From Poseidonibacter lekithochrous (GTDB lineage Bacteria > Campylobacterota > Campylobacteria > Campylobacterales > Arcobacteraceae): 64,000 bases of DNA. The stretch is from positions 2,976,001 through 3,040,000 of the forward strand of contig NZ_CP054052.1 in assembly GCF_013283835.1 (NCBI RefSeq), given 5' to 3'. Below the pieces are notes generated by a model. It saw only the letters and a list, made by a program, of their open reading frames with translations. It was not told the origin of the DNA and did not search any database. Position 1 is the first letter of the stretch; every line of letters begins with the position of its first letter. Positions 1 to 64,000 of the stretch are shown here, one piece after another. The translations under genes and the position numbers were made by a program.

Positions 1-464
1 CTTTCAACTTTTTTAGCTTGAACGATTCTGTCTTCTTTTAATTTAATAGCTAATTCATTATCAGAAATTGCAAGAATTTGCATTGCAAAATAAGCTGCAT
101 TAACTGCACCAGATCTTCCAAGTGCAACAGTTCCAACAGGCATACCAGCTGGCATTTGAACAGTTGAAAGCATAGCATCCATACCATCCATTGCTCCACC
201 TTTCATAGGTACACCAATTACAGGTTTAGTAGTTCCTGCTGCTAATGCACCAGCTAAGTGAGCAGCCATACCAGCAGCAGCAATAAATGCTACAGCACCC
301 TTTTCTTCTGATTCTTTAATATAAGTCTTAGTTCTATCAGGAGATCTATGAGCTGATGAAATAACAATTTCATATTTTACGTTGAACTTCTCAAAAGTGT
401 CAGCACAGTGTTTCATAATCTCGTAGTCAGATTTACTACCCATAATAATAGATACAAAATTCAT
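1..464 (-). CDS. purE: PurE, N5-carboxyaminoimidazole ribonucleotide mutase (3' end outside window)
   Basis: This gene encodes the small mutase that converts N5-carboxy-AIR to 4-carboxy-AIR in cytoplasmic de novo purine synthesis. The translation begins MNFVSIIMGSKSDYEIM and holds the class I PurE signatures: the GSxSD phosphate loop at residues 9-13, SSAHRSPDRT, and the AGMAAHLAGALAA and PVIGVPM stretches. About 154 codons are in the window. The family is usually 160-170 residues, so only the last few are missing at the left edge. The ATG at 464 is preceded by AAGGA. A -10 box lies at 499-504, so the gene probably has its own promoter. Confidence 0.95.
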   Translation of the reverse strand, partial: MNFVSIIMGSKSDYEIMKHCADTFEKFNVKYEIVISSAHRSPDRTKTYIKESEEKGAVAFIAAAGMAAHLAGALAAGTTKPVIGVPMKGGAMDGMDAMLSTVQMPAGMPVGTVALGRSGAVNAAYFAMQILAISDNELAIKLKEDRIVQAKKVE

Positions 465-498
465 TTATCAATCCTTAATTTTTTCTTTAAAAGTAGCG

Positions 499-504
499 AT
501 TATA
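499..504 (-). promoter_or_regulatory. -10 box of the purE promoter
   Basis: Minus-strand TATAAT followed by CGCTA lies about 35 bases upstream of the purE start. It directly adjoins the TGA stop of the glycosyltransferase gene next door. It matches the TATAATnnC form seen upstream of several other genes here. No clear -35 box is visible, as is common in this group. Confidence 0.6.
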
Positions 505-1809
505 TCAAAAAGTTTCTAATAGTTTTATAATCCGTGAAACTTTAAGTTTTTGCCATGAATCAAATCTGTAAAAAGTAAGGCTATTATTCTCAAAAACAAA
601 CTGCGAAAAACTCTTAGATTCATCAATTATTTCCACTGCTTTTACATAATTATAATATTTGATTTTTCTTTCATAATCAGGGTTTGTAAATATCACAACA
701 CTTGGAATCAAAAAGGCATCTGCTATGTGAAAAGTTGATGTTTCAGAAGTAATAATACCATCCATATTTGAAATAATATAGGAAAAATCGTTAAATGATT
801 TTGACTCTTTTGAAAAATCAATTACATCAGAATCTTTATTTCTACTATCTAAATTTAAAGTTGTAACTATTGTATAATCACTAGCTTTTTTTATAAGTTT
901 CTTTAAAATAGAAATTGCAATTTCTTGAGGTATTGAATTATCTAGTTTTGCAGAATAAGGATGAAATAATAAAAGTTTACCTTTTAATTTTGCATTTTGA
1001 ATTTTTTCTTTTAATTCATCACTAGGTTCAAATAAATTCATATTCAATTGATTATATTTCATATTATCAGGAATTTTAAAATAATCAATTCCAAATTTAT
1101 ATAACCAAGCATCAATCATATTTAATTCTTTGAAATACATTGATTTTATATCAACTGAACTATTATCAATAAAATAGTCATAAGAACAAAACTTTTTAGT
1201 ATCTATGCTTAAAGGGTATACTTTGTTTATAAATGTTTGTTTATTATAAATCTCTTTATCTCTTGAATAAAAAGTATTATTAGATGCATTTATATAAAGA
1301 TCTAAAACAACTTCTTTATACACTTCTTTTAATTTAGTATATAAAATTCTAAGAGCAGTAGATCCAGCAACCATTTCTCCAATACTTCTTCCAACACTTC
1401 CAATTACTGCAAGATTGATTCTGTCTTTTTTAAGTGTTAGTTGTTTATAAATATCAGCTTTTTGGTTAGAAAATAAAAAAGAATTCACCTCATCTTCATC
1501 ATTAATAAAATTCTCTTGTATTCTCTTCTCATAGTTTACTTGATTTGTATATTCATTGGCATTAGATATTCCTAATTCAATTGGAAAATCTTCAACATCT
1601 CTTACTTTAGATTCTTTAAGTAATCTTGCTGAATATTTAATTTTATCAACGTTTCTGAAGACTTGTTTTAAGTCTTCAAAATCGTCTGTTGTAGTGATAT
1701 ATGCAGTTTCATTATTAAGATTAGATGGTTCTTTAAATTTAAGATACTTAACTAAAGTCCCATCTGTTGTTTTAATATTTATGCTATTAGTAACTCTAAA
1801 AAATATCAT
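505..1809 (-). CDS. Glycosyltransferase family 9-like (heptosyltransferase-type) protein
   Basis: A 434-residue cytoplasmic protein. Its C-terminal half resembles ADP-heptose:LPS heptosyltransferases (GT9/GT-B fold). The stretch LLLFHPYSAKLDNSIP matches the start of the nucleotide-sugar domain, and SETSTFHIADA followed by IPSVVIFTNP at about residues 355-378 matches the family's conserved D/E-(S/T)-x-x-x-H-x-A-x-A-P donor-site region. A VIGSVGRSIGEMVAG stretch near residue 134 resembles the GT9 N-terminal glycine motif. The first 130 residues match nothing I recognise. It starts 2 bases after the U32 gene stop and is almost certainly cotranscribed with it. The acceptor is unknown; a role in cell-surface glycan synthesis is inferred. 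Confidence 0.6.
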   Translation of the reverse strand: MIFFRVTNSINIKTTDGTLVKYLKFKEPSNLNNETAYITTTDDFEDLKQVFRNVDKIKYSARLLKESKVRDVEDFPIELGISNANEYTNQVNYEKRIQENFINDEDEVNSFLFSNQKADIYKQLTLKKDRINLAVIGSVGRSIGEMVAGSTALRILYTKLKEVYKEVVLDLYINASNNTFYSRDKEIYNKQTFINKVYPLSIDTKKFCSYDYFIDNSSVDIKSMYFKELNMIDAWLYKFGIDYFKIPDNMKYNQLNMNLFEPSDELKEKIQNAKLKGKLLLFHPYSAKLDNSIPQEIAISILKKLIKKASDYTIVTTLNLDSRNKDSDVIDFSKESKSFNDFSYIISNMDGIITSETSTFHIADAFLIPSVVIFTNPDYERKIKYYNYVKAVEIIDESKSFSQFVFENNSLTFYRFDSWQKLKVSRIIKLLETF

Positions 1810-1811
1810 AC

Positions 1812-3104
1812 TTATTTTATAGGTTGACCTTCATCACTTGTCTCTACTCTTAACATAGTTAAATATGGTAATTTCCCTGGTAATTGAATCTTATTTGTAT
1901 TACCACTATGAACTGATTCTAATTCTTTATTAGTTTCAGTTAAAATCTTATTGAAGCTAATATAATAAATACCATCTTCTTTTTTATAAATTTTCCCAAG
2001 TTCATTATCACACTCTTCAATCTCAACATCTCTTGGAGCAAAAATTTCAATTTCATCTTGTGGATAAACTTTGTATTTACACATAAAGTGATCTTCATCT
2101 TCTGTTACAAGTCCAGTAACTTCGTATGAACCTTTTGATAATGCATATTCATGGTTTTGAGAATCTAATTTTTCAAATGGTCTATGTACTAAATAAGCAT
2201 CAGTAAACCCTCTGTTTTTTGTTGTATGTAATTCTCTTTGATACTTAGCAGCATCAAAAGTGTCACCATAATAATCATCAATAGCTTCTCTATATGCATT
2301 AGCAGTAACTGCTGCATAATAAGGAGATTTTGTTCTTCCTTCAATTTTAAGAGAATCTACAGCACCTGAGTCTAAGATTTCTTGAATATGTGAAGCTAAG
2401 TTCATATCTTTAGAGTTGAAGATATAAGTACCAACACCAGGTTCTTCTTCTAATCTAAATAATGTATTTTGGTTTTCACTCTCAGCATATAAAGTATATT
2501 CAAATCTACAGTCATTTGCACAAGACCCTCTATTAGGAACTCTTCCACTTTGTACTGCTGATACTAAACATCTTCCTGAATATGCAAAACACATAGAACC
2601 ATGCACAAAAATTTCAATTTCCATCTCTGGTAAATGCTTTTTAATTTGTTGTACATCTTTTAATGAAATCTCTCTGGCAACAACAATTCTTCTTACACCT
2701 AAATCCCAAAATACTTGAGCATCTAAATAATTAAGAACATTTGCTTGAGTTGATAAATGAACATCAATATCAGGAGCAATTTCTCTACATAACTTTACAA
2801 CACCAGGAGCTGCTACAATAAAACCATCTGGTTTTACTTCTGCCATTTTCTCAATGTGTTTTTTTAATAAATCAATTTGTGAATTAAATGGGAATCCGTT
2901 TATTGTTGCATAAACTTTTTTTCCTCTGGCGTGAGCATAGTCAATACCTTCTTTAAATGTTTCAAATGTAAACTCTTTACCAGCTCTAATTCTTAAACTG
3001 AAGTGACTAACTCCAGCGTATACAGCATCTGCACCATAATTGATTGCAATTTTTAATTTTTCTAGGTTTCCCGCGGGGGAAAGTAGCTCTACTTTTTCGC
3101 TCAT
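1812..3104 (-). CDS. trhP: U32 family protein, TrhP/YegQ type (tRNA hydroxylation)
   Basis: A 430-residue protein of the peptidase U32 family. It carries the family signature around residues 165-179 (E-I-F-V-H-G-S-M-C-F-A-Y-S-G-R-C) and four cysteines, C172, C179, C195 and C199, expected to bind an Fe-S cluster. Residue 1-30 text (ELLSPAGNLEKLKIAINYGADAVY) is the usual N terminus. The family is named for collagenase-like activity, but E. coli TrhP/YegQ supports prephenate-dependent hydroxylation of uridine 34 in tRNA, and the 430-residue length and domain layout fit that subgroup. It is the first gene of a two-gene unit with the GT9-like gene, driven by a promoter at 3156-3161. The symbol is assigned by similarity only. 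Confidence 0.85.
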   Translation of the reverse strand: MSEKVELLSPAGNLEKLKIAINYGADAVYAGVSHFSLRIRAGKEFTFETFKEGIDYAHARGKKVYATINGFPFNSQIDLLKKHIEKMAEVKPDGFIVAAPGVVKLCREIAPDIDVHLSTQANVLNYLDAQVFWDLGVRRIVVAREISLKDVQQIKKHLPEMEIEIFVHGSMCFAYSGRCLVSAVQSGRVPNRGSCANDCRFEYTLYAESENQNTLFRLEEEPGVGTYIFNSKDMNLASHIQEILDSGAVDSLKIEGRTKSPYYAAVTANAYREAIDDYYGDTFDAAKYQRELHTTKNRGFTDAYLVHRPFEKLDSQNHEYALSKGSYEVTGLVTEDEDHFMCKYKVYPQDEIEIFAPRDVEIEECDNELGKIYKKEDGIYYISFNKILTETNKELESVHSGNTNKIQLPGKLPYLTMLRVETSDEGQPIK

Positions 3105-3155
3105 AATTTTCCTTCTATAATCTTTATCATTTATATATATTCTTTAAAATCCGTG

Positions 3156-3161
3156 ATTATA
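3156..3161 (-). promoter_or_regulatory. -10 box of the U32/glycosyltransferase unit
   Basis: Minus-strand TATAAT followed by CACGG sits about 50 bases before the U32 start codon. It abuts the TAG stop of the upstream HD-GYP gene. The same gATATAATCACG string recurs before fusA. Confidence 0.6.
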
Positions 3162-3162
3162 T

Positions 3163-4326
3163 CTAATTTTCGATAAATTTAAGAATTTTATTAATATCCG
3201 CAATAATAGCCTTATCCAATTTATTTTCAAATGTACTCATAATCTCTATTGCTTTTTCATGAGTATAGGCAGCCCTATATGTTTTTTTTGTTACTAATGC
3301 AGAGTATACACATATAACAGATAATAGTCTATCTTTAAAAGATAAATCCTTAGCCATTACTCTATTTGGATAACCATTCGCATCTAATGTTTCTTGAGCT
3401 TTACTTGCCCATGCTGAAATATCATTAAATCCCATAATATTATTTAGAACTTTTTGTGTGTAATACATATACGATTTTATATCTTCATATTCAAAAGTAT
3501 TTAATTTTTCATTTTTATTAAGTATTTTACTATTAATAGCTAACTTACCTATATCTTTTAGTGAAGCAGCAATTAAAAAAGTTTGTTTATCTTTATGCTC
3601 GAACTTATAATAATCACAAGCTTGTTCACATAAGTTTAATAAATCAGTATTTCCATTTACTATTTTTGTAAAAATAGATGTAATTTTTAAAACCTCTTCA
3701 AAATCTAAAACCATTGAGAAATCATGTAAATTACTGAATATATAGTTTAAAATATCATTTTCATTTTTTATATCTAACCAAAATGATATATATGAACTCT
3801 CAAGTAAATATGCATCAACAATTGCTTTTGAAAATAGTTTATTTTCATTTGTTTTAATAAATCTATTTATTAACTCTCTATTTTTAATATCATCTTTTGA
3901 AAAATCAAACTTCGTATCAAGGAAATCAACAAAAGAAATTATTTGAGAAAAGATATCTGTTTCATTCTCTTTTTTTGCAAATAATCCTGATCCATCATAA
4001 AATTCACATTGGTATTTTAATACCTCATTTCTCTTTAATAAAAAAGGTAATTGCTCTGCTATTTTAGATGATTGTTCACAATAATCTTTTGACTTCTTTT
4101 GCGTAGTAAACATAGATATATTATGAAGTAAACAGTATGAACATAAATCTGATAACTCCTCAGGTGAAAGCTTAAAATGTTTTGCAATTCTCAAAGCTAT
4201 ATACGCAATCTTTTTTGAATGTGATAAGTTTGTATCAAAAAATTCTTTTTCTTGAAAATCAAGTACATTTGAAGTAGCCAATAAAAAATTGTTAAGATTA
4301 AATACCATTTGTTTTTTCTTGTTCAT
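3163..4326 (-). CDS. Protein with two degenerate HD-GYP halves
   Basis: A 387-residue cytoplasmic protein with no signal or membrane segment. Residues 33-150 follow the HD-GYP layout: HSKKIAYIALRIAKHFKLS, then LLHNIS in place of LLHDIG, then YDGSGLF in place of HxxxDGxGYP. Residues about 240-380 repeat it: SLKDIGKL (K replaces the metal-binding H of HD), a GYP at 318-320 within DANGYPNR, and KTYRAA near the end. The metal-binding histidines of cyclic-di-GMP phosphodiesterases are mostly lost in both halves, so hydrolysis is unlikely and a sensing or scaffolding role is more plausible. The ATG has AGGAA upstream. The neighbouring sox operon ends in a hairpin before it, so it is probably transcribed separately. 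Confidence 0.65.
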   Translation of the reverse strand: MNKKKQMVFNLNNFLLATSNVLDFQEKEFFDTNLSHSKKIAYIALRIAKHFKLSPEELSDLCSYCLLHNISMFTTQKKSKDYCEQSSKIAEQLPFLLKRNEVLKYQCEFYDGSGLFAKKENETDIFSQIISFVDFLDTKFDFSKDDIKNRELINRFIKTNENKLFSKAIVDAYLLESSYISFWLDIKNENDILNYIFSNLHDFSMVLDFEEVLKITSIFTKIVNGNTDLLNLCEQACDYYKFEHKDKQTFLIAASLKDIGKLAINSKILNKNEKLNTFEYEDIKSYMYYTQKVLNNIMGFNDISAWASKAQETLDANGYPNRVMAKDLSFKDRLLSVICVYSALVTKKTYRAAYTHEKAIEIMSTFENKLDKAIIADINKILKFIEN

Positions 4327-4358
4327 TGTTATTCCTAAAAGTTGTGTAAGAAGATAAG

Positions 4359-4387
4359 AAGAGTTAAACCATTAAGGTTTAACTCTT
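4359..4387 (-). terminator. Hairpin ending the sox operon
   Basis: A perfect 12-bp stem (AAGAGTTAAACC / GGTTTAACTCTT) with a 5-base loop begins inside the stop codon of the alpha/beta hydrolase gene. On the minus strand it is followed by CTTATCTTCTTAC, a weak U-rich tail. It marks the likely 3' end of the sox transcript. Confidence 0.65.
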
Positions 4388-5165
4388 AGTTTGAAAGAAG
4401 TTCGCTAATTGCTTCTAGAGATTTATCACTCATATCTAAATCAATATGAGGTGCATTTTTAACCTCAACTAATCTTGTATTAAAGCCTAGTTTTTTCATT
4501 TTGTTTTCAAAAGATATTGTAACTTCGGGTTTAGAAATTTTATCTTTTTCTCCATATATAAATAAAAAGTTAATATCTGTGTTTACATTGTTTAAAACAT
4601 CAACTATTGATATTAAGTTTTTTTCATCACTTACTTGGTGAATATCATATCTTCCACCAGCTAAAACTATATTATTTATTAATTCTGGTTTTAATCCAGT
4701 TATAGTAGCACCAATCATAGCACCAGCTGAATGTCCTATGTAATTTAAAATTTTAGCATTGTACTCTTTCTTTAATGCACTTAAAACTTCGGCTACAAAA
4801 ATAACATACTCTTTTTTAGCTGCTAAGTTTTTAGCTTTTTTATTACCTAATGATAAAAACTTATTTGAAGAAGAGTTAGAATATCCAGGTAAAGCAATGG
4901 CTATTGTTGCAATATCTGTTTCTAGGTTTACTGTTTCAGCAAAAGGTTCATATCTTCCTAAAGTATTAGTACCCTCATCCCAAGTTCCATGAACGATAAT
5001 ATTTAAAGCTTCATTATCTTCACCTTCAAAATATCTATACTCTATACACTCCGATACTACATAAATAAAATCTTCACCTTTATTTATACACATCTCTTTT
5101 GTAACACTTGAAGCCATTACATTAAAAGTAAATAGTAATGAAATTAATACAAATAGTTTTTTCAC
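4386..5165 (-). CDS. Secreted alpha/beta hydrolase at the end of the sox operon
   Basis: A 259-residue protein with a Sec signal peptide (MKKLFVLISLLFTFNVMA, cleavage near residue 18-19), so it acts in the periplasm. It has a complete alpha/beta-hydrolase triad: nucleophile S146 in GHSAGA, acid D208 in GEKDKIS and base H240 in APHID. The oxyanion motif HG is at residues 59-60. Two cysteines (C26, C40) in the mature N terminus could form a disulfide. It starts 9 bases after the DsrE-like gene and is the last gene of the sox operon. The substrate is unknown; the operon context suggests sulfur metabolism but nothing in the sequence proves it. Confidence 0.75.
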   Translation of the reverse strand: MKKLFVLISLLFTFNVMASSVTKEMCINKGEDFIYVVSECIEYRYFEGEDNEALNIIVHGTWDEGTNTLGRYEPFAETVNLETDIATIAIALPGYSNSSSNKFLSLGNKKAKNLAAKKEYVIFVAEVLSALKKEYNAKILNYIGHSAGAMIGATITGLKPELINNIVLAGGRYDIHQVSDEKNLISIVDVLNNVNTDINFLFIYGEKDKISKPEVTISFENKMKKLGFNTRLVEVKNAPHIDLDMSDKSLEAISELLSN

Positions 5166-5174
5166 ATCTTATCC

Positions 5175-5612
5175 TTAATAAGCAATTATTCCAACATAAC
5201 CAGAAACTTGTCTCTCAATAATCTCAACAATTCCAGCTTGTACATATTCAATATCATCTATAAAATCAGACTCACTCCATTTCATAGTTTCCATTGTATT
5301 TCTACATCCAACAAACTCAACATCATATTCCATTAAAGACTGTATTCTTGTTAATGTTTTTGCATCATAATCATTTTTTAATGCTCGCATTCCATTACCA
5401 TAAGCAATAACTACTACTTTTAAAGACTCACTTGGATACTCCTTTAAAATATTGTATATTGAACTTAAGTTATGATTTACTTTTGTAACTTCTGAATCAT
5501 ATAATTGAATCACTAACTTTCTTGGATTATCAAAAGTTGGTTGAGGATCACTAAATGTCGACTCTGCATAACTAAAAACTGCAATTAATAAAAATAAAAC
5601 TATTTTTTTCAA
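5175..5612 (-). CDS. Periplasmic DsrE/DsrF-like protein
   Basis: A 145-residue protein with a short signal peptide ending near YAES (residues 14-18), followed by a DsrE-like fold: a beta strand KLVIQLY at 32-38, VVVIAYGNG at 66-74 and the conserved cysteine C103 in VGCRNTM. In DsrE/TusD relatives the cysteine at this position carries persulfide sulfur, so a periplasmic sulfur-carrier role is plausible. Export is unusual for the best-known DsrE proteins but common for this subfamily. It lies 10 bases after the MOSC gene and 9 before the hydrolase gene, within the sox operon. Confidence 0.75.
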   Translation of the reverse strand: MKKIVLFLLIAVFSYAESTFSDPQPTFDNPRKLVIQLYDSEVTKVNHNLSSIYNILKEYPSESLKVVVIAYGNGMRALKNDYDAKTLTRIQSLMEYDVEFVGCRNTMETMKWSESDFIDDIEYVQAGIVEIIERQVSGYVGIIAY

Positions 5613-5622
5613 ACTATATCCT

Positions 5623-6102
5623 TTATGAAGCGTATTTTTTATTATCTTTCCATTCTTTTAGAATTTCTATTTCCATATCTTTTAGAATAGAACCACCTTC
5701 TATAATTTTACAATATAAACCTCTGCAATCTTTAACTAAAGTAGGTAAATCTTTTGAGAATACAGCTAAGTGATTACAAATAGTACATTTTTGTGTTATT
5801 TCTAAAACAACACTACCTATTTTGATAATTGAACCTATTTCATAATTATGTGGATTAATATCCAATAGTATATTTTCACCTAAACTTCCAAGTTCTAACT
5901 CTACCCCATTTTCTAATGCAATATCATAAGCAATTTTTCCAACAAGCATTACTGCTTTTTCATCATCTTTTCCAGCAAACTTATCAAACTCTATACCAAA
6001 TCCATTAATAACATTTAGTTCACTAACTATTGGTCTTGGTAATCCACTTTGACCTTTTTTTGCACTAAATATTTCTATTGTTTTTCCTATATTACTTTTC
6101 AT
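5623..6102 (-). CDS. MOSC domain protein
   Basis: A 159-residue protein covering a single MOSC (molybdenum cofactor sulfurase C-terminal) domain. Recognisable motifs are GFGIEFDKFAG at residues 34-44, GSLGENI at 72-78, and the C106-T-I-C109 pair at the position of the conserved MOSC cysteine. MOSC proteins bind molybdenum cofactor or move sulfur to it. SoxC in this operon is a molybdoenzyme, so a role in maturing its cofactor is a reasonable inference. There is no signal peptide, so it should be cytoplasmic. Its start overlaps the 3' end of the upstream cytochrome-thioredoxin gene by 11 bases, showing translational coupling. Confidence 0.8.
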   Translation of the reverse strand: MKSNIGKTIEIFSAKKGQSGLPRPIVSELNVINGFGIEFDKFAGKDDEKAVMLVGKIAYDIALENGVELELGSLGENILLDINPHNYEIGSIIKIGSVVLEITQKCTICNHLAVFSKDLPTLVKDCRGLYCKIIEGGSILKDMEIEILKEWKDNKKYAS

Positions 6103-6898
6103 CGATATTCTCCTGTAAAATAGTTATAAAATCATCTTTTAACCAAGCTCCTGGGTATATATTCTCAAGTTCTTTATTCTTAGAGACAAAAAAGAAAGTA
6201 GGAGTCATTCCTTTGAAATGCTTTTTTAAATTAAAAGGTAAGTTTATTTCATCAACATCCACTTTTAAAAATATAAAATCTTTATTCATTCTTTTTTGAA
6301 TCTCTTTTAAACTCAATACATCTCTTTCCATCTTCTTACAGAAATAACAACTCTTAGAGGTAGCATATACAATAAGTTTTTTATTAGATTTTTTAGCTTC
6401 ATCTAAAATCTTATTTTCATCATAAAATTTATTTAATTCTGTGATCTTAGGTTTACTCTTAGATAATCTATTCTTTTTATATTCCATAAAAAAATGTGTT
6501 AGATTTAAAGTCTCATCATCTGCAATTTTAATAGCTTCTTTTTTTTCATAATACTTAATTATTATTGGATCACATATAGTATTAGAAATATCTGGTTCTT
6601 CTAAATAATCTTTTAGATACTCTTCAATTTCTATTTCTTGCATCTCTTTATCTTCTGGATCTCCAATTCTTTTTGGTCCATCAACAATTGCATAAGCCAA
6701 CATATTTACAGTTGGTACTGTTAATTTGTATATTTTATTATCTTGTTCAAAGAAATTAATTTTTAAATTTTTTATTGAAATATATTTTCCATGACATGAA
6801 GAACATTTGTTTTCAAATATTTTCTTGCCTTCTAAATAAGATGCGTTTATATGTGTTAGAAATAATAAAAGAGTAAGTAATAATCCCTTTTTAAACAT
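6092..6898 (-). CDS. soxW: Cytochrome c-thioredoxin fusion, SoxW-like
   Basis: A 268-residue exported protein (signal peptide MFKKGLLLTLLLFLTHINA). The N-terminal part is a small cytochrome c domain with one heme site, C32-S-S-C35-H36. The C-terminal part (about residues 160-260) is a thioredoxin fold with the redox pair C184-Y-F-C187 and the cis-proline motif T-P at about 232-233. Such a protein could pass electrons between a periplasmic dithiol and heme, for example to reduce or recycle the SoxY cysteine, which is the role proposed for SoxW thioredoxins. It sits after soxB and before the MOSC gene. The symbol is by context and domain only; the heme fusion is not part of classical SoxW. Confidence 0.7.
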   Translation of the reverse strand: MFKKGLLLTLLLFLTHINASYLEGKKIFENKCSSCHGKYISIKNLKINFFEQDNKIYKLTVPTVNMLAYAIVDGPKRIGDPEDKEMQEIEIEEYLKDYLEEPDISNTICDPIIIKYYEKKEAIKIADDETLNLTHFFMEYKKNRLSKSKPKITELNKFYDENKILDEAKKSNKKLIVYATSKSCYFCKKMERDVLSLKEIQKRMNKDFIFLKVDVDEINLPFNLKKHFKGMTPTFFFVSKNKELENIYPGAWLKDDFITILQENIDEK

Positions 6899-6923
6899 TT
6901 TAATCCTTTATTCTCAACTTAAG

Positions 6924-6985
6924 AATTCTTTTTTATTAAAAGAACTATTAAACTGAGAGAGAGAGTAATTAGATTACCCTCTTCT
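6924..6985 (-). promoter_or_regulatory. Two consecutive hairpins in the soxB-soxW spacer
   Basis: The 97-base spacer holds two stems on the minus strand: GAGGGTAAT/ATTACTCTC at 6961-6981 with a 3-base loop, and AGTTCTTTT/AAAAGAATT at 6924-6946. Each contains one G-U pair that only works in minus-strand RNA, which supports a real transcript structure. There is no good U run after the first stem. They may stabilise the soxB 3' end or attenuate the downstream genes. Confidence 0.45.
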
Positions 6986-6995
6986 CATCTGAAAT

Positions 6996-8759
6996 CTAAA
7001 CGATTCCAGGGTTACCTTTTACTCCGATAATATCAGGAGAATCGATTTTTAAATTTTTAACATGTTTTACTGATTGTAAATAAGTTTCAACAGTTTCCCA
7101 TACAGGTTCACCTGGCGATTGTGAGCCAACAGTTGACCACCCAGCTACTTTATAGTTTTTAGAAGCTTCTAATTTAGCACCATTTCTAGTTAACTGAATA
7201 TCAGAAATTCTTTTACCCATTTGAGCAGTTGGATTAATTTTGTATGAAATACCACCTGTTCTTACCATATCTCCACCTTGTTGGTAGAATGGATCTTCAT
7301 TGAATAAGTTATCAGCAACATCTTCTAAGATATCTTTGATTCCTTGTCCTGAGATTTCTCTCATATATGTTTCAGGATAAGTCATTGCTGTTTGAGTCAT
7401 TAAATCATCAAAAGTAATATCTTGTCCAGGCATTACAGAAGTTCCCCATCTAAATCCAGGAGAAAGTGAAATTTCAGCATCTTTTACATCAACTAAAGCA
7501 TCACAAATAATCTGATCCCAAGAACCATTAAAGTTACCTCTTCTGAATAAAGTTTCATCAGTTGTAGCAATTGGTCTCATTAAATCTTTAATATAAGGAG
7601 CTCTTACATCTTCGATATATTTTTTCATCTCTTTATCTTCAGGAATTAAATCTGAGAAGATTGGAAGAAGTGTAAATTTAAAGTCTTTGATTTTTCCATT
7701 TTGAATATCTAAATCAAGAACATTTAAGAACTTACCGTTTGATCCAGCATTACAAACATAAGTTGTACCACCAGCATTTTTAACAGGATAAGCTTCTGGA
7801 ACACCATCATGAGTATGTCCACCCATAAAGAAGTCAATACCAGTAACAACCTCAGCCATTTTTTTATCTACATCGTAACCATTATGAGATAAAACAATAA
7901 TTGCATCAGGTTTTTCTTCTTCTTTGATAGTATCAACTAACTCTTGCATCTCTTCTTCTTTAATTCCAAAAGTCCAATCTGGAATAAATCTTTGAGGATT
8001 TGCAATAGTAGTATAAGGGAAAGCTTGACCAATAACAGCAACTCTAGCATTACCCATTTTCTTAATTGTATATGGTTTAAATGCTAATCCTGAATCTTCA
8101 TCAAAGGCTTCAGCACCTTCCATTAAAGCATCTTCTTTAACAAATACATTTTGTGCTAAGAATTCTGCATCAAGTTCTTTTACATTAGCTAGAATTTCTT
8201 CAGCTTTATATGTAAATTCCCAGTGACCAACAGCAATATCAACACCTAACTTATTCATAGCTCCAACCATATCTTTACCTCTAGTGTAAAGAGCAGTTGC
8301 ACTTCCTTGCCAAGTATCTCCACCATCAAGAAGTAGAGTTTTATCTTTTCCAAAGTTATTTCTTAAGTAGTCAACTACAGTCTTAATTTGTGCGAATCCA
8401 CCAACTCTTCCCATAGCTTTTGCGTGTTTTTCAAAGTTTACACAAGAATATGCATACTCTAATCTTTTATCACCTTTGATACCATAATAATCTAATAGTT
8501 TTTCACCAACAATATGTGGTGGCTTACCATAGTTACCGTGGAAACCTAAGTTTACACTTGGTTCTCTAAAATACACAGGCATTAACTGTGCATGAGAATC
8601 TGTCATGTGTAAAAATCTTGCATTACCAAAATTCTTTAATTTGTAGTAATCTTCTAATTTACCTGAATTAGTCATTCTTGTATGAGAATTAGCAAATACA
8701 GGAGCAGCACCAAGTACTGCCATCATGTATACAAATTCTCTTCTACTTAATTTACTCAT
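6996..8759 (-). CDS. soxB: SoxB, sulfate thiol esterase
   Basis: SoxB hydrolyses the sulfate group from SoxY-bound S-sulfonate in the periplasmic Sox cycle and is a dimanganese enzyme of the 5'-nucleotidase/metallophosphatase family. The 587-residue protein starts with a Tat signal (SRREFVYMMAV, RR at 6-7). It shows the metal motifs in order: LHMTDSHAQL, LLDGGDTWQGS, GHWEFTY, VLSHNGYD and GGHTHDG. The GHWEFT form, instead of the GNHE of nucleotidases, is typical of SoxB. It follows the rhodanese gene by 29 bases and precedes the SoxW-like gene. Confidence 0.97.
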   Translation of the reverse strand: MSKLSRREFVYMMAVLGAAPVFANSHTRMTNSGKLEDYYKLKNFGNARFLHMTDSHAQLMPVYFREPSVNLGFHGNYGKPPHIVGEKLLDYYGIKGDKRLEYAYSCVNFEKHAKAMGRVGGFAQIKTVVDYLRNNFGKDKTLLLDGGDTWQGSATALYTRGKDMVGAMNKLGVDIAVGHWEFTYKAEEILANVKELDAEFLAQNVFVKEDALMEGAEAFDEDSGLAFKPYTIKKMGNARVAVIGQAFPYTTIANPQRFIPDWTFGIKEEEMQELVDTIKEEEKPDAIIVLSHNGYDVDKKMAEVVTGIDFFMGGHTHDGVPEAYPVKNAGGTTYVCNAGSNGKFLNVLDLDIQNGKIKDFKFTLLPIFSDLIPEDKEMKKYIEDVRAPYIKDLMRPIATTDETLFRRGNFNGSWDQIICDALVDVKDAEISLSPGFRWGTSVMPGQDITFDDLMTQTAMTYPETYMREISGQGIKDILEDVADNLFNEDPFYQQGGDMVRTGGISYKINPTAQMGKRISDIQLTRNGAKLEASKNYKVAGWSTVGSQSPGEPVWETVETYLQSVKHVKNLKIDSPDIIGVKGNPGIV

Positions 8760-8788
8760 TAGTTTATAACCTTTAAAATATTCTAAAC

Positions 8789-9442
8789 TTAGTTAGCTTC
8801 ACCAACAACAGTGAAACCTAAAGAAGTCCATGCTTGCATACCACCTCTGTAGTATTTAATTTTTGATGCAGGGTAACCCATATTTAATAAAGAGTATTTT
8901 GCATTTATTACCATAGCTGGAGTTTGTCCACACCAATAACCATTACAATAAGCAACAATTGTTTTGGCTTTAGAAAAATCTAGTGTTCCATCAGTTTTTT
9001 CAACAACACCTAAATCATCTTCCATTGCTTCAATAGCACCTTCTTTAGATTTAAATCCAGTAAAAGGAACATTTATAGCACCAGGAATTCTAAGTTTTGC
9101 ATACCATCCTGGCTTTCGTGAATCAACAATTGCAATTGTTTCATCATTTTGAGCTTTTTTCATGTAATCAATAAATTCTAATTCCCCAACCGTATCAACA
9201 TCGTTTCTTAATTTAATAGGTTGTGGTGCTCCTCTAAAAGTTGTCTCATATAAAGGAGATATTTTACTTGTATTTGATTGGTTTCTCATAAGAGTAAATT
9301 TCTCACCATTTAAATTCATATCAATAGATTTAACACCCTTAGAAATTGGAACAAATTTTGAAGAACCTTCATTTGCTAAACTTCCAGATGAACATAATGC
9401 TGTAATTGCAGAAGCAACTAATATTTTCTTTAATACTTTCAT
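8789..9442 (-). CDS. Periplasmic rhodanese-domain protein in the sox operon
   Basis: A 217-residue exported protein (signal peptide MKVLKKILVASAITALCSSGSLA) with one rhodanese domain at about residues 80-215. It has VDSRKPGWYAKLRIPGAINVP and the active loop C166-N-G-Y-W-C171, where C166 is the expected persulfide-carrying cysteine. A second cysteine inside the loop is uncommon and could form a disulfide with C166. The ATG at 9442 is chosen because GGGGAG precedes it and the signal peptide begins there; an upstream in-frame start at 9496 lacks a ribosome site. It lies between an unknown Cys-pair protein and soxB and probably moves sulfane sulfur in the Sox pathway. Confidence 0.85.
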   Translation of the reverse strand: MKVLKKILVASAITALCSSGSLANEGSSKFVPISKGVKSIDMNLNGEKFTLMRNQSNTSKISPLYETTFRGAPQPIKLRNDVDTVGELEFIDYMKKAQNDETIAIVDSRKPGWYAKLRIPGAINVPFTGFKSKEGAIEAMEDDLGVVEKTDGTLDFSKAKTIVAYCNGYWCGQTPAMVINAKYSLLNMGYPASKIKYYRGGMQAWTSLGFTVVGEAN

Positions 9443-9503
9443 TTTCTCCCCTAATTTAATAATTTGACAATAATATTTATTATTTAAAATAAACAACTAT
9501 GAT

Positions 9504-9534
9504 AAAAAAAGCCAAGATGTGAATCTTGACTTTT
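9504..9534 (-). terminator. Intrinsic terminator/attenuator inside the sox operon
   Basis: On the minus strand AAAAGTCAAGAT pairs with ATCTTGGCTTTT (12 bp with one U-G pair, 4-base loop) and runs into seven Ts. This is a textbook rho-independent terminator between the unknown gene (9556-9975) and the rhodanese-soxB segment. No convincing promoter is visible just after it, so partial read-through is likely, setting soxCDXYZA expression above soxB. Confidence 0.75.
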
Positions 9535-9555
9535 ATTTACAACATTTAAAAATGA

Positions 9556-9975
9556 TTAGTATTTATACCCATCACCCGGAACTGCCAAGCTCCATGCTGT
9601 TTTTGCTTCTTCATTTTGTTGTAATGCTCTAATTGCGAAAGAACAAGCTCTCCATGCAGCATAATCAACAGTAACTGTTCCAGTTTTTTTCTTCTTTTTA
9701 TTTAAGATATCAACTGTTTTTGAACCTGTTTTTAAAGCAGAATTAACTCCTGAAATATATTGAGAAGTTTTCATACCTAATCTCATAAACTCAAGACCTT
9801 GCTTCTTAGCCATTGCATTGTATTTATCAGCAGTAGCAATTACATTTTTAATTCCATTTGCTTTTACATCACAAGTTTTTTTAACATCAAGTTTTGACAC
9901 TTCAGATGCATTAAGAAAACTAGATAATGAAAATGCTACAGTAGCCGCTAATGTTACTTTTAATATTTTTTTCAT
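9556..9975 (-). CDS. Unknown exported protein with a conserved-looking cysteine pair, between soxA and rhodanese
   Basis: A 139-residue protein I do not recognise. It has a clear signal peptide (MKKILKVTLAATVAFSLSSFLNA, cleavage near residue 23) and a mature domain predicted mainly helical, with only two cysteines, C35 (KKTCDVKANG) and C111 (WRACSFAIRA), that could form a disulfide. A basic patch KKKKK is at about residues 93-97. The start at 9975 is preferred to an ATG two codons upstream because GGGG then stands six bases away. It follows soxA by 13 bases and ends at a terminator, so it is the last gene of the upper sox segment. A helper role for SoxAX or SoxYZ is inferred from position only. 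Confidence 0.7.
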   Translation of the reverse strand: MKKILKVTLAATVAFSLSSFLNASEVSKLDVKKTCDVKANGIKNVIATADKYNAMAKKQGLEFMRLGMKTSQYISGVNSALKTGSKTVDILNKKKKKTGTVTVDYAAWRACSFAIRALQQNEEAKTAWSLAVPGDGYKY

Positions 9976-9988
9976 AATCATCCCCTAT

Positions 9989-10903
9989 TTATTTTCTAAT
10001 ATCTGGACCGTCAATTTTCATACCATTTGACATATATGCCATAAAGTATAATAATTCTCTCATCTCTTTACTATCAGCTTTTGGTGGTACTTGACCTTCA
10101 TCTTTAACACATCCAGCCATTCTTCTCTCTAATGTTCCTAAGCCGTCCCATTTAAGTCTATGAACTGGGAAGTGAGTAGTTTGACCAAGAAGTTGAGATA
10201 ATTTTTCATTTCTAACTCTTTGACCAGCACCTTGAATATGACAAGTTGCACAAGAAAGTTTTAAATATCCTCTTTGAGAGTAGTAATATTTTTTACCATT
10301 TTCATATGCTTCTTGTGCATCTGCACTACCAATTTTAATTGCAATTTCTTTTTCAGCTTCCATTGATTCATAAGCGAAATAAGCTTGTAATGTAGCCATA
10401 TTTCCTTTTTTCATCTTCCAAGCTTTTTCACCATTTGATGTAAGACATTCATTAATTGCAACCCCTAATGTTACAACCTCTTTATTCTTTTCATCAAAAT
10501 ATGGATAGTTTCCACCAATTGTTGGATCAGGGAAACAAGAAGCAAATGATTTACCATTTTTAAATGTTTTACCATATAAAGCTTCACCAGCTTCAATAGC
10601 GTCTTCATAAGGTGGCATCTCTTTAATTTCTTCATATTGTGCTTTACCATCAATATTAAAGGCATAATTACCTTTTGCGAAATCTTGGTGTTTTAAACCT
10701 TTAGCAATAGAATTTTTCAATTCATTATCCGTAGAATACGGGAAGAATGTATTTCTATTTTTTTCAGGATCTTCAAACTTTGCTTCAAAATATTTGATTA
10801 AAGCAATTCTATCTTTTTCAGCTTGAGCATTAAAATCAGCTGCATTTAAAGAGCATACAGTTAATGCAAGTAATGCAGTTGTCTTCGCGAATTTTAATAA
10901 CAT
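9989..10903 (-). CDS. soxA: SoxA, L-cysteine S-thiosulfotransferase heme subunit
   Basis: SoxA with SoxX forms the c-type cytochrome that couples thiosulfate to the SoxY cysteine. The 304-residue protein has a signal peptide ending near LNAAD, one heme site C218-A-T-C221-H222 and C265 in RRMAGC, the position of the cysteine persulfide that ligates the active heme. The N-terminal domain lacks CxxCH and instead has C123 and C153, which probably form the disulfide seen in mono-heme SoxA proteins. It lies 42 bases after soxZ. Confidence 0.95.
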   Translation of the reverse strand: MLLKFAKTTALLALTVCSLNAADFNAQAEKDRIALIKYFEAKFEDPEKNRNTFFPYSTDNELKNSIAKGLKHQDFAKGNYAFNIDGKAQYEEIKEMPPYEDAIEAGEALYGKTFKNGKSFASCFPDPTIGGNYPYFDEKNKEVVTLGVAINECLTSNGEKAWKMKKGNMATLQAYFAYESMEAEKEIAIKIGSADAQEAYENGKKYYYSQRGYLKLSCATCHIQGAGQRVRNEKLSQLLGQTTHFPVHRLKWDGLGTLERRMAGCVKDEGQVPPKADSKEMRELLYFMAYMSNGMKIDGPDIRK

Positions 10904-10945
10904 ACATCTCTCCTTAGTTAAGTTATTTGTGTTCTGATAAATTAA

Positions 10946-11251
10946 TTATTTAATTTTCTTAGAATCAGTTTGTGTATTACCTTTTAAATCAGTCCAAGTG
11001 AATTCAACTTTATCACCTTTTTCTGCACCCTTAAATTTGAATTTAACATAAGGATTTTTTGATAAGAATTGACTTGTTGATACTTCGTATACAATCTTTC
11101 CATTAACTTTTGCAACCATACTAGTGATGAAGTTAACTTCTTTTTTCGCTTTTTCTGCTTCTTGGTAACTTAACATTGCATGGTTAGCTAATGCTTTTAC
11201 AGTTACAATACCTTTTTTTAATTTTGCTTTAATTCTAGTCTTTTTAGCCAT
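10946..11251 (-). CDS. soxZ: SoxZ, sulfur carrier partner of SoxY
   Basis: SoxZ is the immunoglobulin-like partner that binds SoxY and presents its cysteine arm to the other Sox enzymes. The 101-residue sequence covers the whole family length, with RIKAKLKKGIVTVKAL at the N terminus and the VEFTWTDLKGNTQTD strand near the end. It has no signal peptide, as expected, since it is exported in complex with Tat-targeted SoxY. It sits between soxY and soxA. Confidence 0.95.
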   Translation of the reverse strand: MAKKTRIKAKLKKGIVTVKALANHAMLSYQEAEKAKKEVNFITSMVAKVNGKIVYEVSTSQFLSKNPYVKFKFKGAEKGDKVEFTWTDLKGNTQTDSKKIK

Positions 11252-11318
11252 TTTAATTCCTTTTTCTTATTCTTTTATATTTTGTTTATTAATTTATTTT
11301 AAAGTAGTTGGAATTAAA

Positions 11319-11768
11319 TCAACCACCACATCCACCGATAGTTACTTTTACAAGTTTAGAAGCAGAATATAATTTTCCACCCTCTTCTACTACAGCAGTA
11401 ACTGTACCAGTTTTTGCCATTTTGATTCTTACAGAGTAATCAATAATTCCACCTGCAGGAACTGTAAATACAGCAACTGTAGCTTCTGGATTTGCATCTT
11501 GGAAAATTGCCACTTTTGAACCAGCTAATTTAGAAGATACAGTTAAAGGAATAACCGCACCATTTTCAGCAATATCTGGAGCTTTTAATTTTACTTTTCC
11601 GTTTGTAGTAGATGTAGTTCCGAAAATTTCTTTCATTCCTTCATCAACTTTTGTTGCAGTCCATGCTTTTGGTTTAGTTTCTCTAAAGTTAACAGCACTT
11701 AATGTAGATGGAGCCATTGATACAGCTAATGCACCTAGACCTAGTCCTAAAAAATTTCTTCTATTCAT
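11319..11768 (-). CDS. soxY: SoxY, sulfur substrate carrier
   Basis: SoxY carries the sulfur substrate covalently on a C-terminal cysteine during periplasmic oxidation. The 149-residue protein has an N-terminal Tat-type signal (NRRNFLGLGLGALAVS) and ends in the hallmark flexible arm VTIGGCGG, with the carrier cysteine at residue 147. It is separated from soxX by 17 bases and from soxZ by 67 bases. Confidence 0.97.
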   Translation of the reverse strand: MNRRNFLGLGLGALAVSMAPSTLSAVNFRETKPKAWTATKVDEGMKEIFGTTSTTNGKVKLKAPDIAENGAVIPLTVSSKLAGSKVAIFQDANPEATVAVFTVPAGGIIDYSVRIKMAKTGTVTAVVEEGGKLYSASKLVKVTIGGCGG

Positions 11769-11785
11769 TTTTCTCTTCCTTTTAA

Positions 11786-12139
11786 TTATTTAATTGTCTT
11801 TAAATATGCAACTAGTGCTTTAATTTCACCATCACTTAACCAACCATTTTTTCCAAATGCAGGCATTGCTGAGATTGGATTAGTTGTATATGGGTCATAA
11901 ATTTTTTGATATAAAGCTTCATCTGGCCAATATTGTAAAGCTTGAAGTTTTGGTCCTAAACTACCAGGTCCATTTACTTCTTTACCTTCAATTGCATGAC
12001 AAGCTAGACAGTTACCAAGTTTTTTAGTCATAAAGATTTTTTCACCTTTTTTAACTAAAGACATATCACTTGCTAGTGCACCAGTAAACGCGAAACTACT
12101 AATAGCACCAGCTATTAGTAAATTCTTAATTAATTTCAT
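11786..12139 (-). CDS. soxX: SoxX, monoheme cytochrome c subunit of SoxAX
   Basis: A 117-residue exported cytochrome c. It has a signal peptide ending at ALA-SD (residues 21-25), the heme site C44-L-A-C47-H48 and an axial methionine, probably M92 in SAMPAFG. The LGNCLACHAI and MPAFGKNG motifs are typical of SoxX, which accepts electrons when SoxA attaches thiosulfate to SoxY. It follows soxD by 11 bases. Confidence 0.93.
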   Translation of the reverse strand: MKLIKNLLIAGAISSFAFTGALASDMSLVKKGEKIFMTKKLGNCLACHAIEGKEVNGPGSLGPKLQALQYWPDEALYQKIYDPYTTNPISAMPAFGKNGWLSDGEIKALVAYLKTIK

Positions 12140-12150
12140 TGCTTCCCCTT

Positions 12151-13248
12151 TTATTTACTAGAGTTGATCATATAATCAACAATTTCTTTAAATTGTGCAT
12201 CTGATAAATCCATATTACCACCCTTCGGTGGCATTGCATTAATCCCATTAATACCATTAGCGTATACAGTATCAATACCTTTTGAAACTACTTCAGCCCA
12301 TGTCTCTTTATCTCCAACAACTGGCGCACCAATTGCTGCATTAGAATGACAAGCACTACAAGATGCTTCATAAGAACCTGCTGCTACAGAAGTAGAAGCC
12401 TCAGAGTTATTATCTTTTGGCCAAGATTTCTCAGTAGAAATTGCCGGATCAAAACCACCTAATTCAGATTTAATCGAAACAGCTTTTGGCTGATTACAGT
12501 TTACCATACATCGTTCACCTTGTGCCAAAGGTTTTCTCATCTCTTTTAAATCTTTTCTATCTGGATGAACTGGATAGAATCCATCTTCATTGTTCATCTT
12601 AACATCCATAAAGTTATGTTTGCCAAGTACGAACTCATCTTCCATTTCTTCACCAGCTACTTGAATACCATTTACTGATAATAAATAAGCAGTGATTGCA
12701 TAAACTTCATCATCACTTAGACTTTTAGGATTAGGGAATGGCATTGCTGTTTTGATATACCAAAATAGTGTACTAGCATATGGCCAATATGAACCAATAG
12801 TTTTTCTAGGACCTTCAGTACCTTCTAAACCTAATTGATTTTTAAGAGTTCCATGACCACCTTCTAATGGTGGATAACCTTTTCCACCAGTACCAAAGTC
12901 ACCATGACACATAGAACATTGTTCGTGATATAATTCATCACCCATTTCAACAGAACCTTTACCTTCTGGTAAACCAGACCCATCAGGCATTACATCTGTA
13001 TCCCAAGCTTTTACTTCTTTTGTCGTTGGAGTACGACCATATGAACTAAAACCTTTTGTTTCTTGTTTACTAACGGCATATGCATCATATTTACCATTTG
13101 TTATAGGATAAATAACTGCACCGTCAATATTCTTTTTTAATTCTGATTCACTTCCTGAAGGAGTACTTGCTGCTAGACATCCAGTTAATAAAACTGAAGT
13201 TACAACACTTGCACCTATAAATAATTTTTTAGCTTCTAACATGAACAT
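12151..13248 (-). CDS. soxD: SoxD, diheme cytochrome c subunit of sulfane dehydrogenase, probable lipoprotein
   Basis: SoxD takes electrons from SoxC during oxidation of SoxY-bound sulfane sulfur. The 365-residue protein has two heme sites, C111-S-M-C-H115 and C297-S-A-C-H301. The N terminus reads VLLTGC, a fit to a lipobox with C24 as the lipidated cysteine, so it may be membrane-anchored rather than soluble. A further C247-x3-C251 pair lies in the linker. The start codon lies within the 3' end of soxC (20-base overlap) behind AAGGAG, showing tight coupling to SoxC synthesis. Confidence 0.92.
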   Translation of the reverse strand: MFMLEAKKLFIGASVVTSVLLTGCLAASTPSGSESELKKNIDGAVIYPITNGKYDAYAVSKQETKGFSSYGRTPTTKEVKAWDTDVMPDGSGLPEGKGSVEMGDELYHEQCSMCHGDFGTGGKGYPPLEGGHGTLKNQLGLEGTEGPRKTIGSYWPYASTLFWYIKTAMPFPNPKSLSDDEVYAITAYLLSVNGIQVAGEEMEDEFVLGKHNFMDVKMNNEDGFYPVHPDRKDLKEMRKPLAQGERCMVNCNQPKAVSIKSELGGFDPAISTEKSWPKDNNSEASTSVAAGSYEASCSACHSNAAIGAPVVGDKETWAEVVSKGIDTVYANGINGINAMPPKGGNMDLSDAQFKEIVDYMINSSK

Positions 13249-14554
13249 TATTTACAACTCCTTTAGATGTTACTTCCCATCCAACGATTGGGTTTCTATG
13301 ATAAATACCTTCAACACCAACAGTATCAACTAATTTATCAATTGAAGGTTGAATATGTCCACTATCATCAATAGCTCGACTTAGTAAAACTTTTTTCTTT
13401 CCATCCCATCTAGTAATGAAAGAGAATCTAGTCCAAGATTTTGGAAGTACTAAACCTTTAAGTTCAGCTTGAACCCAGTTATTACCACCATCAAGTGAAA
13501 TATCAACAGTTTTAATTTTTCCTCTTCCAGACCAAGCAATACCAGAAATTTCAACCATATCACCTTTTTTAAGATCAGTCCATGGAAGCTCAGGACAGGG
13601 AGAAGTAATAATAGAGTTAACTTCCATTGGCCAGAAGAAATTAATAGCTTTTCCATTTGGTTGTAACATAGTATATTTAGAAGTTTCTTCTTTTGCATGC
13701 CATGGTTTATCAGAAAATTCTAATCTTTTTAACCATTTAACATTTAAATTACCTTCCCAACCTGGAACTAATAATCTAACTGGATATCCTTGCTCAGGTC
13801 TTAATGGTTCCCCATTTTGTCCCCATACAAGCATTGCATCATCAAGAACTTTTTCAATTGGAATAGTTCTTCCCATTTCAGAGTTATCACTTCCTTCTGC
13901 TAACATCCATTGAGCTTCAGGTTTAATACCTAAATCTTCAAGAAGAACACTTAATTTAACACCTGTCCATTCAGCAGAACTCATCATTCCTTTTACAAAT
14001 TGAAGGTTGTTAAATTGTGGTCCTCTCCATCCAGTTGAACCATTTGCAGGACATTCAATAAAATGGATTCGACTTTCAGATGGATATCTTTTTAATTGTT
14101 CTAAAGTTAAAACAATTGGTTTTTCAACTAAACCATGAATCATTAATCTAAATTTATTTGGATCAATATGTGCAGTACCACCATGGTTTCTAGTAAAGAA
14201 TAAACCATTTGGAGTAATGATTCCTTCTTGTTGATGTAGTGGTGACATTGAAACAGTAGCATATCTATCACCAGAAGATAAAAGATCATTTACTCTTCTA
14301 ACGTTATTATGCTCATAAGGTGAAGGTACACCATAAGGATATTTATCTACCTTATCCCCTAATTTTGTTCCCCATTCAACATGATGAGTAATATTCTCAT
14401 CATCAGCTTTTGCTTTAATAGGTGCTACAGAACTAGCAGCTGCTACAGCTCCGGCGGAATAGATTGCAGTCTTCTTGAAAAAATTTCTTCTACTTAGTTT
14501 TGGCTCTGAAGTAGTTGATAATTCTTTTTCTTGAATCTCGCTAACTTTTGTCAT
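13229..14554 (-). CDS. soxC: SoxC, molybdenum sulfane dehydrogenase subunit
   Basis: SoxC is a sulfite-oxidase-family molybdoprotein that, with SoxD, oxidises the outer sulfur of SoxY-cysteine persulfide. The 441-residue protein carries a Tat signal (LSRRNFFKKTA, RR at 22-23, followed by an alanine-rich segment) and the molybdenum-ligating C168 in HFIECPANG. The FTRNHGG segment and the C-terminal dimerisation domain (GLAWSGRGKIK-like text GIAWSGRGKI) are also present. It is the first gene of the sox operon, behind AAGGAGGGG. Confidence 0.95.
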   Translation of the reverse strand: MTKVSEIQEKELSTTSEPKLSRRNFFKKTAIYSAGAVAAASSVAPIKAKADDENITHHVEWGTKLGDKVDKYPYGVPSPYEHNNVRRVNDLLSSGDRYATVSMSPLHQQEGIITPNGLFFTRNHGGTAHIDPNKFRLMIHGLVEKPIVLTLEQLKRYPSESRIHFIECPANGSTGWRGPQFNNLQFVKGMMSSAEWTGVKLSVLLEDLGIKPEAQWMLAEGSDNSEMGRTIPIEKVLDDAMLVWGQNGEPLRPEQGYPVRLLVPGWEGNLNVKWLKRLEFSDKPWHAKEETSKYTMLQPNGKAINFFWPMEVNSIITSPCPELPWTDLKKGDMVEISGIAWSGRGKIKTVDISLDGGNNWVQAELKGLVLPKSWTRFSFITRWDGKKKVLLSRAIDDSGHIQPSIDKLVDTVGVEGIYHRNPIVGWEVTSKGVVNNVHVRS

Positions 14555-15007
14555 TTCCCCTCCTTATTATATTAGTATTGTAAAAAATACCTTGTAAAAC
14601 AGATTAATTATAGTTTTAATATCTTAATAAAAACTAAATGGTGAAGTATTAATTTTTCTTATTATAAGAGGTGGAAATTTTATTATAAATTTTATGTATA
14701 TATATTATAAAGACTACTTATTATATTTGAGTAAATAGCACGAAGGTAGCAAAAAATTGGGTTGATTTTGATAATGAGAAGTAAAAGTTATATTAAAGAT
14801 AATTAAATTTAATCTTACGTTAAAATTAACTTTTTTTTGTTTTTTTGAATTTTCTTATTTATTTTGTATATTATAGTAACATTTTAGGATTTATTTTTTG
14901 ACTTATATCAAGAAATAAATATAAATTAGATTAAATATTAAAAAATATTATTTTATTTATTCCTAAATTAATCTAGTATAAAAAGGAAATAAATAAGTTT
15001 TTAGTAC
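14555..15007 (-). promoter_or_regulatory. Intergenic region with the sox operon promoter
   Basis: This 453-base gap holds no credible gene and is more than 80% A+T by eye. A minus-strand TATAAT at 14607-14612, about 53 bases before the soxC start, is the best -10 candidate; the -35 position reads AGTTTT, a weak match. An imperfect dyad around AATTAAATTTAATC (about 14801-14814) lies farther upstream and could be an operator, but AT richness makes chance dyads common. The rest appears featureless apart from the hairpin at the recN end. Confidence 0.45.
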
Positions 15008-15017
15008 TTATTTATTT
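14987..15017 (-). terminator. Weak hairpin at the recN stop codon
   Basis: AAATAAATAAG pairs with CTTATTTATTT around a 9-base loop, spanning the recN stop codon. On the minus strand it is followed by CCTTTTTATAC. The stem has a single G-C pair, so it is a weak terminator at best. Confidence 0.4.
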
Positions 15018-16540
15018 AATAAATCTTTAGCAAAATCAACAGCTTGATCTGTTATTTTTTCACCTGAGATCATACGTGCTATTTCTGATATTCGTTGCTT
15101 ATCAGTCAATAATTTTACAGAAGATATACCAGCATGTTTATCAACTAAAAAGTGCTGTTCTGAAGTAGATGTTAGTTGTGGTTGATGAGATATTGCAAAT
15201 ATTTGATAGGATTTTGATAGCTTTGTTAAAACCTTAGAAATTGCATCACTCTCTTTTCCACTTAAGTTAGCATCAATTTCATCTAAGAATAAAACACCAT
15301 TATCTACAATGTCAAATTCGCTCATAGAAGTAAGTAGTGCTAGCCTAAGCCTATTAAATTCTCCAGATGATATAGTATCAAGGTTTACACCATTTAATTC
15401 AAAATTAATAAAGTCAATACCATTAGAATCTAATTCTTTATTGTTAATGATAATCTTTGCATTTGATAAATATAAAAACTTTAAATAATAGTTTATTTTT
15501 TTCTCTAAAATAGCTGCTGATTCTAATCTAAAAGACGAAATCTTTTGTGCTAATAAAATCACTTCTTCACTATATTTTGAAACTTTCTTTTCTAGTTGGT
15601 GTTTCTCAAATGAGATATTTTCATAAGATTCTAACTCTTTTTTCTTAGTTTCTTTATATTCAATAGCTTCAGCAATTGAACCAAATCTTTTTTGTAAAGA
15701 TGATAGTTTTTCTATTCTGTCTAAAACTTCTTCGATATTAACATCTTCTAATTCATATAAAGAATCACTAAACTTTTCAAAGATATTGTTTAACTCATTA
15801 ATAGCCTCATCAAAAAAAGATGAATCTTCTTCCATTAATTCTAATGCAGTTGAAACTTGTGAATTAAAATTTAATACTCCATTAGCATTTTTAATTGCAT
15901 CTTCAATTTTATCTTTTTTAGCAAGTTTTCTTTTTATTAGATTTAACTCTTCATACTCTTCTATTTGAGGATTAATAGCTTCAATTTTGTCAATCTCAAA
16001 TTTAGCAAACTCTTTTAAATCTTCAAGTTTTGATTCGTCTTCCAATATCTTTTTTAAAGCTTTTCTAGATTTAGCTAAATCTTCATATTTAGAATCAAAC
16101 TCTTCTTTTAAAGATGAGAATTTCTTATCTCTTTTCAAAGCTAGACTATCAAGAAATTTAATTAGTTTTGTACTTTGGAAATCAGATGTATCTTTTAGAT
16201 TTAGATGTTTGATTAGAGTTGAAGAAAAAGAGTTTAGATTCTTTTTTGAAATACTCTGATTATTTAGAAAAAATCTCACTTTTTCTTTTTTTATTGTTTT
16301 GATAATAATTTCATCATCAATTTCAATATCATAAGCTTCATCTTTAATTTTCGAATCAATAAGTGATACTTCTCCTAATGATGATTTAACATCAGAGAGT
16401 GAAAAAAGAGATAAAATAGCTTGCATTAATATGGATTTACCAGCTCCACTTGGTCCTGTGAAAACATTAAGTCCTTCTTTAAACTCTAAATCTACTTCCT
16501 TGAAAGAAAGACAATCTTTTAAATAAATCCTATTAATCAT
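15008..16540 (-). CDS. recN: RecN, SMC-like DNA repair ATPase
   Basis: RecN is a cytoplasmic SMC-family ATPase that acts in double-strand break repair. The 510-residue protein has Walker A GPSGAGKS at 29-36, a long central coiled-coil region rich in K, E and L (about 135-340) and the C-terminal ABC signature SSGEFNRLRLALL followed by the Walker B segment VLFLDEIDANLSG and the FAISHQPQ histidine loop. It is a little shorter than E. coli RecN, in keeping with epsilonproteobacterial versions. It starts 2 bases after the nadK stop. Confidence 0.93.
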   Translation of the reverse strand: MINRIYLKDCLSFKEVDLEFKEGLNVFTGPSGAGKSILMQAILSLFSLSDVKSSLGEVSLIDSKIKDEAYDIEIDDEIIIKTIKKEKVRFFLNNQSISKKNLNSFSSTLIKHLNLKDTSDFQSTKLIKFLDSLALKRDKKFSSLKEEFDSKYEDLAKSRKALKKILEDESKLEDLKEFAKFEIDKIEAINPQIEEYEELNLIKRKLAKKDKIEDAIKNANGVLNFNSQVSTALELMEEDSSFFDEAINELNNIFEKFSDSLYELEDVNIEEVLDRIEKLSSLQKRFGSIAEAIEYKETKKKELESYENISFEKHQLEKKVSKYSEEVILLAQKISSFRLESAAILEKKINYYLKFLYLSNAKIIINNKELDSNGIDFINFELNGVNLDTISSGEFNRLRLALLTSMSEFDIVDNGVLFLDEIDANLSGKESDAISKVLTKLSKSYQIFAISHQPQLTSTSEQHFLVDKHAGISSVKLLTDKQRISEIARMISGEKITDQAVDFAKDLLNK

Positions 16541-16542
16541 TT

Positions 16543-17409
16543 TTAATTACCCCATCTTAACTTTTCGTTTAGTACATCAAAATAGTTTCTCTCTATTCTA
16601 TGAATCATTTTTGCTTTTTTACTTGCAATTCTAATTTTAATTGATTCATTTTGTTCAACTTCATAAATGTCTTGTCCATCTACAATAACAACCGCACCTT
16701 GATTATCTGAAATTGTAAATTCTATTTCAAAATCAGCAGGCATTACTAAAGGTCTTTGTGTTAATGAGTGTGGAGCAACAGGTGTAATAATAAAAGCTTC
16801 AGTTAAAGGATAAACTAAAGGTCCACCTACAGATAAATTATAAGCAGTAGATCCACTAGGAGTTGAAACTATAACCCCATCTCCATAATATGAATTAAAA
16901 GGTTTTCCATCTATTTTTGCATCTATTGAAATCATAGATGAGATTGATTTTCTTGAAATAACAATATCATTAAAAGCTACAAAACTATTAAGGTTTAGTG
17001 CCCCTTCAACCATCATTCTATTATCAATTCTATAAACCCCAGATTTAAAATCACTAAGGAATTTTTCTAATTCATCCATATTAATATCAGTCAAGAAACC
17101 TAAAGTTCCAAGATTAATTCCTAATACTGGTTTCTCATAATTAAAAGATTTTCTTACTACTGATAATAATGTTCCATCACCACCCACAGATACTAAAAAA
17201 TCAACTTCATTACAAAGCTTATTTAAAGAAATACCTTTCTCTTTTATCATAGTGGCAGAATTACTTTCTAAAATAACATCAATCCCAACACTATAAAACA
17301 TATCTTTAATTTTAAAATATGATTCTTTTAATTCTGGGCTTGAAGGCTTTAATATAATTCCTGCTTTTGTAGGATTGTTTAATAATTCAGTTTTTTCGTT
17401 TATTCTCAA
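16543..17409 (-). CDS. nadK: NAD kinase
   Basis: This cytoplasmic enzyme phosphorylates NAD to NADP. The 288-residue protein has the GGDGT catalytic motif at 76-80, LGINLGTLGFLTD just after it, and the conserved GDGVIVSTPSGSTAYNLSVGGP region that binds NAD. It forms a two-gene unit with recN, which begins 2 bases downstream. Linkage of nadK and recN is common in bacteria. Confidence 0.95.
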   Translation of the reverse strand: MRINEKTELLNNPTKAGIILKPSSPELKESYFKIKDMFYSVGIDVILESNSATMIKEKGISLNKLCNEVDFLVSVGGDGTLLSVVRKSFNYEKPVLGINLGTLGFLTDINMDELEKFLSDFKSGVYRIDNRMMVEGALNLNSFVAFNDIVISRKSISSMISIDAKIDGKPFNSYYGDGVIVSTPSGSTAYNLSVGGPLVYPLTEAFIITPVAPHSLTQRPLVMPADFEIEFTISDNQGAVVIVDGQDIYEVEQNESIKIRIASKKAKMIHRIERNYFDVLNEKLRWGN

Positions 17410-17520
17410 ACTGTTATTCCCTTATTTAATATTGGCAGATTTTAACATAATTATATTATGAAGAGGTTTATAATTACAATTTGTAATATTTTTTCTATTA
17501 AAAGGGTTTTTTGAAGTAAA

Positions 17521-17551
17521 AAAAAGCCCCAACATAAGTCGGGGCTTTTTA
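17521..17551 (-). terminator. Terminator of fusA
   Basis: AAAAAGCCCC and GGGGCTTTTT form a 10-bp stem with a 10-base loop. On the minus strand the stem runs into eight Ts, giving a strong intrinsic terminator 30 bases after the fusA stop. A T run also follows on the plus strand. Confidence 0.85.
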
Positions 17552-17581
17552 TAAGTAATAGTTAGAAACTAAATTTAGTTA

Positions 17582-19690
17582 TTAACCATTTCTCTTTTTA
17601 ATGATTTCGTCAGAAACATTCTTAGGAACGTCCATGTAGTTATCGAAAATCATAGAGTAAGTTGCTCTACCTTGAGACATAGATCTTAAGTCTGTAGAGT
17701 AACCGAACATTTCAGCTAATGGAATCATTGCTACAACTAGTTTAACACCAGCTCTATCATCCATAGATTGAACTTGTCCTCTTCTTTTGTTAACGTCACC
17801 GATAACATCTCCCATATAATCTTCAGGAGTTTCAATTTCAACTTTCATAATTGGTTCAAGAATTACAGGTTGAGCAGCAGCACTTCTACAACCTTGTTTG
17901 AATCCCATAGAAGCAGCAAGTTTGAATGCCATTTCAGATGAATCAACATCATGGTAAGAACCATCATATAAATCAACTGCAATGTTAACTAATGGGTAAC
18001 CAGCAAGGATACCACCAGCCATAGCTTCTTGACAACCTTTATCAACAGCAGGAACATATTCTTTTGGAACAGATCCACCCTTAATAGATGTTGTAAATAA
18101 GTAATTATCTTCAGAATCAGCAGGTAATGGAGTAATTGTTAAGTATACGTGACCGTATTGACCTTTACCACCAGATTGCTTAGCGTATTTGTACTCTTGT
18201 TTAACTGCATTTTTGATAGTTTCTCTATATGCAACTTGAGGAGCACCAACTTCAGCTTCTACTGAGAATTCTCTTTTCATTCTATCAACAAGAATTTCAA
18301 GGTGTAATTCACCCATTCCTGAAATAATAGTTTGACCAGATTCTTCGTCTGTAGCAACTCTGAATGATGGATCTTCTTGAGCTAATTTTCCTAAAGCAAT
18401 ACCCATTTTTTCTTGGTCAGCTTTAGTTTTTGGCTCAACTGCAACAGAAATAACTGGTTCTGGGAAATCCATTCTCTCTAAGATTACTGGATCTGTATCA
18501 GAAGCTAAAGTATCACCAGTGATTGTAGATTTTAAACCAACAACTGCACCGATTTCTCCAGCATATAATTCAGTAACTTCTTCTCTTTTGATAGCATGCA
18601 TCTTAAGAAGTCTTCCGATTCTTTCTTTTTTCATCTTAGTAGAGTTCATTACGTAAGTACCAGACTTAAGAACACCTCTATAGATTCTTGTGAAAGTTAA
18701 TTGTCCAACAAATGGATCTGTCATAATCTTGAATGCAAGACCTGCAACTTCACCGCTATCAGTAGATTCAACAACAACAGGTTCACCATCTTGAGTTTCA
18801 CCTTTGATGTCTTCAACTTCTAATGGAGAAGGCATATACATAGCAACAGCGTCAAGTAAAGTTTGAACACCTTTGTTTTTGAATGCAGTACCACAAGTCA
18901 TTGGAGTAATTTCCATTGCTAAACAACCCTTTTTAAGAGCTCCAACAATTTCTTCATTAGTTAATTCTTCACCTTCAAGGTATTTTTCCATTAACTCTTC
19001 ATCTTGCTCAGCAGCAGATTCAACCATTTTTTCTCTATATTCGTCAGCTAAATCTTGTAATTCAGCAGGAATATCTTCAACATGGTAGTTAGAACCCATT
19101 GCAGCATCTTGATCCCAAACGATTGCTTTCATCTCAACTAAATCAACAACACCTTGGAAGTTTTCTTCAGCTCCGATAGGAATTTGAATTGGAACAGGAT
19201 TAGCTTTTAATCTTGTAGATACTTGCTCTTCAACGTTGAAGAAATCAGCACCAGTTCTATCCATTTTATTAACGAAAATCATTCTTGGTACTCTATATTT
19301 GTTTGCTTGTCTCCAAACAGTTTCAGATTGAGGTTGAACTCCACCAACTGAACAGAATACAGCAACAGCACCATCAAGAACTCTCATAGATCTCTCAACT
19401 TCAATAGTGAAGTCAACGTGACCTGGAGTATCAATAATGTTAATCATTAATTCTTCATTAGTTTTAGGGTGAGTCCAGTTACAAGTTGTAGCTGCAGAAG
19501 TAATTGTAATACCTCTTTCTTGCTCTTGTTCCATCCAGTCCATAGTAGCAGCACCATCATGAACCTCACCGATTTTATGCTCAACACCTGTGTAGAATAA
19601 AATTCTTTCAGTAGTTGTAGTTTTACCTGCATCAATATGAGCCGCAATACCGATATTTCTAAGTCTATTAAGAGGAGTTTTTCTTGCCAT
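17582..19690 (-). CDS. fusA: Elongation factor G
   Basis: EF-G is the GTPase that drives ribosome translocation. The 702-residue protein shows the GTPase motifs AHIDAGKTT (G1), [10 protein letters not shown] (switch I/G2), DTPGHVDFT (G3) and NKMDRTGAD (G4), followed by the EF-G domain II-V sequence with [14 protein letters not shown]-like text. It lies downstream of rpsL and rpsG in the usual str-operon order, but a terminator and a separate promoter in the 113-base gap suggest it can be transcribed on its own. Confidence 0.98.
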
Positions 19691-19725
19691 CTTAAGTTTT
19701 CCTTTTAGTTTTATATATTGTCGTG

Positions 19726-19731
19726 ATTATA
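19726..19731 (-). promoter_or_regulatory. -10 box of a fusA-specific promoter
   Basis: Minus-strand gATATAATCACGAC lies about 36 bases before the fusA start and just after the rpsG terminator. It is identical in its core to the promoter before the U32 gene. Confidence 0.6.
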
Positions 19732-19744
19732 TCTTAAAAACGAT

Positions 19745-19771
19745 AAAAAAAAAGGGTGTGAAACACCCTTT
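19745..19771 (-). terminator. Terminator between rpsG and fusA
   Basis: AAAGGGTGT pairs with ACACCCTTT around a GAA loop. On the minus strand it is followed by a T run (19750 down to 19745). It should end or attenuate the rpsL-rpsG transcript ahead of fusA. Confidence 0.8.
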
Positions 19772-19803
19772 TAATTGTATGTATGTAATTAATTACAGTA
19801 CGA

Positions 19804-20283
<480 letters not shown>

Positions 20284-20287
20284 CTAC

Positions 20288-20662
20288 TTATTTCTTTGGT
20301 TTCTTAGTACCGTACTTAGATCTTGCAACAGTTCTGTTTGCAACACCAGCAGTATCTAAGGCACCTCTTACAACGTGATACTTAACACCAGGTAAATCTT
20401 TAACTCTACCCCCTCTTACTAGAACAATCGAGTGCTCTTGAAGGTTATGACCTTCTCCACCAATGTATGAAATTACTTCAAAACCAGTAGTTAATCTAAC
20501 TTTTGCAACTTTTCTTAAAGCCGAGTTAGGTTTCTTTGGTGTAGTAGTATATACTCTTGTACATACTCCTCTTCTTTGTGGACATTTCTCTAAAGCTGGT
20601 GATTTTGATTTCTTAATCACTCTTTTTCGCTCTTTTCTTACAAGCTGATTGATTGTAGGCAT
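20288..20662 (-). CDS. rpsL: 30S ribosomal protein S12
   Basis: S12 acts in decoding accuracy and is the streptomycin-resistance target. The 124-residue protein has the invariant [19 protein letters not shown] and [23 protein letters not shown] segments. The two lysines of the streptomycin-sensitive type are present in KKPNS and VKDLPG. It is the first gene of the str operon, behind a structured leader. Confidence 0.98.
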
Positions 20663-20791
20663 TTCTTTCCTTTATTAAAATTGGTTGAACAGATAAGCTC
20701 TGTTCAAGCTTCTCGCTTACTCCCTACTTTTGTTGGGACGATACTCAATCCTAGGAAACTGTTGAGTTTACTAAAAAAGTTGCGAATTATA
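20663..20791 (-). promoter_or_regulatory. Structured leader and promoter of rpsL-rpsG
   Basis: A minus-strand TATAAT at 20786-20791, followed by TCGCAAC, is the likely -10. The transcript leader of about 115 bases then holds two stems: ACTCAA/TTGAGT around a CCTAGG-containing loop (about 20743-20768), and TTGAACAG/CTGTTCAA at 20685-20707. The second lies about 25 bases before the rpsL start and could be a ribosomal-protein autoregulation site, though I cannot match it to a known S7 or S12 element. Between here and 20949 there is only AT-rich sequence. Confidence 0.5.
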
Positions 20792-20949
20792 CTGAAAGTA
20801 ACCTTAATTAGAGTTTAGGTTAGTTTTGTTTAGGGTTTATGCGAAGGGATAAAGAAATACATAATTTTATAAATAACAATTATTAGCATTCTTTTAATAT
20901 AAAAAATGAATAAAAAACAATAGAATATATTTTTATATAAAGGAAAGAA

Positions 20950-21255
20950 ATGATTACATGTTATTTAAACTACAAAATTGACCCAAAGAAAATTAAGGAA
21001 TTTGAACATTATGCAAAACTATGGATTCCATTAGTTAATAAATTCGGTGGAACTCATCATGGATATTTTATGCCAAGTGAAGGTGCTAATAATATTGCTT
21101 TAGCTCTTTTTACATTTCCATCTTTAGCAGAATATGAGAACTATAGAAATGATTCATTTAATGACAATGAGTGTATAGATGCATTTAAGTATGCAGAAGA
21201 GACTGATTGTATTATTTCTTATGAAAGAAGTTTTTTTAGACCAGTATTTAATTAA
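20950..21255 (+). CDS. NIPSNAP family protein
   Basis: A 101-residue protein with a single ferredoxin-like alpha/beta barrel of the NIPSNAP type. The text begins MITCYLNYKIDPKKIKEFEHYAKLW, then GGTHHGYFMPSEGANNIALALFTFPSLAEYENYR, and ends with YERSFFRPV, all typical of the family. Members are small dimeric proteins whose function is mostly unknown. An AAAGGAAAG ribosome site precedes the ATG. It is transcribed in the same direction as the LysR gene 99 bases downstream, and may or may not belong to the catabolic block that follows. Confidence 0.8.
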   Translation: MITCYLNYKIDPKKIKEFEHYAKLWIPLVNKFGGTHHGYFMPSEGANNIALALFTFPSLAEYENYRNDSFNDNECIDAFKYAEETDCIISYERSFFRPVFN

Positions 21256-21354
21256 AACGTAAACTTTAGTAAGTTAGTAAGACTTTGGCAATATTTATTT
21301 TTTTATTAACTATTAATGTTAACATATCAGAAGTAAATAGATAAAAGGATTTAT

Positions 21355-22251
21355 ATGACAATCAGAGAAATGGATATATTTGTTAGTGTTGCTGAATCAA
21401 CTAATCTAACAGAAGTATCAGTTAATATGAAATTGACACAACCTAGTATCTCTATAACTATTAAAACTATTGAAAAAGAATTTAATGAAAAAATGTTTGA
21501 TAGAATTGGGAAAAAACTAGTAATAAATGAAAGAGGACGAATACTATATGAAGAAATTCTTCCAATACTAAGTAGTCTAAAAGAATTTCAAAACAAATTC
21601 TCAAAGCATAAACTCCTTGGAAATATAAAAGTTGCAGCAACAAATACAATTGGAGTATATGTATTACCTTTTATCCTTTATGATTATAATAAAACTTATA
21701 ATGATGTTAAAATCACCCACTTTTATAAAGACTATAACTCAATTATCTCTTTAATTAATATGGGGCAAATAGATGTAGGGTTTGTAGAAAGTGAAATAAA
21801 AGATAAAAATATTATTAAAGAACTATTATATAAAGATGAACTAATAGTTGTTAGTTCAGATAAAGAACTTACAAAAAAAAGTTTTTATATTGATCAACTA
21901 TTTAATAAAGAATGGATAATTAGAGAAGAAAGCTCAGGAGTAATGAAAGTATTTTTTGATTACTTAGGTGAGTTAAAAAGTCAACTTAATATTACTTTAG
22001 CATTAGAACATGCTTTGGCTATAAAACAAATACTAAAACAACATAAAGACACTATTTCTATTTTACCTGCTAAAAGTGTAGAAGATGAACTTAAAAATAA
22101 TCTACTTTATAAAATTGATATTATCAATATGAAATTTGAAAGAAATTGTTATATGGTTTATCATAAGAATAAATTTAAAAATGCGGTATTTGAATCTTTC
22201 AGAAAATATATCTTAGAAAATATAAATCAACCCTCAATAACTAACTTATAA
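21355..22251 (+). CDS. LysR-family transcriptional regulator
   Basis: A 298-residue regulator with the LysR winged-helix DNA-binding domain at the N terminus (FVSVAESTNLTEVSVNMKLTQPSISITIKTIEKEF, residues about 8-42) and a periplasmic-binding-protein-like effector domain from about residue 85 (GNIKVAATNTIGVYVLPFIL). It lies just upstream of, and in the same direction as, the PLP lyase-TRAP-RidA-exporter genes, so it is the obvious candidate for their substrate-responsive activator. Most LysR genes are divergent from their targets; this one is not. The effector is unknown. Confidence 0.88.
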   Translation: MTIREMDIFVSVAESTNLTEVSVNMKLTQPSISITIKTIEKEFNEKMFDRIGKKLVINERGRILYEEILPILSSLKEFQNKFSKHKLLGNIKVAATNTIGVYVLPFILYDYNKTYNDVKITHFYKDYNSIISLINMGQIDVGFVESEIKDKNIIKELLYKDELIVVSSDKELTKKSFYIDQLFNKEWIIREESSGVMKVFFDYLGELKSQLNITLALEHALAIKQILKQHKDTISILPAKSVEDELKNNLLYKIDIINMKFERNCYMVYHKNKFKNAVFESFRKYILENINQPSITNL

Positions 22252-22304
22252 TACCCCCTACTCTTAGACTTTAATAAAATTAATTTATCTTTCGTTATTT
22301 AAAT

Positions 22305-22321
22305 GATAAATTTTTTTTATC
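22305..22321 (+). promoter_or_regulatory. Candidate LysR operator upstream of the PLP lyase gene
   Basis: GATAAA-N5-TTTATC is a perfect dyad in the 162-base gap before the lyase gene, containing the T-N11-A pattern bound by LysR proteins. A second dyad, ATTTAT-N8-ATAAAT, follows about 15 bases later. The lyase start has AGGAGAG upstream and a TTATACT box just before that. All are in very AT-rich DNA, so chance matches are possible. Confidence 0.3.
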
Positions 22322-22413
22322 TAAAACATAAAATTTATTTATTTTTTATAAATATCATTTTCAGTTAAACTTCAAACACAGCAAAAATATAACACATTAT
22401 ACTAGGAGAGAAA

Positions 22414-23412
22414 ATGGATTTAAATAGATTTAAAAAAAGAGGATATGTAAAAAGACCAACATATATAGAACCACTTAAAAACTTAACGAAGGTTATGGAT
22501 AAAAATATTTCTCTTTATGTTAAAAGAGATGACATGTTAGAAAGTGGCGGAAATAAAACTAGAAAACTAGATTATTTAATTGCAGATGCCATAGAAAAAG
22601 GTTGCGATACACTTATTACTTGTGGTGCCGTGCAATCAAATCATTGTAGAATTACACTAGCTTGGGCAAATCTTGAGAAATTAGATTGTCACTTGCTTAT
22701 TGAAGAGAGAGTTAAAGGCTCATATAGTGAAAATGCAAGTGGAAATAACTTCTTATTCCACCTAATGGGTGCGAAGTCTATTCAAATGCATCCAGGAAAA
22801 AGCGACATGATGGCTTTAATGGAAAAGAAAGCTGAAGAACTAAAAAAACAAGGTAAAAAACCTTATATAGTTCCAGGTGGCGGTTCAAATGGAATTGGTG
22901 CATTAGGTTATTCATCTTGTGCTCTTGAAATAATGGAACAATTATCAAAAGAGTCTTTAGATATTGATACAATTGTAGTGCCGTCAGGAAGTTCTGGAAC
23001 ACATGCGGGAATGGCAGTTGCATTAAAAGCATTAAATAGTAAAATAAAATTAGTAGGTATTAATGTTTCAAGACCTACGGACATACAAAAAGATGTAGTG
23101 TTTAAAGTAGCTCAAGAACATATTGAGGTACTTGGACTTGATAAAGATATATTAAAAAAAGATGATTTAATTTGCCTAGATAATTATGTTGGAGAAGGTT
23201 ATTCTTTAAAGACTGATGGTATGAAAAATGCAGTTGAACTATTTGCAAGAGAAGAGAGTATTTTACTTGATCCTGTATATACAGGAAAAGTAGCAGATGG
23301 ATTTTTAGATTTAGTCAAAAATGACTACTTTAAAGATGGTTCAAATGTATTATTTTTACATACTGGTGGGTCTATAGCTTTATTTGAATATTTAAAATAT
23401 TTTAAGGATTAG
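22414..23412 (+). CDS. PLP-dependent lyase, D-cysteine desulfhydrase / L-cysteate sulfo-lyase (CuyA) family
   Basis: A 332-residue fold-type II PLP enzyme of the ACC deaminase/D-cysteine desulfhydrase family. Visible motifs are YVKRDDMLESGGNKTRKLDYL with K48 as the expected PLP lysine, CGAVQSNHCR, IPGGGSNGIGALGY-like text at about 153-166, SGSSGTHAGMAVAL and LLDPVYTGKVADG, then LHTGGSIALF near the end. Family members eliminate sulfide from D-cysteine, sulfite from L-cysteate, or deaminate ACC. The neighbours (TRAP transporter, RidA, YeiH-type exporter) favour a desulfonating CuyA-like role, because that reaction releases sulfite and 2-aminoacrylate. Sequence inspection alone cannot separate these substrates. 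It is followed 2 bases later by the TRAP binding protein. Confidence 0.85.
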   Translation: MDLNRFKKRGYVKRPTYIEPLKNLTKVMDKNISLYVKRDDMLESGGNKTRKLDYLIADAIEKGCDTLITCGAVQSNHCRITLAWANLEKLDCHLLIEERVKGSYSENASGNNFLFHLMGAKSIQMHPGKSDMMALMEKKAEELKKQGKKPYIVPGGGSNGIGALGYSSCALEIMEQLSKESLDIDTIVVPSGSSGTHAGMAVALKALNSKIKLVGINVSRPTDIQKDVVFKVAQEHIEVLGLDKDILKKDDLICLDNYVGEGYSLKTDGMKNAVELFAREESILLDPVYTGKVADGFLDLVKNDYFKDGSNVLFLHTGGSIALFEYLKYFKD

Positions 23413-23414
23413 AA

Positions 23415-24383
23415 ATGTTTAAGAAATTATTAGTAGTTGGTTTAGTTGGAACAGTTGGTGTTGTAGCAGTAAATGCTAAAACTTTAAGATTATCGACATA
23501 CGTAAATCAAGTAGATATTAGATACAAAGGGTTTGAACATTTAGCTAAATTAGTAGAACAAAAAACTAACGGTGATTTAAAAATTAAAATCTACGGTTCT
23601 TCTACATTACATGGTTGGAGTGAAGGTGTTGATTCTGTTCTAGGAGGAGTAACTGATATTTCATGGTTACCATCTGACAAGAGATTAAAATGTCAAAGAG
23701 TAACAGCATTATATCCAGCAGTAGTTGATTTTGATAAACAAGTTGAAGTTGATGCAGCATATACAAAACTGTTAGAACCAGAATTATCAAAAAGAAATTT
23801 AAAAGTATTATTTAACTCTAACTATTCTTATGACCAAGAATGGTGGTTTAAAGAGCCAACAAAAGAACTAACAAAATTAAATGGTAAACAAGTAAGAAGT
23901 CCTTATCCTTTAATTAGTGAAATGATTAGACAATGGGGTGGGAATCCTGTGTTTATTTCACCAAAAGAAGTATTCCAATCAGCTGAGAGAGGAGTAGTTG
24001 ATGGTGTTAGTATGGGAGTTGCAACATATAGTTCATGGAAATTATGGAGTGTAATGCCTCATATGATTAATGCTAGTTTATTTTATGGTAACTCTCAGTA
24101 TGTAATTAATAAAGGTGTTTTTGAAAACTTAAGTCCAGCTAATCAAAAGATTCTTTTAGAATCTGCTAAAGAGACTGAAATTTGGTTAAAACCTAGATAT
24201 GAAGCTTGGGTAAATGAAAGAGTAGGAAAAGCCGTTATGGAAGGTGGTGGAAGCGCCAAATCTCTGAATAAAGAAGAAAGATTAGAAATTGTTAAAAATA
24301 TTCAAGCCGTTTGGGATAAAACAGTTCAAAAAGAATGTGGAAATGAACTGGCATCTAAAATTAAAGAATTAGTTTCGCAATGA
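23415..24383 (+). CDS. TRAP transporter substrate-binding protein (DctP family)
   Basis: A 322-residue periplasmic binding protein with a signal peptide ending at VNA (residue 21). TRAP DctP landmarks are present: YKGFEHLAKLVEQKTNGDLKIKIYGSSTL near the N terminus, the conserved carboxylate-binding arginine R161 in NGKQVRSPYP, and the ERGVVDGVSMG segment at 191-201. It captures a small acidic solute for uptake by the DctQM permease encoded next. Position directly after the PLP lyase suggests that it binds the lyase substrate, for example cysteate or a related sulfonate or amino acid; this is inference. Confidence 0.92.
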   Translation: MFKKLLVVGLVGTVGVVAVNAKTLRLSTYVNQVDIRYKGFEHLAKLVEQKTNGDLKIKIYGSSTLHGWSEGVDSVLGGVTDISWLPSDKRLKCQRVTALYPAVVDFDKQVEVDAAYTKLLEPELSKRNLKVLFNSNYSYDQEWWFKEPTKELTKLNGKQVRSPYPLISEMIRQWGGNPVFISPKEVFQSAERGVVDGVSMGVATYSSWKLWSVMPHMINASLFYGNSQYVINKGVFENLSPANQKILLESAKETEIWLKPRYEAWVNERVGKAVMEGGGSAKSLNKEERLEIVKNIQAVWDKTVQKECGNELASKIKELVSQ

Positions 24384-24844
24384 AAACCCTAGATAATATA
24401 ACTAAGTATTTAGCTTATATTGGAGGAGGTATTATTCTAATCCAAAGTATTTGGATTAGTGCTTCAGTAATATTTAGGAAAATGGGTTATCCAGATCCTT
24501 ATGTTACTGAAACAACGGCATTAATGCTATTACCATTAGCTTTTTTAGGTATGAGTTATTCTCTAAAAGTTAATGGTTATCCGGAAGTAACAATTTTTCG
24601 GGATAAATTGCCTACAAAAATTGCTAAATATTTAATTTATATAAGATACATATTAATATTTTTAATTGGAATATTTTTTACATTAACACTATATAAAGCT
24701 TTCACATTGGCTTATATGAGTGGTGCAAGTAGTGAGATATTAGAAATACCTAGAACCTATGTAGCATTTCCTACATTATTGTCAATGATATTTTTTAATA
24801 TATTCAGTTTTTTTAAAATCATAACAGTAATTAAGGAGTCTTAA
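24380..24844 (+). CDS. TRAP transporter small permease (DctQ family)
   Basis: A 154-residue inner-membrane protein with four predicted transmembrane segments (about 9-32, 48-68, 86-108, 127-148), the standard DctQ layout. The conserved EttalmLLPlaFLGMSYSL text at about 44-62 fits the family. Its ATG overlaps the stop of the binding-protein gene (ATGA), and its own stop overlaps the start of the large permease gene, so all three are translationally coupled. Confidence 0.9.
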   Translation: MKTLDNITKYLAYIGGGIILIQSIWISASVIFRKMGYPDPYVTETTALMLLPLAFLGMSYSLKVNGYPEVTIFRDKLPTKIAKYLIYIRYILIFLIGIFFTLTLYKAFTLAYMSGASSEILEIPRTYVAFPTLLSMIFFNIFSFFKIITVIKES

Positions 24845-26139
24845 TGGAATGGTATTATGTTGCAATAGGTCTTTTAGGTTTATTACTTTTATTCATTAGT
24901 ATAGGTGTACCAATACCTTTTGCATTAGTTGGTGCTTCTTTACCTTTTTTATGGACAATTCAAGATTTTAGTACGTCTTTAATGTCAAATCAACTTCAAT
25001 TATGGAGAACATGGATTGACTATATATTATTATCCGTACCATTATTTGTCTTCTTAGGTGAATTAATAGCCAAATCAAACTTAGGTGAAAAACTTTATGA
25101 AGCATTTTATAGAGGTACATCAGTAAGAGGAGCTGCTGCATACGGAAGTATTGGAGCTTGTGCTGGATTTGGTGCAGTTTGTGGTTCTAGTATGGTTGGT
25201 TCATTAACTATTGGTGGAGTTGCTTTAAAACAAATGTTAAGATTGGGATATGATAAAAGACTAAGTGCAGGTATTCTTGCAGCTGGTGGAACATTAAGTG
25301 TTTTAATACCACCCTCTTTAATTTTATTATTCTTTGGAATTGTAACAGATACTTCAATTGGAAAATTATTTATAGCGGGAATTATACCTGGGATTATACT
25401 AACAGTAATGTTTTTCTCTATTATATTAATTTGGAAGAAACTTGATGATAAGGCAGTGCCAAGAAAAGAGAATATAGAAAAAGTGAATTTCAGATTTGTA
25501 TTCTTTGCTTTTTTACCAATTGTAGTTGTTGGAGCAATAATAATTTCATCAATTTACTTTGGAATTGCAACACCAACAGAAGCTGCAGCAATAGGAGTAG
25601 TAGTAACAATATTCTTTTCATACTTTTTAGGTGGATTAACATGGACAAAATTTAAGGATTCTATACTTGCTACCATGAAAACGATGGGTTTTCTAGGAAT
25701 ATTATTAGCAGGATCTGCACTTTTTGGTTTTGTTGTTGAGTATTATGGAATTCCAGAAGAAATTACTAAACATATTGCCCAAATGGAATTATCAAAATAT
25801 GAAATACTATTTATGATTATGATCTTTTATTTTGTAATTGGTATGTTTTTAGAACCTGTTTCTATGACATTTATTACCTTACCAACACTTTTCCCTTTGA
25901 TTGAATACGCAGGGTTTGAAGCTATTTGGTTTGGAATCGTATATACAATTTTAATGGAAATAGCAGTATTAACACCACCGGTTGGTTTAAACCTATTTGT
26001 TATTCAAGGAATTGCAAATAAAGATATAACCATTCTTGATGTGATTATTGGCGTAATACCATTTTTAATAGCTTTAGTATTAATGATAGCTCTTTTAATG
26101 TTTGAGCCTGAAATCGCAATGTTCCTAACAAGAGATTAG
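24844..26139 (+). CDS. TRAP transporter large permease (DctM family)
   Basis: A 431-residue polytopic membrane protein with about twelve hydrophobic segments and DctM motifs: VPLFVFLGELIAKSNLGEKLYEA, AGFGAVCGSSMVGSLTIGGVAL, and IPPSLILLFFGIVTDTSIGKLFIAGIIPG. It forms the sodium-coupled transport channel with DctQ. The TRAP type of transporter is typical of marine bacteria for organic acids, taurine, ectoine and sulfonates. It is followed 1 base later by the hydrolase gene. Confidence 0.93.
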   Translation: MEWYYVAIGLLGLLLLFISIGVPIPFALVGASLPFLWTIQDFSTSLMSNQLQLWRTWIDYILLSVPLFVFLGELIAKSNLGEKLYEAFYRGTSVRGAAAYGSIGACAGFGAVCGSSMVGSLTIGGVALKQMLRLGYDKRLSAGILAAGGTLSVLIPPSLILLFFGIVTDTSIGKLFIAGIIPGIILTVMFFSIILIWKKLDDKAVPRKENIEKVNFRFVFFAFLPIVVVGAIIISSIYFGIATPTEAAAIGVVVTIFFSYFLGGLTWTKFKDSILATMKTMGFLGILLAGSALFGFVVEYYGIPEEITKHIAQMELSKYEILFMIMIFYFVIGMFLEPVSMTFITLPTLFPLIEYAGFEAIWFGIVYTILMEIAVLTPPVGLNLFVIQGIANKDITILDVIIGVIPFLIALVLMIALLMFEPEIAMFLTRD

Positions 26140-26140
26140 T

Positions 26141-26890
26141 ATGTTAGAAGTTAAAACATATGGAAATGAAAAAAATAAAGCAATAGTTTTAATCCATGGA
26201 TATTTAAGTTCACATGAACATTTTAAATTCCAAATTGAAGAACTAATAAAAAATGATTTCTGTGTCTATTGCATTGATATGCCAGGACATGGATTAAATA
26301 AAGAAATACTATTGTCAGATATGGGAAGTTTTGCTCAAGAAATGATTAAAACAATAAATTTTTTAAAACTTGAGAACTTTTCTTTATTAGGACATTCAAT
26401 GGGTGGAATGTTAGCAATAGAAATTGCAGTAACAATAAGTAATCAAATAGACAAACTTATTTGTTATGGCACAGCAGCAAGTGGAAATTTTGAAAATAGA
26501 TTTGAAACAATTGAAGAGAGTAAAAACAGAGTAAAAAATGATTACCCAAGTTTTAAAAAAATGGCTCATGCAAAATGGTTTTATACAGGAGAGCATGATA
26601 AATATTTTAATCTATCATTTGATTCAGGTAAAGGCATTTCAATTGAATCAGCCTTGAATTCATTAGATGTAATGAAGAGCTTTTCAGCAAAGAAAAGAAT
26701 ATCAAATATAAAAAATAAAACTCTAATAATATATGGAGACAGTGATAAAACTTATGGAATGAATGATATCTTATTTTTAAAAGATAACATTGCCAATAGT
26801 CAGTTATGTGTATTACCTGCTTGTGGGCATAGCCCTCATTTAGAAAAAACAGAATTATTTAATAAAATTCTCATAGATTTTTTGAAATAA
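26141..26890 (+). CDS. Alpha/beta hydrolase in the TRAP/lyase block
   Basis: A 249-residue cytoplasmic alpha/beta hydrolase. It has the oxyanion motif HG at 19-20, nucleophile S86 in GHSMGG, probable acid D202 (GDSDKT) and base H230 (GHSPH). The fold resembles MhpC/BioH/pimeloyl-type esterases and lactonases, with a lid of about 60 residues after the nucleophile. It has no signal peptide. Starting 1 base after dctM, it belongs to the same transcript. It is not part of known cysteate-degradation sets, so it may hint at an ester, lactone or amide form of the imported substrate. Confidence 0.75.
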   Translation: MLEVKTYGNEKNKAIVLIHGYLSSHEHFKFQIEELIKNDFCVYCIDMPGHGLNKEILLSDMGSFAQEMIKTINFLKLENFSLLGHSMGGMLAIEIAVTISNQIDKLICYGTAASGNFENRFETIEESKNRVKNDYPSFKKMAHAKWFYTGEHDKYFNLSFDSGKGISIESALNSLDVMKSFSAKKRISNIKNKTLIIYGDSDKTYGMNDILFLKDNIANSQLCVLPACGHSPHLEKTELFNKILIDFLK

Positions 26891-26910
26891 GTAAATAAAG
26901 GAATAATAAA

Positions 26911-27294
26911 TTGAAAACAATTATATCAACAAATAAAGCTCCAAGTGCAATTGGACCATATAATCAAGCAACAACTTATGAAAATTTAGTCTTTACATCA
27001 GGTCAAATCCCTTTAGTTCCAAGTACCATGGAAATTATTGAAGGTGGAATAAAAGAACAATCAAGATTAGTACTTGAACATTTAAAAACTGTACTTGAAG
27101 AAGCTGGATCATCATTAGATAATGTTGTTAAAACAACTTGCTATTTAGCAAATATTGATGATTTTGTACAATTCAATGAAGTTTATAGTGAGTTCTTTGA
27201 TAATGAGAATGCTCCATCAAGAGCAACTGTTGCAGTTAAAACTTTACCTAAAAATGTTTTAGTTGAAGTAGATGCGATAGCTTTTAAAAAATAA
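26911..27294 (+). CDS. ridA: RidA family 2-iminobutanoate/2-iminopropanoate deaminase
   Basis: RidA hydrolyses reactive enamine/imine intermediates such as 2-aminoacrylate/2-iminopropanoate, which PLP lyases acting on cysteine-like substrates release, to pyruvate and ammonium. The 127-residue protein has APSAIGPYNQA at 10-20, the substrate-carboxylate arginine R104 in PSRATVAVKTLP and the acidic residue E119 in VEVDAIA. It starts with TTG, with AAAGGA 8 bases upstream. Its place behind the lyase and transporter strongly suggests it clears that enzyme's product. Confidence 0.92.
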   Translation: MKTIISTNKAPSAIGPYNQATTYENLVFTSGQIPLVPSTMEIIEGGIKEQSRLVLEHLKTVLEEAGSSLDNVVKTTCYLANIDDFVQFNEVYSEFFDNENAPSRATVAVKTLPKNVLVEVDAIAFKK

Positions 27295-27303
27295 AAAATT
27301 ATG

Positions 27304-27333
27304 TACTAGATAAGTTACTTAACTTGTCTAGTA
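27304..27333 (+). repeat. Long hairpin between ridA and the exporter gene
   Basis: A 30-base inverted repeat (TACTAGATAAGTTA / TAACTTGTCTAGTA, 14 bp with one U-G pair that works only in plus-strand RNA) stands 9 bases after the ridA stop. No T run follows, so it is more likely an RNA-processing or stability element than a terminator. A second small stem (CTACT/AGTAG) follows at about 27349-27367. The 165-base gap holds no gene. Confidence 0.5.
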
Positions 27334-27459
27334 TAAATAAAAAATAAACTACTATTTTTACTAGTAGAATCAATTAGTTATAAAAAATCAATCATAAATA
27401 TTAAATCATCATATTTACTTAAATAATATAACTAGTTATTACATTACATAAGGATTTTA

Positions 27460-28491
27460 ATGGATAAGATAATCAAGAATTCAGGTTTAATAAATGGACT
27501 ACTATTTGTAGGTCTATTTGCATTTATATCAGTAATGATATCAAAAATAGAGATATTTAAAGCCTATCATATTAGCCCTTTAATTATAGGTATCATTTTG
27601 GGAATATTATTTTCTCATACCTTTAGAAGTAAACTACCAGAAGAATGGAAAGAAGGAATAATATTTTCAACTAAAACATTATTAAGAATAGCAATAGTTT
27701 TTTATGGTTTTAGATTAACTTTTCAAGATATAACAGATATCGGAATAGCTGGTGTTGTAAGTAGCTTCTTAATTGTTACTTTAACTTTTATAGTAGGAAT
27801 GTTTGTAGGAACAAAAATCCTAAAACTTGATAAAGAAACTACAATATTAACCTCAGCAGGAAGTTCTATTTGTGGTGCAGCAGCAGTTCTTGCAACTGAA
27901 TCAGTAATAAAAGCTCCAGCACACAAAAGTGCAATAGCTGTAGGAACAGTAGTACTTTTTGGAACTATTAGTATGTTTTTATATCCTTATTTATATAAAC
28001 TAGGATTTTATTCTTTTAATGAACAAGAGTTTGGTATATATTTAGGAGCAACATTACATGAAGTTGCCCATGTTGTTGCAGCAGGAAATAGTATCAGTGA
28101 AGAAGTTGCAAACTTTTCAGTTATTGAAAAAATGTTAAGAGTAATGTTCTTAGCTCCATTTCTTATCATAATATCTTTTTATATAACTAGAGTTGCTAAA
28201 TCATCAAAGAGTCAAAGTGAAAAAGCAAAAATTGTGATACCTTGGTTTGCATTTATGTTCATAGGTGTAGCAATATTTAATTCTTTTGATATATTCTCAA
28301 CGCAAACAGTGACAGTAATAAATGAAATAGATACATTTTTCCTAACAATGGCAATGTCAGCATTAGGAATGGAAACACATTATAATAAATTTAAAAATGT
28401 AGGTATGAAACCTATTTATTTAGCCACAATACTATTTGTTTGGCTAATGTTTAGCGGAATAGCAATTACATTCTTCTCGCTAAGCCTTTAA
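27460..28491 (+). CDS. YeiH-family putative sulfate/sulfite exporter (PSE family)
   Basis: A 343-residue inner-membrane protein with about ten hydrophobic segments. It belongs to the YeiH/UPF0324 family, as shown by SPLIIGIILGILFSHTF, LLRIAIVFYGFRLTFQDI, the GSSICGAAAVLATESVIKA loop and ATLHEVAHVVAAGNSI. The Transport Classification database calls this group the Putative Sulfate Exporter family after SuyZ, linked to cysteate/sulfolactate breakdown in Paracoccus. Its place at the end of the lyase-TRAP-RidA block fits export of sulfate or sulfite released from a sulfonate. The direction and ion are not shown by sequence. A strong terminator follows. Confidence 0.82.
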   Translation: MDKIIKNSGLINGLLFVGLFAFISVMISKIEIFKAYHISPLIIGIILGILFSHTFRSKLPEEWKEGIIFSTKTLLRIAIVFYGFRLTFQDITDIGIAGVVSSFLIVTLTFIVGMFVGTKILKLDKETTILTSAGSSICGAAAVLATESVIKAPAHKSAIAVGTVVLFGTISMFLYPYLYKLGFYSFNEQEFGIYLGATLHEVAHVVAAGNSISEEVANFSVIEKMLRVMFLAPFLIIISFYITRVAKSSKSQSEKAKIVIPWFAFMFIGVAIFNSFDIFSTQTVTVINEIDTFFLTMAMSALGMETHYNKFKNVGMKPIYLATILFVWLMFSGIAITFFSLSL

Positions 28492-28496
28492 TTTGT

Positions 28497-28521
28497 AAAA
28501 AGAGGATTTACTCCTCTTTTT
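28497..28521. terminator. Bidirectional terminator between the exporter and yaiI genes
   Basis: AAAAAGAGGA and TCCTCTTTTT form a 10-bp stem with a 5-base loop. The A/T ends give a U run in either direction, fitting its place between convergent genes. Confidence 0.8.
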
Positions 28522-28537
28522 GTAACAAAACACTTGA

Positions 28538-28987
28538 TTACTTCTTAATTCCTTGAAGGAACTTATTAAGTGAGTTAGCAAAAGTTTGACAATCTTTTTG
28601 ATTGAAAGCTTTTGGTCCTTTAGTTACTTCTCCACTATCTCTAATTTCTTGCATTAAATTTCTCATTGCTAGATAATTTTTAATATTGTCTTCTGTATAC
28701 AACTCACCTCTATGATCAATAGCATGTGCATTCTTCGTTATAACTCTATCTGCTAATGGAATATCTGCTGTTATTACTAAATCATTTTCTTTTAATAATT
28801 CAACTATTTTATTATCAGCTTCATCCGCACCTGCTTCAACAATCATATATGTTATAAAAGAGGATTTTCCAACATTTATTTTTTTATTCGCAATTACATA
28901 AGTTTCAAGTCCAGCTCTCTCAATTGCACGTAAAATTATTGGTTTTAATAAGTTAGGAAAAGCATCCCCGTCAATAAAAAGTGTCAT
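28538..28987 (-). CDS. yaiI: UPF0178 family protein YaiI/YqxD
   Basis: A 149-residue cytoplasmic protein of the DUF188 (YaiI/YqxD) family, which has a NYN/PIN-like nuclease fold of unproven function. Signatures are FIDGDAFPN at the N terminus, GADEADNKIVELLKENDLVITADIPLADRVI in the middle, and HAIDHRGELYT. The ATG at 28987 is chosen because AAGGAGA precedes it and the family begins here; the longer reading frame to 29098 has no ribosome site and no family match. Confidence 0.88.
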   Translation of the reverse strand: MTLFIDGDAFPNLLKPIILRAIERAGLETYVIANKKINVGKSSFITYMIVEAGADEADNKIVELLKENDLVITADIPLADRVITKNAHAIDHRGELYTEDNIKNYLAMRNLMQEIRDSGEVTKGPKAFNQKDCQTFANSLNKFLQGIKK

Positions 28988-29109
28988 AACTCTCCTTTTT
29001 TGTGAGTATACAAAAAATAAGATTAAGAAAGTTTTCCATTTTCTTAATATAAAACAATTTTTTTTATTTTCTTTTACGCTAAAATCAATAAAAATCACAT
29101 GGATAAATA

Positions 29110-30324
29110 ATGTTTAAATTTTTTATTTTAACTTTCATCACTTGTATATCACTAAATGCAAATATTCTCCAAGATGCGATAAATAAGGCAAAAGCTGGTT
29201 CAACAATAAAACTAGATTCAGGAATTTATCAAGGAAATATCACGATAAATAAAGCTCTTACTATTATTGGAAAAAGTGATAATGTAATTATTGATGGTCT
29301 GAATAAAGATACAGTTATACAAATCACCTCATCAAATATAATTCTAAAAAACTTGACAATTATAAATAGTGGAAATAGAATGGATAAAATAGATGCAGGA
29401 ATAAAAATCTCAAATTCTTCTAATTCTGTAATCTCAAATTGTACCATTAAAAATACTTTATATGGTATTGAGCTTGCTATGGTTACTAACTCTATTATAG
29501 AGAATAATAAAATTTCATCTAAAGATGTAGATATTTCACTTAAAGGTGATGCTCTAAAACTTTATTATAGTAACAATAATAAAATCAGAAATAATGAGAT
29601 TTATAATAGTAGAGATACAACATTTGCTTATTCACATAAAAACCTATTTTCTCAAAATCATATTGAAAGATCAAGGTTTGCTTTACATATTAAAAAATCC
29701 CATACAAATACAATAGAAGATAATCATATTATTGCAAACTCTGTAGGACTTATCTTTGCAGGAGCAAAAAAAACTACAGTTCAAAATAATATCATTACAA
29801 ACTCAAATGGGAAAGCAGGAATTGCAGTATTAGTAAAAGGTGTATCAGATTTTAGATTTAAAGATAATACATTAAAGTATAACAATAAAGCTTTTTATAT
29901 AGATGCAAAACATAACGAGACAGAAATAAAAAGGTTTTTTACTAATAATGATATTTCATATAATAATGAAGCATTTCATTTCCATGGGGCAATAAAACAA
30001 AATCTTATAAAAAACAATACAATTAATGGAAATATTGAAGACGTTGTAAAAAGTGTAAGAGGTAATACTACTTCTAAAAATATTGTTGAGAATAACTATT
30101 GGGATAAATATGCAGGGTTTGATACAGATGGGAATAATATTGGAGATACATCATATAAAATGTATCAATATGCAGATAGATTATGGCATTACAATAATAG
30201 AGTAAAATTCTTTTATGCAACACCTATAATCTCAATAATAAACTTTATTCTAAATCTAGCACCGTTTATTGAACCAGTGCTATTATTAGAAGATAAAAAA
30301 CCACTACTTTATGTAGGATCTTAA
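29110..30324 (+). CDS. NosD-like periplasmic right-handed beta-helix protein, standing alone
   Basis: A 404-residue exported protein (signal peptide ending at LNA, residues 15-17) made of parallel beta-helix repeats (PbH1 type; many NxIxxN strands between about 60 and 310). The end, NYWDKYAGFDTDGNNIGDTSYK and then EPVLLLEDKKPLL, matches NosD, the helper that supplies copper/sulfur to nitrous oxide reductase. A C-terminal hydrophobic segment (about 371-387) is also present. None of the usual partners (nosZ, nosF, nosY, nosL) is in this window. It could act with a nos cluster elsewhere or serve another periplasmic metalloprotein. Confidence 0.8.
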   Translation: MFKFFILTFITCISLNANILQDAINKAKAGSTIKLDSGIYQGNITINKALTIIGKSDNVIIDGLNKDTVIQITSSNIILKNLTIINSGNRMDKIDAGIKISNSSNSVISNCTIKNTLYGIELAMVTNSIIENNKISSKDVDISLKGDALKLYYSNNNKIRNNEIYNSRDTTFAYSHKNLFSQNHIERSRFALHIKKSHTNTIEDNHIIANSVGLIFAGAKKTTVQNNIITNSNGKAGIAVLVKGVSDFRFKDNTLKYNNKAFYIDAKHNETEIKRFFTNNDISYNNEAFHFHGAIKQNLIKNNTINGNIEDVVKSVRGNTTSKNIVENNYWDKYAGFDTDGNNIGDTSYKMYQYADRLWHYNNRVKFFYATPIISIINFILNLAPFIEPVLLLEDKKPLLYVGS

Positions 30325-30325
30325 A

Positions 30326-30523
30326 TTATGCCATTTCTTGAACTCGTCCAACTTGTCCGTCTTCAAGCATAACTTTTATTCCTCTTGGATGATAAGCAGA
30401 GTTTGTTAAAAGTTTTTTAACCTTACCTAAAGTCAATTTACCAGATCTTTGATCTTTTTTAAGTACAACTTTAACAGCTAAACCTATAGTAATATCATCT
30501 CTTTCTCTATGATCTCTAATCAT
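30326..30523 (-). CDS. YwbE family protein
   Basis: A 65-residue protein that covers the whole YwbE (DUF2196) family: it runs RDDITIGLAVKVVLKKDQRSGKLT and then HPRGIKVMLEDGQVGRVQ. The fold is thought to be a small beta barrel; function is unknown. It is convergent with the NosD gene (1-base gap between stop codons) and follows the hypothetical gene at 30532-31026 by 8 bases, so those two are probably cotranscribed. Confidence 0.88.
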   Translation of the reverse strand: MIRDHRERDDITIGLAVKVVLKKDQRSGKLTLGKVKKLLTNSAYHPRGIKVMLEDGQVGRVQEMA

Positions 30524-30531
30524 TATAAATC

Positions 30532-31026
30532 CTAATCTTCAGACTTGTAAGTCATTGCATCTTTAGCAAAATCAGTATTATAGAAAAAGATAATTCTATA
30601 CATCATTGAAATTTTAATATCATCAGGATTACTTGCATCTATGATATTTAACTCAAAACCTTCACCTTCATTTGAATCTTTTGGAGCTACTTGAATATAA
30701 ATAGGCTTTAAAGCTTTCATCATATTAGTTGTAATCTTTTGATGTTTTGGTTTTAATTCATCAAAATAGTTTTCATCTTTTTCAGATTTTTTGATTGTGT
30801 CATGTAATAAAACTAATGTATCTTTGTAGATATCTTTATTCCAAGAAACTTTTCCTTTACCATAATGAAAAGCATTACTTTTATTTAATAAAGGGTGACC
30901 TTTAGCTTTTTTAATATCTTCTATTAATTGTAAAAAGAAGTTCATTCCACCAAGACTATTAGCATTTTCTAATACTTCTTCATGTAACTCTTTTTTTGTT
31001 TGTGAATCTAAATGATTAAAATTCAT
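30532..31026 (-). CDS. Hypothetical cytoplasmic protein
   Basis: A 164-residue soluble, charged protein that I do not recognise. It has no signal peptide, membrane segment or known motif; the text is mostly helical up to about residue 115, then a short beta-rich part (FELNIIDASNPDDIKISMMYRIIFFY). The ATG at 31026 is preferred over a TTG at 31053 because AAGG stands at a fitting distance before it and nothing does before the TTG. It is upstream of the YwbE gene and divergent from the ClC channel gene. Confidence 0.65.
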   Translation of the reverse strand: MNFNHLDSQTKKELHEEVLENANSLGGMNFFLQLIEDIKKAKGHPLLNKSNAFHYGKGKVSWNKDIYKDTLVLLHDTIKKSEKDENYFDELKPKHQKITTNMMKALKPIYIQVAPKDSNEGEGFELNIIDASNPDDIKISMMYRIIFFYNTDFAKDAMTYKSED

Positions 31027-31201
31027 TCTAAATTGCCTTAATTTTTTTTGCAAGTATATCTAAAATTTATACCTTTTGTTTTATTAGTAAAAAATCTTTT
31101 ACAAAAACATTCCATATTTAGGCTATTTTATCAGTTATTTTAATTTTATCTTAATTTTTTCTGTTACAATTATATTATAAATTCTTTCTAAAGAACTGGC
31201 T

Positions 31202-32566
31202 ATGAAAAAACATCTTATTGAACAATCAATTATTTTTTTAAGTGTTACAAAATGGGTTCTATTATCATCAACAATTGGTGTGATTATTGGGGCTATTGTT
31301 ACATTCTTTCTAAATACCATTCACAGTGCAAATAGTGCAAAACAATTCCTACCTTTTGAGTCATATTACTTATTACCTTTTGGATTAATGATTACAATTT
31401 TTTTAGTTAAAAAATTCGCGCCAGATGCTACAGGACATGGAACTGAAAAAGTTATTGAAGCTGTGCATAAAAAAGATGGTTGGATAGATGTTAAAGTAAT
31501 GCCAATTAAATTATTCGCAACTGTAGTTACGATCTTTACAGGTGGTTCAGTTGGAAAAGAAGGTCCAGGAGCACAAATAGGTGCAGGAGCTGCTTCTTTT
31601 ATTGCTCAAATATTTAAGTTTTCAGCAAAAGATAGAAAAAAAGTAGTTATATGTGGTATTAGTGCAGGATTTGCTTCTGTATTTGGAACGCCTATCTCAG
31701 GTGCCATATTTGGAGTTGAAGTACTGATTGTTGGTATTATAATGTATGATGTATTATTACCTTCATTTATTGCAGGATTTGCAGCATATACAACAGCTAA
31801 GCTATTAGGTGTTAATTATACTTATTACCATATGCAATTCTCAAATGCTTTACCTTTTGATATTATATTAGTTATGCAAGTTATATTAGGTGGTTTATTT
31901 TTTGGTTTAATTTCTTACTTCTTAATTAAAGTACTTAAGGAAACAGAAAATAAAATATCTGCCATAAAATTAAATATATATCTTAAGGCATTTTTAGCAG
32001 GTTCTTTTCTAGTAATATTATCTTTCTTTATTGGAGATCAATACTTTGGATTAGGACTAGATACAATTTCGAGTCTGTTTTATAGTGATCCTAATATCTC
32101 TGCTGATATACCTTGGTACTCATTTATTGCTAAAACTATATATACATCAGTTACTTTAGGAGCTGGTGGTAGTGGTGGTGTTATTACTCCTATATTTTAT
32201 GTAGGTGCAACTAGTGGACATTTCTTAGGAACTTTATTTGGTGATAACTGGGCATTATTTGCAGCTTTAGGCTTAACAAGTGTTTTAGCTGGTACTACAA
32301 ATTCACCAATTGCAGCAACTATTATGGCCGTTGAATTATTTGGAGTTGAGATTGCTCATTATGCAGCTATATCTGCTGTAATTACTTTCTTAATTACGGG
32401 ACATAGAAGTGTCTTCCAATCACAAATATTACAAATGAGTAAATCAGATATGTTAAATATTGATTACGGAGATAACATTGATAAAAGTCATGTTGATTTA
32501 ACTGTTAAAAGTAAAGCTAAAGTAGAACATATTCTACAGAAAGTTAAATGGAAAACAAAAAAATAG
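31202..32566 (+). CDS. ClC-family chloride channel or transporter
   Basis: A 454-residue membrane protein of the ClC family. The gating-glutamate motif GKEGP is present (E120), with GAGAASFIAQIF after it, and the third selectivity motif reads GGVITP in GAGGSGGVITPIFYVG. The first motif (GSGIP in E. coli ClcA) is changed to GHGTEKV at 78-84. The position of the intracellular proton glutamate of exchangers appears to be a valine in FGVEVLIV, so it may be a channel rather than an antiporter. There is no C-terminal CBS pair. It is a monocistronic unit, convergent with the DUF2971 gene. Confidence 0.88.
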   Translation: MKKHLIEQSIIFLSVTKWVLLSSTIGVIIGAIVTFFLNTIHSANSAKQFLPFESYYLLPFGLMITIFLVKKFAPDATGHGTEKVIEAVHKKDGWIDVKVMPIKLFATVVTIFTGGSVGKEGPGAQIGAGAASFIAQIFKFSAKDRKKVVICGISAGFASVFGTPISGAIFGVEVLIVGIIMYDVLLPSFIAGFAAYTTAKLLGVNYTYYHMQFSNALPFDIILVMQVILGGLFFGLISYFLIKVLKETENKISAIKLNIYLKAFLAGSFLVILSFFIGDQYFGLGLDTISSLFYSDPNISADIPWYSFIAKTIYTSVTLGAGGSGGVITPIFYVGATSGHFLGTLFGDNWALFAALGLTSVLAGTTNSPIAATIMAVELFGVEIAHYAAISAVITFLITGHRSVFQSQILQMSKSDMLNIDYGDNIDKSHVDLTVKSKAKVEHILQKVKWKTKK

Positions 32567-32591
32567 ATAGGTTTATTAATAAGCTATCTAT
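32563..32591. terminator. Hairpin over the convergent stop codons
   Basis: ATAGATAG and CTATCTAT form an 8-bp stem with a 13-base loop. The stop codons of the ClC gene and the DUF2971 gene lie in the two arms. There is no U run, so termination strength is uncertain. Confidence 0.4.
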
Positions 32592-33399
32592 AAGAAGATT
32601 TAGAGTTTTTTATATCAACAGAATAAAAACCATTATTAGATAAAAAGATTTTAACTTCTTGATTAATAAACTTATTTTTAGGTCCTGTAACAATCTCTAA
32701 AATTGCAGGAATATCTTTCTTTTCTTTATCAAACTTCAATTCAAAATATGGAATAAGATTTCCACAAACAGAACGAAATTTCATATCAGATAAATTCTTT
32801 TTAAAAATAAACTTTTCATTCTCTTTATCATCAATAATTATTGGATTATGAATAAGTCTAACTTCTTGTTCTTCTTTAAATAGTTCATTTTTTGATTTAG
32901 CTGATAGGTTATTTATATTAGTAATTATATCTTTACATAAAGTATTAAAATCATTTGAATATATTTGAATATCATTATTCATTTTTTCTAATGGTTTGAG
33001 TATTGTATCAATCTCTTTTTCTTGTTGTGTTTCATCATATAAAACCTCAGTTGTATGAACTAAGTCATTTGTAATAAAATAGTCTTTATTAAACCCAATA
33101 GCAACACCATATCCATCATTAGCATAAGCACGCCATTGACTTAATAGATCATTACCTTGTGAAAAAGATGCTATATATACATTTGGAAGTTCGTTATTGT
33201 ATAGTTTTTCAAAAGCTTCATATATTAAGAAATTATCTTTAGTTCTTACTTCTTCAATCTTTTTAAGAACTTTGTCTTTTATCCAATGTATTTCTTTATA
33301 ATCATTTAGATTATACACTGAACTTAACCAAAGTGTTTTGTTTTGGATTATTGCTCGGAAAGCTTCTACATTACAATAGTGATAGATAATATTTCCCAT
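32584..33399 (-). CDS. DUF2971 family protein
   Basis: A 271-residue cytoplasmic protein matching DUF2971: IIYHYCNVEAFRAIIQNKTLWLSS, then FNLND-like text YNLNDYKE, then YIASFSQGNDLLSQWRAYANDGYGVAIGF at about 75-103, and KEEQEVRLIH near residue 191. These families are patchily distributed and often sit in accessory regions. The N terminus looks loosely like ADP-ribosyltransferase-type folds, but that is only an impression. AGGAG precedes the ATG. It is a single gene between the ClC and chemoreceptor genes. Confidence 0.75.
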   Translation of the reverse strand: MGNIIYHYCNVEAFRAIIQNKTLWLSSVYNLNDYKEIHWIKDKVLKKIEEVRTKDNFLIYEAFEKLYNNELPNVYIASFSQGNDLLSQWRAYANDGYGVAIGFNKDYFITNDLVHTTEVLYDETQQEKEIDTILKPLEKMNNDIQIYSNDFNTLCKDIITNINNLSAKSKNELFKEEQEVRLIHNPIIIDDKENEKFIFKKNLSDMKFRSVCGNLIPYFELKFDKEKKDIPAILEIVTGPKNKFINQEVKIFLSNNGFYSVDIKNSKSSYR

Positions 33400-33447
33400 G
33401 GATAACTCCTAAAGAAAATATTATACTATAAATTGGTTACGTCTGGG

Positions 33448-35319
33448 TTATTTACCCTCAAACTCTTTTTCATCAGTATGTTCTACAACTTTAACTGCAA
33501 TTGAATTAACTTCTCTTGCAACTTTATTTGCTTCACCAGCTGATAATGCATTTTGCTGTGTCACTCTATCTAAGTTATTAACAGTATCATTAATTTGTGC
33601 CATTGCATCAAATTGTTCTTTTGATGATCCTGATACGTCATTAATTAACTCTAATGTATTATGAATATTACTATTTAGTTTTTCATAACCTTCAATCATA
33701 TTATTTGAAATAGCTTTTCCACCATTTGCTTTCTCTGTAGCACTCTCAACAAGCTCTTTAATCTCTTTAGCTGCTTCTGCACTTCTTGAAGCTAGGTTTC
33801 TAACCTCTTGAGCTACTACTGCAAATCCTTTACCCGCTTCTCCTGCTGTTGCTGCTTCAACTGCTGCATTTAGTGATAAAATATTTGTTTGGAAAGCAAT
33901 TTGATCAATAACAGTAATTGAATCTGCAATTGCTTGTGTTTGTTCATTAATCTCATCCATAGATGATGCAGTTTTAGATGCTAAATCTTGACCAATAGAT
34001 ACAGAACTAGATACTTCATTTGCAAAAGAAGTCATCTTTGCAATATTTTGTGAACTATTTTGCATATTAGAAGTAATCTCTTCAATAGCTGCTGCTGTCT
34101 CTTCCAATGAAGCCGCTTGATTGTTAGCAGACTCAGTTAAACTCTCAACATTATTAGATAAGTTTTCAGAGTTATTAGATAATGTTAATCCAATCTTTTT
34201 ATTTTCAATTAACATAGAAGTAATAGCTGTCCCTAAACTGTTCACATCTTCACATAATGCTTTTAAATCTCCATCCATAGTAGATGTATCAATTTTTGAT
34301 CTATAGTCATATTGTGTGTATGTAGATAATACATCCATTGCATTTTTGATGTTATCTTCAATAGAACATAACATATCATTAATTACATCTTTTAATTCAT
34401 TTAAAGATGGATTACTTGAGCTTCCTTCGATTCTTGCATTTAATAGACCTTTTTGAGCCTGTGTTGCACAAGAAATTGTACTATCAACTAAAACTCTATC
34501 TTGTTCTATTCCTTCTTTAATAGTTGAAATACCATTATTAACAGCAATAGCCATTTCTCCTAGTTCATCTTTTGAATTAATTTCAATAAGTTTAACATCA
34601 GAAGTTTCTTTATTTAAATATTTAAAGAAGTTTAATAAACCTGATTGGAACTCATCTAAAGGTTTTTTTATTGAGCTAATTACAGAAAGAATAATTACTA
34701 AAGATAAAATGAAACCAACTATAATTAGAGTATATAAAGTATATAAAGTTTCATCGATTTCTTCTAATGCTTTTTCATAAGCAATATTATTTTCATCAAC
34801 AGCCATTTCATCAATTTTTGTTAAATCTTCATTTAATAGAAGAAATACTTCATCCGTTACAGATAACATAGGTGTTGCCATACCAACATCAACACTTAAC
34901 ATATCAATAGCATCTGCAACTGTTAAGTTGTATTCTTTTAAATTTTTAGAAACAACTTTAATCATTTTTTTTGTTTTAGCATCTAAATATGTAGCAGTTT
35001 CTAATGCTTTCATATCTTTATTCATTTGTATACCAATTTTGGCTAAAATCTCCAATTGCTCATCAATTTGAGACTGCTCATAACCCCCAGCAGCATAACT
35101 AAATACCTTATATAAAACAGAGTTGTATAAATCAACATCAATAAGTAATTTACTACTTGATTTATAAAGTTCAAATTTAACTTCAACTATCTCTTTTAAC
35201 GCAGCTTTATCTGATTTCAAAGCATTGTTTGAAAAGATTGCTAAAATAAATAAAAATATAACTGCTACCGCAGGGGCGATTATAAGTTTACTTCCTATTT
35301 TTATATTGTTTAAAAACAT
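33448..35319 (-). CDS. Methyl-accepting chemotaxis protein
   Basis: A 623-residue inner-membrane chemoreceptor. Transmembrane segments lie at about 10-30 and 191-214, bracketing a helical periplasmic domain of some 160 residues without an obvious Cache or PAS fold. A HAMP region follows, and the cytoplasmic signalling hairpin tip is clear: [19 protein letters not shown] and [19 protein letters not shown]. The C terminus lacks the NWETF-type CheR tether. It is transcribed just after a gene for a periplasmic Cache protein, 105 bases upstream, which may be its binding partner. Confidence 0.92.
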
Positions 35320-35424
35320 CTGCTTTCCTAATTTAGATTTCCAAGAATTATAAAAAAAATAAAAATACCTTTTTGTATTCTTATTTTTTCTATAAATAAC
35401 CCCAAAGGGATTATTTATTTGATG

Positions 35425-35871
35425 CTATTGTTTATAATAACCAGCACCAATTAGTTGATTTTCACCAACTCCAATTACATATGAAGATTTAGGTGTTTGT
35501 TTTTTTGTAGTAGGATGTGCCCATACATAATCAACCCAACCAGAACCATCAGCTTTTACTTTATCAATAAAGTTTTTGAATAATTGATTACCAGCTTTAT
35601 CTTTGTATCTATATAAGTTTTTACCAGCAATTGGTTTTTTAGGATGAGCAGTAATTACTCCATCAAAATCTGTAGCAAAAATGTATAGATCGCCCTTATC
35701 AAACATTCCATCTTTTTTACCCATTTCTTCAATACATTTAGAAACACCAACTTCTTTACAATAAGTCGCACCTTTTTCTACATGTGATTTAACTTCGTCT
35801 GCTGTTAATGCAAAAGCGTAAGTTGTACCACCTAATAATAATGCTGCTCCCAATTTAATTAATCTGCTCAT
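35425..35871 (-). CDS. Periplasmic single-Cache-domain protein
   Basis: A 148-residue exported protein (signal peptide ending near AFA, residues 18-21) that consists of little more than one Cache (sCache_2-like) sensory domain: DKGDLYIFATDFDGVITAHPKK, GKNLYRYKDKAGNQLFKNFI, WVDYVWAHPTTKKQTPKSSYV and GAGYY. It has two cysteines, C38 and C46, probably a disulfide. Such domains are usually built into chemoreceptors or kinases; here it is free in the periplasm. It precedes a chemoreceptor that lacks its own Cache domain, so the pair may sense a small carboxylate together. Confidence 0.85.
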   Translation of the reverse strand: MSRLIKLGAALLLGGTTYAFALTADEVKSHVEKGATYCKEVGVSKCIEEMGKKDGMFDKGDLYIFATDFDGVITAHPKKPIAGKNLYRYKDKAGNQLFKNFIDKVKADGSGWVDYVWAHPTTKKQTPKSSYVIGVGENQLIGAGYYKQ

Positions 35872-36213
35872 CTGCTCTCCTTAATATTTAGTATTAAATA
35901 TTTGCATAAATAATATTAATCTGTTCTTAAGCTAATGCGTTATTTTAAGTGTTTTAAGTCTGTTATTTCCATCTTTTGGCATTTTTTTAAAAAGTCCCAT
36001 AAAATGCTATCTTTGTGCTATTTTTCAAGATATTTTTAATAATTTTAAATGGTGTTATATAAAATTATTATATAAATTTCTAAATTATAATATTGAAATG
36101 ATGTATAAATATAGGAGTTTTTGATAATATATAAATTATTTTTTAATCTTTTTATAGAGTACTAATGAGTAAAAAAAGAGAGATTTCAAGTATAAACTTA
36201 AGAAGAAATCTTC
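35872..36213. other. Intergenic region between Cache and YciI genes
   Basis: A 342-base gap with no supported gene. The left part should hold the promoter of the Cache-chemoreceptor genes, behind an AAGGAGAG ribosome site, but no clear sigma54 or sigma28 box was found. An AT-only dyad TTATATAA-N5-TTATATAA lies at about 36055-36075. The right end holds the hairpin of the YciI gene. Confidence 0.5.
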
Positions 36214-36218
36214 TTAAG
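36197..36218 (-). terminator. Palindrome at the yciI stop codon
   Basis: CTTAAGAAGA and TCTTCTTAAG form a perfect 22-base palindrome that includes the stop codon of the YciI gene. On the minus strand TTTATACTT follows, a poor U tract. An alternative stem AGATTTC/GAAATCT overlaps it. Confidence 0.45.
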
Positions 36219-36501
36219 CTTTTGGCATAACCTTAACAGGAACAATTTGAATTTCATCCATATTCCAAACACCTGCTTTTACATATGCTTCATTTTCTAA
36301 CCATGTCTTAAAATCTTCATCGTTATCAAAATTTGTAACTACTGATGAACCAACCATTTGATCTTCTTCAATCATTGCACAAGCACTGATAATTTTACCC
36401 TCAGCCATTAATTTTTGAGTACCTTCAACATGTGCTGGTCTAGCTTCCATTCTTTTATCTAAAGCATTATCATTATCATAAGCGATTACTAAATATTGCA
36501 T
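36214..36501 (-). CDS. YciI family protein
   Basis: A 95-residue protein with the YciI ferredoxin-like fold: MQYLVIAYD at the start, the RPAHVEGTQKLMAEGKIISA segment holding the conserved histidine (H24), and GVWNMDEIQIVPV at the end. The conserved His-Asp dyad of the family suggests a small-molecule enzyme, but no reaction is established. AAAGGAAG precedes the ATG. It is the last of three leftward genes behind rpoC (membrane protein, EAL protein, YciI). Confidence 0.85.
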   Translation of the reverse strand: MQYLVIAYDNDNALDKRMEARPAHVEGTQKLMAEGKIISACAMIEEDQMVGSSVVTNFDNDEDFKTWLENEAYVKAGVWNMDEIQIVPVKVMPKA

Positions 36502-36562
36502 AAACTTCCTTTTTATTTTGATTCTAACATTTTAACAAAATAATTGTGTGAGAAAATTAAAA

Positions 36563-37270
36563 TTATACAATTCGAACATAATCATTAAAGTAATAGCCTT
36601 GAATATAATCACAATTTAGATTCTGAACTAATTCTAGGTCTTCTTTTGTCTCAATACCCTCTATTATTGATTTTTGTTTATTTAGGCGTATAGTTCTTAA
36701 TATACCTTCTAAATATGGTAAATAGTTTTTATTTTTACGAATTTGTTGAATGAATGATTTATCTATTTTTATATATTTACATTTATTCATTATAAAAAAA
36801 GAAAACATTGAACCATCTTGTGCAAAATCATCTAATGCAGCATCAATATTCTTATCAACCAACCAAGTAGAAAAGTCTTTCATAATTGTGGCAGAAGTTT
36901 CGTCATCACTACCATTTTCCGTTATTTCAACAACAAGTTTATCTTTATATTCAATCAGAAACTTTTCCCAATATTTTTTTTGGTCATCAGTTACAACAAT
37001 ATCTGCATCAAAGTTAACAAATAATTTATGTCTAAAATCATAATTTTCAATTTGTAGTTGTTTATTTCTTTTTTCTAATTCAAAAAAAAGTTTATTATTA
37101 TGGTGTAGTTTTCTGAAGATTTCTTCTGTACTTATAGTGTCATTGTTAATATCAAATTTTGATAAAGCTTCATAAGCAAAAATAGCCAAACTATTTTTCT
37201 CTAAAATAGGTTCATACTTTGTATAATATTTTGATTCTATAATTAATTGTTTAAATTCTTTACTAGTCAT
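36563..37270 (-). CDS. Stand-alone EAL-domain protein (cyclic-di-GMP phosphodiesterase candidate)
   Basis: A 235-residue cytoplasmic protein consisting of one EAL domain. The metal and catalytic positions are largely intact: E34-A-L, N86 in VNFD, E115/E118 in EITE, D147-D148, K171 in KIDKS, E204 in IIEGIE and Q224 in QGYYF. The loop after DD is altered (DDFAQDGS instead of DDFGTGYS), which can affect dimer coupling. There is no sensory or GGDEF domain. It could degrade cyclic-di-GMP or bind it. It follows a small membrane-protein gene by 58 bases. Confidence 0.85.
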   Translation of the reverse strand: MTSKEFKQLIIESKYYTKYEPILEKNSLAIFAYEALSKFDINNDTISTEEIFRKLHHNNKLFFELEKRNKQLQIENYDFRHKLFVNFDADIVVTDDQKKYWEKFLIEYKDKLVVEITENGSDDETSATIMKDFSTWLVDKNIDAALDDFAQDGSMFSFFIMNKCKYIKIDKSFIQQIRKNKNYLPYLEGILRTIRLNKQKSIIEGIETKEDLELVQNLNCDYIQGYYFNDYVRIV

Positions 37271-37328
37271 AGAAGAATAGTAACAAAATAAACTTAATAT
37301 TAATTGATAATGAATATTAGAATTAGTA

Positions 37329-37715
37329 CTATATTAATCCAACTGCGAATATGTAACTAAGTGGGTATATAAGTACATTCATATATCTAAATATTGGCGT
37401 CATTTTAACATTAATAGGCATTACATCATAAAGTTCAGAACCTAAAGATAATTTTTTCATCATAGTTAATTTAAATGCAATATCAATAAATTTAATAATG
37501 ATAATAGAACTCATCCAAAAAGAAAAATTACTTAAATAATATGAAATAAAAATAGTATAAAAAAATGAAAGATGCAAAGTAAAATATAAAAAGATATTTT
37601 TTGAGTACATATAAAAGTTATTTGTTAATAAACCATGTAAAGTATCAGACTTTTGCCAATATGATTCTAGGAATTCAACAAGTATAAAAATAATTAGTAG
37701 GGAAATTAAATCCAT
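37329..37715 (-). CDS. Small integral membrane protein, unknown
   Basis: A 128-residue protein that I do not recognise, with three or four hydrophobic segments (about 3-16, 39-62, 64-82, 107-127) and few charged residues. The ATG has no good ribosome site, so the start is uncertain. It lies between the rpoC terminator and the EAL-domain gene and could be its membrane partner. Confidence 0.6.
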   Translation of the reverse strand: MDLISLLIIFILVEFLESYWQKSDTLHGLLTNNFYMYSKNIFLYFTLHLSFFYTIFISYYLSNFSFWMSSIIIIKFIDIAFKLTMMKKLSLGSELYDVMPINVKMTPIFRYMNVLIYPLSYIFAVGLI

Positions 37716-37721
37716 GTAGTT

Positions 37722-46454
<8,733 letters not shown>

Positions 46455-46547
46455 TTAGCTTTTATTATAAAGCACAAAAGCATCCCTAAAGGATAGGGTT
46501 AAAATTTTGGGTAAATTCTAACCTTAGCCTTCAAAGATGCTAATCTT

Positions 46548-46571
46548 TACACAAGGCCGTCGCCTTGTGTA
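46548..46571 (-). promoter_or_regulatory. Strong stem-loop in the rplL-rpoB spacer
   Basis: TACACAAGGC pairs with GCCTTGTGTA (10 bp, 4-base loop, GC-rich for this genome) without any following U run. A smaller stem, CCCTA/TAGGG, follows closer to rpoB. A minus-strand TATAAT also sits at the rplL stop (about 46595-46602) and might be a secondary promoter. In E. coli this spacer holds an RNase III site; a similar role is inferred here. Confidence 0.5.
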
Positions 46572-46594
46572 CGTTTAAAAGTGAGATGGGAGAA

Positions 46595-46966
46595 TTATAC
46601 TAATTCTACAGTTGCTCCAGCACCTTCTAAGTCAGCTTTTGCAGCTTCAGCGTCGTCTTTAGAAATTCCTTCTTTAACAACAGCTCCAGCTTCTTCAGCC
46701 ATACCTTTAGCTTCTTTTAATCCAAGACCTGTTAACGCTCTAATTACTTTAATTACGTTAATTTTCTTAGCACCAGCATCTTTTAATACTACGTTGAATT
46801 CTGTTTGCTCTTCAGCAGCTTCAACAGCTCCACCAGCAGCACCAGCTACAGCAACAGGCTGTGCAGATACTCCAAATTTTTCTTCGAATTCTTTTACTAA
46901 TTCAGAAAGCTCTAATACAGATAAGTTAGAGATGTATTCTAATACGTCTTCTTTAGAAATTGCCAT
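46595..46966 (-). CDS. rplL: 50S ribosomal protein L7/L12
   Basis: The 123-residue stalk protein that recruits translation GTPases. It has the N-terminal dimerisation part ([24 protein letters not shown]), an alanine-rich hinge (about 38-55) and the conserved C-terminal domain [20 protein letters not shown]. It follows rplJ by about 60 bases. Confidence 0.98.
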
Positions 46967-47026
46967 TTCATTTTTCCTTAATTTTTATTATTTTATTTTA
47001 ATTATTTGTTAACTGCTTAATATGTA

Positions 47027-47515
47027 TTAAGCTGCCTCTTCTTCTTTTTTCTTGCTAAGTGCATCAAGTCCAATTGTAAAGTTTTGAACTGGAGCCATCC
47101 ATGTAGCAGCAAGCATACCAAGAAGTTCTTCTCTAGATGGTAATTTAGCGAACGCATTAACTCTAGCAATATCAGAAATTTCACCTTCGATGATACCTGA
47201 TTTGATTTCAAATTTATCTTTGTTTGCCATTGCGAATTTATCAGCAACTTTACAAGCAGAAATTTGATCATCAGACCATAAGAAAATATTAGTTCCAGAT
47301 AATTCAATATCACCTAATTCAGCATTTCTTACAGCAACTGTAACTAATGTGTTTTTAGCAACTTGAACTTTGGCACCATTTTCTCTAGCATCGTTTCTTA
47401 AAGTTTCTAATTCTTTATGAGTAAGTCCTTTATAATCACAAACTACGATAGCTTGAGACTCTTTGAATTCACCTGTTAAAAAATCAACTACTTCAGATTT
47501 TTGTTGTTTAGTCAT
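47027..47515 (-). CDS. rplJ: 50S ribosomal protein L10
   Basis: The 162-residue base of the ribosomal stalk, which holds L7/L12 dimers. It has the family N terminus (KSEVVDFLTGEFKESQAIVVCDYKGLTHKELETLR) and KVQVAKNTLVTVA, and ends in the helical L12-binding arm (FTIGLDALSKKKEEE). It is preceded by a typical L10 leader RNA, which points to feedback control by L10(L12)4. Confidence 0.98.
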   Translation of the reverse strand: MTKQQKSEVVDFLTGEFKESQAIVVCDYKGLTHKELETLRNDARENGAKVQVAKNTLVTVAVRNAELGDIELSGTNIFLWSDDQISACKVADKFAMANKDKFEIKSGIIEGEISDIARVNAFAKLPSREELLGMLAATWMAPVQNFTIGLDALSKKKEEEAA

Positions 47516-47539
47516 TTATATATCTCCTTCCAAAACATC

Positions 47540-47600
47540 CAACTTCAGCAGGTCTTACAAAATACAGGAGTATGTATTTTACCGGCTATCTTCAGTTTTT
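47540..47600 (-). ncRNA. Ribosomal protein L10 leader
   Basis: Upstream of rplJ on the minus strand, GAAGATAGCCGGT faces GACCTGCTGAAG across a closed stem AAAATACA/TGTATTTT. This matches the general L10-leader layout (AAGAnAGCnGGU ... CCUGCnGA), where L10 binds and represses rplJL translation. The match is by eye; a covariance search with the L10_leader model would settle it. Confidence 0.65.
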
Positions 47601-47625
47601 AATGTAGTGCTTTGAACACTCAAAC

Positions 47626-47649
47626 GTGAAGATATAAAAATATCTTCAC
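47626..47649 (-). promoter_or_regulatory. Stem-loop in the rplA-rplJ spacer
   Basis: GTGAAGATAT and ATATCTTCAC form a perfect 10-bp stem with a 4-base loop, 27 bases after the rplA stop. Only three Ts follow on the minus strand, so termination should be weak. It lies just before the L10 leader. Confidence 0.45.
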
Positions 47650-47675
47650 TATTGAATGTTAAATAGGCTATAAGC

Positions 47676-48374
47676 TTATTTAATGTCCATTAATTCTGAT
47701 GTATCAACATTAACAGATGGTGACATAGTTAATGAGAATGCAGCGTTAGCGATATATCTACCTTTAGCAGATGAAGGCTTCGCTTTATTAATAGCAGCAA
47801 TGAAAGATTCTATATTTTCTTTAATCGCTTCTTCAGAGAATGACACTTTACCAACTGCAGCTTGCATGTTACCTTTTTTATCAACTCTATATGCAACTTG
47901 ACCACCTTTAGCATCATTAACAGCTTTAGTTACGTCCATAGTTACAGTACCAGTTTTAGGGTTAGGCATTAAACCTTTTGGTCCTAAGATTCTACCTAGT
48001 TTACCAACTAATCCCATACAATCAGGAGTTGCAATTAATACGTCAAAGTTGATTTCTCCACCTTGAACAGCTTCAACTAAATCATCATTTCCAACGATAT
48101 CTGCACCAGCTGCTTTAGCTTCATCAACTTTAGCACCTTTAGCGAAAACTGCAACTCTTACAGTTTTACCAGTTCCGTTTGGAAGTACAACTGCACCTCT
48201 AATCATTTGATCTGCATGTCTTGGGTCAACGTTTAAGTTTAAAGAAACTTCAACTGACTCGTCGAATTTAGCAGATGCTAAGTTTTTAACTAAACTACAA
48301 GCTTCAGCGAAAGAGTAATCTCTTTCTTCAATTTTTTCTGATAAAGCTTTATATCTTTTTGAAATTTTTGCCAT
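47676..48374 (-). CDS. rplA: 50S ribosomal protein L1
   Basis: The 232-residue L1 stalk protein. It shows [24 protein letters not shown], the [23 protein letters not shown] signature and the C-terminal [18 protein letters not shown] segment. L1 also acts as a translational repressor of the L11 operon in many bacteria. It follows rplK across an 80-base spacer with a hairpin. Confidence 0.98.
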
Positions 48375-48404
48375 TTTGTTCTCCGCAATGAATTATTTTT
48401 TTGC

Positions 48405-48429
48405 TACCGCCATTTCAAGTCTGGCGGTA
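48405..48429 (-). promoter_or_regulatory. Stem-loop in the rplK-rplA spacer
   Basis: TACCGCC and GGCGGTA form a 7-bp GC-rich stem with an 11-base loop, 30 bases before rplA. No U run follows. It could be a processing site or a protein-binding site, but I cannot identify an L1 target in it. Confidence 0.4.
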
Positions 48430-48453
48430 AGACCTATTTTACTAATTAGAATA

Positions 48454-48879
48454 TTATAATTCTGTAGTAATTCCCATTGATCTAGCTGAACCAGCAACAA
48501 TTTTTGCAGCTTGTTCTTTATCGTTTGTATTTAAATCAGCGATTTTCATTTCAACGATTTCTAAAACTTGCTCTTTAGTTAAAGAAGCAATTTTATTTTT
48601 TAAAGGATTATCAGAACCTTTTTTGATTCCAGCAGCCTTCTTAATTAAGTCAGTCATTGGTGGTTGTTTTAAAACAAATGTAAAACTTTTGTCTGAATAA
48701 ACAGTAATTTCTACAGGGATGTTAAATCCACTTTTATCTTTAGTTTTTTCATTGAATGCTTTACAGAATTCCATGATATTGATACCTCTTTGACCTAATG
48801 CAGGTCCAACAGGTGGTGATGGGTTTGCAGCACCAGCAGGGATTTGTAATTTAAGTATTCCAGTTACTTTTTTAGCCAT
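48454..48879 (-). CDS. rplK: 50S ribosomal protein L11
   Basis: The 141-residue L11 protein of the GTPase-associated centre. The proline-rich N terminus [28 protein letters not shown] and the C-terminal ARSMGI are diagnostic. It is followed by rplA and preceded by nusG across a spacer with a long hairpin. Confidence 0.98.
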
Positions 48880-48916
48880 GCTAATTATCCTTTTATTTTT
48901 TAATTTGTTAATGATT

Positions 48917-48972
48917 TAGGCATTAGGCAAGAAAACTATAATGAAGAAGCAAGTTTTTTTGCCTAATGCCTA
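48917..48972 (-). promoter_or_regulatory. Long inverted repeat in the nusG-rplK spacer
   Basis: TAGGCATTAGGCAA and TTGCCTAATGCCTA are a perfect 14-bp inverted repeat enclosing 28 bases, which can pair further (AAAACT/AGTTTT). It fills most of the 104-base spacer and has no U tract after it on the minus strand. Its strength suggests an RNase-III-type processing site or an operon-splitting element. Confidence 0.55.
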
Positions 48973-48983
48973 GAAAGTGAAAT

Positions 48984-49511
48984 TTATACTACTCTTTCTA
49001 CTTGAGAGTATGAAATTTCAACTGGTGTATTTCTACCGAAAATAGAAACATTTAATTTTAATATTCCTGAAGCCATATCGAAGTCTTCCACAACACCATT
49101 AAAGTTTGCAAATGGACCTTCGTTTATTCTAACCATTTCACCTTCATCAAATGAAACTTTTGGTTTAGCAGCAGCTCTATTTTCAACTTTGTCTAAAATA
49201 GCTTTAATATCTCTGTCAGATAATGGAGTAGGTTTTTTAGATTCACCAATGAATCTACCAACTCTTGGCATTGATTGAATTCTATGCCATAATGCAGTAT
49301 CTAGATCAATCTTAGCAAATGCGTAAGCTGGGTATAAAGGTCTCTCTACGATTGACTTTTTACCTTTTTTAATCTCAATTAAATCTTCAGTTGGAACTAA
49401 TACTTCTGAAATTTTACCATCAGCCATTTCTTCTGCTAGTTGAAGAAGAGCTCTTTTAACAGACAACTCACTCCCAGAGTAAGTTTGAATTGCATACCAA
49501 TTTTGTGCCAT
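48984..49511 (-). CDS. nusG: Transcription antitermination factor NusG
   Basis: The 175-residue NusG links RNA polymerase to the ribosome and Rho. It has the NGN domain (WYAIQTYSGSELSVKRAL ... RPLYPAYAFAKIDLD) and a C-terminal KOW domain (EGEMVRINEGPFANFNGVVEDFD). It lies 12 bases after secE, the usual pairing. Confidence 0.97.
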   Translation of the reverse strand: MAQNWYAIQTYSGSELSVKRALLQLAEEMADGKISEVLVPTEDLIEIKKGKKSIVERPLYPAYAFAKIDLDTALWHRIQSMPRVGRFIGESKKPTPLSDRDIKAILDKVENRAAAKPKVSFDEGEMVRINEGPFANFNGVVEDFDMASGILKLNVSIFGRNTPVEISYSQVERVV

Positions 49512-49523
49512 TATATATTATCC

Positions 49524-49706
49524 TTAGTTCATTACAGAAGATAAGCTTAAAGACATAACTGCGTCAATCAGTGCTAAGAATAGTGATATTACAGTCACTA
49601 CGATAAATACAGATAAATATGCAGATCTAATTTGTTCTTTTATAGGAAAAATTACTTTAAATAACTCTTCTTTAGCATTTTTATAATAAGTTTTTAATTT
49701 GTTCAC
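49524..49706 (-). CDS. secE: Preprotein translocase subunit SecE
   Basis: A 60-residue single-span SecE that clamps the SecYEG channel. The amphipathic part LKTYYKNAKEELFKVIFPIKEQ is followed by one membrane helix (about 28-50). The start is placed at GTG 49706, because GGAG lies six bases ahead and the product then begins at the family's usual point. An in-frame TTG at 49718 overlaps that GGAG and is rejected. Confidence 0.93.
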   Translation of the reverse strand: MNKLKTYYKNAKEELFKVIFPIKEQIRSAYLSVFIVVTVISLFLALIDAVMSLSLSSVMN

Positions 49707-49786
49707 AATTGACTCCAAGTATAAATGAAAATAAGCTTGTAAATTCTTTTAAAAACAGTCTATACTACTTTTAAAAAAATTTATAG

Positions 49787-49862
49787 TGGCAGGCCAGGAG
49801 GGACTCGAACCCACAGCCGTCGGATTTGGAATCCGGCGCTCTACCATTGGAGCTACTGACCT
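49787..49862 (-). tRNA. trnW: tRNA-Trp (CCA)
   Basis: A 76-base cloverleaf: acceptor AGGTCAG/CTGGCCT, D arm GCTC...GAGC, anticodon loop with CCA in GATTCCAAATC, T loop TTCGAGT, discriminator G and an encoded CCA. It sits between secE and rpmG in the operon. Confidence 0.95.
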
Positions 49863-49907
49863 GCTTGAAAAGAAGGCCTGCTAGATGCAGACCTTTAAAT
49901 TAAAGTC

Positions 49908-50078
49908 TTACGACTTTAATTTTACTTCTTTATGAGAAGTATGTTTTTTTAATCTAGGACTATATTTCTTAGTCTCAAACTTTTCAGTATGAGTCTTAGG
50001 GTTTTTAGTCGTAGTGTAGTTAATATCACCACACTCTTGACATTTTAATCCGATTTTAATTCTATTACCGTTTGCCAT
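49908..50078 (-). CDS. rpmG: 50S ribosomal protein L33
   Basis: A 56-residue ribosomal protein whose translation begins [19 protein letters not shown] and continues [21 protein letters not shown], the usual L33 sequence. It keeps the first CxxC zinc pair (C13, C16) but lacks the second, so it is a partly zinc-independent form. It begins 10 bases after the tuf stop, in the usual tuf-rpmG-trnW-secE order. Confidence 0.95.
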
Positions 50079-50088
50079 CTAAAATTCC

Positions 50089-51297
50089 TTACACAAGGAT
50101 TTCAGCAACAACACCTGCACCTACTGTTCTACCACCTTCTCTAATAGCGAACTGAGTTCCCTTTTCAAGAGCGATTGGAGCAACAAGTTTAACAGTCATT
50201 TCAACGTTATCACCAGGCATAACCATTTCAGTTCCCTCTGGTAAAGTACAAGAACCAGTAACATCAGTAGTTCTTACATAGAATTGCGGTCTGTATCCTG
50301 AGAAGAATGGAGTGTGTCTACCACCTTCCTCTTTAGAAAGGATATATACTTCACATCTGAATTCAGTGTGTGGAGTAATTGTACCTGGCTTAATAAGAAC
50401 TTGTCCTCTTTGAACTTCTTCTTTTTTAATACCTCTAATTAAGATACCAGCGTTATCACCAGCTTCAGCGTATTCCATTTCTTTTCTGAACATTTCAATA
50501 CCAGTAACTGTAGTAGTTTGAGTATCTTTTAATCCAACGATTTCAATAGATTCACCTAATTTAATTGTACCTTTAGAAATAGCACCAGTTACAACTGTTC
50601 CTCTTCCAGAGATAGAGAATACATCTTCAACAGGCATTAAGAAATCTTTATCAGTATCTCTTTGTGGAGTTGGGATATAAGCATCAACTTCGTTCATTAG
50701 GTTATAAATCTTTTCAGACCATTCACCAGCTGTACCAGCTTTAGCTTCTTCTAATGCTTGGAATGCAGATCCAGCTACGATTGGAGTATCGTCACCTGGG
50801 AAGTCATACTCAGAAAGTAATTCTCTTACTTCCATTTCAACTAATTCTAACATTTCTTCTTTATCTTCGTCATCTAATTGATCTTCTTTGTTTAAGAATA
50901 CAACAATGTAAGGTACACCTACTTGCTTAGATAATAAGATATGCTCTCTTGTTTGTGCCATAGGACCATCAGTTGAAGCAATTACTAAAATAGCTCCATC
51001 CATTTGTGCAGCACCAGTAATCATGTTTTTAACGTAATCGGCGTGACCTGGACAATCTACGTGAGCGTAGTGTCTAGTTTCAGTTTCGTACTCAACGTGA
51101 GAAGTAGCAATAGTAATTCCTCTTTCTCTTTCTTCTGGAGCGTTATCAATTTGATCGTAATCCATAGTAGCTTGACCATTTTTAAGCCCTAAACACATAG
51201 TGATAGCTGCTGTTAATGTAGTTTTACCGTGGTCAACGTGACCAATTGTTCCAATGTTAACGTGCGGTTTGCTTCGTTCGAATTTTTCTTTTGCCAT
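50089..51297 (-). CDS. tuf: Elongation factor Tu
   Basis: EF-Tu delivers aminoacyl-tRNA to the ribosome. The 402-residue protein has [10 protein letters not shown] (G1), [15 protein letters not shown] (switch I), [25 protein letters not shown] (G3) and NKEDQLDD (G4; NKxD), followed by the domain II-III sequence with [21 protein letters not shown]. It is the only tuf copy in this window and follows four tRNA genes. Confidence 0.99.
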
Positions 51298-51327
51298 AGA
51301 AATTCCCCTTCTAAATTGTGATTATTG

Positions 51328-51428
51328 CCCTCTGAGTAGATAAGCCCATTAGCTTCTCTATTCAGAGGGGATTTGTTATTATTATTTTGTATATTTTCTA
51401 CAAATATACTTTTGTGACGTGTATTATA
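51328..51428 (-). promoter_or_regulatory. tuf promoter and large leader hairpin
   Basis: A minus-strand TATAAT at 51423-51428, followed by ACACG, is a likely -10 for tuf. The leader then holds a 42-base hairpin at 51328-51369: arms of 13 bases (CCCTCTGAGTAGA / TCTATTCAGAGGG on the plus strand, one mismatch on the RNA strand) capped by an AAGC/GCTT stem. It ends about 30 bases before the tuf start. No U run follows, so it is a leader structure rather than a terminator. Confidence 0.55.
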
Positions 51429-51527
51429 TTTAATTAATACTAAAAAAGACTTTAAAGGGAGTAAATAATTGTAGAGTTATAAAAAATATGCGCTTATAAC
51501 TCAGCTCCCAGTAATCAATAAAATAAA

Positions 51528-51604
<77 letters not shown>

Positions 51605-51614
51605 GCTCATTATA

Positions 51615-51699
51615 TGGTGGTGAGAGAAGGATTTGAACCTTCGAAGCCTAAGGCGGCGGATTTACAATCCGCAGGATTTGACCACTCTCCAACCTCACC
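51615..51699 (-). tRNA. trnY: tRNA-Tyr (GTA)
   Basis: An 85-base class II tRNA with a variable arm. The acceptor is GGTGAGG/TCTCACC (one G-U pair), the anticodon loop TTGTAAA holds GTA and the CCA is encoded. It lies 10 bases from tRNA-Gly. Confidence 0.95.
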
Positions 51700-51760
51700 G
51701 TTGAAAATTTATTGTTCTGGTCAAGCGCTGGTCTCAAGGACTACGCAGGACATAAAAAAA

Positions 51761-51838
51761 TGGAGCTGGTGAAGGGACTTGAACCCCCGACCTGCTGATT
51801 ACAAATCAGCTGCTCTAGCCAAGCTGAGCTACACCAGC
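51761..51838 (-). tRNA. trnT: tRNA-Thr (TGT)
   Basis: A 78-base tRNA: acceptor GCTGGTG/CACCAGC, anticodon loop TTTGTAA (TGT), T loop TTCAAGT and encoded CCA. A 61-base spacer separates it from tRNA-Tyr. Confidence 0.95.
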
Positions 51839-51856
51839 ATCCGTACAATTTAAAAA

Positions 51857-51932
51857 TGGTGGCTCGAGACAGAATCGAACTGTCGACACATGGATTTTCA
51901 ATCCATTGCTCTACCGACTGAGCTATCGCGCC
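51857..51932 (-). tRNA. trnF: tRNA-Phe (GAA)
   Basis: A 76-base tRNA with anticodon loop TTGAAAA (GAA), T stem GACAG/CTGTC and encoded ACCA. The acceptor reads GGCGCGA against TCGAGCC, leaving a G-A mismatch at the fourth pair. It is the first gene of the tRNA-tuf cluster. Confidence 0.93.
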
Positions 51933-51952
51933 ACTACCTAAATTGGAGTGAA

Positions 51953-51958
51953 ATTATA
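51953..51958 (-). promoter_or_regulatory. -10 box of the tRNA-tuf cluster
   Basis: Minus-strand TATATAATTTCACTCC lies about 20 bases ahead of tRNA-Phe and just after the murD stop. It is the likely promoter for the four tRNAs and possibly the whole downstream operon. Confidence 0.55.
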
Positions 51959-51970
51959 TACAGATGTATA

Positions 51971-53149
51971 TTAAAGTTTACTTAAATTATTTACTAAATT
52001 CTTGAATTCTTTTCCACGAGCTGAATATGAAGTGTATTGATCTAGTGAAGCTGCCGAAGGAGACAGTATTCCAACACCTTTTAGGTCTAATTTTGTATCA
52101 ATAATTTCTACTGCATTCTTTAAAATTTCACATTTGTTCACGTTAATTTTATAATTATTACAATAATTTTTTATTTTTTCTGTATTCGAGCCAATCGCAT
52201 ACACATGGATATCCAAGTCTTTTATATAATCAAATAATGGTAATAAATTTGCACCCTTGTCATCTCCACCTAAAATCAAGTGAATTTCCATCTCTTTATA
52301 TGAATAAAGAGCATTAATTGTTGCATCAACATTAGTAGCTTTTGAGTCATTTATCCACAATCTTTTCTGTGAATCATTAAACTCTTCTACTTTATGTTCA
52401 TCAATAGTAAAGGTATTAATTCTTTCATAATCAATTTCATCAAATAAAATCTTTTTACTTGCTAATGCTAAAAGAGCATCTAAAAGAAATGGTTCTTTAA
52501 ATTTAATTTTTGTTCTATCTATATTAAAGTATTCACATAGATCATCACTATTTTTATAAGTAATAAGTTTTGCATTAGTTTTAATATCTTTAAACTCATC
52601 AGGAACTATAGCAATTTCATTTTCATTCATTGTTAGCACTGGTTTTATTTTAGAGGCTTTGTACTCTTCATAATTTCCATGCCAAGTAATGTGATCTTCA
52701 CTAATTGGTAATAAAATATATAAATTAGGTTTTGCCTTATTCGTATAATGTAAAGTAAAAGATGATGTTTCTAGAATCCATATAGATGAATTCTCATCTA
52801 GTTTACTTAGAGGTGTTCCAATATTACCACCATATACACTATTATAAACTTCTAATATATGTTGACACATTTGAGTTGTTGTAGTTTTACCATTAGTTCC
52901 AGATATCCAAATTGAGAAAGGCATATCATCACTATATAAGTCATAATCACTTTGCACATTCTTTGAGTTTAAAACCATTTGATTATGAGGTGGGATTCCA
53001 GGGCTTACAACAGTAATTTCATTTGAGTTTGTATCATATGATGAGAAATCACTATCATCATATAATAAAGCATTAGGATAAACATCTTTAATAGCTTGTG
53101 CTGTTAAACCTTTACCTAATACTCTAATTGCTTTATTATTAACTTTCAT
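51971..53149 (-). CDS. murD: MurD, UDP-N-acetylmuramoylalanine--D-glutamate ligase
   Basis: This cytoplasmic ligase adds D-glutamate to UDP-MurNAc-L-Ala in peptidoglycan synthesis. The 392-residue protein has the ATP loop SGTNGKTTTTQM, the ILETSSFTL segment with the metal-binding glutamate, and NDSKATNVDATINAL in the C-terminal domain. It is shorter than E. coli MurD at the N terminus, which is usual in this group. It follows mraY by 3 bases. Confidence 0.95.
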   Translation of the reverse strand: MKVNNKAIRVLGKGLTAQAIKDVYPNALLYDDSDFSSYDTNSNEITVVSPGIPPHNQMVLNSKNVQSDYDLYSDDMPFSIWISGTNGKTTTTQMCQHILEVYNSVYGGNIGTPLSKLDENSSIWILETSSFTLHYTNKAKPNLYILLPISEDHITWHGNYEEYKASKIKPVLTMNENEIAIVPDEFKDIKTNAKLITYKNSDDLCEYFNIDRTKIKFKEPFLLDALLALASKKILFDEIDYERINTFTIDEHKVEEFNDSQKRLWINDSKATNVDATINALYSYKEMEIHLILGGDDKGANLLPLFDYIKDLDIHVYAIGSNTEKIKNYCNNYKINVNKCEILKNAVEIIDTKLDLKGVGILSPSAASLDQYTSYSARGKEFKNLVNNLSKL

Positions 53150-53152
53150 TAT

Positions 53153-54214
53153 CTACCTAATTTTTAGACTCATTAGAGCAAATAAGTTTGTCATAAAAGA
53201 TATTATCCAAAATCTTACGATAATTTTATTTTCTTTCCAACCTTTTTGTTCAAAATGATGGTGTATAGGAGCCATAAGGAAAACTCTTTTTTGTCTTAAT
53301 TTATAAGAACCAACTTGAAGTATTACAGATACAGTTTCAAGTACAAAAATAAAACCAATTACTACTAATAAAATTTCAGACTTAGCAACAATTGCCATAT
53401 AACCTAAAAAAGCTCCAATTGGCAGTGATCCAGAATCTCCCATAAATACCTGTGCTGGATGAGAATTGAACCAAAGAAAAGCAATTAATGAGCCTGAAAT
53501 TGCAGCACCCATAATTGCTAATTCACCTGCTATTTGAATATTAGGCAATAAAAGGTATCCAGCAATTACTGCATGGCCCGTAATATAAACTAATACTGAC
53601 AGTGTAAAAAATGCCATAATAGAAGGAACTGTAGCTAATCCATCTAAACCATCAGTTAAGTTAACAGCATTAGAAGCTGCAACTATAACCAACATCCAAA
53701 ATACAATTGCAAATAATCCCATATCAAATATAGGTAATTTATAAAATGGTGTATATAATGTAGTTGTATGATTATAAACAAAAAGTACAACTATCACTGC
53801 AAGTGCTGCTAAGAATTGTAATGCAAGTTTTGCTCTTGCACTTAATCCTGCATCATTTTTGTTATTTGAAATCTTTGAATAATCATCTTGAATACCTATT
53901 AGAGAGAATAATGCAATAGTTAGCAATCCCCCACAGATATAAAAGTTATTTAACTTTGCTGTTAATAATGTAGCTATTAATGTAGCAAATATGAAAACTA
54001 CTCCACCCATTGTTGGAGTTCCTGCTTTTTCTTTATGAGAATCAGGAGCATGTTCATAGATTGGTTGTGATGCTTTTTTTGATTTAGCCCATGATATAAA
54101 CTTTGGAAGTAAATACATAGTTAATAAAAATGCAACAAAAAAACTAATCCCTGCTCTAATTGAAATATATTGAAAAATATTGATATCTAAATGTCTATAA
54201 AACCAATAAAACAA
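53153..54214 (-). CDS. mraY: MraY, phospho-N-acetylmuramoyl-pentapeptide transferase
   Basis: An inner-membrane enzyme that transfers phospho-MurNAc-pentapeptide to undecaprenyl phosphate, forming lipid I. The 353-residue protein has about ten membrane segments and the catalytic motifs [25 protein letters not shown] and the [13 protein letters not shown] loop. It is the first gene of the mraY-murD pair, with an overlapping divergent promoter shared with gpmI. Confidence 0.97.
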
Positions 54215-54233
54215 ACTTAAACCTTCGTTTTGA

Positions 54234-54252
54234 TATAATTCCTGCGATTATA
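54234..54252. promoter_or_regulatory. Interlocked divergent promoters of mraY and gpmI
   Basis: A plus-strand TATAAT (54234-54239, followed by TCCTGCG) for gpmI and a minus-strand TATAAT (54247-54252, followed by CGCAGG) for mraY face each other 7 bases apart. Each predicted start site falls in or next to the other's -10 box, so the two promoters cannot be occupied at once. Confidence 0.55.
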
Positions 54253-54282
54253 TTATATTATAGTTTTTAAAAGGGTTAAACA

Positions 54283-55758
54283 ATGGCAAACAAAACAATT
54301 CTAGTAATTACAGATGGAATTGGACATAATGATTCAAATAAATACAATGCATTTAATAATGCAAACACTCCAACGTACGATAATTTATTTAAAAATGTTC
54401 CTTACTCACTAATTCATACTTATGGTGAACATGTAGGCTTACCTGATGGGCAAATGGGTAATTCAGAAGTAGGACATATGACAATTGGATGTGGTAGAAC
54501 GCTTTATCAAGATTTAGTAAAAATCAATATTGCAATTAAAGAAGATACATTAAAAGACAATACACTATTAAATGAGACAATTAATTCATCAAATGATATT
54601 CACTTAGTTGGACTATTAAGTGATGGAGGTGTTCACTCACATATAAATCATATTATTGCAACAGCAAAACTTGCAAAAGAAAATGGTAAAAAAGTATTTT
54701 TACATATGATTACAGATGGACGAGATGTGGCTCCTGATTGTGCATCTAAATATATAGAAGAAATTCTTTCAATTTGTGATGAAGATATTAAGATTGCAAC
54801 ATTATCTGGAAGATACTATACAATGGATAGGGATTCAAGATGGGATAGAGTTCAAAAAGGACATGATGCAATTAGTATTGGATTACCTATGTCAAATAAA
54901 TCTGAATTAGATTATATTGCAGATTCATATAAAGAAGATATTTTTGATGAATTTATTGTTCCATGTGCTTTTAATGGTTACAACGGATTAAAAGAGAATG
55001 ATGGAATTATTTTCTGTAACTTTAGATCAGATAGAATGAGAGAAATCTCTTCAGCTTTTGCGAATTCAAACTTTTCACATTTCCCAAGATTTGCTGGTAA
55101 ATTAAATATTGCTACTATGACTCAATATGATAAAAACTTACCATTACCTGTGTTATTCCCAAAAGACACACCTAAAAATACTCTAGCGGAAGTAATATCA
55201 AATGCGGGATTATCTCAATTACATACTGCTGAAACAGAAAAATACGCGCATGTAACATTTTTCTTTAATGGTGGGGTTGAAGAGCCTATGTTAAATGAAT
55301 CTAGAGTTTTAATTCCTTCACCTGATGTAGCAACATATGACTTACAACCTCAAATGTCAGCACCTGAAGTTGGAACTGCAGTTAGAACATCAATGGATGA
55401 AGAAACTGACTTTATAGTTGTAAACTTTGCAAATGGTGATATGGTTGGACATACTGGTGTTTATGAAGCAGGTATTAAAGCTGTTGAAGCTGTTGATTAT
55501 GAGCTTAGACAAATTATTGAAAAAGCAAAAGAAAAGGGTTACAATCTAATTTTAACATCTGATCATGGTAACTGTGAAATGATGAGAGATGAAAATGGTA
55601 ATAAATTAACTAATCATACAGTAGGAGATGTTTACTGTTTTGTAATGTCTGAAAATGTTTCACAAGTTAAAGCAGGAAGTTTAAATAATATTGCGCCAAC
55701 TGTTTTAGAATTAATGGGATTAGAAGTTCCAAGTGAAATGGATTCTAGTCTTATATAA
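54283..55758 (+). CDS. gpmI: 2,3-bisphosphoglycerate-independent phosphoglycerate mutase
   Basis: This manganese-dependent glycolytic/gluconeogenic enzyme interconverts 3- and 2-phosphoglycerate. The 491-residue protein has D11 in ITDGIGHN, the phospho-serine S61 in GQMGNSEVGH, HIDGRDVAPD-like text MITDGRDVAPD, and the metal-binding ends NFANGDMVGHTG and TSDHGNCE. It is followed 9 bases later by the ABC ATPase gene. Confidence 0.97.
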   Translation: MANKTILVITDGIGHNDSNKYNAFNNANTPTYDNLFKNVPYSLIHTYGEHVGLPDGQMGNSEVGHMTIGCGRTLYQDLVKINIAIKEDTLKDNTLLNETINSSNDIHLVGLLSDGGVHSHINHIIATAKLAKENGKKVFLHMITDGRDVAPDCASKYIEEILSICDEDIKIATLSGRYYTMDRDSRWDRVQKGHDAISIGLPMSNKSELDYIADSYKEDIFDEFIVPCAFNGYNGLKENDGIIFCNFRSDRMREISSAFANSNFSHFPRFAGKLNIATMTQYDKNLPLPVLFPKDTPKNTLAEVISNAGLSQLHTAETEKYAHVTFFFNGGVEEPMLNESRVLIPSPDVATYDLQPQMSAPEVGTAVRTSMDEETDFIVVNFANGDMVGHTGVYEAGIKAVEAVDYELRQIIEKAKEKGYNLILTSDHGNCEMMRDENGNKLTNHTVGDVYCFVMSENVSQVKAGSLNNIAPTVLELMGLEVPSEMDSSLI

Positions 55759-55767
55759 AGCATTCAT

Positions 55768-56463
55768 ATGAATAAAATTGATATAAAAAAACTTGAAATT
55801 AAACATAATGGTAATACATTAGTTAATTTATCATTTAATATATCAAACTCTACAGCATTAATTGGGGAGAGTGGAAGTGGAAAGTCTTTAACATTAAAGG
55901 CTTTACTAAATCTTCTCCCTAATACACTAGATGCAAATAAACAAATAGATTCAAGTTTTACTTTAAATTCTGAATCTATAGGTTTTATTCCACAAAATCC
56001 TTTTACTTCTCTCTCACCAATGACAAAAATAGATAAACAATTTTTTTGTGATGATAAAAGAAAAGAAGAAGTATTAAAACTTGTTGATTTAGATACTTGG
56101 GTATTAAATAAATTCCCAAATCAATTAAGTGGAGGACAAATACAAAGAGTTATTATTGCAATTGCTCTAAGTAAAGACATCAAATTCTTATTACTTGATG
56201 AGCCAACAACTGCTTTAGATATTCAAAATAGAAATAATATTATAGGGTTGATTGATCAATTAATAAAAAAATTAAATATTTTAATTCTTTTTGTTACACA
56301 TGACATAGAATCTATTAAAACATTATGTGAAGAAATTATCATTATTAAAGATGGTAGTATAGTTGAAATGGGAAAAACTGAAGATATTTTAAATAACCCA
56401 AAACATACTTACACAAAAACATTAATAAATTCTACTTTTAAAAATAAAACTTTCAGGACTTAA
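55768..56463 (+). CDS. Orphan ABC transporter ATP-binding protein, Opp/Dpp-like
   Basis: A 231-residue ABC ATPase with Walker A GESGSGKS (33-40), Q-loop in GFIPQNPFTSLSP, signature LSGGQ (120-124), Walker B LLLDEP (141-146) and the H-loop in FVTHD. The PQNPFTSLSP text and the C-terminal HTYTKTLI segment are typical of oligopeptide/nickel transporter ATPases (DppD/NikD). No permease or binding protein is nearby. Between gpmI and the PBP1A gene (3-base gap), it may serve a transporter encoded elsewhere. Confidence 0.82.
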   Translation: MNKIDIKKLEIKHNGNTLVNLSFNISNSTALIGESGSGKSLTLKALLNLLPNTLDANKQIDSSFTLNSESIGFIPQNPFTSLSPMTKIDKQFFCDDKRKEEVLKLVDLDTWVLNKFPNQLSGGQIQRVIIAIALSKDIKFLLLDEPTTALDIQNRNNIIGLIDQLIKKLNILILFVTHDIESIKTLCEEIIIIKDGSIVEMGKTEDILNNPKHTYTKTLINSTFKNKTFRT

Positions 56464-56466
56464 TAA

Positions 56467-58443
56467 ATGATTAAATACATTTTTGCTTTCTTTGTAATAC
56501 TTGGACTATCTGCACTTGGATGGCTTTACAATTTATATGATGGTATTAAACATGATGTTGATAAAATTGTAAACTATAATCCAAAGCAAAGTACTCAATT
56601 TTTTGATAATAAAGGCAGATTAATTGCTAATACATTCAAGGGTGAAAATAGAGAGTATGTAAAATATGATGATATTCCAGCAAAAATCATTGAAGGTTTA
56701 GTTGCCATTGAAGATACGCAGTATTTTGAGCATCATGGAATAAATCCAGATGCCATATCAAGAGCTATTATAAAAGATATAAAAGCTGGTGGTTTTGTGG
56801 AGGGTGCTAGTACTTTAACTCAACAATTGGTTAAAATGATTGTATTAACAAGAGAAAAAAAATTAATCAGAAAAGTTAAAGAAGCCCTACTTGCAATTAG
56901 ACTAGAAACTATTCTTACAAAAGAAGAAATTCTTGAGAGATATTTAAATCATGTGTATTTTGGTCATGGTTATTATGGTATTAGAACAGCGGCTAGAGGA
57001 TATTTTAATAAAGATTTATATGAATTATCATTAAAAGAAATGGCAATATTAGTTGGACTTCCTAGAGCTCCTAGTTTTTATGACCCAACTAAAAATCTAA
57101 AAATTTCATTAGCAAGAGCAAATCAAGTTGTAACAAGACTAAATACATTGGGATGGATTAGCAAAGATCAATATAATAATGCAATAAAAGACATTCCTAC
57201 GATATATAACCAAACACTTACAAAAAATAAAGCTCCATTTATTATTGATTATGCAATTAAATTATTAAAGAAAGATATTCCAGATATTACATATGGTGGA
57301 TACAAAATTAAATTAACTATTGATTTAGATGCACAAAATATTGCTAAAGAAGCTTTAAAAAGTTCATATGAAGCAGCACTAAAACGTGATTTATACTTTA
57401 GAGGTTTATTAAAAACACCAGATGATGATTCATTTATCAAAGAGTTAAATGGAGCGTTAGTTTCAATAGATAGTAAAACGGGAAAAATCTTAGCTTTAGT
57501 TGGTGGAATTGATTACACGAAATCAATGTTTAATAGAGCAGTTCAATCAAAAAGACAACCTGGATCTTCTATTAAACCGTTTTTATATCAAACAGCTTTA
57601 AATGAAGGATTAAATCCAGCATCTACTTTAGTTGATATTTCAAGAACTTATGATTATAAAGATAATGAAGGGGAAGAGAAAAAATGGCAACCAAGAAACT
57701 ATGGTGGAAACTTTAAAGGTTTTATTAGTTTAAGAAACTCTCTTATTCAATCTAGAAACTTATCAACTGTAAACTTAGTAACAGATACGGGTATTTCAGT
57801 TATGTATCAAGGTTTAGAATCTTATGGCTTCAAAGATATGCCACATGATTTATCAATAACTCTTGGTTCAATGTCAGCTTCTCCTTTAGAATTAAGTGAA
57901 TACTATAGTCCCTTTGCAAATAATGGAATACAAGTTAAACCGTATTTAGTAGAGCAAATTACAAATACAGAAGGTGAAAGTGTAACCTTTGAACCTCAAA
58001 CAAAAGTAATTAATACTCCTGAACAAAGTTACTTAATTACATCAATATTAAATGATACTGTAAATAGAGGAACGGGAAGAAAAGCAAGAGTTAAAGGCTT
58101 AGCACTTGCTGGAAAAACAGGAACAACAAACAACAATGTTGATGCATGGTTCTGTGGTTATTCACCTTCAATTCAAACAATTGTATGGTTTGGAAACGAT
58201 AATAATAAACCAATGAGAAAAAGTGAAACTGGTGGAGGAATAGCAGCACCTGCTTTTGCCTATTACTATAAAAAGTATTTAGAGCTTCACCCTGAAATAC
58301 AAAGAGAATTTGTTAAACCCCAAAATGTTTATGAATCAAAAATTAAAGGTAGAACTGAATATTATACAGAAACATCTCCTCTACCAGAAATAGAAATAGA
58401 AATTCAACCAGAAAATCCAGATGAAGAAGCTATGGAATTTTAA
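56467..58443 (+). CDS. mrcA: Penicillin-binding protein 1A, bifunctional peptidoglycan synthase
   Basis: A 658-residue class A PBP anchored by one N-terminal membrane helix (about 5-22). The glycosyltransferase domain has E82 in EDTQYFEHHG, GASTLTQQL (113-121) and LNHVYFGHG. The transpeptidase domain has the S367-S-I-K370 tetrad, S429-R-N431 and K550-T-G-T553. It polymerises and cross-links peptidoglycan, with a C-terminal acidic tail (EIEIEIQPENPDEEA). A strong terminator follows. Confidence 0.95.
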   Translation: MIKYIFAFFVILGLSALGWLYNLYDGIKHDVDKIVNYNPKQSTQFFDNKGRLIANTFKGENREYVKYDDIPAKIIEGLVAIEDTQYFEHHGINPDAISRAIIKDIKAGGFVEGASTLTQQLVKMIVLTREKKLIRKVKEALLAIRLETILTKEEILERYLNHVYFGHGYYGIRTAARGYFNKDLYELSLKEMAILVGLPRAPSFYDPTKNLKISLARANQVVTRLNTLGWISKDQYNNAIKDIPTIYNQTLTKNKAPFIIDYAIKLLKKDIPDITYGGYKIKLTIDLDAQNIAKEALKSSYEAALKRDLYFRGLLKTPDDDSFIKELNGALVSIDSKTGKILALVGGIDYTKSMFNRAVQSKRQPGSSIKPFLYQTALNEGLNPASTLVDISRTYDYKDNEGEEKKWQPRNYGGNFKGFISLRNSLIQSRNLSTVNLVTDTGISVMYQGLESYGFKDMPHDLSITLGSMSASPLELSEYYSPFANNGIQVKPYLVEQITNTEGESVTFEPQTKVINTPEQSYLITSILNDTVNRGTGRKARVKGLALAGKTGTTNNNVDAWFCGYSPSIQTIVWFGNDNNKPMRKSETGGGIAAPAFAYYYKKYLELHPEIQREFVKPQNVYESKIKGRTEYYTETSPLPEIEIEIQPENPDEEAMEF

Positions 58444-58486
58444 TTCCTAGCTAAGTATTTATTTACTTATTAAATTAATAGACATA

Positions 58487-58521
58487 AAAAAAGGCAAGTT
58501 CATAATGAACTTGCCTTTTTT
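58487..58521. terminator. Bidirectional terminator between the PBP1A gene and glnA
   Basis: AAAAAAGGCAAGTTCA and TGAACTTGCCTTTTTT form a perfect 16-bp stem with a TAA loop. It gives U runs on both strands and serves both convergent genes. Confidence 0.92.
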
Positions 58522-58537
58522 ATTTACTAATAACTTA

Positions 58538-59965
58538 TTAACAAGAATAAGTAGTTTTGAATTCGAATGCTGTTGGTCTAGCTTCGTCAGGGTGAACCTG
58601 AGTTTCAAATTTATAGTGTTGGTATGTATCTACCATATCTTTAGTAAATACTGGTTGTAAGAAATCATTATCTCTAATTAAAGCTTCTAATGAACCTCTT
58701 AATGTGTGAGGCATTTGAGGGATATTTCTCTCTCTAATTTCATCTAAAGGCATTTCGAATAAATCTTCATCCATTGGACCAATAGGTTCAGTTTTATTAG
58801 CAATACCATCAAGTCCAGCCATTAACATAGCAGCAAATGCTAAATAAGGACAAGCAGTTGAATCTGGGAATCTCATTTCAATTCTTGTTGCTTTTTCACC
58901 AGCTCCATAAGGAACTCTACAAGAAGCAGATCTATTTTGAGAAGAGTAAGTTAAGATTGAAGGAGCTTCGAATCCTGGAATTAATCTTTTGTAAGAGTTA
59001 GTTGATGGGTTTGTAAATGCAGCAACTGCTCTAGCGTGTTTGAAAATTCCACCTACATAATGTCTAGCCATTTCAGAAAGGTTACCGTACTCACCTTCTG
59101 TATAGAATAAGTTTCTTCCATCTTTCCAGATTGATTGGTGAACGTGCATACCATTACCGTTATCACCAAATAATGGTTTAGGCATAAATGTACAAGATTT
59201 ACCATTTAAGTGTGCAACCATTTTACAAACATATTTATATTTTTGAACATTATCAGCAGCTTCGATTAATCCATCAAAAACAATACCAATTTCACCTTGA
59301 GCTTGTGCAACTTCGTGGTGTCCTAAAATAACTTCTAATCCAACTTGCTCAAGAACTTGCATCATTTCAGCTCTTAAATCTACCATTGAATCTGTTGGTT
59401 GTACTGGGAAGTAACCACCTTTAGTTCTTGGTCTATGACCCATGTTTCCTAATTCGAAATCAGTTGCATCAGACCATTCACCCTCTTCAGAATCAACTTT
59501 ATAATATGACTCATTTACAGAATCAATGATTTTTACATCATCAAAAATAAAGAATTCATTTTCAGGTCCGAAATATGCAACATCACCAACACCAGACTCA
59601 GAAAGGTGTGTTAATGCTTTTTTAGCAATAGATCTTGGACATTTTTCATACATTTCACCCTTGTAAATGTCATAAACGTCACAGATCATAATAACTGTAG
59701 AATCAGCAGTAAAAGGATCTATAAAAGTAGTCCCAACATCTGGCTTTAAAATCATATCTGATTTATTAATTGGTTGCCATGCATCAACAGATGAACCATC
59801 AAAAGGCATACCAAACTCTAATTGTTCTGCAGTAACAGCACTCATCATATATGAGATATGGTGCCACATACCCTTCATATCTGTAAATCTAAAATCAACG
59901 AATTTTACTTCATTCTCTTCACAATATTTAAAAAACTCTTCAGTATTGTTAACAAATTTACCCAT
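58538..59965 (-). CDS. glnA: Glutamine synthetase type I, without adenylylation site
   Basis: This dodecameric cytoplasmic enzyme makes glutamine from glutamate and ammonium. The 475-residue protein has [11 protein letters not shown], the [11 protein letters not shown] metal site, [13 protein letters not shown]-like text and [11 protein letters not shown]. Where enterobacterial enzymes have the adenylylated tyrosine (NLYDLP), this one reads DLFEMP with F at about residue 403, so control by adenylylation is excluded, as is known for Helicobacter. AAGGAGC precedes the ATG; a TACAAT box lies at about 59996-60001. Confidence 0.97.
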
Positions 59966-60034
59966 AGGTTTTGCTCCTTGTAATAATTAATGTAAATATT
60001 GTATCAAAAATAAAAAAGAATAAGATAAAAGAAC

Positions 60035-60081
60035 TGTATAAAAAATATACAATAATTGAAAAATAGTATATTTTTTTATAC
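60035..60081. promoter_or_regulatory. Two similar dyads upstream of glnA
   Basis: TGTATA-N5-TATACA (60035-60051) and GTATA-N6-TATAC (60066-60081) share the same half-site and are centred about 30 bases apart, close to three helical turns. They lie 70-115 bases before the glnA start. They could be a paired operator, or weak terminators of the PHP gene, whose stop is 10 bases away. Confidence 0.4.
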
Positions 60082-60090
60082 GTTTTTTGT

Positions 60091-60903
60091 TTAAAAAGTA
60101 ACTAGTTGTCTATCCTTAGCTTTAAAAGTAGCACATTTAGTATAACCTATCTCTTTAGCAAGAGAGGTAACCTTATCATAAGAAAATCCAATTTGATCAA
60201 CACTATGAGCATCAGAAGAAAAGGTAATAGGAATATCCATTTCATATGCTAATTCAAGTAAATCTTTTGAAGGATATTGTTCAGCAATAGGTTTTCGTAA
60301 ACCTGCAGAATTAATCTCTATAACCATATTTGCTTTTTTAATTGCTTTTAGTGCATCTGTTGCAATAATTTTAATATCTTTATTTGGTAAGAATTTAAAT
60401 ACTTTTATTAAATCTAAATGGCCAACAACATCAAAATGATTTGAGTCTGCCATTGCTTTTACAACATCAAAATAATCTATCCAGATATCATCTATATTTT
60501 GCTTTTTGTATTTACCAATAAATTCAGGATTATCAAATCCCCATGGTTCATTATCATTACTTGTTTTTATCTTTGGTTCAAGAAAATGAATAGATCCAAT
60601 AAGATAATCAACTTTAGCATTTAATACTTCTTTTAACATTGGAATATTTTGCATAAAGTCAACTTCATATCCTAATAATATTTCTATATCATTTTTATAT
60701 AATTCTTTTAAATATAAAACATTATTCTCATAAAACTCTTTATGTATAATATCCATTCTATATTTTGGATCATAATCCATTGGAGCATGATCTGTAAAAC
60801 CATAAACATCAATACCTAAAGATATTGCTTTTTCTATATACTCTTTTACAGTACCTTCTGCATGATTACATAATATAGTATGATTGTGTAAATCGACTCT
60901 CAT
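60091..60903 (-). CDS. PHP-domain histidinol-phosphatase (HisK/HisJ type)
   Basis: A 270-residue PHP-family phosphatase with the metal motifs LHNHT (H6, H8), FTDHAP (about 37-42), GYEVDF, IGSIHFL, VGHLDLIKVF and SSDAHS. The WIDYFDV and CNHAEGTVKEYIEKAISLGI texts fit the histidinol-phosphatase HisJ/HisK group, which removes phosphate from histidinol phosphate in histidine synthesis. No other his gene is nearby, so related PHP phosphatase roles remain possible. Confidence 0.82.
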   Translation of the reverse strand: MRVDLHNHTILCNHAEGTVKEYIEKAISLGIDVYGFTDHAPMDYDPKYRMDIIHKEFYENNVLYLKELYKNDIEILLGYEVDFMQNIPMLKEVLNAKVDYLIGSIHFLEPKIKTSNDNEPWGFDNPEFIGKYKKQNIDDIWIDYFDVVKAMADSNHFDVVGHLDLIKVFKFLPNKDIKIIATDALKAIKKANMVIEINSAGLRKPIAEQYPSKDLLELAYEMDIPITFSSDAHSVDQIGFSYDKVTSLAKEIGYTKCATFKAKDRQLVTF

Positions 60904-60940
60904 AATAACTACTTTTTTTTGATTTTTTATAAGTTAAAAC

Positions 60941-60967
60941 TTGGAAATACCAAAATGATATTTCCAA
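60941..60967 (-). terminator. Hairpin after moaE
   Basis: TTGGAAATA and TATTTCCAA form a 9-bp stem with a 9-base loop, followed on the minus strand by GTTTTAACTT. A smaller stem AAGATT/AATCTT overlaps the moaE stop. It probably ends the moaD-moaE transcript. Confidence 0.55.
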
Positions 60968-60995
60968 ATTAAAGTAAGTAAGATTAGATTAAATC

Positions 60996-61448
60996 TTAGT
61001 TTAGAATACCAGCACCAGTAATAGCAGTACTTCTATCTAATGCATATTCTCTTTTTCCATTAATAATATCATATTTCCAAATTGGTGCTTGAGCTTTAAA
61101 GTCCTCAACAAATTCATCAATCATTTCCAATGCAACTCTTCTTTTAGGAGAACATACAGCTGCGATATACGAACTTTCATGATTTAAAACATCACCTTTT
61201 GAATGAGCCATTAAAACAATTGCATTGTTTTTATTAGCTTTTTCTTGCCATGCATTAAACCAATTATTTAAAATTGGCTCATAAATATCAAAAGATAATC
61301 CATCAATTTTATTTTCATCTCTTACAACTCCAACAAATGTAATAATAGCACCATAATTCGAGTTTCTAAATTTATTGTACCAATCATTTGTAATTTGTTC
61401 AACTGGTAATGAACCTTCAAATAATTCTAAATTTTCCACAGTGATCAT
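60996..61448 (-). CDS. moaE: MoaE, molybdopterin synthase catalytic subunit
   Basis: A 150-residue subunit that transfers sulfur from MoaD to precursor Z to form molybdopterin. Landmarks are GAIITFVGVVRDEN, YEPILNNWF, HSKGDVLNHESSYIAAVCSPKRR and APIWKYDI (the catalytic KxxE/KRR lysines). The ATG at 61448 overlaps the moaD stop (ATGA); an in-frame TTG three codons upstream is not used. The cofactor is needed by SoxC in this window. Confidence 0.95.
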   Translation of the reverse strand: MITVENLELFEGSLPVEQITNDWYNKFRNSNYGAIITFVGVVRDENKIDGLSFDIYEPILNNWFNAWQEKANKNNAIVLMAHSKGDVLNHESSYIAAVCSPKRRVALEMIDEFVEDFKAQAPIWKYDIINGKREYALDRSTAITGAGILN

Positions 61449-61666
61449 CCACCACAAACAGGAGGTAATAATGAAACTTTATCTCCATCTTCTAATTTTA
61501 CATCTTTTGTAGTAGTTAATGTATCATTGATAGCCACTGCACAAGTTTCTAACCAATTTGATACGTCAGCATCACCCTTTAAAACTTCACTTAATTGCGA
61601 TAAATTTGAAATATCTAATTCTAATGAGTCTTTATTAATTGGTCCAAGAAATTCTACTTTTACCAT
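61445..61666 (-). CDS. moaD: MoaD, molybdopterin synthase sulfur carrier subunit
   Basis: A 73-residue ubiquitin-like protein that carries sulfur as a C-terminal thiocarboxylate. It ends in PPVCGG, with the double glycine needed for activation, and starts MVKVEFLGPI. The stop overlaps the moaE start. A promoter lies at 61695-61700. Confidence 0.95.
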   Translation of the reverse strand: MVKVEFLGPINKDSLELDISNLSQLSEVLKGDADVSNWLETCAVAINDTLTTTKDVKLEDGDKVSLLPPVCGG

Positions 61667-61694
61667 TTTAAGCCCTTTTTACCATTTTTTTACT

Positions 61695-61700
61695 ATTATA
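61695..61700 (-). promoter_or_regulatory. -10 box of moaD-moaE
   Basis: Minus-strand GGTATAATAG about 29 bases before moaD. The plus strand at the same place reads TATTAT and might serve mqnA. Confidence 0.5.
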
Positions 61701-61735
61701 CCAAAACAATTTTAAGTTTTAAGGACTACTTATAA

Positions 61736-62395
61736 ATGATCTTTGCAAAAATAGACTTTATTAATTTACTACCCTTTCACATATATATAAAAAAGAATAT
61801 ACCCTCAAGTCAGATGAAATCGATAATTGAGTATAAAAAATCATATCCATCAAATATAAATAAGAAATATAAAAAAAGAAAAGTTGATAGTGCTTTTATA
61901 TCTTCCATAGCTTCAAGAAATGAAAAAAATTTAGATTTTGGAATAATTGCACAAAAAGATGTTTTATCAGTTTTAGTAATTCCAGGAAACGAACAAGATG
62001 ATTTTCAAAGTGAAACATCAAATGCTTTAGCAAAGGTTTTAGGATACAAAGGTCAAGTATTAATTGGTGATAAGGCATTGAAATATTATCATGCAAATAA
62101 AAACTCAGATTTTATAGATTTAGCTCAAGCTTGGAATGATAAATACAATTTGCCTTTTGTATTTGCAGTATTATGTTACTCATCAAATAAAATGCTACTT
62201 GATAAATATACAAGAAAATTTAATAAAAGACATATTAAAATTCCACAATATATTTTAGAACAATATTCAAAAAGAACTGGGATTTCAAAACAAAATATTT
62301 TAGACTATCTAAAAAAAATAGATTATGATTTAGGAATAAAAGAAAAAAGAGCATTAAAACTCTTCTTAAAATTAACAAAAGAAAAAGGCTTATAA
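61736..62395 (+). CDS. mqnA: MqnA, chorismate dehydratase (futalosine pathway)
   Basis: MqnA dehydrates chorismate to 3-[(1-carboxyvinyl)oxy]benzoate, the first step of the futalosine route to menaquinone, which epsilonproteobacteria use. The 219-residue protein has [27 protein letters not shown], the [13 protein letters not shown] segment and [12 protein letters not shown], the expected MqnA/MqnD text. It is shorter than many MqnA proteins (about 270-290), like other members in this phylum. Its stop overlaps the uppP start. Confidence 0.88.
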
Positions 62396-63162
62396 TGGAA
62401 CTACTTGATACGGTAATACTTGGAGTAATTGAAGGTATTACAGAATTTTTACCTATTTCATCAACGGGACATTTAATTGTTGCAAGTGAATTTTTGAATA
62501 TAGAACAAACAAGTGTAAATAAAGCATTTGAAGTAATTATACAGTTTGCAGCAATTTTAGCTGTAATTTTAAACTATCCATCTAAGTTTACTTTTTCACA
62601 TATTAGCTTATGGACAAAAGTTTTTATTGCATTTTTACCAATAGCGGCAATTGGTTTTTTATTTTCATCTCAAGTAAAAGCAATGTTTTCAATAGAGATA
62701 GTTGCATGGATGTTCATTATTGGTGGAATAGTCTTTTTAATAGTAGAGAAATTTTATGATGAGAAACAAACACATACCTTAGATGTTGAAGATATTACAT
62801 ATAAACAAGCTGGATGGATTGGTTTTGCTCAAATCTTTGCTTTAATTCCAGGAACATCAAGAGCAGGTTCATCTATTATTGGAGCAATGTTAGTAGGCCT
62901 TAATAGAAAAGCAAGTGCTGAATTTTCATTTTTACTTGCATTCCCTGTTATGTGTGCAACTACAGCTTATGATTTATTAAAACATCATGAAGAGTTATTA
63001 TCAGATGCAAACTTCTTAAATCTAGCTGTAGGTTTTGTTGTATCATTTATTGTAGCTTACGGAGCAATAAAACTATTCTTAAAATTCCTAGAGAACTTTA
63101 CTTTTATTGCCTTTGGAATATATAGAATAATCTTTGGTTTACTACTACTAGCTTTTATCTAA
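62395..63162 (+). CDS. uppP: Undecaprenyl-diphosphatase UppP (BacA)
   Basis: An inner-membrane phosphatase that recycles undecaprenyl pyrophosphate for cell-wall synthesis and gives basal bacitracin tolerance. The 255-residue protein has the catalytic motifs [17 protein letters not shown] (about 10-26) and [10 protein letters not shown] (about 154-163) and about seven membrane segments. The start codon overlaps the mqnA stop. The 3' end overlaps the convergent murG by 15 bases. Confidence 0.96.
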
Positions 63163-64000
63163 AATATAATCAACCATTAAAGATGTGGCATTAGATGAGA
63201 TTGAATTCTGTAATCTTATACTAATGTTTTCCACATCACAATCTAGTGCTTTAAAAAACATCTCTTCATTTAAATCTTTTTCTCTTGACATAAAAGCAAT
63301 ATTTTTATCTACTAAATCTTTTGCATTATAGTACTGATGATCACCTGCTGCGAATTTATATGGTACAAATAAAGAAGGTAATCCAGTAGCACACATTTCC
63401 CATAAAGTTGAAGCCCCAGCACGACTAACAGCAAAATCTGCTTCTTTCATTTTATTAGGTAATTCTTTTGAAAAACCAAAAACATCAACATTCATTTTTA
63501 ATTTATCATATTCAGCACTTACTCTATCAAAGTCATTTTTACCTGTTTGATGAATAATTCTATAACCATCTTCTTTTAATCTAGGAGCAACTTTTAAAGC
63601 AAAATTATTAATAGCAACAGCACCTTGAGAACCACCAAAAAAGGCTACAGTTTTAATCTCTTTTCTAATTCTCCCTAGATCAAAAAACTCTTGAGATACT
63701 GGGTAATCTTTAATTTTTGAATCTTCAATAAATGATGAAAAAACTTCAGTAGCAAATTTTGCCGTTAATTCATTCAGTTTCCCCATTTTTGAATTTTGTT
63801 CGTGAATATACAATTCACATCCAGGTTTAGCAATTGCAGCAAAAGTTCCTGCAGCAGCCGAAAATCCACCTACAGAAATTACAGTATCAATTTTATATTT
63901 AGCATAAATAGATAAACATTTAATCATTTTCAAAAAGATATTACTTAAAGATAAAACTTTTCCTATTTTATTTTTATTAACAACACCTCTAGTGTCTAAG
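63148..64000 (-). CDS. murG: MurG, lipid II synthase (5' end outside window)
   Basis: MurG is the membrane-associated GT28 enzyme that adds GlcNAc to lipid I to make lipid II. The readable part covers about 284 codons: [17 protein letters not shown] near the right edge, then [45 protein letters not shown] and the UDP-GlcNAc site [20 protein letters not shown] and PSLFVPY. The frame stays open to 64000, so the start and roughly 60 N-terminal residues are missing. A TTG at 63933 is internal, not a start. Confidence 0.95.

Follow-up and report, generated by a model that had tools for sequence, protein, structure and literature searches.

The sox operon of Poseidonibacter lekithochrous encodes a polypeptide in which a cytochrome c domain is joined to a thioredoxin domain, and this fusion is a conserved Campylobacterales family located in the sox operons of Arcobacter-like bacteria and of many relatives. 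Judged by its operon position, the protein is most likely a SoxW/SoxS-type keeper of the SoxYZ cysteine. We favor, at a probability of roughly 0.45, a DsbD-fed periplasmic reductase that would keep the cysteine of SoxY (or of the neighboring DsrE-like protein) usable and that would carry an accessory heme, probably ligated by His and Lys.

The fusion gene and its family

The host genome is one contig of 3.57 Mb (C1), and the window, by which we mean the whole 64-kb stretch that was analyzed, corresponds to C1:2976001-3040000. On its minus strand the gene order is soxC-soxD-soxX-soxY-soxZ-soxA-(SAXB-like)-rhodanese-soxB-[fusion]-MOSC-DsrE-like-hydrolase (Table 1). The fusion frame begins with ATG and specifies 268 aa, with cysteines at residues 32, 35, 109, 184 and 187; its product is probably exported to the periplasm. 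The closest named relative found lies on an Arcobacter sp. contig (71% identity in the fusion protein). Relatives of the SoxAX-binding-protein-like gene are present in many sox clusters of the same type.

Table 1. Features of the fusion gene and of its surroundings in the window.
Feature	Position	Strand	Basis
Cytochrome c-thioredoxin fusion, SoxW position	6092..6898	-	ORF, Pfam, family comparison
Signal-peptide-like N-terminus, residues 1-20	6839..6898	-	by eye
Heme (cytochrome c) domain, residues 21-146	6461..6838	-	profile comparison with Met-type relatives and cytochrome c6
CSSCH heme-attachment motif, residues 32-36	6791..6805	-	C32, C35 and H36 in 112/112 heme-domain proteins
Lys120, class I distal-ligand (Met) position	6539..6541	-	clade alignment and c6 MP motif alignment
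Thioredoxin domain, residues 158-263	6110..6427	-	PF13098 E 2.5e-12; fold comparison
CYFC redox motif, residues 184-187	6338..6349	-	C184 and C187 in 66/66 thioredoxin-bearing rows
soxB, upstream neighbor of the fusion	6996..8759	-	TIGR04486, 843.6 bits
MOSC-domain protein, overlaps the fusion 3' end by 11 bases	5623..6102	-	PF03473
DsrE-like protein, signal-like N-terminus (by eye)	5175..5612	-	PF02635 E 6.7e-6
soxY, likely thiol substrate (inferred); tail reads GGCGG	11319..11768	-	TIGR04488, 155.7 bits
SoxAX-binding-protein-like gene, between soxA and the rhodanese gene	9556-9981	-	NF052674, 18.4 bits against a cut-off of 95

Searching the order gave matches in 227/298 genomes, among them many thioredoxin-only proteins of the wider superfamily, the top matches being full length; the search of the taxonomic family at E 1e-15 gave matches in 70/104 genomes, some covering one domain only. 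After exclusion of phmmer matches not exceeding 60 bits, and of copies that share their last 100 residues exactly, 118 distinct proteins were kept, comprising 101 fused proteins, 11 stand-alone cytochromes and 6 thioredoxin-only proteins. The fused proteins are called Lys-type, Thr-type or Met-type by the residue at the distal-ligand site of the heme; the window protein belongs to a clade of 69, and the other 32 are Met-type. The claim of the original prediction that one polypeptide carries both a CxxCH domain and a thioredoxin domain is thus borne out by the open reading frame, the motifs, Pfam and the conserved relatives, and the domain-architecture search that it proposed yields a conserved family in Campylobacterales.

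Gene neighborhoods, counted within the DNA fetched around each locus, place 93 of the 101 fused proteins next to sox or dsrE genes. For the window clade, soxB or soxA lies within 3 kb of 67/68 Lys-type fusions and of the single Thr-type, which, together with soxB directly upstream in the window, confirms the predicted placement at the sox-operon thioredoxin (SoxW) position; dsrE and relatives of the MOSC gene are each found within 3 kb of 63/68 Lys-type fusions. Among Met-type fusions, dsrE is within 3 kb in 25/32 (with overlapping gene ends in 19) and soxB or soxA in 19/32, and 7/32 have neither dsrE nor a sox gene near. Since a two-domain protein with the same neighbors recurs in dozens of genomes, the fusion is not a matter of chance.

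Several loci deserve separate mention. The sole Lys-type fusion without sox linkage (L145) sits between TRAP-transporter-like and Maf-like genes (by eye), and the alignment of its loop is uncertain. L077, L078 and L079 carry the fused gene as tandem pairs ahead of dsrE. In L078 this unit of two fused genes and dsrE occurs in three copies whose fused proteins are identical, either through an assembly artefact or through a real amplification. No relative of the fusion turned up in viral contigs, and a plasmid collection yielded a single match, in a record of Sulfurovum mangrovi (30.9% identity over 85%).

The thioredoxin domain stands without the heme domain in six proteins, whose genes have soxB, MOSC and dsrE nearby. 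Sox genes are near all six and near 0/11 of the stand-alone cytochromes. Genus codes g7 and g4 each contain both fused and thioredoxin-only members, and five of the thioredoxin-only rows need three changes on a quick tree of 121 columns, the starred branches forcing only one. The presence of such relatives at the same operon place indicates that the heme is not indispensable there, which weakens models that make the dithiol dependent on the heme. The original prediction held that functional independence of the domains in homologues would speak against it: the six thioredoxin-only proteins and the 11 stand-alone heme proteins go part of the way toward such independence. We rejected the idea that the stand-alone cytochromes are truncated fusions, as translation of six loci past their stops gave no thioredoxin-like sequence by eye. 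One stand-alone Met-type cytochrome of about 160 aa with an MPSMKGK motif is encoded in the host genome itself (L038:4036-4620, C1 near 19.0-19.6 kb); the family has comparable proteins in further genomes, and the DNA examined around these cytochromes contains no sox gene.

The two domains and the distal-ligand site

Pfam cytochrome models match the fusion only within residues 20-47, all below cut-off; the heme domain is unproven by Pfam alone but becomes convincing once its relatives are aligned. All three of C32, C35 and H36 occur in 69/69 proteins of the window clade, 32/32 of the other clade and 11/11 stand-alone cytochromes, a count that partly follows from the definition of the heme-domain classes by C32 and H36. 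The remaining 6 rows, which fall in none of these classes, measure 131-158 aa and are without the whole domain; no motif-less heme domain was seen among the 118 proteins. A Met-type heme profile built from 11/11 stand-alone and 16/32 fused proteins matched PDB chains of cytochrome c6, with a best whole-sequence E of 1.6e-6 and weak single stretches (0.0091 at best, for the top chain). Both the CxxCH and the MP motifs align, the Met-type stretch tmpslkgkiseee being placed against aMPafggrlsdee of c6, whose Met we take to be the axial heme ligand. The Lys-type profile, built from the window protein and 23/68 others, aligned with the Met-type profile at a probability of 100 over 117 columns (hhalign). 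Against cytochrome chains it matched mainly at its N-terminus, the best E of 1.2e-4 belonging to a three-copy c555 construct with insignificant single stretches and the next being 0.011. An AlphaFold model from six sequences gave pLDDT below 50 for residues 10-157 and no usable heme domain, so that pocket geometry and the heme-dithiol distance are not obtainable from it.

The thioredoxin domain is recognized by Pfam above curated cut-offs (PF13098, see Table 1; PF13899, E 1.4e-10). A profile of 40 such domains (the window protein, 17/68 other Lys-type or Thr-type, 6 thioredoxin-only and 16/32 Met-type) was closest to the Thermus thermophilus thioredoxin 2lst (E 1.1e-12) and to 2kuc, a putative isomerase from Bacteroides; C-domains of DsbD followed with E from 3e-5. 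Compared by fold, the modeled residues 154-268 score equally well, at Z 12-13, against structures of isomerase-like proteins, DsbD-gamma and thioredoxins; the comparison with 2fwe reached Z 12.9 over 109 residues with an rmsd of 2.8, many thioredoxins tying within Z 1.

At the axial column, Met occupies 43/43 sequences outside the window clade (32 Met-type fused and 11 stand-alone), whereas the window clade has Lys in 68/69 and Thr in 1/69. The original prediction makes no mention of this Lys. Column 120 has an entropy of 0.11 bit, while columns 118, 119 and 121-124 range from 1.6 to 2.8; among representatives below 70% identity, 22/23 keep Lys120, and no other lysine of the heme domain is as well conserved. 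In a quick thioredoxin tree (66 rows, 121 columns), the 32 Met-type rows fall on one side with an SH-aLRT support of 98, and 28 Lys-type rows, the Thr-type and five thioredoxin-only rows on the other. A heme-domain tree of 85/112 rows, with the trait columns left out, requires two residue changes, of which one leads to Thr. The switch between Met and Lys occurred a single time and was maintained afterwards. The heme-domain tree is unrooted, and the direction from Met to Lys is assumed on the ground that class I cytochromes normally have Met; a single change also means that its match with the type of Sox cluster is one coincidence. By eye, soxX and soxD of the same operon keep their MP motifs, so Lys120 does not reflect a general drift of the operon's cytochromes.

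The only fusion of the window clade that is without Lys120 is L050:8579-9496 (-), the same protein as L014, which reads ETTHPR; here the His beside the axial site might be the ligand. Cys109 was considered as a heme ligand and set aside: kept in 63/69 of the window clade, 22/32 Met-type and 11/11 stand-alone proteins, it does not track the Lys change.

From this conservation, the heme of the window clade is probably His/Lys-ligated. By analogy, such a heme would probably have a potential some hundreds of mV below that of a His/Met heme, nearer to thiol/disulfide couples. The precedent is heme 2 of Allochromatium vinosum TsdA, for which a His/Lys form reduced at about -129 mV and a His/Met form oxidized at about +260 mV are described, Met displacing Lys upon reduction (PMC6879331). 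The authors doubt that the Lys serves simply to lower the potential; in Campylobacter jejuni TsdA N254K, with a Lys beside the heme 2 Met, His/Lys ligation was found in only about 36% of that heme, which tells us that the pocket matters and not the residue alone (PMC6879331). A comparable Lys/Met switch with the nearby Met66 or Met123 is possible in the fusion.

The main rival to Lys ligation, as read from the alignment, is a moved Met ligand. Met66 would have replaced Met120, Lys120 would be no ligand, and the protein would be an ordinary high-potential cytochrome fused to a thioredoxin. Met66 is found in 64/69 of the window clade, against Gln or Glu in 43/43 others, and 68/69 have Met66 or Met123. 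We nevertheless consider this reading doubtful: Met66 is lost in 5/69 and Met123 in 27/69, compared with one loss of Lys120, and it is Lys120 that sits where the class I ligand aligns.

Source of reductant and proposed function

For the carrier cysteine of SoxYZ to stay usable, a Sox system must be supplied with reductant. The original prediction had stated that no soxV/ccdA gene is present here, and this holds: the single PF02683 match in the genome is DsbD, outside the window at C1:3359059, and the other PF13386 match, a 247-aa frame at C1:2041738, likewise lies outside. These genome searches with PF02683 and PF13386 found no dedicated SoxV/CcdA partner gene in the sox cluster. SoxV has also been reported absent in A. 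butzleri RM4018 (PMC2147049), so that an alternative upkeep of the SoxYZ cysteine is at issue. The local absence of soxV does not mean that a membrane reductant is absent, since DsbD is encoded in the genome: it is full length (590 aa), lies 376 kb from the fusion and adjoins a small WCPPC thioredoxin. The genome also encodes a 929-aa ResB-matching frame for cytochrome c assembly; with the two, both a reductant path and a heme-loading path exist. Co-occurrence of DsbD was discarded as evidence for a DsbD partner, for PF02683 is found in 290/298 genomes of the order and discriminates nothing. Three of the seven non-sox fused paralogues (L087, L095 and L096) sit shortly downstream of dsbD; they carry the redox motif CRGC, and the intervening gene in L096 is CvfB-like by Pfam. 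Their position suggests a DsbD-linked role outside Sox.

In the DsbD-fed reductase that we favor, the thioredoxin part would reduce wrong disulfides on the sulfur-carrier cysteine of SoxYZ, or would act on the adjoining DsrE-like protein. Electrons would come through the general DsbD and not through a dedicated SoxV. The class I-like c-type heme domain would be an accessory redox partner of the dithiol, or a gate to it, and not an ordinary respiratory carrier; Lys at the distal Met site would give a lower-potential heme, nearer to thiol/disulfide couples. We infer for the fusion its heme loading, ligation and potential, its substrate, its electron donor and the direction of the electrons, and its export.

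Dithiol couples lie at roughly -120 to -270 mV. A heme of low potential would lie closer to them and would be a poor electron sink, which speaks against a dithiol-to-heme direction but for some redox dialogue between heme and dithiol. When a dithiol trades single electrons with one heme, it passes through an unfavorable radical, which is chemically awkward, and a gate or persulfide role is for this reason as likely as a relay. We treat as no better than tentative the more specific proposal that the Lys-for-Met swap in the Arcobacter-type sox lineage, bringing the potential down by some 300-400 mV to within reach of thiol/disulfide couples, would have made the protein a periplasmic single-chain heme-dithiol relay or switch, through which the Sox cytochromes would be coupled to the thiol state of SoxYZ (or of DsrE).

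The original prediction had envisaged a direct path, in which the fused heme oxidizes the thioredoxin dithiol and passes the electrons to Sox cytochromes or an oxidase, a thiol oxidase independent of any membrane reductant. The conserved heme site and the soxX, soxA and soxD cytochromes of the same operon fit this scheme. A review reports that none of the Arcobacter genomes it analyzed (4 strains) has classical DsbA and DsbB, which may create a need for some other oxidant; yet the same 4 strains encode DsbC and DsbD, a reducing path (PMC4460558). Thioredoxin-only versions at the same operon place and the radical chemistry described above argue further against it, as does Lys ligation, which would lower the potential and make the heme a worse sink (by extension from PMC6879331). 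On balance the direct path is unlikely.

Also improbable, in our view, is a reading in which the heme domain serves docking, assembly or folding, or is being lost, and the thioredoxin alone functions in Sox. The six thioredoxin-only relatives at the same place, the three changes needed by five of them on the quick tree and the mixed membership of g7 and g4 would all suit such a role, but CxxCH and Lys120 are strongly conserved in the fused proteins that remain. Least probable is a sulfur-transfer partnership in which the thioredoxin would take the SoxY persulfide and the heme would oxidize or gate it for the DsrE-like protein: the dsrE linkage of both types, with its 19 overlapping Met-type pairs, agrees with it, but DsrE may be merely a co-regulated gene, and the 7/32 Met-type fusions away from dsrE and sox genes weigh against it.

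For the DsbD-fed reductase, the Lys at the methionine site may retune the heme of the window clade, if Lys-ligated. The conserved fusion, the clade-specific Met/Lys difference and the natural thioredoxin-only versions together make a ready-made comparison for heme-dithiol electron exchange.

Comparison with known systems

SoxW is the periplasmic thioredoxin partner of SoxV/CcdA in alphaproteobacterial sox clusters. Like it, the fusion has a thioredoxin fold with CxxC and is encoded in a sox operon; compared by description and not by sequence, it differs in its added cytochrome c domain, in having no adjoining soxV and in its DsbD-gamma-like thioredoxin domain. The name is used more widely: in T. 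thermophilus the thioredoxin gene called SoxW, TTHA1422, heads the sox genes (PMC10318464), and in Sulfurovum indicum the gene beside dsrE is named soxW, its group rising 2.17-3.83-fold on thiosulfate (PMC10045233). From gene order only, the S. indicum soxW may be a Met-type member; DsrE and SoxW of that organism are called "respectively" periplasmic and cytoplasmic thioredoxins, against the view that the protein is exported (PMC10045233). Our search of the open literature on SoxW or such fusions returned no paper recognizable as describing the present one.

SoxS of Paracoccus pantotrophus and others is a periplasmic thiol-disulfide oxidoreductase that is said to reduce false mixed disulfides on SoxYZ, the role that operon position suggests for the fusion; the available part of the source mentions no heme for SoxS (PMC10451225). 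No entry named SoxS appeared among 60 of the 66 PDB matches listed for the thioredoxin profile, an absence that proves nothing. With the C-terminal (gamma) domain of DsbD, the thioredoxin part shares its fold and the Pfam families PF13098 and PF13899; unlike DsbD, the fusion has no transmembrane part and carries an N-terminal heme domain.

The heme part resembles class I, c6-like cytochromes c in its CxxCH near the N-terminus and in the alignment of Met-type relatives at CxxCH and MP, but at about 120 residues it is longer than c6, and in the window clade Lys and not Met occupies the distal-ligand site before the last helix. To our knowledge, TsdA is without a thioredoxin domain. TsdA of A. 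vinosum, compared here by heme ligation only, differs in having two hemes; it shows that a heme c with His/Lys ligation does occur among proteins of sulfur oxidation (PMC6879331).
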